From an uncultured Eubacteriales bacterium (GTDB lineage Bacteria > Bacillota_I > Bacilli_A > RF39 > UBA660): DNA of 48,536 nucleotides. Each line of letters opens with the position of its first letter. The stretch's first letter is position 1. Shown here in pieces: positions 1 to 48,536 of this stretch. Location: positions 1 to 48,536 of the forward strand of contig OMST01000056.1 of the NCBI GenBank assembly GCA_900313815.1, in the 5' to 3' direction. The notes below the pieces were generated by a model. That model ran no database searches and was not told where the DNA came from. It saw nothing but the letters and a program-made list of their open reading frames with translations. A program made the translations under genes and the position numbers.

Positions 1-630
1 ATTATTTCTATTAAAATCTTTTTTCATTATCAGCATACTTACTTCATCTTCAGTTTGCTTTACTGTTAATCTTTCTTCTATAATTTTATTAAGTAAACTT
101 TTTTGTAAGTCTTCATTTTCTAAAGATAATAATGTTCTTGCATGCCTCTCAGATATTTTATTGTATAATAAAGCATCCCTAACTTCTTTAGGTAAATTTA
201 ATAATCTTAATTTATTTGCTATTGAAGATTGACTAACACTTAATTTGTTTGCAATATCCTCTTGTGTAAAACCTTTATCTATTAATTTTTTATATGATTG
301 AGCTTCTTCTATTACAGTTAAATTTTTTCTTTGTAAATTTTCTAATAAAGCTATTTCAGCACTTGTATTATCATCTGTATTATTTATTATAGCAGGTATT
401 TTCTTAAGTCCAGCTAAACAAGCAGCTTTATATCTTCTTTCTCCTGCTATTATTTCATATTTGTCGGATATTTTTCTTAAAACAATTGGTTGAATTACAC
501 CATATTTAATAATAGAATCAGCTAAATTATTTAATTCTTTCTCATCAAAAGCCAACCTAGGTTGAAATCTATTAGGTAAAATATCTTCAACTGGAATATA
601 ATAAATTTTCTCACTATTGTTTTCTTCCAT
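1..630 (-). CDS. noc: Nucleoid occlusion protein Noc (ParB family), C-terminus cut by window edge
   Basis: Reading leftward from an ATG at 628-630, 210 codons stay open to the window edge. The protein has the ParB N-terminal domain with the GERRYKAA box (about residues 64-71), the ALLENLQRKNLTVIEEA segment and a helix-turn-helix reading SQSSIANKLRLLNLP followed by SERHARTLL. These last two blocks are typical of Noc rather than Spo0J/ParB. Noc is a CTP-dependent clamp that binds Noc-binding sites and blocks division over the nucleoid. A perfect Noc-binding palindrome lies at 16014-16027, supporting the call. Position next to rsmG is that of noc in B. subtilis; soj/spo0J are expected just left of the window. 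The N-terminus starts directly with MEENNSEKIYYIPVEDIL and lacks the amphipathic membrane helix of Bacillus Noc; no in-frame upstream Met exists. A weak AGAGG ribosome site lies upstream. Confidence 0.88.
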   Translation of the reverse strand, partial: MEENNSEKIYYIPVEDILPNRFQPRLAFDEKELNNLADSIIKYGVIQPIVLRKISDKYEIIAGERRYKAACLAGLKKIPAIINNTDDNTSAEIALLENLQRKNLTVIEEAQSYKKLIDKGFTQEDIANKLSVSQSSIANKLRLLNLPKEVRDALLYNKISERHARTLLSLENEDLQKSLLNKIIEERLTVKQTEDEVSMLIMKKDFNRNN

Positions 631-692
631 ACCCTTTTTCCTCTTTATTATTCTATTATAATTGTAATCTATTTTATTAATATAATCAAGAT

Positions 693-1400
693 TTATTTAT
701 TCTTATATTTTTTAATAATTACATTGTAATTTCTTGGATATATAGAGTTTGTATGTCCAACTTTTACATATTCAATTATAGTTCGCTTTGCATTATTTAT
801 TGGTAAATAATATTCATTTATTTTATTTAATTTTAATTCTAATTTTGGCAGTAATTCTTTACTCATAGATATTTCTTCATCACAATTTGCTTTTAAAGGA
901 ACAATTGATCCATTAATTTTAACAGAAGAAACTGCTATTTCAAGTATTATCGGTAATAAAGTAACTGCTCTACATGTTACTATATCAAATTTTTCTTTAT
1001 TATTTTTACTATATATTTCCATTCTATCATTGATAACTATAACATTTTTTAATTCTAGTTCTTTAACTACCTCTTTTAAAAACGTACATTTTTTATTGTT
1101 AGATTCTATTAATGTTACATTAACATTTTTAAATAAGATAGCTATAACTAGTCCAGGAAAACCTGCTCCTGTACCAAAATCACACAATTCTATATTTTTA
1201 TTTAAATTAACATATTTAGATAATAATAATGAATCATAAAAATGTAGTAGAAATACATCCTCTTTTTTTGTTATTGTAGTCATATTGAATTTTTTATTCC
1301 ATTCAATTAATAAGTCATAATATTTCTCTAATAATTCATAATTACTATTTATTTCGATATTTATTTCTTTACATCTTTTTATAAATTCTTCTTTATTCAT
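693..1400 (-). CDS. rsmG: 16S rRNA (guanine-527-N7)-methyltransferase RsmG
   Basis: 235 residues, normal length for RsmG (GidB). The Rossmann SAM-binding loop DFGTGAGFPGLV is at about residues 74-85 and the family motif TCRAVTLLP at about 141-149. The enzyme methylates N7 of G527 in the 530 loop of 16S rRNA; loss of it is a known route to low-level streptomycin resistance. The start ATG (1398-1400) lies just upstream of the mnmG stop, giving an 8-base overlap, with AAAGGAAT as ribosome site, so the two are translationally coupled. It belongs to the leftward mnmE-mnmG-rsmG-noc operon. Confidence 0.96.
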   Translation of the reverse strand: MNKEEFIKRCKEINIEINSNYELLEKYYDLLIEWNKKFNMTTITKKEDVFLLHFYDSLLLSKYVNLNKNIELCDFGTGAGFPGLVIAILFKNVNVTLIESNNKKCTFLKEVVKELELKNVIVINDRMEIYSKNNKEKFDIVTCRAVTLLPIILEIAVSSVKINGSIVPLKANCDEEISMSKELLPKLELKLNKINEYYLPINNAKRTIIEYVKVGHTNSIYPRNYNVIIKKYKNK

Positions 1401-3255
1401 TATTATATTCCTTTTTTAAATAAACTAATAACATAGTTATATCTGATGGATTAACTCCACTTATTCTAGAAGCTTGACCAATTGTTAATGGTTTTACTTT
1501 TATAAATTTTTGTTTTGCTTCAGTTGCTATATTAGGTACTTTCTCATAATCAATATCATTAGGTATTTTTTTACTTTCAAGTTTTAACATTTTTTCAACC
1601 TCTTGATTTGTTTTATTAATATATCCTTCATATTTAATTTCGGTTTGTACCATATCTGCTATTCTAGAATTGTAATCTTGATTTAAATATTTTAACAATT
1701 TAGTAATCTCAATTTCTGGCCTTTTTAAAATATTCTTTAAGCTTGTTTTTCCGTATAATTGAGAAGACCCATTTTCTTCTAAAAATCTATTAGTATCTGC
1801 AGTTGGTGTTAAATAATTATTATCTAAATATATATTTAATTTATTCATTTCATTAAGAATATTCAAATAAATATTATATTTTTCATCATTAATTAATCCT
1901 ATTTTTCTTCCATATTCTGTTAATCTAATACTGGCATTATCATGTCTTAATAATAATCTAAATTCAGCTCTTGAAGTTAATAATCTATATGGTTCAGTTA
2001 TTCCTTTATTTATTAAATCATCTATTAAAACTCCAATATATGCTTCATTTCTTTTAAGAATAAATGGTTCCTTATTTTTTATTTTTAAAGAAGCGTTAAT
2101 ACCTGCAATTAATCCTTGTGCTGCTGCCTCTTCATATCCACTTGTTCCATTTATTTGACCAGCTGTAAATAAATTAGATATTATTTTATTTTCTAATGTT
2201 AAATTTAATTGTAAAGGATCTATAGCGTCATATTCTATAGCATATCCATATTTTGTTATTTTAACATTATGTAAGCCTTCCATAGTCTTTAACAATTTTT
2301 CTTGGATATCATGTGGCATTGTCGTTGAAAAGCCTCCAACATAGTATTCTATATCATCACTTCTTTCAGGCTCTAAAAATATTTGATGTCTTTCTTTATC
2401 ATTAAATTTTACAACTTTATCTTCTATTGAAGGGCAATATCTTGGTCCTACTCCTTTTATCATTCCACTATATAATGCACATTTATCAAGATTGTCCATT
2501 ATTATCTTATGAGTTTCCTTATTAGTATAAGTTAAATAGCAAGGATATTGTTTATCAATATCATATGTTGCATCATAAAAATTACTAAAAGTTAGTGGTT
2601 CTTTATCTCCTAACTCTATTTGAACTTCATCAAAATTAATACTTTCTTTTAGTATTCTTGGTGGAGTTCCTGTTTTAAGTCTAATTAATTTAATACCATT
2701 TTTTTCTAAGAAAGGACTTAAAAACATAGAATTTTTTTCACCATGAGGTCCACCTTTATATTTTTCATGTCCACACATGATATCAGAATTTAAATAAGTA
2801 CCTGTTGTTAAAATTACAATTTTACTATTTATTTTTTCATTTTCTTCTGTAATTATTCCTTTAGCAGTTTTATTATCAATTATTAATTCTTTTACTGTTG
2901 ACTCTTTTAAATCTAAATTTGGTGTTTCATTTAATGTTTTTAACATTTGTTTTGGGTAATTAACTTTACAACCTTGTGCTCGTAAAGATCTTACACCGGG
3001 ACCTTTTTTAACATTTAACATTTTTATTTGTAAAAGAGTTCTATCTGTACAGTATCCCATTTCTCCACCTAATGCATCTATTTCTCTTACCACTATTCCT
3101 TTAGCACTTCCACCAATAGATGGATTACATGGCATATCAGCTATATTTTTAAAATTTGTTGTAATAAGAAGTGTTTTTATTCCCATTCGGGCACATGCTA
3201 AAGAAGCTTCACATCCTGCGTGACCTCCTCCAACTACTATTACATCATATTCCAT
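1393..3255 (-). CDS. mnmG: tRNA uridine-5-carboxymethylaminomethyl synthesis enzyme MnmG (GidA)
   Basis: FAD-binding partner of MnmE in making (carboxymethyl)aminomethyl-uridine at wobble position 34. The N-terminus MEYDVIVVGGGHAGCEAS is the FAD Rossmann motif; CNPSIGGSAKG, the KTGTPPRI block, VGPRYCPSIEDK and AGQINGTSGYEEAAAQGL are all present, and the C-terminal domain ends with IGQASRISGVNPSDI. I place the start at ATG 3253-3255 (620 residues) because it begins two residues before the FAD motif; an in-frame TTG at 3279 would add eight residues and overlap the mnmE stop. An AGGAAAG stretch lies 12-15 bases upstream. Full length and apparently intact. Confidence 0.97.
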   Translation of the reverse strand: MEYDVIVVGGGHAGCEASLACARMGIKTLLITTNFKNIADMPCNPSIGGSAKGIVVREIDALGGEMGYCTDRTLLQIKMLNVKKGPGVRSLRAQGCKVNYPKQMLKTLNETPNLDLKESTVKELIIDNKTAKGIITEENEKINSKIVILTTGTYLNSDIMCGHEKYKGGPHGEKNSMFLSPFLEKNGIKLIRLKTGTPPRILKESINFDEVQIELGDKEPLTFSNFYDATYDIDKQYPCYLTYTNKETHKIIMDNLDKCALYSGMIKGVGPRYCPSIEDKVVKFNDKERHQIFLEPERSDDIEYYVGGFSTTMPHDIQEKLLKTMEGLHNVKITKYGYAIEYDAIDPLQLNLTLENKIISNLFTAGQINGTSGYEEAAAQGLIAGINASLKIKNKEPFILKRNEAYIGVLIDDLINKGITEPYRLLTSRAEFRLLLRHDNASIRLTEYGRKIGLINDEKYNIYLNILNEMNKLNIYLDNNYLTPTADTNRFLEENGSSQLYGKTSLKNILKRPEIEITKLLKYLNQDYNSRIADMVQTEIKYEGYINKTNQEVEKMLKLESKKIPNDIDYEKVPNIATEAKQKFIKVKPLTIGQASRISGVNPSDITMLLVYLKKEYNNE

Positions 3256-3263
3256 ATTATCAT

Positions 3264-4616
3264 CTACTTTCCTAGACAAAATTTACTAAATATTTCATTT
3301 AATAAATCTTCATTACTTGATTCGCCTGTTATATCACTTAAACATTCCCATAATCTTTTTACATCTATTTCTATTAAATCTATTTCATATTCATTTTTTA
3401 TTGCTTGATCAATATCATCTATTATTTCTAAACATTTATTTAATAAAGATATTTGTCTAGCATTTGAAATATATGCATAATTAGATTTTGTTATATTATT
3501 TAAATCAAATATTTCTGTTATTTTCTTTTTTAATTTTTCTATTTTATCATTATCAAAACTAGATAAACTTATATTATTGTATTTATCTAATTCTTTTACA
3601 TTGTAATTTTCTTTTAAATCATTTTTATTATATATAACTAATATTTCTTTATTACTCAATTTAGCTAATATTTCTTTATCCTCATTATTCCAGCCTTCAT
3701 TACTATCTACTACAAATAAAACTAAGTCAGCATCATTTATTGCTTCAATACTTCTTTCAACACCAATTGATTCAACTACATCAGTTGTTTTTCTTATTCC
3801 AGCAGTATCTAATATATCAATTTTAATACCTTCTAACATTAAACTTCCTTCAATTATATCTCTAGTTGTTCCTTTAATATCAGTTACGATAGCTTTATTT
3901 TCGTTTAATAAGGCATTTAATATACTACTTTTACCAACATTAGGTTTTCCTACTATAACAATTTTTAAACCATTTTTTACTAATAATCCTTTTTTACTAT
4001 TATTTAATAATTCTTCTATTTTATTTTTAATTTCTTTATTAGTATCATTAATCATTTCTTTAGTAACTACTACTGCATCTTCATATTCAGGATAATCTAT
4101 GTTGACTTCTATATTGGCTATTAAAGATAATACTTTTTCTTTTAAACCGTTAATAACATTATAAATTGTTTTATCTATTCCTTTTAAAGCCATTTTTCTT
4201 GAACCTTCAGTTTGTGCATTAATTAAATCACTTACGGCTTCTGCTTGAGTTAAATCAATTCTACCATTTAAAAAAGCTCTTTTTAAAAATTCACCAGGCT
4301 CAGCCATTCTAGCACCATTGGATAATAATAATTCCATTACTTTATTTACTGATGTTGGTCCTCCATGCATACTTATTTCAATTACATCTTCCATAGTAAA
4401 ACTTTTAGGAGATAAAAATATTGATAAAAATACTTCATCTACTTTTTCATTACCTTCTAATATATATCCATAATTAATAGTATGACTTTTAAATTTAGTA
4501 ATGTCCCTTGAAAATATTTTATTAGCTATGCTAATTGCATCTTTTCCACTTAATCTAATAACATTAATTGAACTTTTTCCTATAGTTGTAGCTACAGCCA
4601 CTATTGTATCTTCCAT
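3264..4616 (-). CDS. mnmE: tRNA modification GTPase MnmE (TrmE)
   Basis: 450 residues, normal length. N-terminal tetrahydrofolate-binding domain (NGRIDLTQAEAVSDLI at 118-133), helical domain with an embedded GTPase: G1 GKPNVGKSS (223-231), G2 GTTRD (249-253), G3 DTAG (270-273), G4 NKND (330-333). The protein ends in FCLGK, the conserved C-(I/L)-G-K tail whose Cys (447) is needed for tRNA modification. Works as an alpha2beta2 complex with MnmG, encoded immediately downstream. First gene of the leftward mnmE-mnmG-rsmG-noc operon, with an extended -10 promoter just upstream. Confidence 0.97.
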   Translation of the reverse strand: MEDTIVAVATTIGKSSINVIRLSGKDAISIANKIFSRDITKFKSHTINYGYILEGNEKVDEVFLSIFLSPKSFTMEDVIEISMHGGPTSVNKVMELLLSNGARMAEPGEFLKRAFLNGRIDLTQAEAVSDLINAQTEGSRKMALKGIDKTIYNVINGLKEKVLSLIANIEVNIDYPEYEDAVVVTKEMINDTNKEIKNKIEELLNNSKKGLLVKNGLKIVIVGKPNVGKSSILNALLNENKAIVTDIKGTTRDIIEGSLMLEGIKIDILDTAGIRKTTDVVESIGVERSIEAINDADLVLFVVDSNEGWNNEDKEILAKLSNKEILVIYNKNDLKENYNVKELDKYNNISLSSFDNDKIEKLKKKITEIFDLNNITKSNYAYISNARQISLLNKCLEIIDDIDQAIKNEYEIDLIEIDVKRLWECLSDITGESSNEDLLNEIFSKFCLGK

Positions 4617-4641
4617 TTATATCTCCCTTTCTTCACGCTAG

Positions 4642-4650
4642 ATTATAACA
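4642..4650 (-). promoter_or_regulatory. Extended -10 promoter of the mnmE operon
   Basis: On the minus strand the sequence reads TGTTATAAT, a TG-N-TATAAT extended -10 element, about 25 bases upstream of the mnmE start and just downstream of the jag terminator. No convincing -35 hexamer is visible at 17 bp. Confidence 0.6.
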
Positions 4651-4660
4651 TATTGTTACA

Positions 4661-4692
4661 AATAAAAAAAGATTAAATATTATATTAATCTT
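4661..4692 (-). terminator. Rho-independent terminator after jag
   Basis: Minus strand: AAGATTAA, 8-base loop, TTAATCTT, then a T-rich tract. The stem includes the jag stop codon. It separates the rnpA-yidC-jag unit from the mnmE operon. Confidence 0.8.
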
Positions 4693-5305
4693 CTTTATTT
4701 TCTACATATTTTATAACAACGCAGCGATTTGGTTCTTCTCCTTCACTTTCAGTTTTAACATATTTAAATCCTTGAAGTGCTGAATGAACTACTTTTCTTT
4801 CATATGAATTCATTGGATCTAATTTTACATCTATTTTAGATAATGTTACATCTCTTGCAATTTTTTTAACTTTCTTTTCAAGAAAATAATTTTGTTTTTC
4901 TTTATATTTTTCAACATCAACTAAAATATTTACATATAAACCAACTGTATTATAAATTGCTTGTCTTAAATAGCTTTGAATTGAATCTAAAATATGACCT
5001 TTTTTACCAATTAAAACTGAATTATTTTGTGAAAATATTTCATATTTTATTTGAGATTCACGAATTTTAGTTTCTATATTTGTACTAATATTAAGACCAT
5101 TTAATAATTCTGAAAGAATTTCTTTTCCGACAGATGCTACATCACTTAATTTAACTACTTCAAGTATGTATTTTTTTCCGCTAAATAATCCACCTTTTTC
5201 TTCATATAAATTAGTAATAACATCCTCTTCTTTAACTTTTAATTCTTCTAAAGCTTTCTCTAATAAATCTTCTTTACTTTTTGATTGAAATTTATACTTC
5301 TCCAT
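4685..5305 (-). CDS. khpB: RNA-binding protein KhpB/Jag (Jag_N, KH and R3H domains)
   Basis: 206 residues. Jag_N domain at about 1-50, a KH domain with GKKG loop (100-103), and a C-terminal R3H domain with its signature Arg170 and His174 (YERKVVHSAL). Jag/KhpB is an RNA-binding protein, working with KhpA, that influences cell elongation and division and small-RNA levels in Firmicutes. It lies 5 bases after yidC, the usual spoIIIJ-jag order, and its operon ends in a hairpin terminator overlapping the stop codon. No linker insertion; compact relative to Bacillus homologues with long linkers. Confidence 0.95.
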   Translation of the reverse strand: MEKYKFQSKSKEDLLEKALEELKVKEEDVITNLYEEKGGLFSGKKYILEVVKLSDVASVGKEILSELLNGLNISTNIETKIRESQIKYEIFSQNNSVLIGKKGHILDSIQSYLRQAIYNTVGLYVNILVDVEKYKEKQNYFLEKKVKKIARDVTLSKIDVKLDPMNSYERKVVHSALQGFKYVKTESEGEEPNRCVVIKYVENKED

Positions 5306-5310
5306 AACTA

Positions 5311-6219
5311 CTATAACTTACCTTTCTTTATTATTAAATTTTGAATAATAGTAAATCCATTAGATACTATCCAATATAAAGCAATTGATGTTGGTAAACT
5401 AAATGAAATTATAGAAATAAACACTATCATAAATGTACTCATCATTTTCATTTGTTTTGCTTGATCTGTATTTCCACTATTATTCATATTTTTAAATGAA
5501 AAATATGTTGCGCCTATAATTAATAATACTATAATAGCATACCAATAATTTCCCGCTCTCATTCCTTCTAGTGGTGTTGTTCCTAAATTAAATACAAGAA
5601 ATTTATTTTCAAAAAATGCTGGTACTCTATAGACTGCTTCTAAAAATGCAAAGAATATAGGTAATTGTAAAAATGCAAATAAGCAACCTGACATCGGGCT
5701 TATATTATGTTTCTTATATATAAGCATCATTTCTTGACTTTTTGCCATCATTGATTCTTTATCTTCTTTACCTTTATATTTTCTTTCTAAGTTATCTAAA
5801 TCTTTTTGAGCTTTTTTCATATTTTCACTCATATTTGTAGATTTTTTAGAAAGTGGAAACATAATTGCTCTTAATAAAAAACCAACTATCATAATAGCGA
5901 GACCATTACTTTTAACAAAATTACCTATTTTTATGATTATCCATGCTAAAGGTTTAACAAAAACTGATGTCCATAAACCTTCATATCCACCAGAATTAAT
6001 TTTTAATTTTGAACACTTTGGTAATTTTTCATATTCAACTAACAATTTATCACTATTTTCAATATATATTTGTTGTAATTCTTTACTTTGTGGTTTACAT
6101 AATATATTTGAAACATATTGTTTTTTATTTTTTCCATCGTCTGTTTCAATAGTAAATCTTTTTGTACATCCCGTTAAAGTTACTAATAGTAATAATAATA
6201 TAACTATTTTTTTCTTCAT
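5311..6219 (-). CDS. yidC: Membrane protein insertase YidC/SpoIIIJ (lipoprotein type)
   Basis: 302 residues. N-terminal lipoprotein signal with lipobox LTGC (Cys18), about 60 exported residues, then the YidC/Oxa1 core with five hydrophobic segments, including GNFVKSNGLAIMIVGFLLRA and the PIFFAFLEAVYRVPAF block. Arg114 in the first core membrane helix matches the conserved arginine of the hydrophilic groove. Inserts and folds membrane proteins with or without SecYEG; the Bacillus counterpart SpoIIIJ is also required for forespore sigma-G activity. Its start codon overlaps the rnpA stop by one base, so translation is probably coupled. Confidence 0.95.
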   Translation of the reverse strand: MKKKIVILLLLLVTLTGCTKRFTIETDDGKNKKQYVSNILCKPQSKELQQIYIENSDKLLVEYEKLPKCSKLKINSGGYEGLWTSVFVKPLAWIIIKIGNFVKSNGLAIMIVGFLLRAIMFPLSKKSTNMSENMKKAQKDLDNLERKYKGKEDKESMMAKSQEMMLIYKKHNISPMSGCLFAFLQLPIFFAFLEAVYRVPAFFENKFLVFNLGTTPLEGMRAGNYWYAIIVLLIIGATYFSFKNMNNSGNTDQAKQMKMMSTFMIVFISIISFSLPTSIALYWIVSNGFTIIQNLIIKKGKL

Positions 6220-6539
6220 TATTTTTCTCCTTTCAATATTTTTATTATTATATCTTTCATATCTATATAAGAAAGATTCATAATTCCGTTCCTTAATATT
6301 ATAACATAATCATTTGAATTATCTATATTATTTTTCATTAGAATATCTTTCATTCTTCTTTTTAATAAATTTCTTACGTTAGCTTTTCCTATTTTTTTAC
6401 TAACACTTATACAATATCTATTGTAATTAATAGAGTTTTTTTTATAATAAACAATAAAATATTTATCAACTATTTTATTTGAATTAGATATTATTTTTTG
6501 TATTTCTTCATTTTTTTTAATTATATATTTCTTATTCAT
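6219..6539 (-). CDS. rnpA: Ribonuclease P protein component
   Basis: 106 residues. Carries the RNR-type signature in the form CISVSKKIGKANVRNLLKRRMKDI (about 44-67), which lies against the RNase P RNA, and the beta strand YVIILRNG. Assists the catalytic RNA in 5' processing of tRNA precursors. Classic position between rpmH and yidC. The second Arg-rich motif reads RNLLKRR rather than the usual RNR-KR, a modest divergence. A terminator-like hairpin lies between rpmH and rnpA, so rnpA may be expressed by read-through. Confidence 0.93.
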   Translation of the reverse strand: MNKKYIIKKNEEIQKIISNSNKIVDKYFIVYYKKNSINYNRYCISVSKKIGKANVRNLLKRRMKDILMKNNIDNSNDYVIILRNGIMNLSYIDMKDIIIKILKGEK

Positions 6540-6566
6540 AATATTTCCTTTTCAAAAATATTATAT

Positions 6567-6595
6567 AAAAAAAATTACTTATTTAAAAGTAATTT
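6567..6595 (-). terminator. Terminator or attenuator between rpmH and rnpA
   Basis: Minus strand: AAATTACTT, loop TTAAAT, AAGTAATTT, followed by further T residues (9-bp perfect stem). It sits directly after rpmH and before rnpA, with no separate rnpA promoter recognised, so it may set the high rpmH to low rnpA/yidC expression ratio. Confidence 0.8.
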
Positions 6596-6597
6596 TA

Positions 6598-6720
6598 TTA
6601 TTTTGATAATTCTTTTCTTCCTTTAGATCTTCTTGCTTTTATAACTGAACTACCTTTTCTTGATAAAAAACCAGATGTTTTTCTTTTTTTACTATTATTA
6701 GGTTGAAATGTTCTTTTCAT
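6598..6720 (-). CDS. rpmH: 50S ribosomal protein L34, shortened
   Basis: Forty codons from ATG (6718-6720): [18 protein letters not shown] at the N-terminus and [11 protein letters not shown] at the end, the hallmark L34 pattern. The usual length is 44-46 residues; here about four are missing between the SGF turn and the second helix (the region normally reading MATKNGR). A GGGAG ribosome site lies upstream and a consensus promoter precedes it. First gene leftward of oriC, as in most bacteria. Confidence 0.95.
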
Positions 6721-6751
6721 AAATAACTCCCTTTCTTTAATAACTGAAAAA

Positions 6752-6780
6752 ATTATATATTATCTTTTAATTTTTGTCAA
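6752..6780 (-). promoter_or_regulatory. rpmH promoter (consensus sigma-A type)
   Basis: Minus strand: TTGACA (6780-6775), 17-bp spacer, TATAAT (6757-6752). A perfect housekeeping promoter driving rpmH leftward out of the origin region. Confidence 0.88.
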
Positions 6781-7032
6781 ATTTATAATAATTTACTAAA
6801 TATATAATATTATGTTAACTTCTTTTTTAAGAATATATTAATTTTTTATTAACAACCAACTAACAATATTATGTTAACTTGTTAATAAGGTTGTTAATAA
6901 ATTAATATTATGTTAATAACTTATTTTGTTGATATTGTTGATAACTTGTATTTTTTACTTTAAAATAAGAAAAAATTATGTGGACAAATTATTAATTACT
7001 TGTTAATATAAATGTTAATTAAATTATTTAAT
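6781..7032. other. oriC: Chromosomal origin oriC (dnaA-upstream part)
   Basis: The gap between rpmH and dnaA contains no gene and is extremely AT-rich. The 9-mer TTATTAACA or its complement occurs at 6846-6854 (+), 6880-6888 (-), 6892-6900 (-) and 6911-6919 (-). A related TGTTGATAA is at 6936-6944, and TGTGGACAA, one change from the canonical TGTGGATAA, is at 6979-6987. These resemble DnaA boxes with the central CC of TTATCCACA replaced by TA. A/T-only stretches at about 6945-6976 could serve as the unwinding element. Strand bias of genes flips here (leftward to the left, rightward to the right), which independently supports the origin. A further TTATTAACA lies between dnaA and dnaN (8603-8611), suggesting a bipartite origin as in Bacillus. 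Confidence 0.8.
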
Positions 7033-7060
7033 TTGACATTGAAGAAAGTTGTTTTATAAT
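7033..7060 (+). promoter_or_regulatory. dnaA promoter
   Basis: TTGACA (7033-7038), 16-bp spacer, TATAAT (7055-7060). The first base of the transcript would fall near 7067, so dnaA is expected to start at ATG 7094 rather than at the in-frame upstream TTG at 7049. Confidence 0.82.
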
Positions 7061-7093
7061 TTAATTAGAGGATTAGGGAAAGGATTTGGTTAT

Positions 7094-8533
7094 ATGAATA
7101 ATTCAGATATTTGGTCATCTTTTATAACAAAAGTTAAATCTAAAGTAACTTTAATGTCATATAACTATGTTTTTAAAGATCTTAAATTATATTCCTATGA
7201 AAATTCAATTGTAACTATTATTGTTCCAAATAATGAACTATTACTTCAAAATATTAAAAAAAATTATAATGATATAATTGAGGAAATATTTAATGAAATT
7301 ACAAATGATTCATGTGAAATTAAATATATTTTTCAAAATGATGAAAAGAATATTAAGAAAAAAAGAAATATCATTAATATTAAAGATGAAATAGTTGATA
7401 TAGATAATGAAAATAATATAAATAGCATTGAAGATGAATTTGATGATTTTGATGATAATATATCTAATTATAAATATAATAGTAATTTTAAACCCGAATA
7501 TACATTTGATACTTTTGTAGTTGGAGATTCAAATAAACTGGCGTACGGAACTGCATTATCTGTCGCACAAAATCCAGGTAAATTATATAATCCTTATTTT
7601 ATATATGCAAAAAGTGGACTTGGAAAAACACATTTATTACATGCAATAGGAAATTATATTGTTACTCACTCTGATAAAAAAGTTTTATATATTACAGCTG
7701 AAGAGTTTTCAAATGATTATAGATCAATTATTAATACTAAAAATAAATCAGAAAATAATATATCTTATTTAGAAGCATTTAGAAAAAAATATAGAAATAT
7801 TGATGTTTTAATGATAGATGATATACAATTTTTAGAAAACATGCAAAAATCTCAAATAGAATTTACTAATACTTTTAATTCTTTATATGATAATGAAAAA
7901 CAAATTATTATAGCATCTGATACTTCTATAGATGATTATAAATATTTGGAAGACAGATTAAAAACTAGATTTAGATGGGGATTAACAGAATCTATAAATC
8001 CTCCTGAAATTGAACTTAAAAAAAATATTATTAGAAATAAAATTAAAATTAACAATTATGATTTAGATATTAATGAAGATGTTATAGATTATATTGCTAA
8101 CAATTGCGGAAGTGATATTAGAAACTTAGAAGGTTCAGTATTGAGAATAGTAGCATATAAAGCAACTTTTAATATTGATAATGTTACTTTAGATATTGCA
8201 AAAGAAGCTCTACAAGATTATGTTACTAATAAAGTATATAGAACTAATTCAGTTGAAAAAATAATTGATGTTGTTGCTAAATACTTTAAATTAGATTCTG
8301 GTATGTTAAAAGGAAAAATGAAAAAGAAAAATGTTACTGATGCTAGAGCTATAGCAATGTATCTAAGTAGAATAATGACTGATGAAAGTTTACAACGAAT
8401 AGGATTAGAATTTGGAGGTAGAGATCATTCAACTGTAATTTATTCACATGAAAAAATATCTAATGAATTAAAAAATAATATACAATTACAAGAACAAATT
8501 AAAATACTTAAAGATAAAATATGTGAACAATAA
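7094..8533 (+). CDS. dnaA: Chromosomal replication initiator DnaA
   Basis: 479 residues from ATG 7094, with AAAGGA ten bases upstream. Domain I (1-80), an acidic Asp/Asn-rich linker (about 85-130), AAA+ domain III with Walker A KSGLGKTH (173-180), Walker B VLMIDDIQFL and sensor motif, and domain IV with GGRDHSTVIYSHEKI, the DnaA-box reading helix. In the DNA-binding loop the usual V-x-PRQIAMYL reads VTDARAIAMYL, and the helix has DHS where most have DHT; this may go with the non-canonical TTATTAACA boxes nearby (inference). ATP-bound DnaA melts oriC and recruits the helicase; it also represses its own promoter in many bacteria, and the boxes upstream of the promoter would allow that. Confidence 0.98.
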   Translation: MNNSDIWSSFITKVKSKVTLMSYNYVFKDLKLYSYENSIVTIIVPNNELLLQNIKKNYNDIIEEIFNEITNDSCEIKYIFQNDEKNIKKKRNIINIKDEIVDIDNENNINSIEDEFDDFDDNISNYKYNSNFKPEYTFDTFVVGDSNKLAYGTALSVAQNPGKLYNPYFIYAKSGLGKTHLLHAIGNYIVTHSDKKVLYITAEEFSNDYRSIINTKNKSENNISYLEAFRKKYRNIDVLMIDDIQFLENMQKSQIEFTNTFNSLYDNEKQIIIASDTSIDDYKYLEDRLKTRFRWGLTESINPPEIELKKNIIRNKIKINNYDLDINEDVIDYIANNCGSDIRNLEGSVLRIVAYKATFNIDNVTLDIAKEALQDYVTNKVYRTNSVEKIIDVVAKYFKLDSGMLKGKMKKKNVTDARAIAMYLSRIMTDESLQRIGLEFGGRDHSTVIYSHEKISNELKNNIQLQEQIKILKDKICEQ

Positions 8534-8661
8534 TATATTATTTAACATATTAACATCTATATATAAACAATAAAAATTGTTTAAAATAAAGAAAAAAATA
8601 AGTTATTAACAATATTAACACTAATATTAATAATAATTAAATAATAAAGGAGAAATGAAAA
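8534..8661. other. dnaA-dnaN spacer with one DnaA-box-like element
   Basis: 128 bases of nearly pure A/T. TTATTAACA occurs at 8603-8611, followed by the partial matches ATTAACA and ATTAATA. In Bacillus the corresponding spacer holds the second half of oriC with its unwinding element. No gene fits here. Confidence 0.5.
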
Positions 8662-9780
8662 ATGAAAATGATTATTGAAAAAAGAATATTAATTGAAAGT
8701 TTAAATTGTGTTAGTAAAGCATTAAGTACAAGAAATATTATTCCTGTATTAAATGGTATTAAATTTGATTTAACAAAAAAAGGTTTATTTTTAACAGCAA
8801 CTGATAATGATATAACTATTCAAACTTTTATAGAAAAAAAGAATATTGCATCTATAGAAGAAGAAGGTTGTTCTATTATATATGGAAAAACTTTATTAAA
8901 TACTATTAGTAAATTGCAAAATGGAATGTTAGAAGTAGAAATATTTGAAAATAATGAAGTAACTTTTAAAACAGAAAATGGTGGTATATATAATTTTCCT
9001 TGCTTTAATAAAGAAGATTTTCCTTCTATAAATTTAGAATTACAAAAGAAACCTTTAGAATTAGATGCATTAAAATTTAGAGAAATTATAAATAATACTA
9101 GTTTTGCATGTTCATTACAAGAAAGTAGACCATTATTAACAGGTGTTAACATTAAAATAATAGGAGATTTATTTGAATGTGTTGCAACTGATTCATATAG
9201 ACTTTCTAAATATAATATAAAAATTAATAAAATTCCTGATGAAAATTTTAATATTGTAGTTCCCGCTAGAAATATTAATGAATTTGTAAAAATAATTAAT
9301 GAAGAAAATGTTGTAGAATTACATGTATTTTCAAATAAATTATTATTAAAATATGGAAATGTTTTATTTCAAACATCTTTATTAAATGGTACATATCCTA
9401 ATACTGATAATTCTATTCCAAAAGAATTTAAATATCAAATTCAAGCTAATTTAAAGGAATTTTATTCTTTGTTAGATACAGCATCATCTTTAACGCAATC
9501 AAAAGATAAAAATATAGTAGATTTAGAAATCAAAGATAATAATTTAATTATAAGTGCGACTAGTTTAGAAGGAAAAGGAAAGGATAAAATAAATATTCAA
9601 AATAAAACAAAGAATAATATAAAAATTTCTTTTAGTGTAAGATATATGTTAGAAGCATTAAAAGTATTTAAAGAAGAAGATATTCAAATATTATTAAATG
9701 GTGAAATAAGTCCTATTATATTAAAAAATTTAAAAAATGAAGAATTAATTGAATTAATTTTACCAATGAAGACATATTAA
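8662..9780 (+). CDS. dnaN: DNA polymerase III beta sliding clamp
   Basis: 372 residues, standard length, three repeated clamp domains. N-terminus MKMIIEKRILIESLNCVSKALSTRNIIPVLNGI and C-terminus ELIELILPMKTY match the family; the terminal (L/M)P(M/V)R-type tail is LPMKTY. Forms the dimeric ring that tethers polymerase, and its hydrophobic pocket binds clamp-binding motifs of partners. AAAGGAG lies about ten bases before ATG 8662. Followed directly by a strong terminator. Confidence 0.97.
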   Translation: MKMIIEKRILIESLNCVSKALSTRNIIPVLNGIKFDLTKKGLFLTATDNDITIQTFIEKKNIASIEEEGCSIIYGKTLLNTISKLQNGMLEVEIFENNEVTFKTENGGIYNFPCFNKEDFPSINLELQKKPLELDALKFREIINNTSFACSLQESRPLLTGVNIKIIGDLFECVATDSYRLSKYNIKINKIPDENFNIVVPARNINEFVKIINEENVVELHVFSNKLLLKYGNVLFQTSLLNGTYPNTDNSIPKEFKYQIQANLKEFYSLLDTASSLTQSKDKNIVDLEIKDNNLIISATSLEGKGKDKINIQNKTKNNIKISFSVRYMLEALKVFKEEDIQILLNGEISPIILKNLKNEELIELILPMKTY

Positions 9781-9804
9781 AAACGAATTTATTCGTTTTT
9801 TTTT
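9780..9804 (+). terminator. Terminator after dnaN
   Basis: AAAACGAA, loop TTTA, TTCGTTTT and a run of T. Ends the dnaA-dnaN unit. Confidence 0.88.
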
Positions 9805-9819
9805 ATAAAAAAATATGAA

Positions 9820-9869
9820 TTCGACACTATTCGACAAATTTCGACAAACCTATTATGTTATTGTATTAG
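9820..9869 (+). promoter_or_regulatory. comK-like gene promoter with three phased TTCGACA repeats
   Basis: TTCGACA occurs at 9820-9826, 9830-9836 and 9840-9846, exactly 10 bp apart, that is on one face of the helix. The third copy contains TCGACA (9841-9846), which with a 17-bp spacer and TATTAG (9864-9869) forms a plausible -35/-10 pair. The C/G content of the repeats stands out in this AT-rich DNA. An operator overlapping the promoter is the simplest reading; the binding protein is unknown. Confidence 0.55.
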
Positions 9870-9899
9870 TCATTATTTAAAGAAAGGGGGAATTCTTAA

Positions 9900-10358
9900 A
9901 TGGATTATGAAATTAATTATGATACTCAGGCTATAATACCTATTTCAGAAACAAGTTGTAAAGTATTAGAAAATAATGAAAAATATATAATTAATTCATC
10001 AGTATTAAGTTTAATGGAACATAGTTGTGAATATTTTGGTAGTTCATTTACTGGAAGAAAAGAAGGAACAAAAAAATTACTTGGTATAACACATAAATCA
10101 CCAATAATAGTTGAAGAAAGTAGAAAAATAATATTCTTTCCAACAACTTCTCCAGATAATATTGAATGTGTATGGATTAATCTTGAAAAAATAGATAAAT
10201 ATTATAGAGTAAGTTCAAAAAAATCTGAGATATTATTTAAAAATGGAAATAGAATAACTATTAATATTTCTTATGGTTCATTATCTAATCAAATATTAAG
10301 ATCAACAAGATTAAAATATATATTAGAAGAAAGAACTGAAAAAAAAGGTGTTTTTTAA
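9900..10358 (+). CDS. comK: ComK-family competence transcription factor
   Basis: 152 residues. Clear ComK signature: HSCEYFGSSFTGRKEGT (about 40-56), ITHKSPIIVE, an IIFFPTTSP block, CVWINLEKI and SYGSLSNQILRSTRLKY near the end. ComK activates DNA-uptake and recombination genes by binding AAAA-N5-TTTT boxes in Bacillus. It lacks the C-terminal tail of about 40 residues that in B. subtilis is the MecA/ClpC degradation target, so its turnover may differ. GGGGG ribosome site before ATG 9900. It replaces the S4-domain gene (yaaA/rlbA) usually found between dnaN and recF; I see no K-box at its own promoter. Confidence 0.88.
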   Translation: MDYEINYDTQAIIPISETSCKVLENNEKYIINSSVLSLMEHSCEYFGSSFTGRKEGTKKLLGITHKSPIIVEESRKIIFFPTTSPDNIECVWINLEKIDKYYRVSSKKSEILFKNGNRITINISYGSLSNQILRSTRLKYILEERTEKKGVF

Positions 10359-10376
10359 TAAAATACCTTTTTTAAA
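10339..10376 (+). terminator. Terminator after comK
   Basis: AAAAAAGGTGTTTT, 5-base loop, AAAATACCTTTTTT: a 14-bp stem with one G-T pair, overlapping the end of comK. The T tract may double as the -35 of the next promoter. Confidence 0.78.
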
Positions 10377-10387
10377 TTAAATTAATA

Positions 10388-10396
10388 TGATATAAT
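10388..10396 (+). promoter_or_regulatory. Extended -10 promoter of the recF-gyrB-gyrA unit
   Basis: TGATATAAT, a TG-N-TATAAT element; TTTTTT of the preceding terminator lies 17 bp upstream. The predicted leader (about 10403-10462) begins with an unusually GC-rich GTGTGTAGGTGACCGAG, whose role is unclear. Confidence 0.55.
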
Positions 10397-10462
10397 TAAT
10401 ATGTGTGTAGGTGACCGAGAAAATATTAAAAATTAAAATTAAGGTTAAAAATGAGGTCTAAA

Positions 10463-11548
10463 ATGAATATTACAAAAATTGAACTACTTAATTTTAGAAA
10501 TTATACAAAAAAAATCTTTGATAATTTTACTAACTTAAATATCATAATTGGAAAAAATGGAATTGGTAAGACAAGTATTTTAGAAGCAATATATTTAGGG
10601 AGTTTGGCTAAATCTTTTAAAACAAATATTGAAACATCTGTTATAAAAGAAGGGCAATCATTTTATAAATTAAAGATTACTTATTTTGATTATGGTCCTA
10701 AAAAAAATATAGAAATATATTTAGATAAATCAGGAAAGAAAACGAAAATAAATGGTAAATTACAAAGTAAATTAAGTGATTTTATTTCTCAATATAGAAT
10801 TATATTATTATCTCCGGATGAATTAAAATTAATAAAATCATCACCAAATACACGAAGAAATTATCTTAATATAGAAATTTCTCAATTACATAAAGAATAT
10901 ATATATTATTTAAACAATTATAATAATCTAATAAAAAATAAAAATGATTTTTTAAAAAAATTAATGATAAATGGAAATTTAGATGATAGATATTTAGATG
11001 TAATTGATCAAAAAATAGTTTCTGAAGGATTAAAAATATATGAATTTAGGAAAAAATATATTGATTCTATTAATGATAATATAAATAGTATTTTTAATAA
11101 ATATGTAAGTAATCAAAATTTATATATAAAATACGAATCAGATTATGAAATAAATGATAGTGAGAAATTATTAAAAATATTAAAAAAGAATAGAAAAAAA
11201 GAAATTAATATAGGTATGACTGATTTTGGGGTTCATAGAGATGATCTTTCATTTATATATAATGGTAATTCTGCAAAAGAATATAGCTCTCAAGGTACTC
11301 AAAAATTAATAGTGCTCGCAATGAAATTAGCTGAAGTTAAAATATTTATTAATAAATACAATATATATCCTATATTATTGTTAGATGATTTATTCAGTGA
11401 ATTAGACATGAAAAATAGAAATAATATATTTAAATCATTGGATGATAATATTCAAATATTTATAACAACAACTGATTTAAAAAATATTAATAAAAATATA
11501 ATTAAAAAAGCAAAAATATATAATTTAGATGAGAAGGTGAAAAAATGA
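10463..11548 (+). CDS. recF: DNA replication and repair protein RecF
   Basis: 361 residues from ATG 10463, chosen because GAGGT lies six bases upstream and [14 protein letters not shown] aligns with RecF starts; an in-frame ATG at 10451 overlaps that ribosome site. SMC-like ATPase: Walker [10 protein letters not shown] (30-38), signature region near [18 protein letters not shown], Walker [13 protein letters not shown]. Loads RecA onto gapped DNA with RecO and RecR (recR is at 19182). Its stop overlaps the gyrB start as ATGA. Confidence 0.96.
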
Positions 11549-13464
11549 AAGAAGAATATGGAGTAAATGATATTCAAGTATTAGAAGGATTAGAAGCTGT
11601 AAGAAAAAGACCAGGTATGTATATAGGTACAACTGACCTAAAAGGATTACATCATTTGGTATGGGAAATAGTTGATAATTCAATTGATGAAGCATTAGCC
11701 GGTTATTGCAAAAATATAGAAATAATTATTAATAAAGATAATTCTATAACTGTAAAAGATGATGGACGTGGAATTCCTGTTGGAATACACCCTAAAACTG
11801 GAATATCAACTGTAGAAACTGTATATACAGTACTTCATGCAGGAGGAAAATTTGGTGGAGGGGGATATAAAGTATCTGGTGGACTTCACGGAGTAGGTGC
11901 ATCTGTTGTAAATGCTTTATCAAAATGGGTTGATGTTACTGTTTATAAAGATGGTAAAATATATAATACCAAATTTGAAAATGGTGGAAAAACAGTACAA
12001 AAATTAACTGTAGTAGGAGAATGTGAAAAAGATAGAAGTGGTACAACAGTTACATTTAAACCTGATCCTGATATTTTTGATTCAGATATCTATGATTATG
12101 AGACTTTAAAAGTAAGAACTAGAGAATTAGCATTTTTAAATAAAGGATTACAATTAACTTTAAGAGATGATAGAGATGAAAAAGATACTCAAGGAGATAA
12201 ATTTTTATATGAAGGTGGAATCAGTGAGTATGTTAAATTTATAAATCAAGAAAAAACTCCTTTACATGAAAAAATTATTCATTTAAATGGAGAAAAAGAT
12301 GGAATAATGTTTGAAGTAGCTCTTCAATATAATAATGGATATAATGATAATATTTATTCATTTGTTAATAATATTAATACTCATGATGGTGGTACTCATG
12401 AAGATGGTGTTAAAAGAGCACTTGTTAGAGTAACAAATTCATATGCAAGAAAAAATAATATATTAAAAGAAAAAGATGAAAATTTAACAATAGATGATGT
12501 TAAAGAAGGATTAACGATGATTATTTCTTGTAAACATCCTAATCCTCAATTTGAAGGTCAAACTAAAGGAAGACTAGGAAATTCTGAAGTAAAAAATTTA
12601 GCAGATAGTGTTTTTGCAGAAGGATATGAACAATTTTTATTAGAAAATCCTGAAGAAGCAAAATTAATAGTAAGTAAGTCTATACTTGCTAAGAATGCTA
12701 GAATGGCAGCAAAGAGAGCTAGGGAAGCAACAAGAAAAAGTGATTTAGCAACAACTAATTTTTTTGGAAAACTATCCGATTGTAAGAGCAAAGATCCAAC
12801 TATTTCAGAAATATTTATAGTCGAGGGAGATAGTGCTGGTGGTTCGGCTAAAAAAGGAAGAGATTCGATGACACAAGCAATATTACCTTTAAGAGGAAAA
12901 ATATTAAATGTAGAAAAAGCTCGTCAGGATAAAGCATTAGCTAATGAAGAAATTAGAACAATAATAACTGCATTCGGTACTGGAATTGGTGAATATTTTG
13001 ATTTATCAAAATTGAGATACGATAAAATAATAATTATGACCGATGCTGATGTTGATGGTTCTCATATTAGAGTATTATTACTAACTTTATTTTATAGATT
13101 TTTTAGACCAATTGTTGAGGCAGGACATGTATATGCTGCACAACCCCCATTATTTAGAATAATGCATGGTAAAACACGAAAATATGTACTAAATGAAGCC
13201 GAACTAAATGATTATATGAATAGTTTACCTGAAAATATTCGTTCTAGAGCTGAAGTTGCTCGTATGAAAGGTTTAGGAGAAATGGATGCTGAAGAATTAA
13301 ATGAAACAACAATGGATATTAATAAAAGAGTTTTAAGAAAAATAACTGTTGAAGACTGCATAGCCGCAGATGCTATATTTGAAAAATTAATGGGTGATGA
13401 AGTAGAACCAAGAAGAAAATTTATTGAAGAAAATGCAGGATATGTTCAAAATTTAGATATATAG
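11545..13464 (+). CDS. gyrB: DNA gyrase subunit B
   Basis: 639 residues. GHKL ATPase domain ([39 protein letters not shown]), transducer, TOPRIM with [14 protein letters not shown] and DADVDGSH, and the gyrase tail [27 protein letters not shown] is intact. Introduces negative supercoils together with GyrA, encoded 13 bases downstream after an AGGAGG site. Four-base overlap with recF. Confidence 0.98.
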
Positions 13465-13477
13465 GAGGTTTAAAATT

Positions 13478-16000
13478 ATGAATGAAGATATAAATAATGA
13501 TGATTTAGTTATCGATTCTAATGAAGAATTTGAAAAGGTTAATGTTGATAATAATTTTAACGGGTATTTTCATGAAAGAGATAGATTAGATCACAATAAT
13601 ATAGTTGAAGAAGTAAAAACCTCATTTATGGAATATTCAATGAGTGTTATAATGTCTCGTGCACTTCCTGATTTAAGAGATGGTCTAAAGCCTGTTCATA
13701 GACGTATTTTATGGTCAATGTATGAATCAGGATATACACCAGATAAACCACATAGAAAAAGTGCTAAAACTGTTGGTGAAGTTATGGGAAATTATCATCC
13801 ACACGGAGACTCTTCTATATATGAAGCTATGGTTCGTTTAGCACAAGATTTCAATGAGAGATATGTGCTTATTGATGGTCACGGAAATTTTGGTAATATT
13901 GAAGGTGATGGAGCTGCCGCAATGCGTTATACTGAATCTCGATTATCAAAAATATCATTAGAATTATTAAGAGATATTAATAAAGATACAGTAGATATGG
14001 ATGATAACTTCGATGTTACTAGAAAAGAGCCTAAAGTTTTACCATCAAGATTTCCTAATGTATTAGTTAATGGATCTATGGGAATTGCAGTTGGTATGGC
14101 AACAAATATTCCTCCTCATAATTTGGGTGAAGTAATTGATGGATGTGTTGCTTATATAGATAATCCTGATATTGATGTATTAGGATTAATGGAATATATT
14201 AAAGGCCCAGATTTTCCAACAGGTGGTATAATTCTTGGAAGTTCGGGTATAAAAAAAGCATATGAAACAGGTAGAGGTTCTATAACAATTAGAGGAAAAG
14301 CCGAAATTGAAGAAGTTGATGGTCATAATAACATAGTATTTACTGAGGTTCCTTACGGTGTAAATACAATGGAATTAAAAAATAAAGTTGCAGAATTAGT
14401 TCATACAAAAGTAATTGATGGAATAGCTGATTATCATACTGATTTAAAAGATGGAGTAAAAATAACTATAACTTTAAAAAAGGATGCCAATGCTCAAGTA
14501 GTTTTAAATAATCTATATAAACACACAGCTTTTCAAGTTAATTATGGAATTATATTTTTGATGTTAGATGGATTAACTCCAAGGACTTTAGGACTTAAGG
14601 ATATTATTTCAAAATATATAGATCATCAAAAAGAAGTTATAATTAGAAGAACCAAATTTGATTTAATAAAAGATGAAAAAAGAGTACATATATTAGAAGG
14701 ATATAAAATTGCTTTAGATAATATAGATGAAGTAGTTAAAATAATAAGAAATGCTAAAACAGATGAGGAAGCTAAAAATAAATTAATTGAAAAATTTGGA
14801 CTTGATATGATTCAAGCTGAAGCTATTTTAGAATTAAAATTAAGAAGATTAACTGGATTAGAAAGAGACAAAATAGAGGCTGAATTAGCTGCTTTATTAG
14901 CAGAAATTGAAGAATTAAAATCTATATTAGCCAGCGAAGAAAAAGTATTACAAATAATAAAAAAAGAAATGCTTGAAATTAAAGATAAATATGGTGATGA
15001 AAGAAAAACAAATATTGATAATACAGCGGTTGAATACATTGAAGATGAATCTTTAATACCACAAGAAGAGGTAATTGTTACAATAACAAATAAAAATTAC
15101 ATAAAGAGAATAACAAAAGATACTTATAAGGTACAACATAGAGGTGGAGTTGGTATTAAAGGAATGCAAACTACTGAAGAAGATGTAGTCGAGCAATTGA
15201 TATCATTAAATACTCATGACAATTTATTATTCTTTAGTAATAAAGGAAAAGTATATAGACTCAAAGGATATAAAATACCAGAATATTCAAGAACAGCTAA
15301 AGGACTACCAATCGTAAATTTATTATCTCTTGAAAAAGACGAAAAAATCAATACAATGATTAAAATAAGTGAAAATGATACGTACAAATGTTTGATTTTT
15401 GCAACTAAAAAAGGCATCGTAAAAAGAACATTAATTAGTGAATTTGATAATATAAGACAGAGTGGAAAAATAGCAATTAGCTTAAAAGAAAATGATGAAT
15501 TAATATCTGTTAAAAAGACAACCGGAGAAGATCAAGTTCTTATGTGTTCATCTAATGGTAGAATGGCTCGTTTTCCTGAAAACGAAATTAGAATCATGGG
15601 AAGAACTGCTTCTGGTGTTAGGGGAATGAATCTCGTTAATGATGAATGTGTTGGTATGGAAATATCTGAAGTTGGTAAACTATTACTTGTAGTTACTGAA
15701 AAAGGATATGGCAAAAAAACTGCTATTGAAGAATATAGAGAAACTAAAAGAGGCAGTAAAGGAGTTAAAACATTAAATATTTCTGATAAAAATGGAAAAA
15801 TAGTTAGTTTCAAATCTACTGACAATGATAAAGATTTAATGATTATAACTACTGAAGGAATTATTATTAGATTGGATATTAATTCAATTTCTCAAATGGG
15901 ACGTGTTACAAAAGGTGTTAGACTTATTAATTTAAAAGATAATAATAAGGTGGCTTCCATATCAATATTAGATAAAGAAACAAATGAAGAAGAAAATTAA
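13478..16000 (+). CDS. gyrA: DNA gyrase subunit A
   Basis: 840 residues. Breakage-reunion domain with catalytic Tyr151 ([10 protein letters not shown]), quinolone-determining region [14 protein letters not shown] (108-120, Ser112 and Glu116 as in quinolone-sensitive Gram-positives), coiled coil about 430-500, and a C-terminal beta-pinwheel with the gyrase-specific QRGGxGxKG box, here HRGGVGIKG. This box marks gyrase rather than topoisomerase IV. An acidic N-terminal extension of about 40 residues precedes the conserved core. Ends in a palindromic terminator that leads straight into the Noc/parS region. Confidence 0.98.
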
Positions 16001-16013
16001 TTTTCTTCTTTTT
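15986..16013 (+). terminator. Terminator at the end of gyrA
   Basis: Perfect inverted repeat AAGAAGAAAATT/AATTTTCTTCTT (15987-16010) followed by T residues; it includes the gyrA stop codon. Confidence 0.82.
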
Positions 16014-16027
16014 ATTTCCCGGGAAAT
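16014..16027. promoter_or_regulatory. Noc-binding site (NBS)
   Basis: ATTTCCCGGGAAAT, a perfect 14-bp palindrome identical to the B. subtilis NBS consensus, extended symmetrically to 18 bp (16012-16029). It is the only CCCGGG-centred site I found in the window. Noc is encoded at 1-630. Confidence 0.85.
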
Positions 16028-16163
16028 AATATTTGTATCAATTTTGTTTCAATAAATATTATATTTTAAAAGGTATTAAAATTATAGTGTTAAAAAATTG
16101 TATCAATCAATATCTATCAATTAAATAAATTTATTTAAATTAATAATCAAATATTATTTTCAA

Positions 16164-16179
16164 TGTTTCACGTGGAACA
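16164..16179. promoter_or_regulatory. parS site 1
   Basis: TGTTTCACGTGGAACA: one change from the consensus TGTTTCACGTGAAACA. The flanks CAA and TTG extend the inverted repeat. Confidence 0.88.
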
Positions 16180-16226
16180 TTGAAAATTAATTAATAATAT
16201 TATTTATCAATTTTGTAACTAGTTAA

Positions 16227-16242
16227 TGTTCCACGTGGAACA
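16227..16242. promoter_or_regulatory. parS site 2
   Basis: TGTTCCACGTGGAACA, a perfect palindrome; the flanks TTAA on both sides extend symmetry to 24 bp. Starts the first tandem repeat unit. Confidence 0.88.
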
Positions 16243-16437
16243 TTAATTAAGATATCAATTATAATTATAAAAAAAATAATATAATATAATATTGTTTATT
16301 AATATTCGGTAGCTGAAAGTATAAAACGTAGTTGTAATATTTCAATGTTCATGCAAATATTAAAATACAGATAAAAATTATTAATACTAATAATTAAAAT
16401 AACATTAATTAGATTATATTATTTAAATATATAATTA

Positions 16438-16453
16438 TGTTCCACGTGGAACA
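16438..16453. promoter_or_regulatory. parS site 3
   Basis: TGTTCCACGTGGAACA, identical to site 2 and 211 bp downstream of it. Starts the second tandem unit. Confidence 0.88.
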
Positions 16454-16637
16454 TTAACTAAGATATCAATTATAATTTTAATATAATATTATTTGCTAAT
16501 ATTTAGTAGATGAAAGTATAAAATGTATTTGTAATATTTCAATGTTCATGCAAATATTAAAATACAGATAAAAAATATTAATACTAATAATTAAAATAAT
16601 ATTAATTAGATCATATTATTGTTTGAATATATAATTA

Positions 16638-16653
16638 TGTTCCACGTGAAACA
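16638..16653. promoter_or_regulatory. parS site 4
   Basis: TGTTCCACGTGAAACA, 200 bp after site 3 and ten bases before the SRP RNA promoter. Confidence 0.88.
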
Positions 16654-16662
16654 TTAAATTAA

Positions 16663-16691
16663 TTGATTATTAATATACCATATGATATAAT
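16663..16691 (+). promoter_or_regulatory. SRP RNA promoter
   Basis: TTGATT (16663-16668), 17-bp spacer, TATAAT (16686-16691) preceded by TGA. Transcription should begin near 16698. Confidence 0.82.
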
Positions 16692-16697
16692 TGAAAT

Positions 16698-16775
16698 GTG
16701 CAATGGTGATTTTGTGAACCAAGTCAGAATCGGAAGATAGCAGCTTTAAACAAAATTACTATGTGCACATTTATT
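16698..16775 (+). ncRNA. ffs: Signal recognition particle RNA, small bacterial type
   Basis: The conserved domain IV core GTGAACCAAGTCAGAATCGG followed by AAGATAGCAGC (16714-16744) is the Ffh-binding hairpin, with the GGAA tetraloop. Flanks pair: GTGCA...GGTGATTTTGT on the left with ACAAAATTACT..GTGCAC on the right, giving a single hairpin of about 78 nt without the Alu domain of Bacillus 6S-type scRNA. A T-rich tail follows. It lies by tadA and dnaX, as scr does in B. subtilis. Confidence 0.92.
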
Positions 16776-16803
16776 TTATAATAATATACGAATAGGTGTT
16801 TGT

Positions 16804-17208
16804 ATGAATGACATATTTAAAATATTAAAAAAATTGAATATTAAAGCAATAAGAAATGGTGATGTTCCTGTTTCGGCTATTATTACATATAATAATAAAA
16901 TAATTGCTAAAGCATATAACATGCGTGAATATAAAAAAAATCCTTTATATCATGCTGAAATACTTGTAATAATGAAAGCCGCTAAAAAATTAAATAGATG
17001 GAATCTCAATGGATGTGTGTTATATTCCACAATGAAACCTTGCCCCATGTGTTTAGAAGTAATTAAAATGTCAAAAATTAAAAATGTTTACTATTTTATT
17101 AATAATGGCAAAAAAATTAATTACAATTTTAATTTAAAGGAAATTGAAACCGGCGATAAAAACTATTTTATAAAGGAAATACAGGATTTTTTTGCTGATA
17201 AAAGATAG
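16804..17208 (+). CDS. tadA: tRNA-adenosine deaminase TadA-like (divergent)
   Basis: 134 residues. Cytidine/deoxycytidylate deaminase fold: GDVPVSAIIT, the HAE active-site motif (YHAEILVI; Glu is the proton shuttle) and PCPMC zinc ligands. TadA makes inosine at wobble 34 of tRNA-Arg(ACG). Position between the SRP RNA and dnaX is that of tadA in Bacillus. Odd points: it is about 20-30 residues shorter than usual, the block LYVTLEPCPMC reads LYSTMKPCPMC, and the GA-D-K-G segment after the zinc site is lost. It may be a relaxed TadA; no other adenosine deaminase is visible here. Confidence 0.82.
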   Translation: MNDIFKILKKLNIKAIRNGDVPVSAIITYNNKIIAKAYNMREYKKNPLYHAEILVIMKAAKKLNRWNLNGCVLYSTMKPCPMCLEVIKMSKIKNVYYFINNGKKINYNFNLKEIETGDKNYFIKEIQDFFADKR

Positions 17209-17252
17209 TATTATATATATAAATTTGATATAATTAATAAAGGAGGTTTACT

Positions 17253-18869
17253 ATGTCATATGTATCTTTATATAGAAAGTATAGACCTAAAAAATTTTCA
17301 GAAGTCGTAGGTCAAGAAGTTGTAGTAGATATACTTAAAAATAGTATAATAAATAATAAAATAGGTCATGCATATATATTTAGTGGACCGAGGGGCACTG
17401 GAAAAACAAGTGTGGCAAAAATATTTTCAAAAGCAGTTAATTGCTTATCACCAGAAGATGGTGATTTATGTGATAAATGTGAAGTATGCAAACTTAATTT
17501 TGATGATGAAATAGATATCATAGAAATCGATGCTGCTAGTAATAATGGTGTTGATGAAATTAGGGAAATTAGAAACAATGTTAAATTATTACCAGTACAT
17601 TTAAAATATAAAGTATATATTATAGATGAAGTACATATGCTATCAACTAGTGCGTTTAACGCTTTATTAAAAACATTAGAGGAACCACCCGAAAATATCA
17701 TTTTTATTTTAGCTACAACTGAGTTTAATAAAATACCATCTACTGTGGTATCAAGATGCCAAAAATTTGACTTTAAGAAACTTACTGAAAAACAAATTTT
17801 TGATAGAATATCTTTAATATTAAAAAAAGAAAATAAAAAACTAAGTAAGGAAGTTATAGAACTAATATCAAGTATTAGTGATGGTGGTTTAAGAGATGCA
17901 ATTAATTTACTTGATCAAATATTATCAATAGAAAAAGATGATATCACTTTAGACGATGTTTATAATTTAATTGGAGATGTTAGTGAAATTGAAATTATAG
18001 AGCTACTAAAAAGCATTGTTAATTATGACGTTAAGTCAGTTTTAAATTATATTGATGCAGTATACAATGCTGGTAAAAATTTATTAAACATATGTGATAG
18101 ACTACAATTACTAATAAGAAATATAATAATATATGATAACACTAATAAATATTTTGATAAAAAATACGAAGAAAAAATAGAATTATTTTCAAAGATTGAT
18201 AGTAGTTTATTAATTGAATTATCCAAAGAAATATTTAATCTTATTAATGATCTAAAGAAAACTTCTAATCAAAAAACAATTATGGAAATATACTGTATAA
18301 AAATGTCGCTATTGTTTAATAATCTAAAAAATAATAAAAATGAAAAAACAATTGATATTTCACAAAAAGAAGAAATAATATATGAAAAAACGGTATTGGA
18401 ACCAAAAATTAATGAAGAATTAAGAAATATTAAAATAAATAATTCGTTTTCAGGAGCAAGTAAGGAATTAAAAAATAAATTTATTGAAAAATATAATTCA
18501 ATAAATGAATATTTATCTAATAAAAAATATAATGCTTTAAGCAATTTATTGATTAAAGGAATACCAGAAATAGTATCTGAAAAAAATGCAATTATATCTT
18601 TTAAAAATAATTTTGATGTAATATTATTTGAAAAAAATGAAGAAGAAATACAAAAATTCATTGAGAAAATATTTAATAAAAAATATTCAATGGTAGCAAT
18701 GACTGGAGAAGAATGTAATAAAATTAAAAAAGAATATATTGAAAATATTAAAAATGGCAAAAAATATGAATATAAAGAAGAAAAAATTAAGACAACTAAG
18801 AAAAATAAAAATAAATTAGAAGAAACAATTGAAAACATATTTGGAGAAGAAATAATAAAAGAAGATTGA
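17253..18869 (+). CDS. dnaX: DNA polymerase III gamma/tau clamp-loader subunit
   Basis: 538 residues. AAA+ ATPase with Walker A GPRGTGKT (45-52), zinc module Cys64-Cys73-Cys76-Cys79, Walker B YIIDEVHML (122-130), TLEEPPENIIFILATTE and the SRC arginine-finger motif (167-169). The C-terminal third is Lys/Asn/Glu-rich and poorly conserved. Loads the beta clamp and bridges polymerases. AAAGGAGG precedes ATG 17253, and TGATATAAT (17226-17234) is an extended -10. The run continues with ebfC and recR, the universal dnaX-ebfC-recR trio. It ends in TGA, showing the standard code. Confidence 0.97.
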   Translation: MSYVSLYRKYRPKKFSEVVGQEVVVDILKNSIINNKIGHAYIFSGPRGTGKTSVAKIFSKAVNCLSPEDGDLCDKCEVCKLNFDDEIDIIEIDAASNNGVDEIREIRNNVKLLPVHLKYKVYIIDEVHMLSTSAFNALLKTLEEPPENIIFILATTEFNKIPSTVVSRCQKFDFKKLTEKQIFDRISLILKKENKKLSKEVIELISSISDGGLRDAINLLDQILSIEKDDITLDDVYNLIGDVSEIEIIELLKSIVNYDVKSVLNYIDAVYNAGKNLLNICDRLQLLIRNIIIYDNTNKYFDKKYEEKIELFSKIDSSLLIELSKEIFNLINDLKKTSNQKTIMEIYCIKMSLLFNNLKNNKNEKTIDISQKEEIIYEKTVLEPKINEELRNIKINNSFSGASKELKNKFIEKYNSINEYLSNKKYNALSNLLIKGIPEIVSEKNAIISFKNNFDVILFEKNEEEIQKFIEKIFNKKYSMVAMTGEECNKIKKEYIENIKNGKKYEYKEEKIKTTKKNKNKLEETIENIFGEEIIKED

Positions 18870-18884
18870 AAGGAATGATAAAAT

Positions 18885-19178
18885 ATGAATATGCAAGCAA
18901 TTATGGCCCAAGCAAGAAAATTACAAGGAGATTTAGAAAAAACCACAAAAGAAATTGAAGGTACATTATTTAATTATGAAAATGAAAATATACTAGTTGA
19001 ATGTAATGGTAAAAATGAAATAAAAAAAGTAACTATTAAAAATAAAGATTTATTAGAAGATAGTGAAATGTTGGAGGATATTTTGGTAGTGGCCATTAAT
19101 AATGTGTTAAGCCAAGTAAAACAAGAAAAAGATAAAAAACTTGGTAAATATACAAATGGATTAGGGGGATTATTCTAA
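18885..19178 (+). CDS. ebfC: Nucleoid-associated protein EbfC/YaaK
   Basis: 97 residues. YbaB/EbfC family: MNMQAIMAQARKLQGDLEKTTKEIEGTLF, the central GKNEIKKVTIKNKDL and C-terminal GLGGLF tail, all diagnostic. A small dimeric DNA-binding protein of uncertain exact role, almost always between dnaX and recR. AAGGA upstream. Confidence 0.95.
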   Translation: MNMQAIMAQARKLQGDLEKTTKEIEGTLFNYENENILVECNGKNEIKKVTIKNKDLLEDSEMLEDILVVAINNVLSQVKQEKDKKLGKYTNGLGGLF

Positions 19179-19181
19179 TAA

Positions 19182-19781
19182 ATGGCAGCGCCAAAGAGTT
19201 TTATAAATTTGGTTCAACAATTATCTATATTACCCGGAGTAGGTGAAAAAACCGCAGAAAGATATGCATATTCTTTACTAGAAAGAGAATATGAAGAAAT
19301 AGAAGAATTATCAAAAGCTTTATTAGAATTTAAAAAAAATATTAAAAATTGTTCTATTTGTGGATGCTTAACTGATAATGAAACATGTGATATATGTGAA
19401 GATAAAAGTAGGGATACTTCAACTATATGTATTGTTGAAGATTCTAAAAATGTATTTTTTATTGAAAAAACAAAAAAATATAATGGTTTATATCATGTTT
19501 TAAACGGATTAATTTCACCAATGGATGGGAAAAATCCTGAAGATTTAAACATTTCTAATCTAGTAAATAATAGAATTAGTGATGATATTAAAGAAATAAT
19601 AATAGCATTAAATCCTTCAATTGAGGGTGAAGTAACCTCATTGTATTTACAAAAAGTACTTGAAAAACATAACGTTAAAGTATCACGATTGTCATACGGA
19701 ATACCTATGGGAGGAGATATTGAATATTTAGACCCAATTATGGTTTCTAAAGCTTGGGATGATAGAAAAGTAATATCATAA
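19182..19781 (+). CDS. recR: Recombination mediator RecR
   Basis: 199 residues, exact family length. Helix-hairpin-helix LPGVGEKTAERYA (17-29), zinc finger Cys57-Cys60-Cys69-Cys72, TOPRIM domain (CIVEDSKNVFFIE onward) and Walker B-like C-terminus. Forms a DNA-encircling tetramer that with RecO/RecF loads RecA. Starts three bases after the ebfC stop. Confidence 0.96.
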   Translation: MAAPKSFINLVQQLSILPGVGEKTAERYAYSLLEREYEEIEELSKALLEFKKNIKNCSICGCLTDNETCDICEDKSRDTSTICIVEDSKNVFFIEKTKKYNGLYHVLNGLISPMDGKNPEDLNISNLVNNRISDDIKEIIIALNPSIEGEVTSLYLQKVLEKHNVKVSRLSYGIPMGGDIEYLDPIMVSKAWDDRKVIS

Positions 19782-19813
19782 AAAAAATATCATAAATTAT
19801 TTTGAGGTAAACT

Positions 19814-19990
19814 ATGATATTTCTAATAGTTAAAAAATTAGTTTGGACATTATGTTTATTATATACAGTAAATATAATAATTAGTAAAACTGGTAAAATG
19901 ATTCCAATAAATATATATACAATAATAATAGTTTATTGCTATGATTTGATAGCAATAATGGCAATTATATATTTTAGATATTACTTTTAG
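19814..19990 (+). CDS. BofA-like small membrane protein (degenerate)
   Basis: 58 codons from ATG 19814 with GAGGT six bases upstream, ending TAG 19988-19990 next to the holB ribosome site. Two hydrophobic segments around MIPINIYTIIIVYCYDLIAIM. The PIN-x-x-T-x-x-I core and the location straight after recR match bofA of B. subtilis, whose C-terminus carries PINLVTTAISGILG. BofA holds the SpoIVFB protease inactive until pro-sigma-K processing. Here the conserved LGIPG is replaced by YDLIA, so it may be a non-functional relic or divergent; family assignment is by position and a short motif. Confidence 0.5.
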   Translation: MIFLIVKKLVWTLCLLYTVNIIISKTGKMIPINIYTIIIVYCYDLIAIMAIIYFRYYF

Positions 19991-19999
19991 GAGGTTTTT

Positions 20000-20791
20000 T
20001 TGAATAAGTTAGAGGAGTATTTTAATCATTTAGATAACATTTCACATGCATTTCTTATTGGAAATGTTATTTTTGATGAAATAGAAGAAAGTCTAATAAA
20101 AATTATAGATAGTAAAATTTTACCGGGAATTAAAAATATTAAAGAAAATCCCGACATCTTTTATTATGATCAATATAGTGAATTAATAACAAAGGAAGAA
20201 ATAAAACAACTATTAAATAATATATCTAAAACATCCCAATTTAATAATGTAAAAATATATATAATTAATGGTGCTGAGAGATTATCTGATACAGTATACA
20301 ATGCATTACTTAAAACATTAGAAGAGCCTCAATTGAATGTATATGCCTTCTTGTTATCAAACAATATAGAAAATGTTAGGGAAACTATTAAAAGTAGATG
20401 CCAAAAAATATTTATTAATTCATCCGTTGACAGAAAAATAGAAAATGAGGAATTAAGAAACATCTCATTAAAAATAATAAATAACATTGAAAGTAATGGA
20501 ATAAATACAATGTTTGAATATAATAATATTTACTCTGAAATAGAAGATCGAGAGAAATTTAAGGAAATATTATATATATTATTAAAAGAATATGATCTAG
20601 TTTTAAGAAAAAAATTAAATAATGAAAAATATGATAGTATTATAATAGAAAAAAATGATATAATATCGTTGTCAAAAAAAGTTTTAGTTATTGATAAAAC
20701 AATTAACAATTTAAATAACTATTTAAATAAAAATCTTGCTATAGATAGATTCCTTATAGAAATGTGGAGATGTAAAAATGAAATGTGTTAG
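20000..20791 (+). CDS. holB: DNA polymerase III delta prime-like clamp-loader subunit
   Basis: 263 residues from a TTG start (20000-20002) after AGGAGG. Contains YIINGAERLSDTVYNALLKTLEEPQLNVYAFLLSNNIENVRETIKSRC, the delta-prime/AAA+ Walker B-sensor-SRC block, but no Walker A, as expected for the non-ATPase wrench subunit. Shorter than B. subtilis HolB (329) with a reduced C-terminal collar. Overlaps ricT by 14 bases; the order holB-ricT-trmN-rsmI is that of Bacillus. Confidence 0.9.
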   Translation: MNKLEEYFNHLDNISHAFLIGNVIFDEIEESLIKIIDSKILPGIKNIKENPDIFYYDQYSELITKEEIKQLLNNISKTSQFNNVKIYIINGAERLSDTVYNALLKTLEEPQLNVYAFLLSNNIENVRETIKSRCQKIFINSSVDRKIENEELRNISLKIINNIESNGINTMFEYNNIYSEIEDREKFKEILYILLKEYDLVLRKKLNNEKYDSIIIEKNDIISLSKKVLVIDKTINNLNNYLNKNLAIDRFLIEMWRCKNEMC

Positions 20792-21581
20792 TGTAGAATT
20801 TAAATCAAATGGTAAACAATATACATTTAATAGTAACAATCTAGAATTAAAAATTGGCGACTATGTTATAGTTGAAACTGAAAGGGGACAACAATTTGGA
20901 AAAATAAGCGCAATTTTAGGTGAATTGGATGATAAAAAAGAACATTCTAATGTACTAAAGATTGCTAATGATAAAGATATCAAACAAAATAATAATAATA
21001 TTAAAGAAGCTGCTGAAGCATTAAAAAAAGCCCAAGAATTTGCTAATGAATATTCATTAGATATGAAATTTTTGGATGCATATTATACATTTGATAAGAA
21101 ACAATTATTTTTTCAATTTTTAGCGGATAATAGAGTTGATTTTAGAGATTTGGCTAAATCATTGGCTTCTATTTATAAAACAAGAATTGAATTAAGACAA
21201 GTTGGGGTAAGAGATAAAGCAAAAGAAATTTCTGGCATTGGAGCGTGTGGTAGAAAATTATGTTGTTCAAATTTTTTAAATGATTTAGATTCTGTTGGAA
21301 TTGCTCAAGTTAAAAATCAGAATTTAGCACTAAACCCTAATAAAATTAACGGTTTATGTGGTAGATTATTATGCTGTTTAAAATTTGAAGATGATTTATA
21401 TACCGAATATAGAAAAAATCTTCCTGAAGTTGGAGATAAGATAGAATATCAAAATGAAACTGGAACAGTATTAAGTATTGATATTCCTAATAGAAAATAT
21501 GTTTTTTTAAGTGAAAATGGAAATAAAATGGAAGTAAAGGTACCTTTTAGAAATGAAACAACAAAAAAATATAATAAATGA
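20778..21581 (+). CDS. ricT: RicT/YaaT, PSP1-domain regulator
   Basis: 267 residues. PSP1 domain with the Cys motifs GIGACGRKLCCS and GLCGRLLCCLKFE, which in B. subtilis bind an Fe-S cluster in the RicA-RicF-RicT (Y) complex. That complex assists RNase Y in mRNA maturation and promotes competence and sporulation by speeding the phosphorelay. Its presence beside comK and sporulation genes is consistent. GGAGATG ribosome site lies within the end of holB. yabA, normally next, is absent. Confidence 0.95.
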   Translation: MKCVSVEFKSNGKQYTFNSNNLELKIGDYVIVETERGQQFGKISAILGELDDKKEHSNVLKIANDKDIKQNNNNIKEAAEALKKAQEFANEYSLDMKFLDAYYTFDKKQLFFQFLADNRVDFRDLAKSLASIYKTRIELRQVGVRDKAKEISGIGACGRKLCCSNFLNDLDSVGIAQVKNQNLALNPNKINGLCGRLLCCLKFEDDLYTEYRKNLPEVGDKIEYQNETGTVLSIDIPNRKYVFLSENGNKMEVKVPFRNETTKKYNK

Positions 21582-22287
21582 TTTAGTATATTTTAACAAT
21601 ATTAAAATAGTTCAAAATAAAGACTATTTTAATTTTAGTTTGGATTCAGTTCTTCTTCCGTATTTTGTTCAAATTAATCCTAGTACAAAAAGAATAATGG
21701 ATTTATGTACTGGTAATGCACCTATACCAATGATATTATCTTTAAAAACTGATGCCGAAATATTTGGAGTTGAATTACAAAAAGAAATATTTGATTTAGC
21801 TAAGCAAAGTATTGACTTAAACAAACAATTTAAGAATATCAGGTTAATTAATGAAGATGTTAAAAATATTTCTAATTTGTATGAAACTGATTATTTTGAT
21901 ATAATTACATGCAATCCACCTTATTTTAAAAAACAAGAAAATAGTATTATTAATAATAATAAAATTAAATCAATAGCTAGACATGAAATTGAAATAAATC
22001 TTGAAGATATAATTAAAGTAAGTAAAAAGTTATTAAAAAATGGCGGTTCATTAAACCTTATTCATAGAACAGATAGATTAATTGAAATAATATATTTAAT
22101 GAAGCTAAATAATATAGAACCAAAAAGAATAAGATTTATTTATCCTAAAAATGGAAAAGAATCTAATCTTGTTTTGATAGATGGTAGAAAAAATGGTTCA
22201 ACAGGATTAAAAATATTACCACCATTATATGTTCATAATGAAGACGGTAGTTATACAGATGAAGTATTAGAAATGTTTGGGAAGTGA
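21553..22287 (+). CDS. trmN6: tRNA1(Val) (adenine-37-N6)-methyltransferase-like (YabB/TrmN6)
   Basis: 244 residues. SAM-dependent N6-adenine methyltransferase: motif I MDLCTGNAPIPMIL and catalytic NPPY (ITCNPPYFK). N-terminal FNFSLDSVLLPYFV resembles YabB. Overlaps the end of ricT by 29 bases; an alternative later start would delete the conserved N-terminus. Substrate inferred from the family. Confidence 0.88.
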   Translation: MKQQKNIINDLVYFNNIKIVQNKDYFNFSLDSVLLPYFVQINPSTKRIMDLCTGNAPIPMILSLKTDAEIFGVELQKEIFDLAKQSIDLNKQFKNIRLINEDVKNISNLYETDYFDIITCNPPYFKKQENSIINNNKIKSIARHEIEINLEDIIKVSKKLLKNGGSLNLIHRTDRLIEIIYLMKLNNIEPKRIRFIYPKNGKESNLVLIDGRKNGSTGLKILPPLYVHNEDGSYTDEVLEMFGK

Positions 22288-22291
22288 TAAA

Positions 22292-23134
22292 ATGAATCAA
22301 AAAAGTTATGAAGATAGTAAATATGGAAAATTATATTTGATACCTACTCCTATTGGCAATTTAGATGATATAACTTTAAGAGGAATAAACACATTAAAAG
22401 ATGTTGATATAATATATGCCGAAGATACCCGAAATACTTTAAACTTACTAAAATATTTTAATATTTCTAAAAAGATAGAATCATGCCATAAGTATTCGGA
22501 AATGATGCACAAGGATAGAATTATTAGAACGCTTAAAGAAGGGAAAAATATAGGATATGTAACCGATAGAGGAACACCATTAATCAGTGATCCAGGGAAT
22601 GTTATTGTTGATGCATGTATTAATGAAAATATTACTGTTATTTCTTTACCTGGAGCAAGCGCTCTTTTACCGGCTTTGAATATGTCTGGTATTTCTAATG
22701 AAAAATTTGTGTTTTATGGTTTTTTAAACAGTAAGAGTTCTATAGCAAAAAAAGAATTAATTCAATTAAGAGAAAACAATTGTACTTTAGTATTTTATGA
22801 GGCACCTCATAGAATTAAAAGTACTTTAGAACTAATGTTAAAAGTATTTGGTGATAGAAATGCTGCCATAGTACGAGAAATTTCAAAGATACATGAAGAA
22901 GTATTAAGAAATAAAATAAGTAATTTAATAGAAATATGTGATAAAATAAAAGGGGAAATAGTAATAGTCGTTGAAGGAAATACCGACAAAGAAGAAAAAA
23001 TTGATTATAATAAAAAAGTAAAAGAATTAATAAAAAAAGGATATTCAAAAAAAGATGCTGTTCATGAAGTGGCAGATCAATATAATATTAGTAAGAATAA
23101 ATTATATAATGAATTGTTCGATAAGGAGAAATAA
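22292..23134 (+). CDS. rsmI: 16S rRNA (cytidine-1402-2'-O)-methyltransferase RsmI
   Basis: 280 residues from ATG 22292, chosen over TTG 22277 because GGAAGTGAT forms the ribosome site. Tetrapyrrole-methylase fold: YLIPTPIGNLDDITLRGINTL, YAEDTRNTLNLL, VTDRGTPLISDPG, LPGASALLPAL and FYEAPHRIKSTL, all family blocks. Modifies C1402 in the P site. Part of the compact holB-rsmI-pth-mfd run. Confidence 0.96.
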   Translation: MNQKSYEDSKYGKLYLIPTPIGNLDDITLRGINTLKDVDIIYAEDTRNTLNLLKYFNISKKIESCHKYSEMMHKDRIIRTLKEGKNIGYVTDRGTPLISDPGNVIVDACINENITVISLPGASALLPALNMSGISNEKFVFYGFLNSKSSIAKKELIQLRENNCTLVFYEAPHRIKSTLELMLKVFGDRNAAIVREISKIHEEVLRNKISNLIEICDKIKGEIVIVVEGNTDKEEKIDYNKKVKELIKKGYSKKDAVHEVADQYNISKNKLYNELFDKEK

Positions 23135-23136
23135 TA

Positions 23137-23697
23137 ATGAAATTAGTGGTTGGTCTAGGAAATCCGGATAAAAAATATGAGAATACGAGACATAATTGTG
23201 GTTTTAGAGCCATAGATTTTTATGCGAAAAAAAATAATTTATTATTTAAAAACAAATATAATAGTTTATATACTGAAATTATTGTTAATAATGAAAAAAT
23301 AATACTAGTAAAACCACAAACATATATGAATTTATCCGGGACAGCTGTTAGAAAATTTGTTAATTTTTACGATATTAATATAAAAGACATTTTAATAATT
23401 TATGATGATGTTGATTTTGAAATTGGTAAATTTAAAATTAAAAGAAATGGTTCTTCTGGTGGCCATAACGGAATTAATAATATAATAGAAAATTTGAAAA
23501 CAAATAATATTCAACGTGTGAGAATAGGAATATCAAAAACCAAGGAAGAATTAATGAGTTATGTTCTCGGAACATTTTCAAAAGATGAAAATGAAAAAAT
23601 AGATAAATTATTACCTGTTATATGTAATATTATAGATGATTTTAGTATATTAGATATCGATAAATTGATGGAGAAATATAATAAGTCAAATGAATAG
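23137..23697 (+). CDS. pth: Peptidyl-tRNA hydrolase
   Basis: 186 residues. GLGNPDKKYENTRHNCGFRAID contains the catalytic His (RHN), followed by KPQTYMNLSGTAV, YDDVDFEIGKFKIKRNGSSGGHNG and the RVRIGIS strand. Frees peptides from dropped-off tRNA. Two bases after rsmI with AAGGAG; overlaps mfd by eight bases. In Bacillus pth also precedes mfd. Confidence 0.97.
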   Translation: MKLVVGLGNPDKKYENTRHNCGFRAIDFYAKKNNLLFKNKYNSLYTEIIVNNEKIILVKPQTYMNLSGTAVRKFVNFYDINIKDILIIYDDVDFEIGKFKIKRNGSSGGHNGINNIIENLKTNNIQRVRIGISKTKEELMSYVLGTFSKDENEKIDKLLPVICNIIDDFSILDIDKLMEKYNKSNE

Positions 23698-26600
23698 TAA
23701 ATTATATTTAAAACTATTTGATTTTGATATAAATAAATATAATAAGATATTTATTAGTCCTAATGAAATATATAATCAATTTATATTATATATATTTTTT
23801 AAGTTGCAAAAAAACATTTTATTAGTAACACCTACACTTAATGAAGCTACAGAAATATATAACAATTTGAAAAATTATGTTGATAATGTTTATATTTTTC
23901 CAGAAGACGATTTTATAACAAAAAAGGCAATTGCCACTTCTCCTGAATTATTGTTTATGAGATCTAATTTGTTAAACAAATTTAGTAATAATGAACCCAA
24001 AATAATATTAGTGCATTTAAATAGTTTTATTAAAAAACTACCAAGTTTATTTGAATACAATAGTAAAAAGATTAAAATAACAAAAGGGGATAAAATTGAT
24101 AGAGAATCTTTTATTAAAAAATTATTAGATATAGGTTATAAGAAAGAAAGCATTGTATATGATACATCTGATTTTTCTGTAAGAGGATTTGTAATAGATA
24201 TATTTCCTATAAACTATGATAATCCATTAAGACTAGAATTGTTTGATGATGAGATAGAATCAATTAAATATTTTGATCCAGTATCTCAAAAGTCAATAAA
24301 AGAAATAGAAGATGCTTGCATTAGTTCAATTAAAGATGACTTTGGAGATAATAATTCTTCATTGAGAGAATATATAAATGATGGTAAAGTAATATTTCAT
24401 AATTATAATCAATTATTAAATCAAGAAAAGATGATTTTACCTCAAATTAAATACCTTGAAATTGAAAATGATGTGTATAAAGTAAATCAATTAGTAAATT
24501 TAAAAGAAGACATCTTTATTGACACAATTAATAATAAAAATAAACAATTAACAATTGAAGCAAAATCAATAGACAATTATAATTCTAATAAGGAAAAATT
24601 TGCTGATGCTATTATTACTAATAATGGAAAATTATATTGCACAAATAAAAATCTTTCAAATGAATTAAAAAAAATATATAAAAATATTACAATTATAGGA
24701 GAAAATCTAAATCATGGTTTTATATATAAAGACGAATACTATTTTTCTGAACATGATTTATATGAGTACAAAGTACATAAAGAATTATTAAAAAGCCAAA
24801 ATTATGGTAGTAAAATTTCTTCTATCGATAGTATTAAAGTAGGAGACTATGTTGTCCATAGAAAATCCGGTATTGGTATATATATGGGCATAACTACTAT
24901 AGAGAAAAAAGGTTTAAAAAAAGATTATATATTAATTCAATATAAAGGTAATGATAAATTATATATGCCTGTTGAAGATATATCTAAATTATACAAATAC
25001 TCTGCAAAAGAAGGTGCAAAACCTACAATAAATAAACTTAATAGTGTTGAATGGACTAAAACTAAATTAAGAATTAAAGAAAGAATAAAGAGCATAACAG
25101 GAGAATTATTAAAAATCTATAAAGAAAGAAATAAAGCAACTATTGAACCGTTTAAAAAAGACGACGAAGAACAATTAATGTTTGAATCTGAATTTGAATA
25201 TGAAGAAACTGCAGATCAATTAAAATGTTCTACTGAGATCAAACAAGATTTAGAAAAATCTAGACCAATGGAAAGATTATTATGTGGAGATGTTGGATAT
25301 GGTAAAACAGAAGTAATATTTAGAGCCATATTTAAAACTGTAATGAATAATAAACAAGTTGCATATTTATGCCCCACAACTTTGCTTTCTCATCAGCAAT
25401 TTGAATCTGCTAAAGATAGATTTAAAAATTATGGAATTAATATAGATATAGTAAATAGACATTATTCAAATAAACAAGTTCAAGAGAAATTAAAGAAACT
25501 AAAAGAAGGAAAAATAGATATAATATTTGGTACTCATAGATTATTAAGTAATGATGTTGAATTTAAAGATTTAGGATTACTGGTTATAGACGAAGAACAT
25601 CGTTTTGGTGTAGAGCAAAAAGAAAAAATCAAGAAACTAAAATCGAATGTACATGTACTATCGGTATCCGCAACACCAATACCAAGATCATTACAAATGT
25701 CTCTTGTCGGTATTAGAGATTTATCTTTAATTGAAAGTGCGCCTAAAAATAGATATCCGGTTCAAACATATGTTATTGAATATAATGAAATGTTAATAAG
25801 AGAAGCAATTATAAAAGAAATGTCTAGAAAAGGACAGGTGTTTATTTTATATAATAACATTATCAATATGAATAACATAGTTGATAAATATAGAAAACTT
25901 ATACCTGAAGCAAGAATATGTTATGCACATGGCAAGATGTCTAAAGATGAGATGCAAGATGTAATATATGATTTTACTAATCTTGAATATGATGTACTTA
26001 TAAGCACAACAATTATTGAAAATGGAATAGATATTCCAAATGCAAATACAATAATTGTAATTGATAGTGATAGATTTGGATTAAGTCAACTTTATCAAAT
26101 AAGGGGAAGAGTTGGTAGAAGTGATCGTATTGCTTATGCATATTTGATGTATAAAAAAGAAAAAGTATTAAATAGTACTGCTAAAAAAAGATTAGAGGCT
26201 ATAAAAGAATTTACTGAATTAGGTAGTGGATATAAAATTTCTTTAAGAGATTTAGCAATCAGAGGAGCAGGAGATATTTTAGGAAAAGAACAAGCTGGTT
26301 TTATAGATTCAGTTGGTGTTAGCATGTACATGGATTTATTAAATGAAGAAGTTAGTGGAAAAGAAATTGATGAAGAAGATGAAAAAGAACTACAACAAAT
26401 TGATGTAGAAACACATATTAGTAAAGAATATACAGATGAAAGCGAAATTGTTATTGAACTACATAAAAAAATAAATGGTATTACTAATAAAAAAGAATTA
26501 AATGATGTTTTAGAAGAAATTAAAGATCGATTCGGTTATACAAATGAAAAAATAATAATATATGCTCATGAAAAATATATAGAAAAATTATTAACTATTA

Positions 26601-26845
26601 CAATGGTTAAAATAACAGAAAATGACAATTTAAAGTGTGTTCTTAAAATAAAAAAAGAGAATTATGAGACATTAAATATAGAATCATTATTCTTAGAATC
26701 AGCGAAAATAACTACAAAATTTAATTTCGAATATAAGAACGGATCAATATTTATAACTTTATTGAAAGCAAGCCTAGAAAAGAACTATATTTATTATTTA
26801 GAATCATTATTAGAAATAATATATAAGCAAAAATTTCTTGTATAA
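23690..26845 (+). CDS. mfd: Transcription-repair coupling factor Mfd
   Basis: 1051 residues. UvrB-homology N-terminal module (about 1-340), RNA-polymerase interaction domain of CarD type (VGDYVVHRKSGIGIYMGI, about 383-440), then RecG-like translocase: Walker A GDVGYGKT (533-540), DEEH box (634-637), SVSATPIPRSL, and IRGRVGRSDR. TRCF C-terminal domain (about 930-1010). Removes stalled RNA polymerase and recruits UvrA. Slightly shorter than Bacillus Mfd (1177), with a trimmed N-terminus. Followed by spoVT as in Bacillus. Confidence 0.97.
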   Translation: MNSKLYLKLFDFDINKYNKIFISPNEIYNQFILYIFFKLQKNILLVTPTLNEATEIYNNLKNYVDNVYIFPEDDFITKKAIATSPELLFMRSNLLNKFSNNEPKIILVHLNSFIKKLPSLFEYNSKKIKITKGDKIDRESFIKKLLDIGYKKESIVYDTSDFSVRGFVIDIFPINYDNPLRLELFDDEIESIKYFDPVSQKSIKEIEDACISSIKDDFGDNNSSLREYINDGKVIFHNYNQLLNQEKMILPQIKYLEIENDVYKVNQLVNLKEDIFIDTINNKNKQLTIEAKSIDNYNSNKEKFADAIITNNGKLYCTNKNLSNELKKIYKNITIIGENLNHGFIYKDEYYFSEHDLYEYKVHKELLKSQNYGSKISSIDSIKVGDYVVHRKSGIGIYMGITTIEKKGLKKDYILIQYKGNDKLYMPVEDISKLYKYSAKEGAKPTINKLNSVEWTKTKLRIKERIKSITGELLKIYKERNKATIEPFKKDDEEQLMFESEFEYEETADQLKCSTEIKQDLEKSRPMERLLCGDVGYGKTEVIFRAIFKTVMNNKQVAYLCPTTLLSHQQFESAKDRFKNYGINIDIVNRHYSNKQVQEKLKKLKEGKIDIIFGTHRLLSNDVEFKDLGLLVIDEEHRFGVEQKEKIKKLKSNVHVLSVSATPIPRSLQMSLVGIRDLSLIESAPKNRYPVQTYVIEYNEMLIREAIIKEMSRKGQVFILYNNIINMNNIVDKYRKLIPEARICYAHGKMSKDEMQDVIYDFTNLEYDVLISTTIIENGIDIPNANTIIVIDSDRFGLSQLYQIRGRVGRSDRIAYAYLMYKKEKVLNSTAKKRLEAIKEFTELGSGYKISLRDLAIRGAGDILGKEQAGFIDSVGVSMYMDLLNEEVSGKEIDEEDEKELQQIDVETHISKEYTDESEIVIELHKKINGITNKKELNDVLEEIKDRFGYTNEKIIIYAHEKYIEKLLTITMVKITENDNLKCVLKIKKENYETLNIESLFLESAKITTKFNFEYKNGSIFITLLKASLEKNYIYYLESLLEIIYKQKFLV

Positions 26846-26885
26846 ATAATATAAATGTATTCAAAATATTATAAGGGTGATATAT

Positions 26886-27380
26886 TTGAATACTAGTGGA
26901 ATCATTCGAAAAATAGATGATTTGGGAAGAATTGTTTTACCAAAAGAATTAAGAAAATATTTAAATATTAATACTGGCGATGATTTTCAAATATCATTAG
27001 AAGATGAAAAAATAATATTAGAAAAATATTCATATATTAAAAGTAATCAAAACGAAATAATTAAAATAATTTCAAGCTTTATTAAAATTACTAATGTCAA
27101 TTTTAGATTAATAGTAAATAATAGAATAGTGACTACTGGTGAAAAGATAGAATCTAAAATAATAGATATTATTAATGATAGAAAAATATTTATAGATGAA
27201 GATATTAAAAACTATGAGTTGATTTCATGTAACTATGAAAACGGGAAATTAATAATATATCCAATTGTATTAAATAGCGATTTATATGGAGCAATTGTTG
27301 TAGTGCATAATCATGATACTAAAACAGTTTTAGAATACTTAAAAATTATTTATGATATAATTAAAAACAAATATATATAA
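26886..27380 (+). CDS. spoVT: SpoVT-like AbrB-family transcriptional regulator
   Basis: 164 residues from TTG 26886 (AAGGGTGAT six bases upstream); a GTG at 26877 lies inside that site. N-terminal AbrB swapped-hairpin domain NTSGIIRKIDDLGRIVLPKELRKYLNI aligns with SpoVT and the C-terminal GAF-like half (LIVNNRIVTTGEK to IYPIVLNSDLYGAIVVVHNHD) distinguishes it from AbrB. SpoVT tunes sigma-G genes in the forespore. It sits directly after mfd, as in B. subtilis. Confidence 0.9.
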   Translation: MNTSGIIRKIDDLGRIVLPKELRKYLNINTGDDFQISLEDEKIILEKYSYIKSNQNEIIKIISSFIKITNVNFRLIVNNRIVTTGEKIESKIIDIINDRKIFIDEDIKNYELISCNYENGKLIIYPIVLNSDLYGAIVVVHNHDTKTVLEYLKIIYDIIKNKYI

Positions 27381-27459
27381 TATGTAAAAAAATGTAAATT
27401 ATTTGTTTATTTTGTCATTGTTATTGAAAATAAAATATATGAAATGTTAATATTGATAT

Positions 27460-27666
27460 GTGATGACTATGAAAATTATGAGAAATGTTTTTAAAGATAA
27501 TAGCATGTTAAAATTTACTTTAATGAGTTTAATTGGTGCTATTGGTATTATTATATTAGGTAGTAAATTTCATTTTTATGCATATCAAATTATGTATTTG
27601 TTTTTAGGATTTTATTTTATATTAAAAAATATTTATTGCAATATTTTTGGAGTTTATAATGATTGA
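27460..27666 (+). CDS. Small two-helix membrane protein, unknown
   Basis: Up to 68 residues, start uncertain among GTG 27460, ATG 27463 and ATG 27469. Basic N-terminus then two hydrophobic spans (about 19-34 and 40-57). No family recognised. Overlaps the tatD start by a few bases and carries the tatD ribosome site (TTTGGAG), suggesting coupling. It may simply be part of the tatD leader. Confidence 0.5.
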   Translation: MMTMKIMRNVFKDNSMLKFTLMSLIGAIGIIILGSKFHFYAYQIMYLFLGFYFILKNIYCNIFGVYND

Positions 27667-28402
27667 TTCTCATGCTCATATTTTAAATGAATACTATGAT
27701 AATATATATGGATTAATATATGACTTAAAAAATAAGAATATTAGATATGTATTAAATTGTGCAGATAGTATTAAGACTTCAAAGGAAGTAATTGAATCAT
27801 ATATAAAATATGATGGCTTTTTATTGCCAGCAGTTGGTATACATCCTGAATGTATAGATACTGCTGATTTGAGCGAATTAGAACATCTAATAAAAAACAA
27901 TAAAGTATATGCTGTGGGAGAAATAGGTTTAGATTATTATCAAAATGATACTAATAAAGAAGAACAAAAAGAATTATTTAACAAGCAATTAGATTTAGCT
28001 GAAAAATATAAATTGCCGATTGTAGTTCATATTAGAGATGCTATGCAAGATACATTTGATATATTAAAAAAAAGAAATCTAAAAGGTATTATTCATTGTT
28101 TTAGTGGAAGCTATGAAATGGCAAAAGAATTTATTAAATTGGGATATAAATTAGGAATCGGTGGAGTGTTGACTTTTAAAAATTCTAAATTATATCAAGT
28201 AATAGAAAAAATTGATCTTAATTATATATTATTAGAAACTGATAGTCCATATTTATCACCAGAACCATTTAGAGGCAAAAAAAATAATCCAGCAAACATA
28301 TACTATATTGCTAAAAAAATATCTGAAATAAAAAATGTATCTGTAGATGAAGTTATTAAAAAAACTAGTGAAAATTTTAATGATATTTTTGACATTCAAT
28401 AA
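27659..28402 (+). CDS. tatD: TatD-family metal-dependent hydrolase (YabD)
   Basis: 247 residues from ATG 27659. Metal ligands in the order IDSHAHI, EIGLDYY (Glu), HIRDA, IHCFSGS and ETDSPYL are all present, with PFRGKKNNPANI at the end. TatD enzymes are 3'-5' DNases or D-aminoacyl-tRNA deacylases; substrate uncertain. Position ahead of a 3D-domain gene and ksgA matches yabD-yabE-ksgA. Confidence 0.94.
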   Translation: MIDSHAHILNEYYDNIYGLIYDLKNKNIRYVLNCADSIKTSKEVIESYIKYDGFLLPAVGIHPECIDTADLSELEHLIKNNKVYAVGEIGLDYYQNDTNKEEQKELFNKQLDLAEKYKLPIVVHIRDAMQDTFDILKKRNLKGIIHCFSGSYEMAKEFIKLGYKLGIGGVLTFKNSKLYQVIEKIDLNYILLETDSPYLSPEPFRGKKNNPANIYYIAKKISEIKNVSVDEVIKKTSENFNDIFDIQ

Positions 28403-28417
28403 ACAAGATTATATAAT
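28389..28417 (+). promoter_or_regulatory. Consensus promoter before the 3D-domain gene
   Basis: TTGACA (28389-28394), 17-bp spacer, TATAAT (28412-28417): both hexamers perfect. The -35 lies inside the last codons of tatD, so the 3D gene and ksgA can be transcribed strongly and independently of tatD. Confidence 0.88.
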
Positions 28418-28437
28418 ATTGTCAAGAGAGAGGCAAT

Positions 28438-28992
28438 ATGAAGAAGTATATAATCAGCCGTATTATTATGGGCTTACAATTTTTATTTATATTAGCTGTT
28501 ATTTTCTGTTTAAAGGAAGAATTACCTAGGACAGGAATGCTTTCAATTTCACTAAATGATGATCTTACTAAAAGTGTAGGAAAAGAAATAATACAAGCAT
28601 CTCAAAATGAGTTATATAAAAAAGGTATTAATAATCCTATATATACTTTTGTTGGTGAATTAACTGGATACGCAGGCGATTGTGCTCTTTGCACTGGATA
28701 TTTAGCATGCCCTCCAAGAACTAATGTTATAAAAGAGGGTATATATTATAATGATAAAACATATGGCAGGATAAGAATAGTTGCTAGTAGCAGAAAATAT
28801 CCTTGTGGTACTATATTAAAGTTTAATGTTAATAAACTTTCTAATGAACCAATTGTTGCGATAGTACTTGATCGAGGCGTTGGAGGCAATGTTATTGATT
28901 TATTAACAGAAAGTGAAGATTATGCAATAAAACATGTTGGAAGAGTGAGACAATTAGAGTTTGAAGTTTTAAGAGAAGGATGGACAAAATGA
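28438..28992 (+). CDS. Membrane-anchored 3D-domain protein (YabE/RpfB C-terminal type)
   Basis: 184 residues. N-terminal membrane anchor (about 10-26), then a double-psi barrel of the 3D family: GELTGYAGDCALCTGYLACPP, IRIVASSRKYPCGTILKF and VAIVLDRGVGGNVIDLL. 3D-domain proteins act on peptidoglycan, often as lytic transglycosylases. It holds the yabE position (tatD-yabE-rnmV-ksgA) but lacks the G5 and DUF348 repeats, so it is a minimal version. Three Cys in the CALCTGYLAC stretch are unusual. AGAGAGG ribosome site. rnmV is absent; ksgA follows with an ATGA overlap. Confidence 0.82.
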   Translation: MKKYIISRIIMGLQFLFILAVIFCLKEELPRTGMLSISLNDDLTKSVGKEIIQASQNELYKKGINNPIYTFVGELTGYAGDCALCTGYLACPPRTNVIKEGIYYNDKTYGRIRIVASSRKYPCGTILKFNVNKLSNEPIVAIVLDRGVGGNVIDLLTESEDYAIKHVGRVRQLEFEVLREGWTK

Positions 28993-29762
28993 GAAATTTT
29001 GATTATAAAAAATCATTGGGCCAGAACTTCTTAATAGATAAAAATATTATAAATAAGATAGCAGAATCTATTAATGTTAACAATGATGATTTAATTATAG
29101 AAATAGGCCCTGGATCAGGTGCTTTAACACAAGAATTAGTAAAAAAAGGTTGTAAAGTAATTTGCTTTGAAATAGACGAAAGATTAAAAGATAAATTATC
29201 ACTTATAAAAAGTGATAATTTAACAATTATATTTAATGACTTTTTAACAATTAATTTAAATGATTATACTAAAGATTATAAGAGATTATTTTTTGTAGGC
29301 AATCTACCTTACTATATAACAACTGCGATAATCAATAAAATTGTAAGTGAAAGTAATCCATATGAAATAACCATAATGATTCAAAAAGAAGTGGCTGATC
29401 GATTTTCAGCAAAACCTAATTCAAAAGAATATGGATCTTTAAGCGTTTTTTTACAGTATAATTTTGATATAATTAAAATATGTAATGTAAGTAAAAATTG
29501 TTTTGAACCTGTTCCCAAAGTAGACAGTACGGTTTTAAAACTAATTAAAAATAAAAAATATAATGTTAAAAACGAACAAAAATTTTATAAATTAATAAAA
29601 GATTCATTTAAGCAAAAAAGAAAAAATCTTAGAAACAATTTAAAAAGCTATGATTTTGAAAAAATCAATAGCATTTTAAAAACATTTGATAAAGATTTAA
29701 ATAAAAGAGCTGAGCAAATAACAATAGAGGAATTTGTTAAAATATCTAATGAAATATTTTAG
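28989..29762 (+). CDS. rsmA: 16S rRNA dimethyladenosine transferase RsmA (KsgA)
   Basis: 257 residues from ATG 28989 (AGAAGGATG upstream). KKSLGQNFLIDKNIINKI, SAM motif IEIGPGSGALTQEL, catalytic NLPYYITT and the FEPVPKVDSTVL block are diagnostic. Dimethylates A1518/A1519; loss gives kasugamycin resistance. Coupled to the preceding gene by ATGA. Confidence 0.97.
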   Translation: MRNFDYKKSLGQNFLIDKNIINKIAESINVNNDDLIIEIGPGSGALTQELVKKGCKVICFEIDERLKDKLSLIKSDNLTIIFNDFLTINLNDYTKDYKRLFFVGNLPYYITTAIINKIVSESNPYEITIMIQKEVADRFSAKPNSKEYGSLSVFLQYNFDIIKICNVSKNCFEPVPKVDSTVLKLIKNKKYNVKNEQKFYKLIKDSFKQKRKNLRNNLKSYDFEKINSILKTFDKDLNKRAEQITIEEFVKISNEIF

Positions 29763-29773
29763 ATATTTTTTTT
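29740..29773 (+). terminator. Terminator after rsmA
   Basis: AAATATCT and AGATATTT arms (29740-29747 and 29761-29768) with a 13-base loop, then T residues. The hairpin overlaps the end of rsmA. The loop is long, so strength is uncertain. Confidence 0.5.
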
Positions 29774-31232
29774 ATTCTGAAAAATATCCAACCTCTGGAA
29801 GACTTCTTCCATTACCAACTATAGTTTCAATTGAAGATGAATTGCTTGATTTAAATAAAAGAGCAACGGAACCTCCACCATCTAAATTAACTGCTGTCTG
29901 ACATCCTAGGTCGTAGAATATATTGATACCAGTATTTCTCGATTCATTACTTGAAGTAAATAAAACAAAATTATTATTATTTATTTGGCATAGCATTTGT
30001 AATCCTTTTTTCCCTTCATTATCTCCAGGCATACGAGAATTATGATTATTATAATTTGTTTTTTGACCATCTAATATAACTGGAGCTGCGAATGTATATG
30101 TGTTTCTAATTCCGGAATTTATTACGCTTTCTGACCAAGCTTTCTTCTCAGTTTTATTTGTTTCTTTCATTTTTTTATCTACAAATACTACCATTTGATT
30201 ATCAGGATTTACACCTGCAATAAACCAAGTTAATAAATCGCCTTTTTCCCATTGATTTCTTACTACTTTTCCATCTGTTATTACAATTGTACCAACACTA
30301 GTTTTGTTATAACCACTATAATAATTAACACTATTAGGATCATATGTATCTTTTAAATAAAAGCCACTTGCATTAAAACCTAAAACTAATTTATTATTCA
30401 TTCCTTTATCAGTTATTTCTTTTTTTAATAAATTTCCGGGGCGTTCAAGTACAGAACCATATGGACTAGCATCCCTTTTATTTAATTGTTCATATGGATT
30501 TATTGCCCATATTCTTGTCAAATAATATTTACCTTTTTGAGTAATATAAACTTTTAAAGTATCAGTTTCTTCTTGTTTAATAATTGTCTCATCACTATTA
30601 GGTAATATTGGTTCAAATATCATTAATCCAGAACTTATTTTTTCTAATTCATTTAATAATACTTCTTTTATCTCTTGATCATTAATACTTTCAACTCTAA
30701 CTCTAAGTTCACTTAGTTTAGCATAGCTTTTAGAAAATCTTAGTTGTCTAATCTCTGTCATAATATCAACAAATGGTTTTAAATATCTTAGTTTTTCTAA
30801 TAAACTTTCTTGGGTATCATCATTTACCTTTTCTATTTTACTTTCAGCGTTATAGTAATCATTTAATAATAAAGTTTGTTTAACAAGATTTAATTTTGCT
30901 AATGCATCATTATAATATAATTCACTTATTGTATTGCTATTAGAATTATCTAAACATTGAGAATATTCACTATTTGGAAATGATACTTGTACTAATAAGC
31001 TAACAATTGTTGGAATTAAAAATATTAGGGCAGCTGCTACAATATTTGGAACAGCTTTTTTCTTTATAATAGCTATAGCATCATCGTCACCTTTAGTTGC
31101 TGCACTAATAAATTTAAATATTAGTGAAAACATTAAAACTGAAGGAACCACAATTAAAATAACAGTAATTATTATTCTTACTATTTTAATTATTTCTAAA
31201 ATACTTGGGCTATTACATATACTTAAAATCAT
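29772..31232 (-). CDS. Two-helix membrane domain fused to a phosphodiester glycosidase (NAGPA) domain
   Basis: 486 residues from ATG 31230-31232 (a GTG at 31241 is also in frame). Residues 10-40 and about 62-85 are hydrophobic, separated by KGDDDAIAIIKKK; the layout resembles small VirB2/TrbC-type pilin-like proteins of Firmicutes. A helical region of about 130 residues follows, then a NAGPA/DUF2233 domain: LGFNASGFYLK, VGTIVITDGKVV, AAPVILDGQK and the hallmark TAVNLDGGGSVALLF, ending GNGRSLPEVGYF. Such enzymes cleave sugar-phosphodiesters, for example in exopolysaccharides or teichoic acids. Encoded against the leading strand. TGATATAAT just upstream of the start is an extended -10. Confidence 0.8.
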   Translation of the reverse strand: MILSICNSPSILEIIKIVRIIITVILIVVPSVLMFSLIFKFISAATKGDDDAIAIIKKKAVPNIVAAALIFLIPTIVSLLVQVSFPNSEYSQCLDNSNSNTISELYYNDALAKLNLVKQTLLLNDYYNAESKIEKVNDDTQESLLEKLRYLKPFVDIMTEIRQLRFSKSYAKLSELRVRVESINDQEIKEVLLNELEKISSGLMIFEPILPNSDETIIKQEETDTLKVYITQKGKYYLTRIWAINPYEQLNKRDASPYGSVLERPGNLLKKEITDKGMNNKLVLGFNASGFYLKDTYDPNSVNYYSGYNKTSVGTIVITDGKVVRNQWEKGDLLTWFIAGVNPDNQMVVFVDKKMKETNKTEKKAWSESVINSGIRNTYTFAAPVILDGQKTNYNNHNSRMPGDNEGKKGLQMLCQINNNNFVLFTSSNESRNTGINIFYDLGCQTAVNLDGGGSVALLFKSSNSSSIETIVGNGRSLPEVGYFSE

Positions 31233-31324
31233 ATTTATCACAAGCTAATTATATCATAATAGTATAAATATTTCATAAATAATGAATATATTTATTTAAA
31301 AAACATATTTATATATAGGGGATT

Positions 31325-32086
31325 ATGTTTAAAATAGGAGATTACGTTACTAGAAAAAAATATAATAATGATATAATTTTTAAAATTACTAAAATCAATG
31401 ATAATATTGTTTATTTAACCGGAGTAGATTTAAGATTATATGCCGATTCAAATATAGAAGATTTAATACCATGTAATAAATGCACTGATAAAGGAAATAA
31501 TAATAAATTAAGAAATTTAGATACAAATAATTACTTTTATATTCCTGGAACTATTTTGCACTTAGATACGGATACTGATTATTTAAATAAATGCTTAAAA
31601 TATTATAAAAAACAAAATATTAAAGCTTATGGATATTGTTATAAGATAGAAGAATTTAAAGATCATGTGTTGGATTTATTAAATACATGTGATCCTTCAA
31701 TATTGGTAATAACAGGACACGATGCTTATTATAAAAAAACAAATACATACAAAAATAGCAAATATTTTATTGAAACAGTGAAAGAAGTTAGAAAGTATTA
31801 TAAAAAGCATCAGGATTTAATAATTATAGCTGGTGCATGTCAAAGCGATTATAAAAATTTAATATTGGCGAAATCTACATTTGCATCGAGCCCTAAACAT
31901 ATAAATATACACGCGTTAGATCCAGCAATATTAGCTTGTTCAATAGCTTTATTAGAGCAAAGTGAAAAAGCAAATATACTTAGCATATTGGAAAAAACTA
32001 AATGTGGTTCAGATGGATTTGGAGGAGTGATAACAAACGGAGTAATGTTTGTTGGATTTCCAAGAAAGGACAATAATGAATATTAA
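31325..32086 (+). CDS. yabG: Sporulation-specific protease YabG
   Basis: 253 residues. Aligns along its length with YabG: FKIGDYVTRKKYNNDIIFKI, DLRLYADSNIEDLI, PGTILHLDTDTDYLNKCLKYY, ILVITGHDAYYKK, GACQSDYKNLILA, ASSPKHINIHALDP and GGVITNGVMFVGFP. YabG trims coat and, in clostridia, pre-pro-CspBA proteins; the conserved His (GHDA) and Cys (GACQS) are likely catalytic. About 35 residues shorter than the Bacillus protein through loss of a linker. Operon yabG-veg-spoVG as in Bacillus (where sspF, ispE and purR intervene). Confidence 0.95.
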   Translation: MFKIGDYVTRKKYNNDIIFKITKINDNIVYLTGVDLRLYADSNIEDLIPCNKCTDKGNNNKLRNLDTNNYFYIPGTILHLDTDTDYLNKCLKYYKKQNIKAYGYCYKIEEFKDHVLDLLNTCDPSILVITGHDAYYKKTNTYKNSKYFIETVKEVRKYYKKHQDLIIIAGACQSDYKNLILAKSTFASSPKHINIHALDPAILACSIALLEQSEKANILSILEKTKCGSDGFGGVITNGVMFVGFPRKDNNEY

Positions 32087-32291
32087 CAAAATTATTAAAA
32101 GTATTAATGAATTATCAGGAAAAAAATTAAAAATCAAAGTTAATATTGGTAGAAACAAGTATGAATACTATGAAGGTTATATTAAATCTATATATTCTAA
32201 TCTATTCACAGTTGAAACTAATAAAGGCATTAAAACATGGACATATTCTGACGTAGCTACTAAAGTGGTGACACTTACCAAATTTAATTAA
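32076..32291 (+). CDS. veg: Veg family protein
   Basis: 71 residues from ATG 32076 (AAGGAC seven bases upstream), overlapping the end of yabG by 11 bases. MNINKIIKSINELSGKKLKIKVNIGRNK and the closing TYSDVATKVVTLTF-like segment match Veg ([38 protein letters not shown]). An Sm-like-fold protein in Firmicutes, implicated in biofilm formation and spore outgrowth; mechanism poorly known. Confidence 0.88.
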   Translation: MNINKIIKSINELSGKKLKIKVNIGRNKYEYYEGYIKSIYSNLFTVETNKGIKTWTYSDVATKVVTLTKFN

Positions 32292-32296
32292 AAATA

Positions 32297-32325
32297 TTGA
32301 TATTGAGTAATAAATGTATTATAAT
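32297..32325 (+). promoter_or_regulatory. spoVG promoter
   Basis: TTGATA (32297-32302), 17-bp spacer, TATAAT (32320-32325). A housekeeping-type promoter rather than the sigma-H type used by B. subtilis spoVG. Confidence 0.8.
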
Positions 32326-32353
32326 TAAAGTAGCTAAATGTAAGGAGGTACTT

Positions 32354-32638
32354 ATGAAAATAACATCTGTAAAAATTCGTAAGGTTGAGAGAGAAAATTC
32401 TCGTATGAAAGGAATTGCATCTGTTGTTGTTGATGATGCTATAGCTATTCACGATATTAGAATTATTGAAGGGGATAATGGACTATTTATCGCTATGCCA
32501 AGTCGTAAAACTCCAGTAGGTGAATACAAAGACATTGCTCATCCAATCAACCAAGAAGTAAGAACTATGTTTGAAAAAGAAATTTTAGATGCTTATGATA
32601 AAGCAGAAGACGTTCAAACAAACGAAACTGAAGAATAA
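32354..32638 (+). CDS. spoVG: SpoVG, RNA/DNA-binding regulator
   Basis: 94 residues from ATG 32354, preceded by TAAGGAGGT. MKITSVKIRKVERENSRMKGIASVVVDDAIAIHDIRIIEG and MPSRKTPVGEYKDIAHPI are near-invariant SpoVG segments. Small nucleic-acid-binding protein affecting division, virulence factors and sporulation. Codon use and GC are higher than around it, consistent with strong expression. Ends in a terminator. Confidence 0.97.
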   Translation: MKITSVKIRKVERENSRMKGIASVVVDDAIAIHDIRIIEGDNGLFIAMPSRKTPVGEYKDIAHPINQEVRTMFEKEILDAYDKAEDVQTNETEE

Positions 32639-32644
32639 TAAATT

Positions 32645-32668
32645 AAGACCATCAAGGTCTTTTTTTTT
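32645..32668 (+). terminator. Terminator after spoVG
   Basis: AAGACC, loop ATCAA, GGTCTT, then eight T. Confidence 0.9.
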
Positions 32669-32699
32669 ATTTACTTGAATAATATTAATTGGTGATAAT

Positions 32700-32993
32700 A
32701 TGGAAATTGTAAAAGAGACCAACATCATGAATATATCTAATCATAATATAACAATAGCAGAAAGAAAAAATATAGTTTTAAGCGGAATTAAAAAATTAAA
32801 TAGTTTTGATGATACAGAGTTTTTTATTGATTCAACTATGGGATCCATACTAATAAAAGGTAATAATTTAGAATTAGTAAATTTAGATACGTATTCAGGG
32901 AAATTATCTATAAAAGGAAAAATAATATCGTTAACTTATTTAGATGATACTAAAGTAAAAAATGATGGATTAATATCAAGGTTGTTTAAATGA
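32700..32993 (+). CDS. yabP: Sporulation protein YabP
   Basis: 97 residues. HNITIAERKNIVLSGIKKLNSFDDTEFFIDSTMGSILIKGNNLELVNLDTYSGKLSIKGKI matches YabP (MKGRKLLEISGVIQVESFDNEEFLLETVMGMLTVRGQNL...). YabP is needed for spore cortex assembly in Bacillus. It is followed by yabQ with an ATGA overlap and then divIC, the Bacillus order. GGTGAT ribosome site; no obvious housekeeping promoter. Confidence 0.9.
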   Translation: MEIVKETNIMNISNHNITIAERKNIVLSGIKKLNSFDDTEFFIDSTMGSILIKGNNLELVNLDTYSGKLSIKGKIISLTYLDDTKVKNDGLISRLFK

Positions 32994-33277
32994 GTTTGAA
33001 AGAACAAATAGTATCTTTTATTTTTTCTTTTTTATATGGAACCATTAGTAGTTATTTATATATCACATTCTATAGATTCTTTCATGATAAAAATAGATCT
33101 TTTAATATTTTAAATTCTTTATTATTTGTCATAGATTTAATAATTATTTATTTTGTAATTTTTCTACTTATAAATGAAGGGGATGTTAAAATAGTATTCG
33201 TATTAATAACTATAACTACATTTTTTGTATTAAATTATAAAAATTTACAAAAAAAATGTAAAAATATGTTTAATTGA
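32990..33277 (+). CDS. yabQ: Spore cortex biosynthesis membrane protein YabQ
   Basis: 95 residues with about four hydrophobic spans. LNSLLFVIDLIIIYFVIFLLINEGDVKIVFVL matches the YabQ core (DILFW...NEGELRFY). Required for cortex formation; its homologues localise to the forespore outer membrane. Shorter than Bacillus YabQ (211), lacking the charged C-terminal tail, as in many clostridial versions. Starts within the yabP stop. Confidence 0.82.
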   Translation: MSLKEQIVSFIFSFLYGTISSYLYITFYRFFHDKNRSFNILNSLLFVIDLIIIYFVIFLLINEGDVKIVFVLITITTFFVLNYKNLQKKCKNMFN

Positions 33278-33307
33278 TTGTAATTGTAAATATACATAAG
33301 TTATAAT
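33278..33307 (+). promoter_or_regulatory. divIC promoter
   Basis: TTGTAA (33278-33283), 18-bp spacer, TATAAT (33302-33307). Separates divIC-tilS-ftsH from the sporulation pair upstream. Confidence 0.6.
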
Positions 33308-33337
33308 TATATTAATAATAGGATGGGATATAATAGT

Positions 33338-33628
33338 ATGAGAAAAATGAGTCAAAAAACTAAATTTAGAGTGACTTTTTTAACAATAGTGTTTATAATA
33401 TCTATTGTGGTTTTTGTTTCTACTACTATTTCATATGTATCTCAAATTATTAAAAATAATAATGAAATAAAAGATTTAAATACAGTTTTTAATGAAAAAC
33501 TTGCTGAAGATGAAAATTTAAAAGATGAAATTAATAGACTACAAGATCCTGAATATATGGCAAAATATGCTCGTGAAAAATATTTATATTCTAAAAATGG
33601 TGAAATAATCATAAAAATAGAAGAATAA
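33338..33628 (+). CDS. divIC: Cell division protein DivIC/FtsB family
   Basis: 96 residues from ATG 33338; an in-frame ATG at 33323 has no ribosome site. Single membrane span (about 14-37), coiled coil with Asn/Glu/Leu heptads, and DPEYMAKYAREKYLYSKNGEIIIKI, the DivIC/FtsB ending. Component of the FtsL-DivIB-DivIC division complex. Position between yabQ and tilS agrees with Bacillus; yabR and spoIIE are missing. Confidence 0.9.
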   Translation: MRKMSQKTKFRVTFLTIVFIISIVVFVSTTISYVSQIIKNNNEIKDLNTVFNEKLAEDENLKDEINRLQDPEYMAKYAREKYLYSKNGEIIIKIEE

Positions 33629-33642
33629 TAGAAAGGCTTGAT

Positions 33643-34968
33643 ATGGAAGAAGTATATAATTTTATTGGTCAGGAAATAGAATTAAAGCCTTCTGATACAG
33701 TTGTTATTGGTGTTTCAGGTGGACCCGATTCTATGGCCCTATTATACATTTTAAATGAATTTAAAAATAAAATAGGATTTAAAATAGTATGTGCTCATGT
33801 AAATCATAATAAAAGAGTTGAAAGTGAGCAAGAAAAAAAGGATTTAGAAAAGTATTGTAAAGAAAACAATATTATTTTTGAGTATATTAAAATAGAGTCT
33901 TGGGGAGATGATAATTTTCATAATGAAGCACGAAGTGTTAGATATGGTTTCTTTACTGAACTTGTAGAAAAATATAGTGCTAAGTATTTAATGACTGCTC
34001 ATCAAGGTGATGATTTAATTGAAACAATACTTATGAGAATAGTAAGGGGCTCAACTCTTAAAGGATATAGTGGTTTTAGTAGAATAGTTGATAAAGATAC
34101 ATACAAAATAGTAAGGCCACTAATAACTGTTACTAAAGATGAAATAAATGAATTCAATAAGAAAAATAATATAAAATATGCGATTGATGCTTCTAATAAT
34201 GAAGATCATTATACTAGAAATAGATATAGACATGTAGTATTACCATTTTTAAAAAAAGAAGAAAAAAATGTTCATAAAAAATTCTTAAAATTTAGTGAAA
34301 CATTATTAGAAAATAGTAATTATATTGATTTAGAAGCAAGAAAAGTTTTTAATAAAGTGTTTGTAAATGGATCTTTAGATATCGATAAATTCAAAGTATT
34401 AGAAAAAGTTATTCAAACTAAAATAATTTACAATATTTTGGAAAAAATATATGGTGATGATTTATTAATAGTTGGAGATGCTCACGTTGATTTAATATTT
34501 GATTTAATATATTCAACAAAATCAAATAGTATAGTTCATTTACCAAATAATGTTATAGTAATAAAAGCCTACAATGAATTGGTATTTAGTTTTGATGAAG
34601 ATGAGTATGGTTCTTATGAAATAGAAATTAATAAAGTAGTTAATCTTCCGAATGGAAAAATAATTGAACAAATAGAAGATATAAATGATCACTCTAACTA
34701 TGTTGTTCGACTAAATAGTAAAGACGTTGCATTACCTTTATATGTTAGAAATAGAAAAGATGGAGATAAGATTGATGTTAAAGGAATGGAAGGTCGCAAA
34801 AAAGTAAGTGATATTTTTATTAATGAGAAGATTAAAACCAGTGATAGAAAACTATGGCCAATAGTATTAGACTCTAAAGATAATATAGTTTGGATTCCTG
34901 GAATTAAAAAGTCTAAATTTGACAAAAAACCAACCGAAGAGTATGATATTATACTAAGGTATTATTAG
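33643..34968 (+). CDS. tilS: tRNA(Ile)-lysidine synthase TilS
   Basis: 441 residues. PP-loop VSGGPDSMALLY (24-35), CAHVNHNKR, TAHQGDDLIETILMRIVRGS, RYRHVVLPFL, and C-terminal TilS domain (LYVRNRKDGDKI to WIPGIKKS). Converts C34 of the AUA-reading tRNA to lysidine, vital in an AT-rich genome with many AUA codons. Lies directly before ftsH; the usual hprT between them is gone. Confidence 0.96.
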   Translation: MEEVYNFIGQEIELKPSDTVVIGVSGGPDSMALLYILNEFKNKIGFKIVCAHVNHNKRVESEQEKKDLEKYCKENNIIFEYIKIESWGDDNFHNEARSVRYGFFTELVEKYSAKYLMTAHQGDDLIETILMRIVRGSTLKGYSGFSRIVDKDTYKIVRPLITVTKDEINEFNKKNNIKYAIDASNNEDHYTRNRYRHVVLPFLKKEEKNVHKKFLKFSETLLENSNYIDLEARKVFNKVFVNGSLDIDKFKVLEKVIQTKIIYNILEKIYGDDLLIVGDAHVDLIFDLIYSTKSNSIVHLPNNVIVIKAYNELVFSFDEDEYGSYEIEINKVVNLPNGKIIEQIEDINDHSNYVVRLNSKDVALPLYVRNRKDGDKIDVKGMEGRKKVSDIFINEKIKTSDRKLWPIVLDSKDNIVWIPGIKKSKFDKKPTEEYDIILRYY

Positions 34969-34983
34969 GAAAGGAAGAAGATT

Positions 34984-36903
34984 ATGAATATAAAAAAGAG
35001 TAAGAAAAGTGTGAATTTTATTCCATATTTATTTTTAATAGCATTCGTATGTGGTGCCTACTTATATTTAAATACATTTGGTAGAAAAATAAACACATTA
35101 GATTATAATGAATTAACTAAAGAATTAGCTAATAATAATGTTACTGAATTGGACGTAACTCCAAAATCTAGTTCTGGTATTTATCTTATTACTGGTAAAT
35201 TAAATGGGTACAAAAAAACAGAAATATTTAGTGTTAGTGTTCCATATACTGATACAGTTATTTCTTCAATATATTCTTATGCCGAAAGTAATAATTTAAA
35301 AGTAACTACTAATAGTAATCCAGAAAATAGTATTTGGTTAACAATATTATTTAATGTGGTTCCTTTTATTATGATAGGTGCATTATTATATGTAATGTTT
35401 ATTAAATTAGGAAATAATGGAAAAGGAACTTTTGATTTTGGTAAAAGTAGAGCAAAATTATCTGAAAATGGTGGTACTAAAACATTTAAAGATGTTGCCG
35501 GATTGAAAGAAGAAAAAGAAGAAGTTCAAGAATTAATTGATTTCCTAAAAAGTCCAAAGAAATTCACTAAGATGGGTGCTAGAATTCCTAAAGGAGTATT
35601 ATTAGTTGGTCCTCCAGGAACTGGTAAAACTTTATTAGCAAAGGCAGTCGCTGGTGAAGCAGGAGTTCCATTCTTTTATATAAGTGGTTCTGACTTTGTA
35701 GAGTTATTTGTAGGCGTTGGTGCTTCTCGTGTAAGAGATATGTTCAAACAAGCTAAACAAACAGCCCCATGTTTAATATTTATTGATGAAATAGATGCAG
35801 TTGGACGTGAAAGAGGAACGGGTTTAGGTGGTGGACATGATGAGAGAGAGCAGACATTAAACCAATTATTATCTGAAATGGATGGTTTTGGTGAAAATGA
35901 AGGTATAATTATTATTGCTGCAACAAATAGACCAGATGTACTAGATCCTGCATTACTTCGTCCAGGTAGATTTGATAGACAGGTTACAGTTAATAGACCA
36001 GATGTTAGAGAAAGAGAAGAAATATTAAAAGTACATGCTAAAAATAAAATATTATCTCCTTCAGTAAAACTTAAGAATATTGCTGAAAGAACACCTGGAT
36101 ATTCTGGAGCAGATTTAGAGAATTTATTAAATGAAGCTGCTTTATTAGCAGTTAGAAGAAACAAAAATGCTATTACTATGGATGAAATAGATGAAGCAAG
36201 TGATAGAGTATTAATGGGTCCTGCTAAAACGAGTAGAAAAGTAACTGATTATGAGAAAAAAATTGTTTCTTATCATGAAGCTGGACATGCTGTTTCTGGT
36301 ATAGTTCTTCCAAATGGAGAAGAAGTACATAAAGTTACAATTATTCCTCGTGGTATGGCAGGTGGATATACTCAAATGTTACCAAGAGAAGAAAGAACAT
36401 TAGTTTATACTAAAGATGATCTTGAAGCACAAATAACAACTTTATTATCTGGTCGTGTTAGTGAAGAAATGTTTATGAAAGAAATTTCTACTGGAGCATC
36501 AGATGATTTCAAAAAAGCTACTAAGATAGCTAGAAGTATGGTAACAGAATATGGTATGAGTTCTCTAGGACCTGTTCAGCTAGAACACAGAAGTGAAAGT
36601 GTATTTTTAGGAAGAGATTATAATCAAACTAAGAATTTCTCTGATCAAGTAGCTTTAAGAATAGATGAAGAAGTTAAAAAAATAATAGATCAATGCTATA
36701 AACGTTCTGAAGACATTCTTAAAAAATATAAAAAGTTAGTTGATATTTTAGCTGATACATTATATACAAAAGAAACTTTAACAAAAGAAGAAATATATGA
36801 TATAGTAGAAGCTAATAGTGATTTAAAAGTTAACAGGGATGATAATGAGGAACAAGATGAATCAACTAATAAAAAAACTAAAGTAGAAGAAAAAAATAAT
36901 TAG
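34984..36903 (+). CDS. ftsH: ATP-dependent zinc metalloprotease FtsH
   Basis: 639 residues. Two membrane spans (about 13-28 and 115-138), AAA domain with Walker A GPPGTGKT (209-216), [13 protein letters not shown], second region of homology with RPGRFDRQ, and zinc motif HEAGH (431-435). Degrades misfolded membrane proteins and regulators; in Bacillus it is needed for sporulation initiation. Acidic C-terminal tail. AGGAAGAAG before ATG. Confidence 0.98.
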
Positions 36904-36931
36904 AAGATTGATTTTTTATCAATCTTCTTTT
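36902..36931 (+). terminator. Terminator after ftsH
   Basis: AGAAGATTGAT, loop TTTTT, ATCAATCTTCT, then T residues: an 11-bp stem. Confidence 0.88.
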
Positions 36932-36957
36932 AATATATAATTATAGAAGGTGGAAAT

Positions 36958-37851
36958 ATGAAAGATAAAACTTTATTAATTTTAGCTGCTGGTATGGGAA
37001 GCAGATTTGGTGGATTAAAACAAGCTGAAAAGTTTGGACCTAATGGAGAATACATTATAGATTATTCTATATATGATGCGATAAGAGCGGGTTTTAACAA
37101 AGTGGTTTTTATTATAAAAGAAGAAAACTATGATTTATTTAGGGATACAGTTGGTAAAAGAGTAGAAAACCATATTAAAGTAGAATATGTTTTTCAAAAT
37201 TTTGATAATGTTCCAGAGGAATATGAAATCCCTAGTAGTAGGGTTAAACCATTAGGCACTGCGCATGCTGTATTATGTGCAAAAAATGTTATTCATGAGC
37301 CTTTTTTGATGATTAATTCTGATGATTTTTATGGTTATGATGCATTTAAAGTTGCAAGTGAATTTTTAGATAATAATAAAAATGAAATTGCAATTGTTGG
37401 ATATAATGTAGAAAATACTATTACTGAAAATGGAGCTGTTAAAAGAGGAGTTATGAAAACTATGAATGGTAAACTATTGGAAATAGTTGAAAGTAGCATT
37501 GAAAAACAAAATGGAAAAATATATGCAACTCCACTTGGAACAACCAATATTAAAGAGATAAGTAGCGATACAAAAGTTTCTATGAATATGATTGCATTTT
37601 TACCGTCTTTCTTTGATTTAATTGATAAATATTTTGAAAGTTTTTTAAGACATAGTGATTTAGAAAAAGATGAATATCTAATTCCAGACTTAATAACGAA
37701 AGCTGTTGATACTGGGGCATATTCGGTTAAAATAATAGATACTATAGCAAAATGGGTAGGAGTTACTTATAAAGAAGATAAAGAAAGCGTTATAAATTAT
37801 TTAAATAAATTAATAGAAGATGGAGAATATAAAAAAGACTTATGGGGTTAA
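36958..37851 (+). CDS. Nucleotidyltransferase (sugar-phosphate type)
   Basis: 297 residues. NTP_transferase fold: LLILAAGMGSRFGGLKQ (nucleotide-binding signature), PLGTAHAVLCAKN and INSDDFYG (metal-binding Asp). Probably forms NDP-sugars or a polar headgroup for surface glycans; substrate not deducible. AGAAGGTGG before ATG. Stands alone after ftsH. Confidence 0.82.
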   Translation: MKDKTLLILAAGMGSRFGGLKQAEKFGPNGEYIIDYSIYDAIRAGFNKVVFIIKEENYDLFRDTVGKRVENHIKVEYVFQNFDNVPEEYEIPSSRVKPLGTAHAVLCAKNVIHEPFLMINSDDFYGYDAFKVASEFLDNNKNEIAIVGYNVENTITENGAVKRGVMKTMNGKLLEIVESSIEKQNGKIYATPLGTTNIKEISSDTKVSMNMIAFLPSFFDLIDKYFESFLRHSDLEKDEYLIPDLITKAVDTGAYSVKIIDTIAKWVGVTYKEDKESVINYLNKLIEDGEYKKDLWG

Positions 37852-37867
37852 AGCCTTATCTTTTATA

Positions 37868-37896
37868 TTGATATAAAAAAATAATTGTTGTAAAAT
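37868..37896 (+). promoter_or_regulatory. tsaB operon promoter
   Basis: TTGATA (37868-37873), 17-bp spacer, TAAAAT (37891-37896), about 25 bases before tsaB. Confidence 0.7.
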
Positions 37897-37919
37897 ACAT
37901 TAGGAAATGGGGCTTTAAT

Positions 37920-38471
37920 ATGATATTATTTATAGATACTCATGATGAATTAATAACTATTGCTGTTAAAACTAAGGATGATTTGTTTATTAAAACTAAA
38001 ATAAGCGAATATAGTCATTCTATTTTTACTATGCCTATGATTGAGGAAATATTTAATGAAAATAACTTAAATATTAAAGATCTAAATAAAATAATAGTTG
38101 TAAATGGACCAGGTAGTTTTACAGGTATTAGAATAGGATTATCGATTGCTAAAACAATGGCTTATGCATTAAATATTAAAATAAATACAATATCTAGTTT
38201 AAAAGCATATATGATAAGTGATTCTAATAATGATGATAAAATGGTTGTTATAAATGATAATAAAGGTTCTTATATTTATGCTGTTTCAAAAGATAATAAG
38301 GTAATATTAGAAGAACAATATATTTATGAAAATCATTATAATTATAGAGAAGTAGAACATAAATTAGATATAAATAAAATAATAGATTATTGTGATAAAC
38401 TTAAAAGTGAAAATCCTCATCATATTAAAGCAAATTATATTAAGAAAATTGAGGTAGAAAATAATGATTGA
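37920..38471 (+). CDS. tsaB: tRNA threonylcarbamoyladenosine protein TsaB
   Basis: 183 residues. ASKHA fold: LFIDTHDELITIAV, VNGPGSFTGIRIGLSIAKTMAYAL (signature) and a short C-terminal region ending IKANYIKKIEVE. Scaffold partner of TsaD in making t6A37 in ANN-decoding tRNAs. About 40-50 residues shorter than usual, through trimming of the C-terminal half. Overlaps rimI by eight bases. Confidence 0.93.
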   Translation: MILFIDTHDELITIAVKTKDDLFIKTKISEYSHSIFTMPMIEEIFNENNLNIKDLNKIIVVNGPGSFTGIRIGLSIAKTMAYALNIKINTISSLKAYMISDSNNDDKMVVINDNKGSYIYAVSKDNKVILEEQYIYENHYNYREVEHKLDINKIIDYCDKLKSENPHHIKANYIKKIEVENND

Positions 38472-38799
38472 AAAAGAAAAATTAAGTGATACTGATTCTA
38501 TATATAATTATTATGACGGCAATAAAATATTAGGATATTTAGAAATAAGGTTAGTAGATGGAGTAATAGATATAATGAATTTATTCGTTAATGAAGAAAA
38601 TAGACATCAAAAGATCGGAACTTTATTAATGAATGAAATGATTAATAAAGAAGAATATAATAAGATAATGTTAGAGGTTAATGAAAAAAATTCTATAGCT
38701 ATTAAACTATATACTAAACTTGGTTTTAAAGAAATAAGTGTTAGAGATAGGTATTATGGTGAAGACACAGCAATTATTATGGAGAAGGTGAAGATGTGA
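38464..38799 (+). CDS. rimI: GNAT N-acetyltransferase, RimI-like
   Basis: 111 residues. Acetyl-CoA loop reads ENRHQKIGTLLMNEMI (Q/R-x-x-G-x-G/A), followed by LEVNEKNSIAIKLYTKLGFKEISVRDRYY, typical of RimI, which acetylates ribosomal protein S18. The tsaB-rimI-tsaD order supports the call. Short version lacking the first strand region. Confidence 0.85.
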   Translation: MIEKEKLSDTDSIYNYYDGNKILGYLEIRLVDGVIDIMNLFVNEENRHQKIGTLLMNEMINKEEYNKIMLEVNEKNSIAIKLYTKLGFKEISVRDRYYGEDTAIIMEKVKM

Positions 38800-39806
38800 A
38801 AGATATATATATATTAGCAATTGAATCTTCTTGTGATGAAACTAGTGTAAGTATTATTAAAAATGGTTATGAAGATGTTTCAACAGTAATTAATACTCAA
38901 ATAGATGTTCATACTAAATACGGTGGTGTAGTTCCGGAAGTAGCAAGCAGATTACATTTAGAAAATATAACAATGGTAATTGATGAATGCTTATCAAGAG
39001 CAAAAATGAAATTGGATGATATAGACGCTTTTGCATGTACTTATGCTCCTGGATTACTAGGTAGTTTATTAGTTGGCGTTGAAGCTACTAAAGTATTATC
39101 ATTCATATATAAGAAACCATTCATAGCGGTAAATCATATGATGGGACATATTTGTGCTAACATGATTGGCAATAAACTTGAATATCCGTTATTATCATTA
39201 ATAATATCAGGTGGTCATACTGATTTAATATTAATGGAAAGTGAAAGCAAATTTAAATATTTAGGTCAAACATTAGATGATGCAATAGGAGAAGCATATG
39301 ATAAAGTTGCAAGAATATTATCTTTGCCTTATCCTGGGGGACCTAATGTAGAAAAATATGCATTAGAAGGGAAGCCATCATATAATATGCCTAAATTAAT
39401 GGATGATGGATCATATAATTTCAGTTTCAGTGGTATAAAGAGTCATGTCAATAATATTGCTCATAATGCTATGCAAAGAAATGAAGAAATTAACAAATAT
39501 GATTTAGCATGTTCATTTCAAGAGTGCGTTACTAAAAATCTAATAGAAAAAACAAAAAAAGCACTAAAAGATTATAATTTAAAAACTTTATTAATTAGCG
39601 GTGGTGTTGCGAGTAATTCTCATATAAGAAATTCTTTAAAAGAAATGTGTGATTCTATAGGTGTTGAAATGCATGTTCCACCTAAAAAATATTGCACAGA
39701 TAATGCTGCAATGATAGGAGCGGCTGCATATATATTATATAAAAATAAAAAGTTTTCTAAATTAGATATTAATGCTAAAAGCACAGTTCAACTAAAAAGT
39801 TTATAA
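38796..39806 (+). CDS. tsaD: tRNA N6-adenosine threonylcarbamoyltransferase TsaD
   Basis: 336 residues. ESSCDETSVS N-terminus, metal ligands His114 and His118 (NHMMGH), SGGHTDL, GEAYDKVARIL, PGGPNVEK, and SGGVASNSHIR. Final enzyme of t6A synthesis with TsaB and TsaE. Starts within the rimI stop. Ends before a bidirectional terminator. Confidence 0.98.
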   Translation: MKDIYILAIESSCDETSVSIIKNGYEDVSTVINTQIDVHTKYGGVVPEVASRLHLENITMVIDECLSRAKMKLDDIDAFACTYAPGLLGSLLVGVEATKVLSFIYKKPFIAVNHMMGHICANMIGNKLEYPLLSLIISGGHTDLILMESESKFKYLGQTLDDAIGEAYDKVARILSLPYPGGPNVEKYALEGKPSYNMPKLMDDGSYNFSFSGIKSHVNNIAHNAMQRNEEINKYDLACSFQECVTKNLIEKTKKALKDYNLKTLLISGGVASNSHIRNSLKEMCDSIGVEMHVPPKKYCTDNAAMIGAAAYILYKNKKFSKLDINAKSTVQLKSL

Positions 39807-39835
39807 AAAAAAATAAGAGAAATCTTATTTTTTTA
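39806..39835. terminator. Bidirectional terminator between tsaD and the DUF4282-like gene
   Basis: AAATAAGA, loop GAAA, TCTTATTT flanked by A and T runs, so it works on both strands for the converging genes. Confidence 0.85.
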
Positions 39836-40238
39836 GTTTCTTATTAATTTCAGATACATTTTCGTGTATTGATAACAATACTAATGAAAATTCATAAGTA
39901 ACTCTTAATGCTAAATTTCCAAGTAACAATATACACAAGAATAATAAGAAATTAGAAATAACAGCAAAAGATGCTAATGTTAAGAAAATAGCTGAAATCA
40001 TATAAGAGATTTTTAAAATTTCAGTGATATATAGCTTTTTGAATTTAACAAAATCATAAAGCCAAGCCATAAATCCTTTATATTTACTAGAATTCTTTTC
40101 AGAGAAAATAGTAAAGTATAAGCATAGCCCTCCAATTACAGCAATTACTCCAGCAATAATAATCCAAATATAACCATTGCCATTAGATGCAGCTTGATTA
40201 TATGGATATACTGGAACTCCTAATCCATCTAATCTCAT
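39825..40238 (-). CDS. DUF4282-like membrane protein
   Basis: 137 residues from ATG 40236-40238, with TAGGAGGT upstream. One span near residues 24-43 and two more in the C-terminal half, which ends GNLALRVTYEFSLVLLSIHENVSEI; the R-x-x-x-E and I-x-E-N pattern matches DUF4282. Function unknown. The N-terminal Pro/Asn/Gly-rich stretch (GVPVYPYNQAASNGNG) is low complexity. Confidence 0.65.
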   Translation of the reverse strand: MRLDGLGVPVYPYNQAASNGNGYIWIIIAGVIAVIGGLCLYFTIFSEKNSSKYKGFMAWLYDFVKFKKLYITEILKISYMISAIFLTLASFAVISNFLLFLCILLLGNLALRVTYEFSLVLLSIHENVSEINKKLKK

Positions 40239-40272
40239 AAGTTTACCTCCTAATAATATATTAACATAAAAA

Positions 40273-40300
40273 TAAAAAAAATAGTATATACAAATACTAC
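40273..40300 (-). terminator. Terminator after the GT2 gene
   Basis: Minus strand TAGTAT, 6-base loop, ATACTA, then eight T. Confidence 0.7.
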
Positions 40301-40305
40301 TTTTT

Positions 40306-41217
40306 TTATAAAATATCTTCATCAAATCCTAATTTCCTTTTAGAAATAAATATGGGTCTATTTTTTGCTTCATTATAAGTTTTACCTAAATACTCGCCTA
40401 AAATGCCTATAAATATTAAGTGTATACCTCCAAGGAAAAGAATAATGCATATTATAGGAGAATACCCAATAGTAGCAACACCTTTTATTATAATTTTAAT
40501 AATAATAGCAATTAAGTATAAAAAAGATATTATGCTAATGAATAGTCCAGTCCATGTGGCAGCCCTTAGAGGTTTAGAATTTATTAAGGCATCAAACAAA
40601 TAATTAAATGGTATTTTTTTACTTTTTATAGATTTACTATTTTCAACATCATAATAATCATAATATGTATTAAATCCAATATAGCTAAATATTCCTTTTG
40701 TAAACCTGTTTTTTTCACTTATTTTATTTATAGCTAATACAACATTCCTTCGAAACATTCTAAAGTCTGAAGCACCTTCTATAATTTCTAGATTAGACAT
40801 CTTTTTAATTAATTTATAAAACAAATGTTGAAAAAATTTTTTCTTTTTTTGCTTTTGACACATACATATAGAATCATATTCAGAGTTTTCTTTTAAAAAA
40901 TTATACATCTTTAATAGATAATTTAAATTTTGTTTATTATCTACATCTATTATGCATGCAATTTTAGCTTTTGAATATTGAAGTCCAGCGTACATAGCAG
41001 CTTCTTTTCCAAAATTTCTTGAAAAACTAATTACTTTAATATTATTATCATTTGTTTTATATATTTCTTCTAATTCTTCAAATGTTTTATCAGTTGATCC
41101 ATCATCAATAAATATATAGTTATGTTTAATATCTTTTAATATTTTCTGTGTTTCATTATAAAAATTTTTAATATTACCTTCTTCATTATAAGTAGGTATA
41201 ATAATATCTAATTCCAT
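40306..41217 (-). CDS. GT2-family glycosyltransferase, GtrB/DPM1-like
   Basis: 303 residues. DIIIPTYNEEGNIK, YIFIDDGSTDKTFE, ISFSRNFGKEAAMYAGL and a cytosolic catalytic domain followed by two C-terminal membrane helices (about 218-240 and 250-275): the layout of polyprenyl-phosphate glycosyltransferases such as GtrB. The usual DADLQ-x-P motif reads DVDNKQN, so the metal-binding D-x-D is kept in shifted form. Probably transfers a sugar to undecaprenyl phosphate for surface glycan decoration. Confidence 0.88.
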   Translation of the reverse strand: MELDIIIPTYNEEGNIKNFYNETQKILKDIKHNYIFIDDGSTDKTFEELEEIYKTNDNNIKVISFSRNFGKEAAMYAGLQYSKAKIACIIDVDNKQNLNYLLKMYNFLKENSEYDSICMCQKQKKKKFFQHLFYKLIKKMSNLEIIEGASDFRMFRRNVVLAINKISEKNRFTKGIFSYIGFNTYYDYYDVENSKSIKSKKIPFNYLFDALINSKPLRAATWTGLFISIISFLYLIAIIIKIIIKGVATIGYSPIICIILFLGGIHLIFIGILGEYLGKTYNEAKNRPIFISKRKLGFDEDIL

Positions 41218-41287
41218 TTTTAATACTCCTATTAAAAACCCCTTAAAATCATTGTATCATTATTTTAATATAAATTAAATAACTAAC

Positions 41288-41316
41288 TTGTATTTTAATA
41301 TTTAAATAGTTATAAT
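41288..41316 (+). promoter_or_regulatory. Promoter of the ABC exporter gene
   Basis: TTGTAT (41288-41293), 17-bp spacer, TATAAT (41311-41316). Confidence 0.75.
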
Positions 41317-41334
41317 TATTATAATAGGAGATAT

Positions 41335-43011
41335 ATGAAAGAATTTAACAAGAAAATATTAAGAAAAACTGGTAAAGAAATAGGATTAGAATTCTTTGTA
41401 TGCATAGTTTTAAGAGCATGCTTATTGATTATTCCAATATTATATAGCGAAATGATTAGTTTCGTATCTTTATCATTGTTTCAAAAAGCTATTCATATAT
41501 TAATTATATATATTGTGGTTATTACAATTTATAAACTGTTTGATTTTTTTAGACAATATACATATTACTATGTATATAACAAATTGTATAAAGAATGGAC
41601 TACTGTAGGCATGCAGTATACATATAAAAATTCTATATTTAGTTTATCTAGATTTTCTTCTGGAGAATATCTTAATATAATGAATAATGATATAGATATA
41701 ATATGCACATTCTTTTCAAATTCTATATATAGAATTATTCAAATATGTGAATTAGTATTTATATTTTATTACTTTTTTACTATAAATACTGCTTTGTTTA
41801 TTACTACTTTATCAGCATCTTTAATAGTGTTAATGTTCATAATTATGTGCAGTGATAAAGTACAAGAATTTAATCAAAATAAAAAAGATTCATATGATAA
41901 AAAAACAAGCACTATAAGTGATATATTTAGTGGTATTAAAGAAATAAAAGGATTTAATATAGGTAAAAAGATTAATAATAGAGCATTACTTGACACTAAT
42001 AAATGGACAAGTGATAATGCTAAATACTCTACAACATATAATTCAGTAAATATAATAAGTGTATATTTTTTAGAAACTTTAAGACTTTTATTATTAATAT
42101 ATGGTGTTTATCAAATATCACATGGAAATATGGAAGTAGGAATACTTGTAATAATATATAGTTATTATCAAAAATTGATTGATAATTTCTCTCTAGTAAC
42201 AACATTAAACTTAGAATATCGTAATCTTAAAATATCTATGAAAAGAATTAATAAATTATTTGAATATGCTAATGAAGGAAAAAACAATTTATTAGAAGTT
42301 AAAAACATAGAAGGAAAAATAGAATTTAAAAATATATTATATGGATATAGGCATGATCCTGTATTAAATGATTTTTCTTTAACACTAGAACCAAATAAAA
42401 TGTATGCTATAACTGGTAAAACAGGAAGTGGTAAAACGGGTGTTGTAGATTTATTATTAAAGATGAATAGGCAATTGGAAGGTCAAATATTACTAGATGG
42501 AATAGATATTTCTACAATATCGGAAGATTCATATTATAATTTAGTTTCAGTTGCTCGCAAAAGTCCATTTTTCTTTAACTGTAGCATTAAAGATAATTTA
42601 ATGATTCTAGGAACCACTGAGGAAGAAATAATTAATACATGCAAAGAACTAGGATTGCATGATAGAATAATGTCATTAGATAAAGGATATGATACAATTG
42701 TATCTAATGAGAATAAATTATTATCTTCTTCTGATAGAAGACTATTAGCTATAGCAAGAGTATTATTAAAAAATAGTAGAATATTCTTGTTTGATGAAAT
42801 AATTGAAACGTTTGATAAATCTAATAGGGACATTATTATTAGACTATTAAAACAAAAGAAAAAAGAACATACAATTCTAATTATATCTAGAGATACTAAG
42901 ATATTAAAACATATGGATAAAATAATTTTGATGGATAGCGGTAATTTAATAGATACTGGCACTAATGATGAATTATTAAAAAGAAGTAAATTATATAGTG
43001 AAATATGTTAA
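41335..43011 (+). CDS. ABC exporter half-transporter with degenerate ATPase motifs
   Basis: 558 residues. N-terminal six-helix exporter domain (about 15-290) fused to an ATPase domain. Walker A GKTGSGKT (361-368) and Walker B FLFDE (Asp487, Glu488) are intact. But the signature LSGGQ reads LSSSDRR (463-469), the Q-loop Gln is replaced (VARKSPFFF, 406-414) and the switch His is Arg519 (ISRD). It could be the degenerate half of a heterodimer, though no partner gene adjoins, or a homodimer with altered cycle. Substrate unknown. AGGAG before ATG. Confidence 0.9.
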   Translation: MKEFNKKILRKTGKEIGLEFFVCIVLRACLLIIPILYSEMISFVSLSLFQKAIHILIIYIVVITIYKLFDFFRQYTYYYVYNKLYKEWTTVGMQYTYKNSIFSLSRFSSGEYLNIMNNDIDIICTFFSNSIYRIIQICELVFIFYYFFTINTALFITTLSASLIVLMFIIMCSDKVQEFNQNKKDSYDKKTSTISDIFSGIKEIKGFNIGKKINNRALLDTNKWTSDNAKYSTTYNSVNIISVYFLETLRLLLLIYGVYQISHGNMEVGILVIIYSYYQKLIDNFSLVTTLNLEYRNLKISMKRINKLFEYANEGKNNLLEVKNIEGKIEFKNILYGYRHDPVLNDFSLTLEPNKMYAITGKTGSGKTGVVDLLLKMNRQLEGQILLDGIDISTISEDSYYNLVSVARKSPFFFNCSIKDNLMILGTTEEEIINTCKELGLHDRIMSLDKGYDTIVSNENKLLSSSDRRLLAIARVLLKNSRIFLFDEIIETFDKSNRDIIIRLLKQKKKEHTILIISRDTKILKHMDKIILMDSGNLIDTGTNDELLKRSKLYSEIC

Positions 43012-43032
43012 GACCGTATGGTCTTTTTTTTA
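43010..43032 (+). terminator. Terminator after the ABC exporter
   Basis: AAGACC, loop GTAT, GGTCTT, then seven T; the arms are identical to those of the spoVG terminator. Confidence 0.9.
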
Positions 43033-43054
43033 TTTAAGAGAATAAAATTAATTG

Positions 43055-45613
43055 ATGAAAACTAATATTAAAACAGGTTTAACAAATAAAGAAATAGAAG
43101 ATTCTAAAAAAAAATATGGATCAAACATAATAGAAGGCCAAAAGAAAAGAACTTTTATAGATTTAATAATTGAGTCCTTAAATGATCCAATAATCAAAAT
43201 TCTTATTATTGCTTTGGGAGTAAAATTATTATTTTTATTTAACAATAATGATTTATATGAAACATTGGGTATAGTAGTTGCTATATTTTTAGCATCATTT
43301 ATTTCTGCTATATCAGAATATGGTAGTGAAAAAGCATTTGAAAAATTAAATTCGGAAAATTCAATTATTAAAGTAAAAGTTCAAAGAAATTCTAAAAAAA
43401 CAATTATAAATATTAATGAGGTTGTAGTTGGAGATATAGTATATCTAGAAAGTGGAGATAAAGTGCCTGCAGATGGAAGATTGATAAGTGGAGAAATATA
43501 TATAGATGAAAGTTCTTTAACTGGTGAAACAAAAGAAAAATATAAAACTATTGTTGATAATAAATTATTTATGGGGACCATAGTTACTGATAAAAGTGCA
43601 ATTATGCAAGTAACTGATGTTGGTTCTTCAACTATGTATGGTAGAATTGCTCAAGATATACAAGAATTAACTATAGAAAGCCCATTAAAATCTAGATTAA
43701 GAGTATTAGCAAAACAAATTAGTAAAATGGGATATATAGCAGCTTTATTAATATTAGTATCCTATATGTTTAATGCTATAATAATAGCTAATGGTTTTAA
43801 TTGGTCTAAAATATTAGAATTGAATGGTTTCTTTTCGCATTTGATTTATGCATTAACATTGAGTGTTGCTGTAGTAGTAATGGCTGTTCCCGAAGGATTG
43901 CCTATGATGATAACATTAGTATTATCATCAAATATGAAAAGACTATTAAAGAAAAATGTCCTTGTCAAAAAACTAGTTGGTATAGAAACCGCGGGTTCTT
44001 TAAATATTCTTTTTACAGATAAAACTGGTACATTAACTGAAGGAAAATTAAGAGTTATCTCATATTTAGATAATAATTATAATGAGTATAAAGAATTTAA
44101 TAATATTAATAATGAATTAGTATATCAATCCCTTGTATACAACAATGATTCTTTTTATAATGAGAATAATATAGAGGGCGGAAATACAACTGATAAAGCA
44201 ATATTGATGTTTACTAAAACTGATATAAAAGAAAAATATAATATAATAGAAAAAGTTCCTTTCAATAGTAAAAATAAATACTCAAAAATTGTAACTAATT
44301 ATAAAAATAAAACAACTTTTATTAAGGGTGCATATGAAACAATAATATCCAAATGTAATAAATATATTGATAGTAAAGGAAACATTCAAATATTAACGGA
44401 TAAAAAAAGAAAAATAGATTATTTAAATATAAAGGCATCAATGGGATACAGAATTATAGCATTATGCTATTCTTATGATGATACTAACTATATATTATTA
44501 GGATATGTATTATTAAAAGATGATATAAGGCCTAAATCATTCGAGGGAGTTAGTTTAATTCAGAAAGCAGGAGTTCAAGTTGTTATGGTAACAGGTGATG
44601 CTAAAGAAACGGCTTGTTCAGTTGCAAAAGAATTAAATATAATGTGTGATAATGACATTGTTTTGACTAGTGAAGAATTTAATAAAATGAGTGATGAAGA
44701 AGTAAAGAGTATAATGCCTAAATTAAAAGTAATAGCCAGATGCTTACCAAGTGATAAAAACAGATTAGTTAAATTAGCTCAAGAATTAGATTTGATAGTA
44801 GGCATGACTGGTGATGGAGTAAATGATGCTCCTGCTCTTAAAAGAAGTGATGTAGGTTTTTGTATGGGAAGTGGTACAGAAGTTGCAAAAGAAACCAGCG
44901 ATATTATAATATTAGACAATAATGTTGTTTCTATAAGTAGTGCTATTTTGTATGGAAGAACTATATTTAAAAGTATTAGAAAATTTGTAATATTTCAATT
45001 AAGTGTTAATGTATGTGCTGTGTTGTTGAGTATTATAGGACCTTATATTGGTATATTATCACCTATAACTATCATTCAAATGTTATGGATAAATATGGTA
45101 ATGGATACTTTCGCTGGATTAGCATTTTCATATGAACCCGCATTATTAGAATATATGGATGAAAAACCTAAAAAAAGAAATGAAAAAATCATTAATCATT
45201 ATATGTTGAATCAAATATTATATAATGGGATATACTCAACAGTAATATGTATATGGTTTTTAAAATCTAATTTTATTAAAAACCTATATAGATGGGATTC
45301 TTCTAATAAATATATAATGACTGCTTTTTTTGGATTGTTTATATTTTTAGCAATATTTAATGCTTTTAATGCAAGAACACATAGATTAAATGTATTATCT
45401 AATATATTTAAAAATAAAATATTTATAATAATTATTTCTTTGATATCAATAATTCAGGTGCTATTAATGTATTATGGTGGAACTATCTTTAGAACTACAG
45501 GATTAACTATATATGAATTTGAATTAATGATAGTTATAGCTTTTTCAATCATACCATTTGATATTATAAGGAAAATAATACTTAAAAAAAAGAAAATAGA
45601 AAGAGGAGTCTAA
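43055..45613 (+). CDS. Calcium-type P-type ATPase (P2)
   Basis: 852 residues from ATG 43055. Actuator TGE (SLTGETKEK), ion-site PEGLP in helix M4 as in Ca2+ pumps, phosphorylation DKTGT with Asp322, nucleotide-domain KGAYE, hinge TGDGVNDAPALK and GTEVAKETSDIII. Six C-terminal membrane spans including NMVMDTFAGLAF. Most like bacterial PMCA/SERCA-type Ca2+ exporters. Only 23 bases separate it from the upstream terminator and I see no clear promoter or strong ribosome site, so expression may depend on read-through. Confidence 0.93.
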   Translation: MKTNIKTGLTNKEIEDSKKKYGSNIIEGQKKRTFIDLIIESLNDPIIKILIIALGVKLLFLFNNNDLYETLGIVVAIFLASFISAISEYGSEKAFEKLNSENSIIKVKVQRNSKKTIININEVVVGDIVYLESGDKVPADGRLISGEIYIDESSLTGETKEKYKTIVDNKLFMGTIVTDKSAIMQVTDVGSSTMYGRIAQDIQELTIESPLKSRLRVLAKQISKMGYIAALLILVSYMFNAIIIANGFNWSKILELNGFFSHLIYALTLSVAVVVMAVPEGLPMMITLVLSSNMKRLLKKNVLVKKLVGIETAGSLNILFTDKTGTLTEGKLRVISYLDNNYNEYKEFNNINNELVYQSLVYNNDSFYNENNIEGGNTTDKAILMFTKTDIKEKYNIIEKVPFNSKNKYSKIVTNYKNKTTFIKGAYETIISKCNKYIDSKGNIQILTDKKRKIDYLNIKASMGYRIIALCYSYDDTNYILLGYVLLKDDIRPKSFEGVSLIQKAGVQVVMVTGDAKETACSVAKELNIMCDNDIVLTSEEFNKMSDEEVKSIMPKLKVIARCLPSDKNRLVKLAQELDLIVGMTGDGVNDAPALKRSDVGFCMGSGTEVAKETSDIIILDNNVVSISSAILYGRTIFKSIRKFVIFQLSVNVCAVLLSIIGPYIGILSPITIIQMLWINMVMDTFAGLAFSYEPALLEYMDEKPKKRNEKIINHYMLNQILYNGIYSTVICIWFLKSNFIKNLYRWDSSNKYIMTAFFGLFIFLAIFNAFNARTHRLNVLSNIFKNKIFIIIISLISIIQVLLMYYGGTIFRTTGLTIYEFELMIVIAFSIIPFDIIRKIILKKKKIERGV

Positions 45614-45616
45614 CTA

Positions 45617-47344
45617 TTATCTTTTTAATTGTAGTGCTCTCATATATTCACCATACATTAATGACAATTCTGTTTCTCTTTGATTAAAATATTCTATTAA
45701 ATCTTCAAAGGTTTCACTATCAAAGAATTCTGGTATATCATTAAAATAGAATTGATGTACCAAATATTGATTATAAGTAGAAACATATTGTCTTGCAGTA
45801 CCAGTTGAGTGAGAATATTCATTAAATCCTAATCCATGATGATAAAGAGGCTTAGAAGAATATTTACTATTTAGAAACAATTCATTTATTATTTTTTTAG
45901 TCCATCCGTTAATTTCTATATTTAATTCCTTCATTAATGGAGTTATATATTCTTTATCTTGCATTCTATATACATAAGGATAATTATGTTCTTTAGCTAT
46001 TAATGCTAGTGTTCTATTATATGTTATTATGAATTCTCTAACAATCATATCGCTTTCATAGTCGTGTTCTGTATTATCATTAACAGCATCTTTCTTTTTC
46101 CAATAATCTCCTTTTATAGAGTTTCTTGCTTTTAATGCATATGCAAGTGATTTTAAATCATTTAAATCATTATATAGTTCTTTGAAAATAGCGCCTTTTA
46201 AGATTCTGTCTCCTTGAGAATATGAAATGTTTTTTGAAACAATAATATTCTCTTTTTCAAATGAATAATCTACTATTCTACCATCATCAGTAAATACAAG
46301 AGTTAGAGCTAATGCTCCTCTAGGAACGTTTTCATTAAGAGAAAGTGCTTCTGTAATTCTACTATTAAAAATTTCCACTCTATGCTCGGGAAGACAAAAA
46401 TTCTTATAATTATTTCTTGCTTCTAAATCAATTTTACTATTAGGCTTAATAAATCTGCCTACATCAGTAATATATATTTTAACTATAAATAAATTACCAT
46501 CTTTAGTAATACTTAAGGCATCATCTCTTAAATGAGTCCCATTTTTATCAAGTGTAATAATAGTACTATTTGAATGAGCTTTCTTAATGTTTAATATTTT
46601 ATATTCGCTATGATTAGTAACAAGCTCATATTTTTTTAATACTTCATCTGTATCAAAAGGCCTTCTAAGGCCATTTATTATATAGTGAAGCTCATTTGTC
46701 CATTTATTTCTTCCTTCAACTGTAAGTATTGCTTGATACTTTTTTTGATTAATTTTAGATGTCCAAACTACTTTTAATAATGTTATATAATAATATATAT
46801 CTCTACTATTATCTCTAATAGCATTTATGGCTTTTTTAAAAACTATATCAAATAATTCAACACTATCAGTAACAGCTTCTTTGTTAATGTTAATAAATTT
46901 TTTAATAATGTTTACATCTTCTTTTTTATCTATTAATTGTTTAATCAATTCTCTTAAAGCATTCGGATCTATACTTTTATCAAGTATAATTTCATCTATT
47001 ATATTTATTAAATCTAAAATTTCATCCTTAAATGATTTAGCTTCATTTCTACAAGTAATTAATGCGGCTCTTGCTCTTTTAATTCTTGCTTTATTAATTT
47101 CAATTTCATCTGCATCAAATTTTTGTTTACTACAAAGAATTTTAATGAGTTCTATATTGTTTTTCATTAATCCTATTTCATAATCGGTATTGTTAAAGCT
47201 TTTAGCAGAACTTATAAGCCTATCAAAAGAGTCTCTAATTAGTTGGCCATTATTTTTACCAGTGTCTTGTTTTAAATAATTGATATTGTCATCACTGAAA
47301 TTACCATATTTAATAAATGAATATAATTTATTAGTTCGTCCCAT
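45617..47344 (-). CDS. Divergent RNB-domain protein (RNase R/II-like)
   Basis: 575 residues from ATG 47342-47344; longer starts (to 47386) would lie upstream of the predicted promoter. The first 240 residues are helical and not recognised. The RNB domain begins near LDKNGTHLRDDALSI, continues VKIYITDVGRFIKPNSKIDLEARNNYKNFCLPEHRVEIF and ends EYSHSTGTARQYVSTYNQYLVHQ. Compared with RNase II, Asp209/Asp210 equivalents and the C-terminal Arg are kept, but the Asp207 equivalent is Leu and SPIRRY-x-D reads GTARQYVS. No S1 or cold-shock domain is visible. It may be a reduced exonuclease or an inactive RNA-binding relative. Encoded on the lagging strand. Confidence 0.7.
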   Translation of the reverse strand: MGRTNKLYSFIKYGNFSDDNINYLKQDTGKNNGQLIRDSFDRLISSAKSFNNTDYEIGLMKNNIELIKILCSKQKFDADEIEINKARIKRARAALITCRNEAKSFKDEILDLINIIDEIILDKSIDPNALRELIKQLIDKKEDVNIIKKFININKEAVTDSVELFDIVFKKAINAIRDNSRDIYYYITLLKVVWTSKINQKKYQAILTVEGRNKWTNELHYIINGLRRPFDTDEVLKKYELVTNHSEYKILNIKKAHSNSTIITLDKNGTHLRDDALSITKDGNLFIVKIYITDVGRFIKPNSKIDLEARNNYKNFCLPEHRVEIFNSRITEALSLNENVPRGALALTLVFTDDGRIVDYSFEKENIIVSKNISYSQGDRILKGAIFKELYNDLNDLKSLAYALKARNSIKGDYWKKKDAVNDNTEHDYESDMIVREFIITYNRTLALIAKEHNYPYVYRMQDKEYITPLMKELNIEINGWTKKIINELFLNSKYSSKPLYHHGLGFNEYSHSTGTARQYVSTYNQYLVHQFYFNDIPEFFDSETFEDLIEYFNQRETELSLMYGEYMRALQLKR

Positions 47345-47374
47345 TTTGGCCCCCATAATTAAGCATCTATATAT

Positions 47375-47404
47375 ATAATAGCACATGTTTCTTTATTAAA
47401 ACAA
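47375..47404 (-). promoter_or_regulatory. Promoter of the RNB-domain gene
   Basis: Minus strand TTGTTT (47404-47399), 18-bp spacer, TATTAT (47380-47375). It overlaps the divergent promoter of the next gene. Confidence 0.55.
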
Positions 47405-47411
47405 GAATTAA

Positions 47412-47420
47412 TGTTATAAT
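47412..47420 (+). promoter_or_regulatory. Extended -10 promoter of the 140-residue membrane protein
   Basis: TGTTATAAT (TG-N-TATAAT), 18 bases before ATG 47439. Confidence 0.55.
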
Positions 47421-47438
47421 TTAATTGGAAGTGATCAT

Positions 47439-47861
47439 ATGTATAAATATAGGAAAATACTTTTATATTTTTTAACGCTATCATATATTATTTTAACTAT
47501 TATTGAGCTTACTAAATATTTAGCGTTAGATTCAACAATATATGGACTTATTTATTTAATTGCGTCGTTATTATTAATATTTATTCTAATACCAACAACA
47601 ATAAATTATAAAAACAATTATTCAATGACTAGATTCAGTAAATTTATGATAATAATAATACTTGGAATATTTAATTCATTTATATTAAATCATATAGTTT
47701 TTAGTAATTTACATTATTTAGATTCTTCTTATGAATATCTTGGCAGTATTAGGTATATTAAAAATATTTTTAAACCATTTATATATTGTGTTATATTGCT
47801 TATTTCTCTAAGAGAATGCAAGGTATATGAAAAACTATTTAAATTAATCAAAAAGTCTTGA
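47439..47861 (+). CDS. Four-helix membrane protein, unknown
   Basis: 140 residues with four hydrophobic spans (about 7-26, 33-52, 67-87, 110-126) and a basic C-terminus ending KLIKKS. No family recognised. GGAAGTGAT ribosome site. Divergent from the RNB gene and followed by a good terminator, so it is a single-gene unit. Confidence 0.75.
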   Translation: MYKYRKILLYFLTLSYIILTIIELTKYLALDSTIYGLIYLIASLLLIFILIPTTINYKNNYSMTRFSKFMIIIILGIFNSFILNHIVFSNLHYLDSSYEYLGSIRYIKNIFKPFIYCVILLISLRECKVYEKLFKLIKKS

Positions 47862-47873
47862 TTAATTTTTTTT
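47844..47873 (+). terminator. Terminator after the membrane protein gene
   Basis: TTAATCAA, loop AAAGTC, TTGATTAA, then eight T. Confidence 0.88.
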
Positions 47874-47919
47874 GCTACTATATAATATTGTCTCGAATAT
47901 GCCGAAGCATAGGTAATAT

Positions 47920-47948
47920 TTGACAAATACTCGGTTTTGTGATATAAT
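47920..47948 (+). promoter_or_regulatory. Perfect consensus promoter of the repeat protein
   Basis: TTGACA (47920-47925), 17-bp spacer, TATAAT (47943-47948) with TGA before the -10. The strongest-looking promoter in the window. Confidence 0.9.
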
Positions 47949-47979
47949 ACAAGCCATATTTACGAAGGGGGTAAATTTT

Positions 47980-48536
47980 ATGAGTAAAGAAGAGTATTTA
48001 GATTACTTATATTCTAAACAAGCTGAAAAACAAGCTGATGTAGAAAAATTAGATAAGGAGTATAGAAATCTTTGGAGACGTTACAATGACGCTCCTGCTG
48101 ATTCAAAAGATGATTTTAAACCATTGATGTGGAATAAATATCATGAATTAGTAGATGCTAAAGCTGAATTAGCTAATATTGATGATGAAATTAATAAAAC
48201 TAAAGCAGAAATAGCAGAAGAATCAGTAGAAGAATCTAAAGATGAAGTTGTTAAAGAACACAAACTAAGCGGATTAGCTAGATTTGGTATTGTAGCTTTA
48301 GCATTAGCTTCTGGTGGTGTAGGATATGCAATTGCTAAGAACACTAATTGTTCTGGTAAAGTTGCTACAGTTCAATCAGATGATGTTAAAGAAACAAATG
48401 ACGTTAGTAGAGATTTATCAACACCTGTTGTAGCTCCAAATGCTACACCTGAGTTAACTGCTGCACCAGTAGTTGTAACAACTCCAGAAGCAACAGTTGA
48501 ACCAACTGCTGAGCCAACTGCTGAACCAACTGCTGA
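47980..48536 (+). CDS. Membrane-anchored Pro/Thr-repeat protein, 3' end beyond window
   Basis: 185 codons from ATG 47980, open to the window end; AGGGGG is the ribosome site. Charged, coiled-coil-like N-terminal part (MSKEEYLDYLYSKQAEKQAD, about 1-95), one membrane span (SGLARFGIVALALASGGVGYAIA, about 97-119), then a Thr/Val/Pro-rich part that becomes tandem EPTA repeats. The repeats suggest an exposed stalk or wall-spanning region. No signal peptide, so the N-terminus is probably cytoplasmic. GC content and codon choice are well above the neighbours, consistent with high expression. Family unknown. Confidence 0.82.
   Translation, partial: MSKEEYLDYLYSKQAEKQADVEKLDKEYRNLWRRYNDAPADSKDDFKPLMWNKYHELVDAKAELANIDDEINKTKAEIAEESVEESKDEVVKEHKLSGLARFGIVALALASGGVGYAIAKNTNCSGKVATVQSDDVKETNDVSRDLSTPVVAPNATPELTAAPVVVTTPEATVEPTAEPTAEPTA
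48499..48534. repeat. 12-bp tandem repeat encoding EPTA
   Basis: Three successive units GAACCAACTGCT / GAGCCAACTGCT / GAACCAACTGCT inside the last gene, continuing past the window edge. Prone to copy-number variation. Confidence 0.88.

Follow-up and report, generated by a model that had tools for sequence, protein, structure and literature searches.

The window, that is, the whole stretch of DNA analysed (48,536 nt), has a GC content of 24% and carries the gene order dnaA-dnaN-comK-recF-gyrB, with comK placed between two hairpins. DnaA and DnaN are confirmed by Pfam, while recF and gyrB are named from their sequences. The gene behind the repeat array had been predicted to encode ComK, and the profile PF06338 confirms this with an E-value of 1.4e-44 and a score of 151.9 bits against a cut-off of 22.3. 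The features of the comK region are the following.

8662..9780, + strand: dnaN (sliding clamp), upstream neighbour, with Pfam DNA_pol3_beta domains
9779..9800, + strand: hairpin downstream of dnaN, terminator-like, with a T tail; folding energy -5.6 kcal/mol (z -2.6)
9820..9826, + strand: 0A box 1, TTCGACA (TGTCGAA on the other strand), at about -51 to -45; conserved in genus and family
9830..9836, + strand: 0A box 2, at about -41 to -35; the middle box, with the lowest conservation
9840..9846, + strand: 0A box 3, at about -31 to -25, within the promoter spacer; the best conserved
9856..9864, + strand: extended -10 TGTTATTGT, with TG at 9856-9857 and the hexamer at 9859-9864; no -35 at 16-18 bp
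9880..9890, + strand: ribosome-binding site AAGAAAGGGGG before comK, recognised by sequence; similar in the genus
9900..10358, + strand: comK, 152 aa
10341..10373, + strand: hairpin downstream of comK and ahead of recF; folding energy -12.9 kcal/mol (z -4.4)

The consensus terminator scan found no site (0) and lists neither hairpin, and the consensus promoter scan stayed at background, with 11 sites against 7.9 expected. The stem of the hairpin at 9779..9800 includes 2 G-C pairs only; this terminator-like element would separate comK from dnaN transcription. At positions 7049-13464, comK is part of the origin gene cluster, with dnaN on one side and recF on the other. The likely origin, at 6540-7048, has no exact TTATCCACA box and instead shows repeated ATGTTAA / TTGTTAATAA words, its two one-mismatch DnaA boxes at 6936 and 6979 being the only ones; the cumulative GC skew reaches its minimum at 6864, some 3 kb from the array. 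No exact ComK box (AAAA-N5-TTTT) is found in 9701-9900. The sole other known site searched was the DnaA box, which occurs within 1 mismatch 16 times against 17.8 expected.

The heptamer TTCGACA occurs in the window three times only, always on the + strand and always in the array. This count alone is ordinary, as 1.87 copies are expected and 30 of 100 shuffles reach three. The significance of the array comes instead from its register, since 4.4e-10 triples at 10-bp spacing are expected under an order-1 Markov model of the window. The original prediction of an exact 10-bp register (starts at 9820, 9830 and 9840), of scarce CG dinucleotides (CpG observed/expected 0.49) and of a register unlikely by chance thus holds on all three points. 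Only one other site in the window, at its right end around 48502, has a 7-mer recurring three times at a fixed spacing of 8 to 40 bp, and this is a 12-bp repeat.

The same prediction had set the motif apart from any known site, after considering those of ComK, CodY, AbrB and LexA; Spo0A is absent from that list, and the claim fails. The reverse complement of TTCGACA is exactly TGTCGAA, the core 0A box, so that the array consists of three exact copies of the Spo0A box read on the opposite strand. Where PMC3485338 deals with the binding site, TGTCGAA is given as the published core Spo0A site, with contacts to G2, C4 and G5. The genome itself (1.03 Mb in 75 contigs, 67.5% complete) encodes a Spo0A protein of 254 aa at C48:4390-5154, with both receiver and DNA-binding parts present, as well as SpoIIGA, SpoIIR and ComEC. 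The DNA-binding half of this Spo0A aligns to the structure 1LQ1 (E 2e-41), and segment RVERAIRHAIEV is identical. The spo0A promoter of this genome has no perfect box.

Conservation of the array at comK promoters

A ComK match was obtained in 14 of the 18 genomes of the genus, and the four without a match were left out of the promoter counts. Three perfect boxes are present in 6 of these 14 comK promoters (the window included), two in 4, one in 2, and degenerate boxes only in 2. When up to 3 mismatches in 21 are allowed, the three-box array is found at 10-bp spacing in 12 of the 14 promoters and at spacings of 8, 9, 11, 12 or 13 bp in none. To sample the family, 71 other genera were each represented by a single genome and its comK locus. 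These loci came from the best-scoring ComK hits in a search of 150 genera, so that the sample leans to good ComK matches; one genus with comK at a contig start was skipped, and a script set the start codons. Of the 71 genera, 37 have a three-box array with 5 or fewer mismatches in 21, whereas none of 655 control windows taken at these loci and none of 59 recF upstream regions has one. The two-box array with at most 2 mismatches is present in 27 of 71, again against 0 of 655 control windows. No three-box array within 5 mismatches was found in the family comK promoters at spacings of 8, 9, 11, 12 or 13 bp. The remaining 34 genera have more than 5 mismatches, and in them the array is weak or missing.

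The array thus recurs across many genera of this uncultured family. The original prediction hinged on the repeats being present at the orthologous comK promoters of relatives, which they are, in the genus as well as beyond it. This conservation also refutes a chance repeat, a reading to which the usual number of heptamers in the window would lend itself: with a register expectation of about 4e-10 and retention in genus and family at 10 bp only, its probability is practically nil.

ComK is found in 351 and Spo0A in 354 of the 386 family genomes sampled. The gene dnaN or recF is recognised beside comK in 64 of the 71 sampled genera, and both are in 55; the location of comK in the origin cluster is therefore a family trait. 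In five relatives of the genus (G002, G004, G014, G016 and G017), spoIIR and comK share a contig and are about 16-18 kb apart, so that spoIIR is also near the origin.

Other promoters carrying tandem 0A boxes

We searched the family for the perfect tandem TTCGACANNNTTCGACA, which is present in 148 of 386 genomes; the backwards-read control gave 0 among the matches listed. A search for tandem TTCGACA elsewhere in the genome, suggested along with the original prediction, revealed one further place with TTCGACANNNTTCGACA, 33 bp upstream of a sensor histidine kinase gene; a looser pattern gave one control match in this genome. Among 30 perfect-tandem loci of the family, the gene behind belongs to one kinase family in 14 cases, to Spo0A in 4, to AgrB in 4, to ComK in 3 and to other or no genes in 4, with one SigE/SigK-like sigma factor whose assignment is below the NCBIfam cut-offs. 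In 25 of these 30 loci the TTCGACA side faces the gene, and in 1 the opposite side does. The site is thus present at other promoters of the lineage, those of kinase, spo0A, spoIIGA and agrB genes, the kinase, spo0A and agrB lists being drawn from perfect two-box matches only. Judged by its members, the gene set behind the tandems is what one would expect of a Spo0A regulon.

Several of these loci deserve individual mention. A sensor histidine kinase of about 391 aa (L001 1501-2726; G000, contig C13) lies behind a perfect two-box array and has homologues behind arrays across the family, and is a candidate Spo0A kinase. In the genus relative G010, a perfect tandem 0A pair precedes the gene of a divergent SigE/SigK-like sigma factor (L150 796-1482). 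AgrB-like peptide processing genes stand behind tandem 0A boxes at L165-L168 and L072 (L165 by Pfam, the others by similarity), a hint that a peptide signal may be linked to Spo0A. By eye, the single 0A box at L265, L280, L281 and other spoIIGA loci of the genus appears to occupy the loop of an inverted repeat with T runs behind it, as if one element served as both terminator and operator; the stem of this inverted repeat is absent from the fold, which covered only part of the element.

A scan of public genomes for the triple array returned at least 118 stretches, 10 of which precede ComK. Among the matches listed, 26 of 80 are not clearly Bacillota by their record titles, and several carry 10-bp tandem repeats of another kind. 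A triple TTCGACA array also precedes a tyrosine recombinase family in a Lachnospiraceae record (L092) and in L112, L122 and L133, with Pfam run on L092 only.

OmpR-type regulators typically use direct repeats spaced by about one helical turn, and the array might serve a protein other than Spo0A whose site is a TTCGACA-like direct repeat, whether a response regulator of the OmpR/PhoP type or an unknown competence repressor. The arrays kept in some genomes without detected Spo0A would agree with this: a three-box array within 5 mismatches is present in 9 of 20 such genomes versus 36 of 68 with Spo0A, which is no overall difference (p = 0.60). Many of the 20 have same-genus relatives that bear Spo0A, so undetected Spo0A in many genomes is probably due to assembly gaps. 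In genus g127, Spo0A is undetected in 3 of 3 genomes and the array is missing in the same 3 (10, 11 and 10 mismatches), although this comparison was made post hoc. The loss of the array in the one genus consistently without Spo0A, the exact identity to the 0A box, the arrays before spo0A and its likely kinases and the boxes before spoIIGA all argue against a different regulator, which we regard as very improbable.

Promoter geometry and the sign of regulation

We placed the -10 element by scoring TATAAT at each distance from the last box. In comK promoters of the genus it is found at a gap of 12 bp, and TGnTAnnnT is present in 12 of the 12 promoters scored. The best gap is 11 bp both in comK promoters of other genera (at most one mismatch to TATAAT in 18 of 28) and in the kinase promoters (12 of 17). 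For spoIIGA, 28 of 30 loci were used (two were dropped) and 16 of them have a box; the -10 follows this single box by 21 bp, within one mismatch in 13 of 16 promoters and as TAnnnT in all 16. The single spoIIGA box thus stands where box 2 of comK does, 21-22 bp before the -10 or at about -41 to -35, and the comK promoter corresponds to the spoIIGA frame with one extra box 10 bp to each side. The TG of the extended -10 is present in 12 of 12 comK promoters of the genus and in 16 of 28 from other genera. In the window, comK transcription is predicted to start at about 9871. At 16-18 bp before the -10, no more than 2 of 6 positions match a TTGACA-like -35 hexamer in 37 of 40 comK and 17 of 17 kinase promoters, fewer matches than at random.

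The last repeat had originally been read as the -35. This assignment does not stand, as a conserved extended -10 follows box 3 by 11-12 bp and no -35 hexamer lies at 16-18 bp. What survives of the predicted layout is a regulator site phased on one face of the DNA and suited to cooperative control of comK; the notion of an unknown site, with its last copy as the -35, is not supported. Two other placements of the -10 were discarded. TATTAG at 9864-9869, the end of the interval first described, requires a 17-bp gap that fits 1 of 12 promoters of the genus within one mismatch. A TATAAC-like -10 further downstream, at a 15-bp gap, fits 5 of 12 within one mismatch, the window's promoter not being one of the five, and TGnTAnnnT at 12 of 12 was preferred.

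This geometry also bears on whether the array serves comK at all. Spo0A acts at the B. subtilis origin, and boxes between dnaN and recF could instead let it restrain replication initiation in sporulating cells, a reading in keeping with the GC-skew minimum some 3 kb away. The boxes, however, keep a fixed distance to the -10 before comK, no TTCGNCA lies near dnaA in the window, and the same array precedes genes that are not at an origin; a role at the origin is therefore hardly to be expected.

We consider it very probable that the array is an operator for Spo0A~P, bound cooperatively and controlling comK directly. Tandem 0A boxes are bound head to tail about one turn apart, as in the structure of the Spo0A DNA-binding domain. 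Here, the three consensus boxes share one orientation and follow each other at one helical turn, and Spo0A~P would bind them cooperatively in a head-to-tail manner; the bound protein would cover the upstream half of the comK promoter, and comK transcription would respond directly to Spo0A~P. The computed support consists of the identity of the motif, a Spo0A with an unchanged recognition segment, the kept register and position, a design also seen at the promoters of spo0A, the kinase genes and spoIIGA, and a missing -35. From these we infer binding in the cell, its cooperativity and the sign of regulation.

As to the sign, the balance tilts modestly towards activation rather than repression, because the promoter has no -35 and follows the spoIIGA frame, and because the kinase promoters have no other element to depend on. 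In the opposite arrangement, the same operator would repress, with Spo0A~P at -51 to -25 covering the RNA polymerase site and shutting comK at commitment to sporulation. The distribution of mismatches fits such a role, as box 3 in the spacer is the best conserved and the middle box, at the position of the spoIIGA box, the least (means of 0.61 versus 1.68 mismatches in 28 promoters of other genera, and 0.08 versus 0.83 in 12 of the genus), and the extended -10 could work without an activator. Where PMC3297582 treats the comK promoter of B. subtilis, Spo0A sites R1 (over the -35) and R2 likewise close the comK window. On the other hand, kinase promoters share the frame without a -35, and usually without the TG, and therefore look activator-dependent, and spoIIGA has its box at the position of box 2. 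In known spore formers, spoIIGA is activated by Spo0A. Repression is thus a tentative alternative that we consider less plausible than activation, and a two-phase response of comK to Spo0A~P would take up what remains.

Consensus boxes are linked to a low Spo0A~P threshold. Because the comK boxes match the consensus, they suggest that comK would need less Spo0A~P for its response than genes with weak boxes do. Some Spo0A-independent activity of comK is possible, since the promoter has an extended -10.

Implications and comparison with known systems

Since Spo0A sites front comK across many genera, sporulation and DNA uptake are probably wired together in this uncultured family. We thus predict that competence is under direct control of the sporulation regulator beyond Bacillus, recurring across an uncultured family of Bacilli. 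The part on sporulation in a study of RF39, RFN20 and ML615J-28, all orders of Bacilli (PMC10868615), predicts that RF39 sporulates and keeps spoIIGA; we infer that the family studied here belongs to RF39. The array offers a simple, mutable operator for testing Spo0A control of comK, and a family-specific signature of the Spo0A regulon (spo0A, kinase, spoIIGA, agrB, comK) could help to infer sporulation and DNA-uptake behaviour from metagenome genomes. More speculatively, and with considerable doubt, comK might be a two-input switch in the origin cluster, both an early, low-threshold target of Spo0A~P and a gene whose dose follows replication owing to its location about 3 kb from the origin, so that replication stress would raise competence. 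In pneumococcus, replication stress raises competence via origin-near competence genes. If this were true of comK, the decision to sporulate would carry competence as an obligate early branch, and would do so in a very large group of uncultured Bacilli.

Two known systems come close to this promoter. The spoIIG class comprises Spo0A-activated sigma-A promoters with an over-long spacer. The spoIIGA box of the family lies exactly 21 bp before the -10, which is the frame of comK box 2, whereas comK adds boxes 10 bp to either side, one of them inside the spacer, and an extended -10. The 7-bp core is identical to the 0A boxes bound by the Spo0A DNA-binding domain in 1LQ1; unlike the boxes of many known targets, described as imperfect in the account of Spo0A sites in PMC3485338, those found here are three perfect copies in a row.

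Direct control of comK by Spo0A is already known in B. subtilis, and the same is predicted in the family studied here. As the account of the comK promoter in Mirouze et al. 2012 (PMC3297582) has it, Spo0A~P binds directly near this promoter and sets when ComK can rise: sites A1-A3 relieve Rok, and R1 and R2 close the window. The B. subtilis promoter thus has five scattered sites with 1-2 mismatches, three activating and two repressing, set against Rok, whereas the promoter described here has three consensus boxes in a strict 10-bp tandem, comK within the dnaA-dnaN-recF-gyrB cluster, and no exact ComK box in 9701-9900. No paper on comK in this setting was found in the open-access library searched. 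What is new is the tandem consensus design, its recurrence across the family and the place of comK in the origin gene cluster.

Follow-up and report, generated by a model that had tools for sequence, protein, structure and literature searches.

Clusters of parS sites on bacterial chromosomes are already known, and an earlier sequence-only reading of the locus described here was therefore mistaken in taking known parS to be scattered single sites without exception. Tandem centromeres are known as well, since that of the F plasmid, sopC, consists of twelve 43-bp tandem repeats (PMC6238139). Given these two precedents, the repeat that we analyze below is in itself ordinary in kind. Why the number of parS varies and why the sites cluster are open questions in the field (PMC7333895). 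For the related protein Noc, the choice between parS and the Noc-binding site (NBS) is decided by Q173, K179, and R201 for NBS versus R173 and G201 for parS, with Q173, R201, and one K being sufficient for NBS (PMC7383237), and an N-terminal amphipathic helix is described as conserved among Noc homologues (PMC4331003). A literature search of partial coverage returned no description of parS and NBS interleaved in one interval, nor anything relevant on parS distribution in Tenericutes, on NBS with gyrA, or on parS/Noc in RF39.

The window, by which we mean the whole 48,536-nucleotide stretch of DNA that was analyzed, is one contig of a draft metagenome bin (1.03 Mb, estimated to be 67.5% complete). 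Its left part carries rnpA, yidC, jag, mnmE, mnmG, rsmG, and a ParB-family gene, while the order from ~7.0 kb rightwards is dnaA, dnaN, a ComK-like gene, recF, gyrB, and gyrA. Downstream of gyrA is a 688-bp interval, followed by the SRP RNA gene, a tadA-like deaminase gene, and dnaX. The GC skew of the window changes sign at ~7 kb, which places the gyrA-SRP RNA interval ~9 kb away from the origin, as judged from both dnaA and the skew turn. Two features elsewhere in the window may be recorded in passing, namely that the ComK-family gene (9900-10358; Pfam PF06338, 1.4e-44) has dnaN and recF as its neighbors in a small gut genome, and that a tandem repeat of 24 bp occupies the contig end (48456-48536) inside a reading frame that continues beyond it. 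The interval, its edges, and the relevant protein gene comprise the following features:

13478..16000, + strand: gyrA, left edge of the interval (NCBIfam TIGR01063, above cut-off)
16013..16028, no strand: NBS, TATTTCCCGGGAAATA, a 16/16 palindrome 12 bp downstream of the stop codon of gyrA
16164..16179, no strand: parS site 1, TGTTTCACGTGGAACA, with a palindromic match running 8 bp further on each side
16227..16242, no strand: parS site 2, TGTTCCACGTGGAACA, the left-hand border of the unit that is duplicated
16438..16453, no strand: parS site 3, left flank like site 4 and right flank like site 2, apparent exchange junction
16638..16653, no strand: parS site 4, TGTTCCACGTGAAACA, the right-hand border of the duplication, a short way before the SRP RNA gene
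16689..16784, + strand: bacterial small SRP RNA gene, right edge of the interval (Rfam RF00169, E 2.3e-11)
1..630, - strand: Noc-like ParB paralogue, first 210 codons, where the contig ends (best PDB match Noc 7nfu, 1.9e-58)

The four parS-like 16-mers begin at 16164, 16227, 16438, and 16638, spaced 63, 211, and 200 bp from site to site, whereas only 0.21 parS would be expected by chance in the window with three mismatches allowed. No further parS was found in the rest of the draft genome (bin ~68% complete), and every site detected falls within one 0.5-kb stretch of this single intergenic interval. The palindrome of site 1 extends over 16156-16187, with 8 perfectly paired bases per side, compared to 1 base each at sites 3 and 4. 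The genome encodes two full-strength ParB_N proteins. One of them, G000:C42, is encoded directly after a Soj/ParA gene and has Spo0J as its closest solved structure; this ParB (L035 ORFs) aligns as R-M-R-G, which is the parS type (R173, G201). With palindromes above chance, a position near oriC, and a parS-type ParB plus Soj encoded in the genome, the cluster fits a chromosomal ParABS centromere to which ParB is predicted to bind, and the proposal of a ParB-type centromere region built from iterated parS-plus-spacer units is supported to this extent.

The earlier inventory of the interval had overlooked its perfect NBS (16013-16028), a feature that, like parS, is conserved. The NBS 14-mer is present as a single copy in the draft genome with up to one mismatch allowed, and 0.009 copies of the 12-bp NBS core are expected per genome. 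A candidate reader for this site is the Noc-like paralogue at 1..630, which is predicted to recognize NBS. Its specificity residues align as Q-K-N-R, while those of the scored relatives align as Q-K-N/S-R, and with the register placed by eye on the aligned sequences these correspond to the NBS-type Q/K/K/R except at one permissive position. Compared to the solved Noc chains, the protein of the window is short of ~19-21 N-terminal residues and has no N-terminal amphipathic membrane helix. The same appears to be the rule among its relatives, as an in-frame stop no more than ~35 residues before the NRFQPR motif leaves no room for a helix in 17 of 19 (the two exceptions, G020 and G023, have longer open frames upstream of the motif). 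The Noc-like proteins of the family (the window protein and L225-L243) also carry a long low-complexity C-terminal linker of ~190-550 residues after the DNA-binding region. NCBIfam TIGR04285 (nucleoid_noc) scores of 273 for the partial window protein and of 273, 265, and 305 bits for others are all below the cut-off of 315. Because of these scores, the lack of room for a helix, and the long linker, the window protein would not qualify as Noc in the strict sense.

Sites 2, 3, and 4 delimit a genuine repeat, as the sequence-only reading had claimed: the sites are spaced 211 and 200 bp apart and the DNA between them is a duplicate, such that the unit at 16225-16435 aligns to the unit at 16436-16635. 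At 15% G+C, the unit is AT-rich rather than the A/T-only spacer that had been described. The parts of the repeat discussed from here on are the following:

16243..16437, no strand: spacer copy A, 92% identical to copy B outside indels, probable passenger DNA
16454..16637, no strand: spacer copy B
16314..16370, no strand: copy A of the previously proposed spacer core, not specially conserved
16511..16567, no strand: copy B of the proposed core

Apart from two indels, one of 14 bp in the left part and one of 3 bp close to the right end, the spacers between the sites show 92% identity, with 14 aligned substitutions in addition to these indels. The flanks of site 3 point to how the second copy arose. 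Its right 30-nt flank is 90% identical to that of site 2 and 47% identical to that of site 4, whereas its left 30-nt flank is 73% identical to that of site 4 (with a 3-nt indel nearby) and 40% identical to that of site 2; random 30-mers of the interval average 37% identity, with a 99th percentile of 60%. Thus, site 3 is a hybrid, being site-4-like on its left and site-2-like on its right at levels above random. This pattern is characteristic of unequal exchange through parS, a recombination step that we infer from the anatomy of the repeat. The ancestor would have had site 2, one spacer, and site 4, and a second spacer would have been inserted, together with an extra parS whose halves stem from different parents, when the near-identical flanking parS copies underwent unequal exchange or replication slippage. 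By its anatomy, the repeat is a recent lineage-specific tandem duplication, which was one of the options originally raised and is what the data show. An assembly artefact of the metagenome bin could be suspected, since parts of such clusters are often found at contig ends in other bins, but we regard this as highly improbable, given that 14 aligned substitutions and two spacer indels between the copies are not what a simple assembly duplication would yield and that repeats of this kind are present in many independent assemblies. It is also conceivable, though unlikely, that the array is old and has been kept alike by concerted evolution through gene conversion instead of stemming from one recent duplication. 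The copies are indeed 92% alike even though the spacers of relatives are unalignable, and the larger arrays of other genera contain nested repeats; yet here there are two copies only and site 3 is cleanly hybrid, for which one event is enough.

A recent duplication accounts for the repeat of this window, and the same interval in related genomes indicates what is kept over longer times. Within the genus, all 14 genomes with an assembled gyrA-SRP RNA interval carry parS plus 1-7 NBS cores there, with the 13 same-genus relatives having 2-5 exact or near-exact parS-type sites and each of them also having the NBS core in the same interval. All 35 NBS cores found in the genus lie inside the interval, and a scatter of NBS over the origin-proximal chromosome was not found in the genus, while some NBS cores of other genera of the family are located outside of the interval. 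In two genomes from such other genera (G018:C37 and G023:C6), an NBS core is located in the noc locus itself, which suggests possible autoregulation. Four genomes of the genus have neither parS nor NBS, and we rejected these as counter-examples because their assemblies lack a true gyrA and include only paralogues of ~30% identity. It should be noted that the genome whose Noc sequence is closest to that of the window (G012) has no assembled gyrA region, and the closest comparison is thus outside of the compared set.

In the wider clade, parS was found in 28 of 41 bounded intervals, with two or more sites in 24 and four or more in 14, compared to 0 of 22 outgroup or more distant loci; family-wide, an exact parS is present in 153 of 193 genomes and the NBS core in 158 of 193. 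The dense arrays between gyrA and SRP RNA/tadA reach considerable sizes, the maximum being 18 parS in a 2.4-kb interval (L131), followed by 13 parS mostly at a 43-bp period in an array that ends at the contig edge (L135), 12 parS in 1.8 kb (L128), and 9 parS (L174). When each interval was tested within itself, many were found to have spacer repeats of their own, including L120, L124, L128, L129, L131, L135, L153, L156, L159, L051, L063, and L065, and these duplications are unrelated to that of the window. Therefore, duplication recurs at this locus and the window is one instance of it. A further interval after gyrA (L134) has large nested direct repeats at offsets of ~440-600 bp and one recognized parS. 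As far as can be read from these genomes, the conserved feature is a fast-changing parS cluster beside gyrA, often mixed with sites for the Noc-like protein, and we propose that selection may act on whether parS and NBS are present and in what number, not on the spacer. Across the clade, the parS count of one orthologous interval runs from none to 18, a natural series in which the mechanism of gain is visible.

The spacer had previously been credited with an exceptionally conserved core that forms a second, structured element of the centromere. Two copies of this core do exist, although the second is located at 16511-16567 rather than 16509-16566, and its loop, its arms, and the longer stem of unit 2 are all present as described. 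Conservation of the core is not exceptional, however, as it has 2 differences in 57 positions versus 12 in 120 for the remaining spacer (Fisher p=0.23) within a unit that is a 92% duplicate throughout. With just two copies of the unit, selection on the core within this one species is still conceivable. The resemblance of AATGTTC in the loop to a parS half carries little weight, because chance alone should place ~0.5 half-site 7-mers in the spacers. For the core to be a second functional element, such as a hairpin or a factor site that loads or stops ParB and was duplicated along with parS, one could cite the loop and arms kept in both copies, the low count of differences, and the lengthened stem. 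Nevertheless, this now seems very unlikely. The divergence of the core is not significantly below that of its flanks, the two substitutions that lengthen the unit 2 stem are both on one arm and no compensatory changes occur between the two copies, and this sequence commonly forms short A/T inverted repeats, with 6 seen versus a shuffle mean of 2.4 (at least 6 in 14 of 200 shuffles). A 26-nt core pattern was absent from all 17 other genus genomes with up to three mismatches allowed. Likewise, a comparison of spacer B, with its sites masked, to 12 genus intervals gave no match exceeding those of shuffles (z -0.9 to 2.1), even though the SRP RNA part of those 12 intervals does align across most of the genus.

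A small RNA made from each unit had been raised as a further option, to which identical minus-strand promoter-like matches, one per unit (16345-16318 and 16542-16515), and, in unit 2, a somewhat stable fold of the minus strand (z -3.05, versus -1.04 for unit 1) could lend support. We consider it scarcely credible, as shuffles contain more promoter-like matches than the actual sequence (14 vs 8), the sole terminator-like match is a parS palindrome, an Rfam search of the spacers returned no match (the SRP RNA being the only hit), the folding of the + strand is ordinary (z -0.4 and -1.9), and relatives show no conservation. Neither a second conserved structured element nor a small RNA is thus borne out. 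The sequence-only reading had held that relatives with a single parS and no trace of the core, or core drift equal to that of the flanking DNA, would indicate a neutral duplication; the relatives have no trace of the core and its drift is indistinguishable from that of the flanks, but they keep several parS instead of one. Most likely, the spacer and its core are passenger DNA, and we infer that they are selectively neutral.

Taking as read from the sequence the sites, the duplication and its borders, the absence of the core from relatives, and the recurrence both of independent duplications and of parS and NBS, we consider it probable that the interval is a composite loading zone for ParB and Noc-like CTP clamps, in which the repeat arose by unequal exchange and the spacer is a passenger. 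ParB-CTP clamps, together with Soj/ParA, would load at the four parS sites and Noc-like clamps at the NBS, and both would spread along the same origin-proximal DNA. There they would act with Soj in segregating the origin and possibly in the loading of SMC, while the role of the Noc-like protein may be to control replication or segregation instead of tethering DNA to the membrane; loading, spreading, and these roles are extrapolated from the protein families (PMC8429893, PMC7333895). The cluster itself would turn over via unequal exchange. A broader and much more tentative proposal, which we would sooner doubt than assert, is that ParB and helix-less Noc-like clamps of this family, whose members are gut Bacilli with small genomes, load from interleaved parS and NBS in one short gyrA-adjacent interval. 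This would constitute a composite centromere whose array size changes quickly through site exchange and whose Noc paralogue acts in segregation or replication control rather than in a membrane-based block of division.

Compared to the chromosomal ParABS clusters of Pseudomonas aeruginosa, Bacillus subtilis, and Streptomyces, the locus is alike in having 16-bp parS near oriC, ParB and Soj/ParA in the same genome, and several sites per chromosome. It differs in that the sites of the window are all in one interval and iterated with a spacer, in that up to 18 sites occur per 2.4-kb interval in the clade, and in that NBS are interleaved in the genus. The F plasmid sopC shares the arrangement of binding palindromes in tandem, and the 43-bp period of most of the 13 parS in the relative L135 is the same as that of sopC, which we regard as analogy, not descent. 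Unlike sopC, the interval is located beside gyrA/dnaX, its parS are of the B. subtilis type, and the spacing in the window is irregular (63, 211, 200), with 43-bp iterons found only in some relatives such as L135. With Noc and NBS of B. subtilis and Staphylococcus aureus (PMC4331003, PMC5540599, PMC8429893), the locus has in common the NBS palindrome, the Noc-like DNA-binding residues, and the ParB-type fold. In contrast to those systems, NBS here is not scattered, there being one in the draft genome beside parS, and nearly all of the Noc-like proteins lack room for the amphipathic helix and have a long C-terminal linker. If true, the confinement of all NBS in one genus to the parS locus, along with an apparently helix-less Noc-like protein, would challenge the view of Noc as only a scattered, membrane-tethered division inhibitor.
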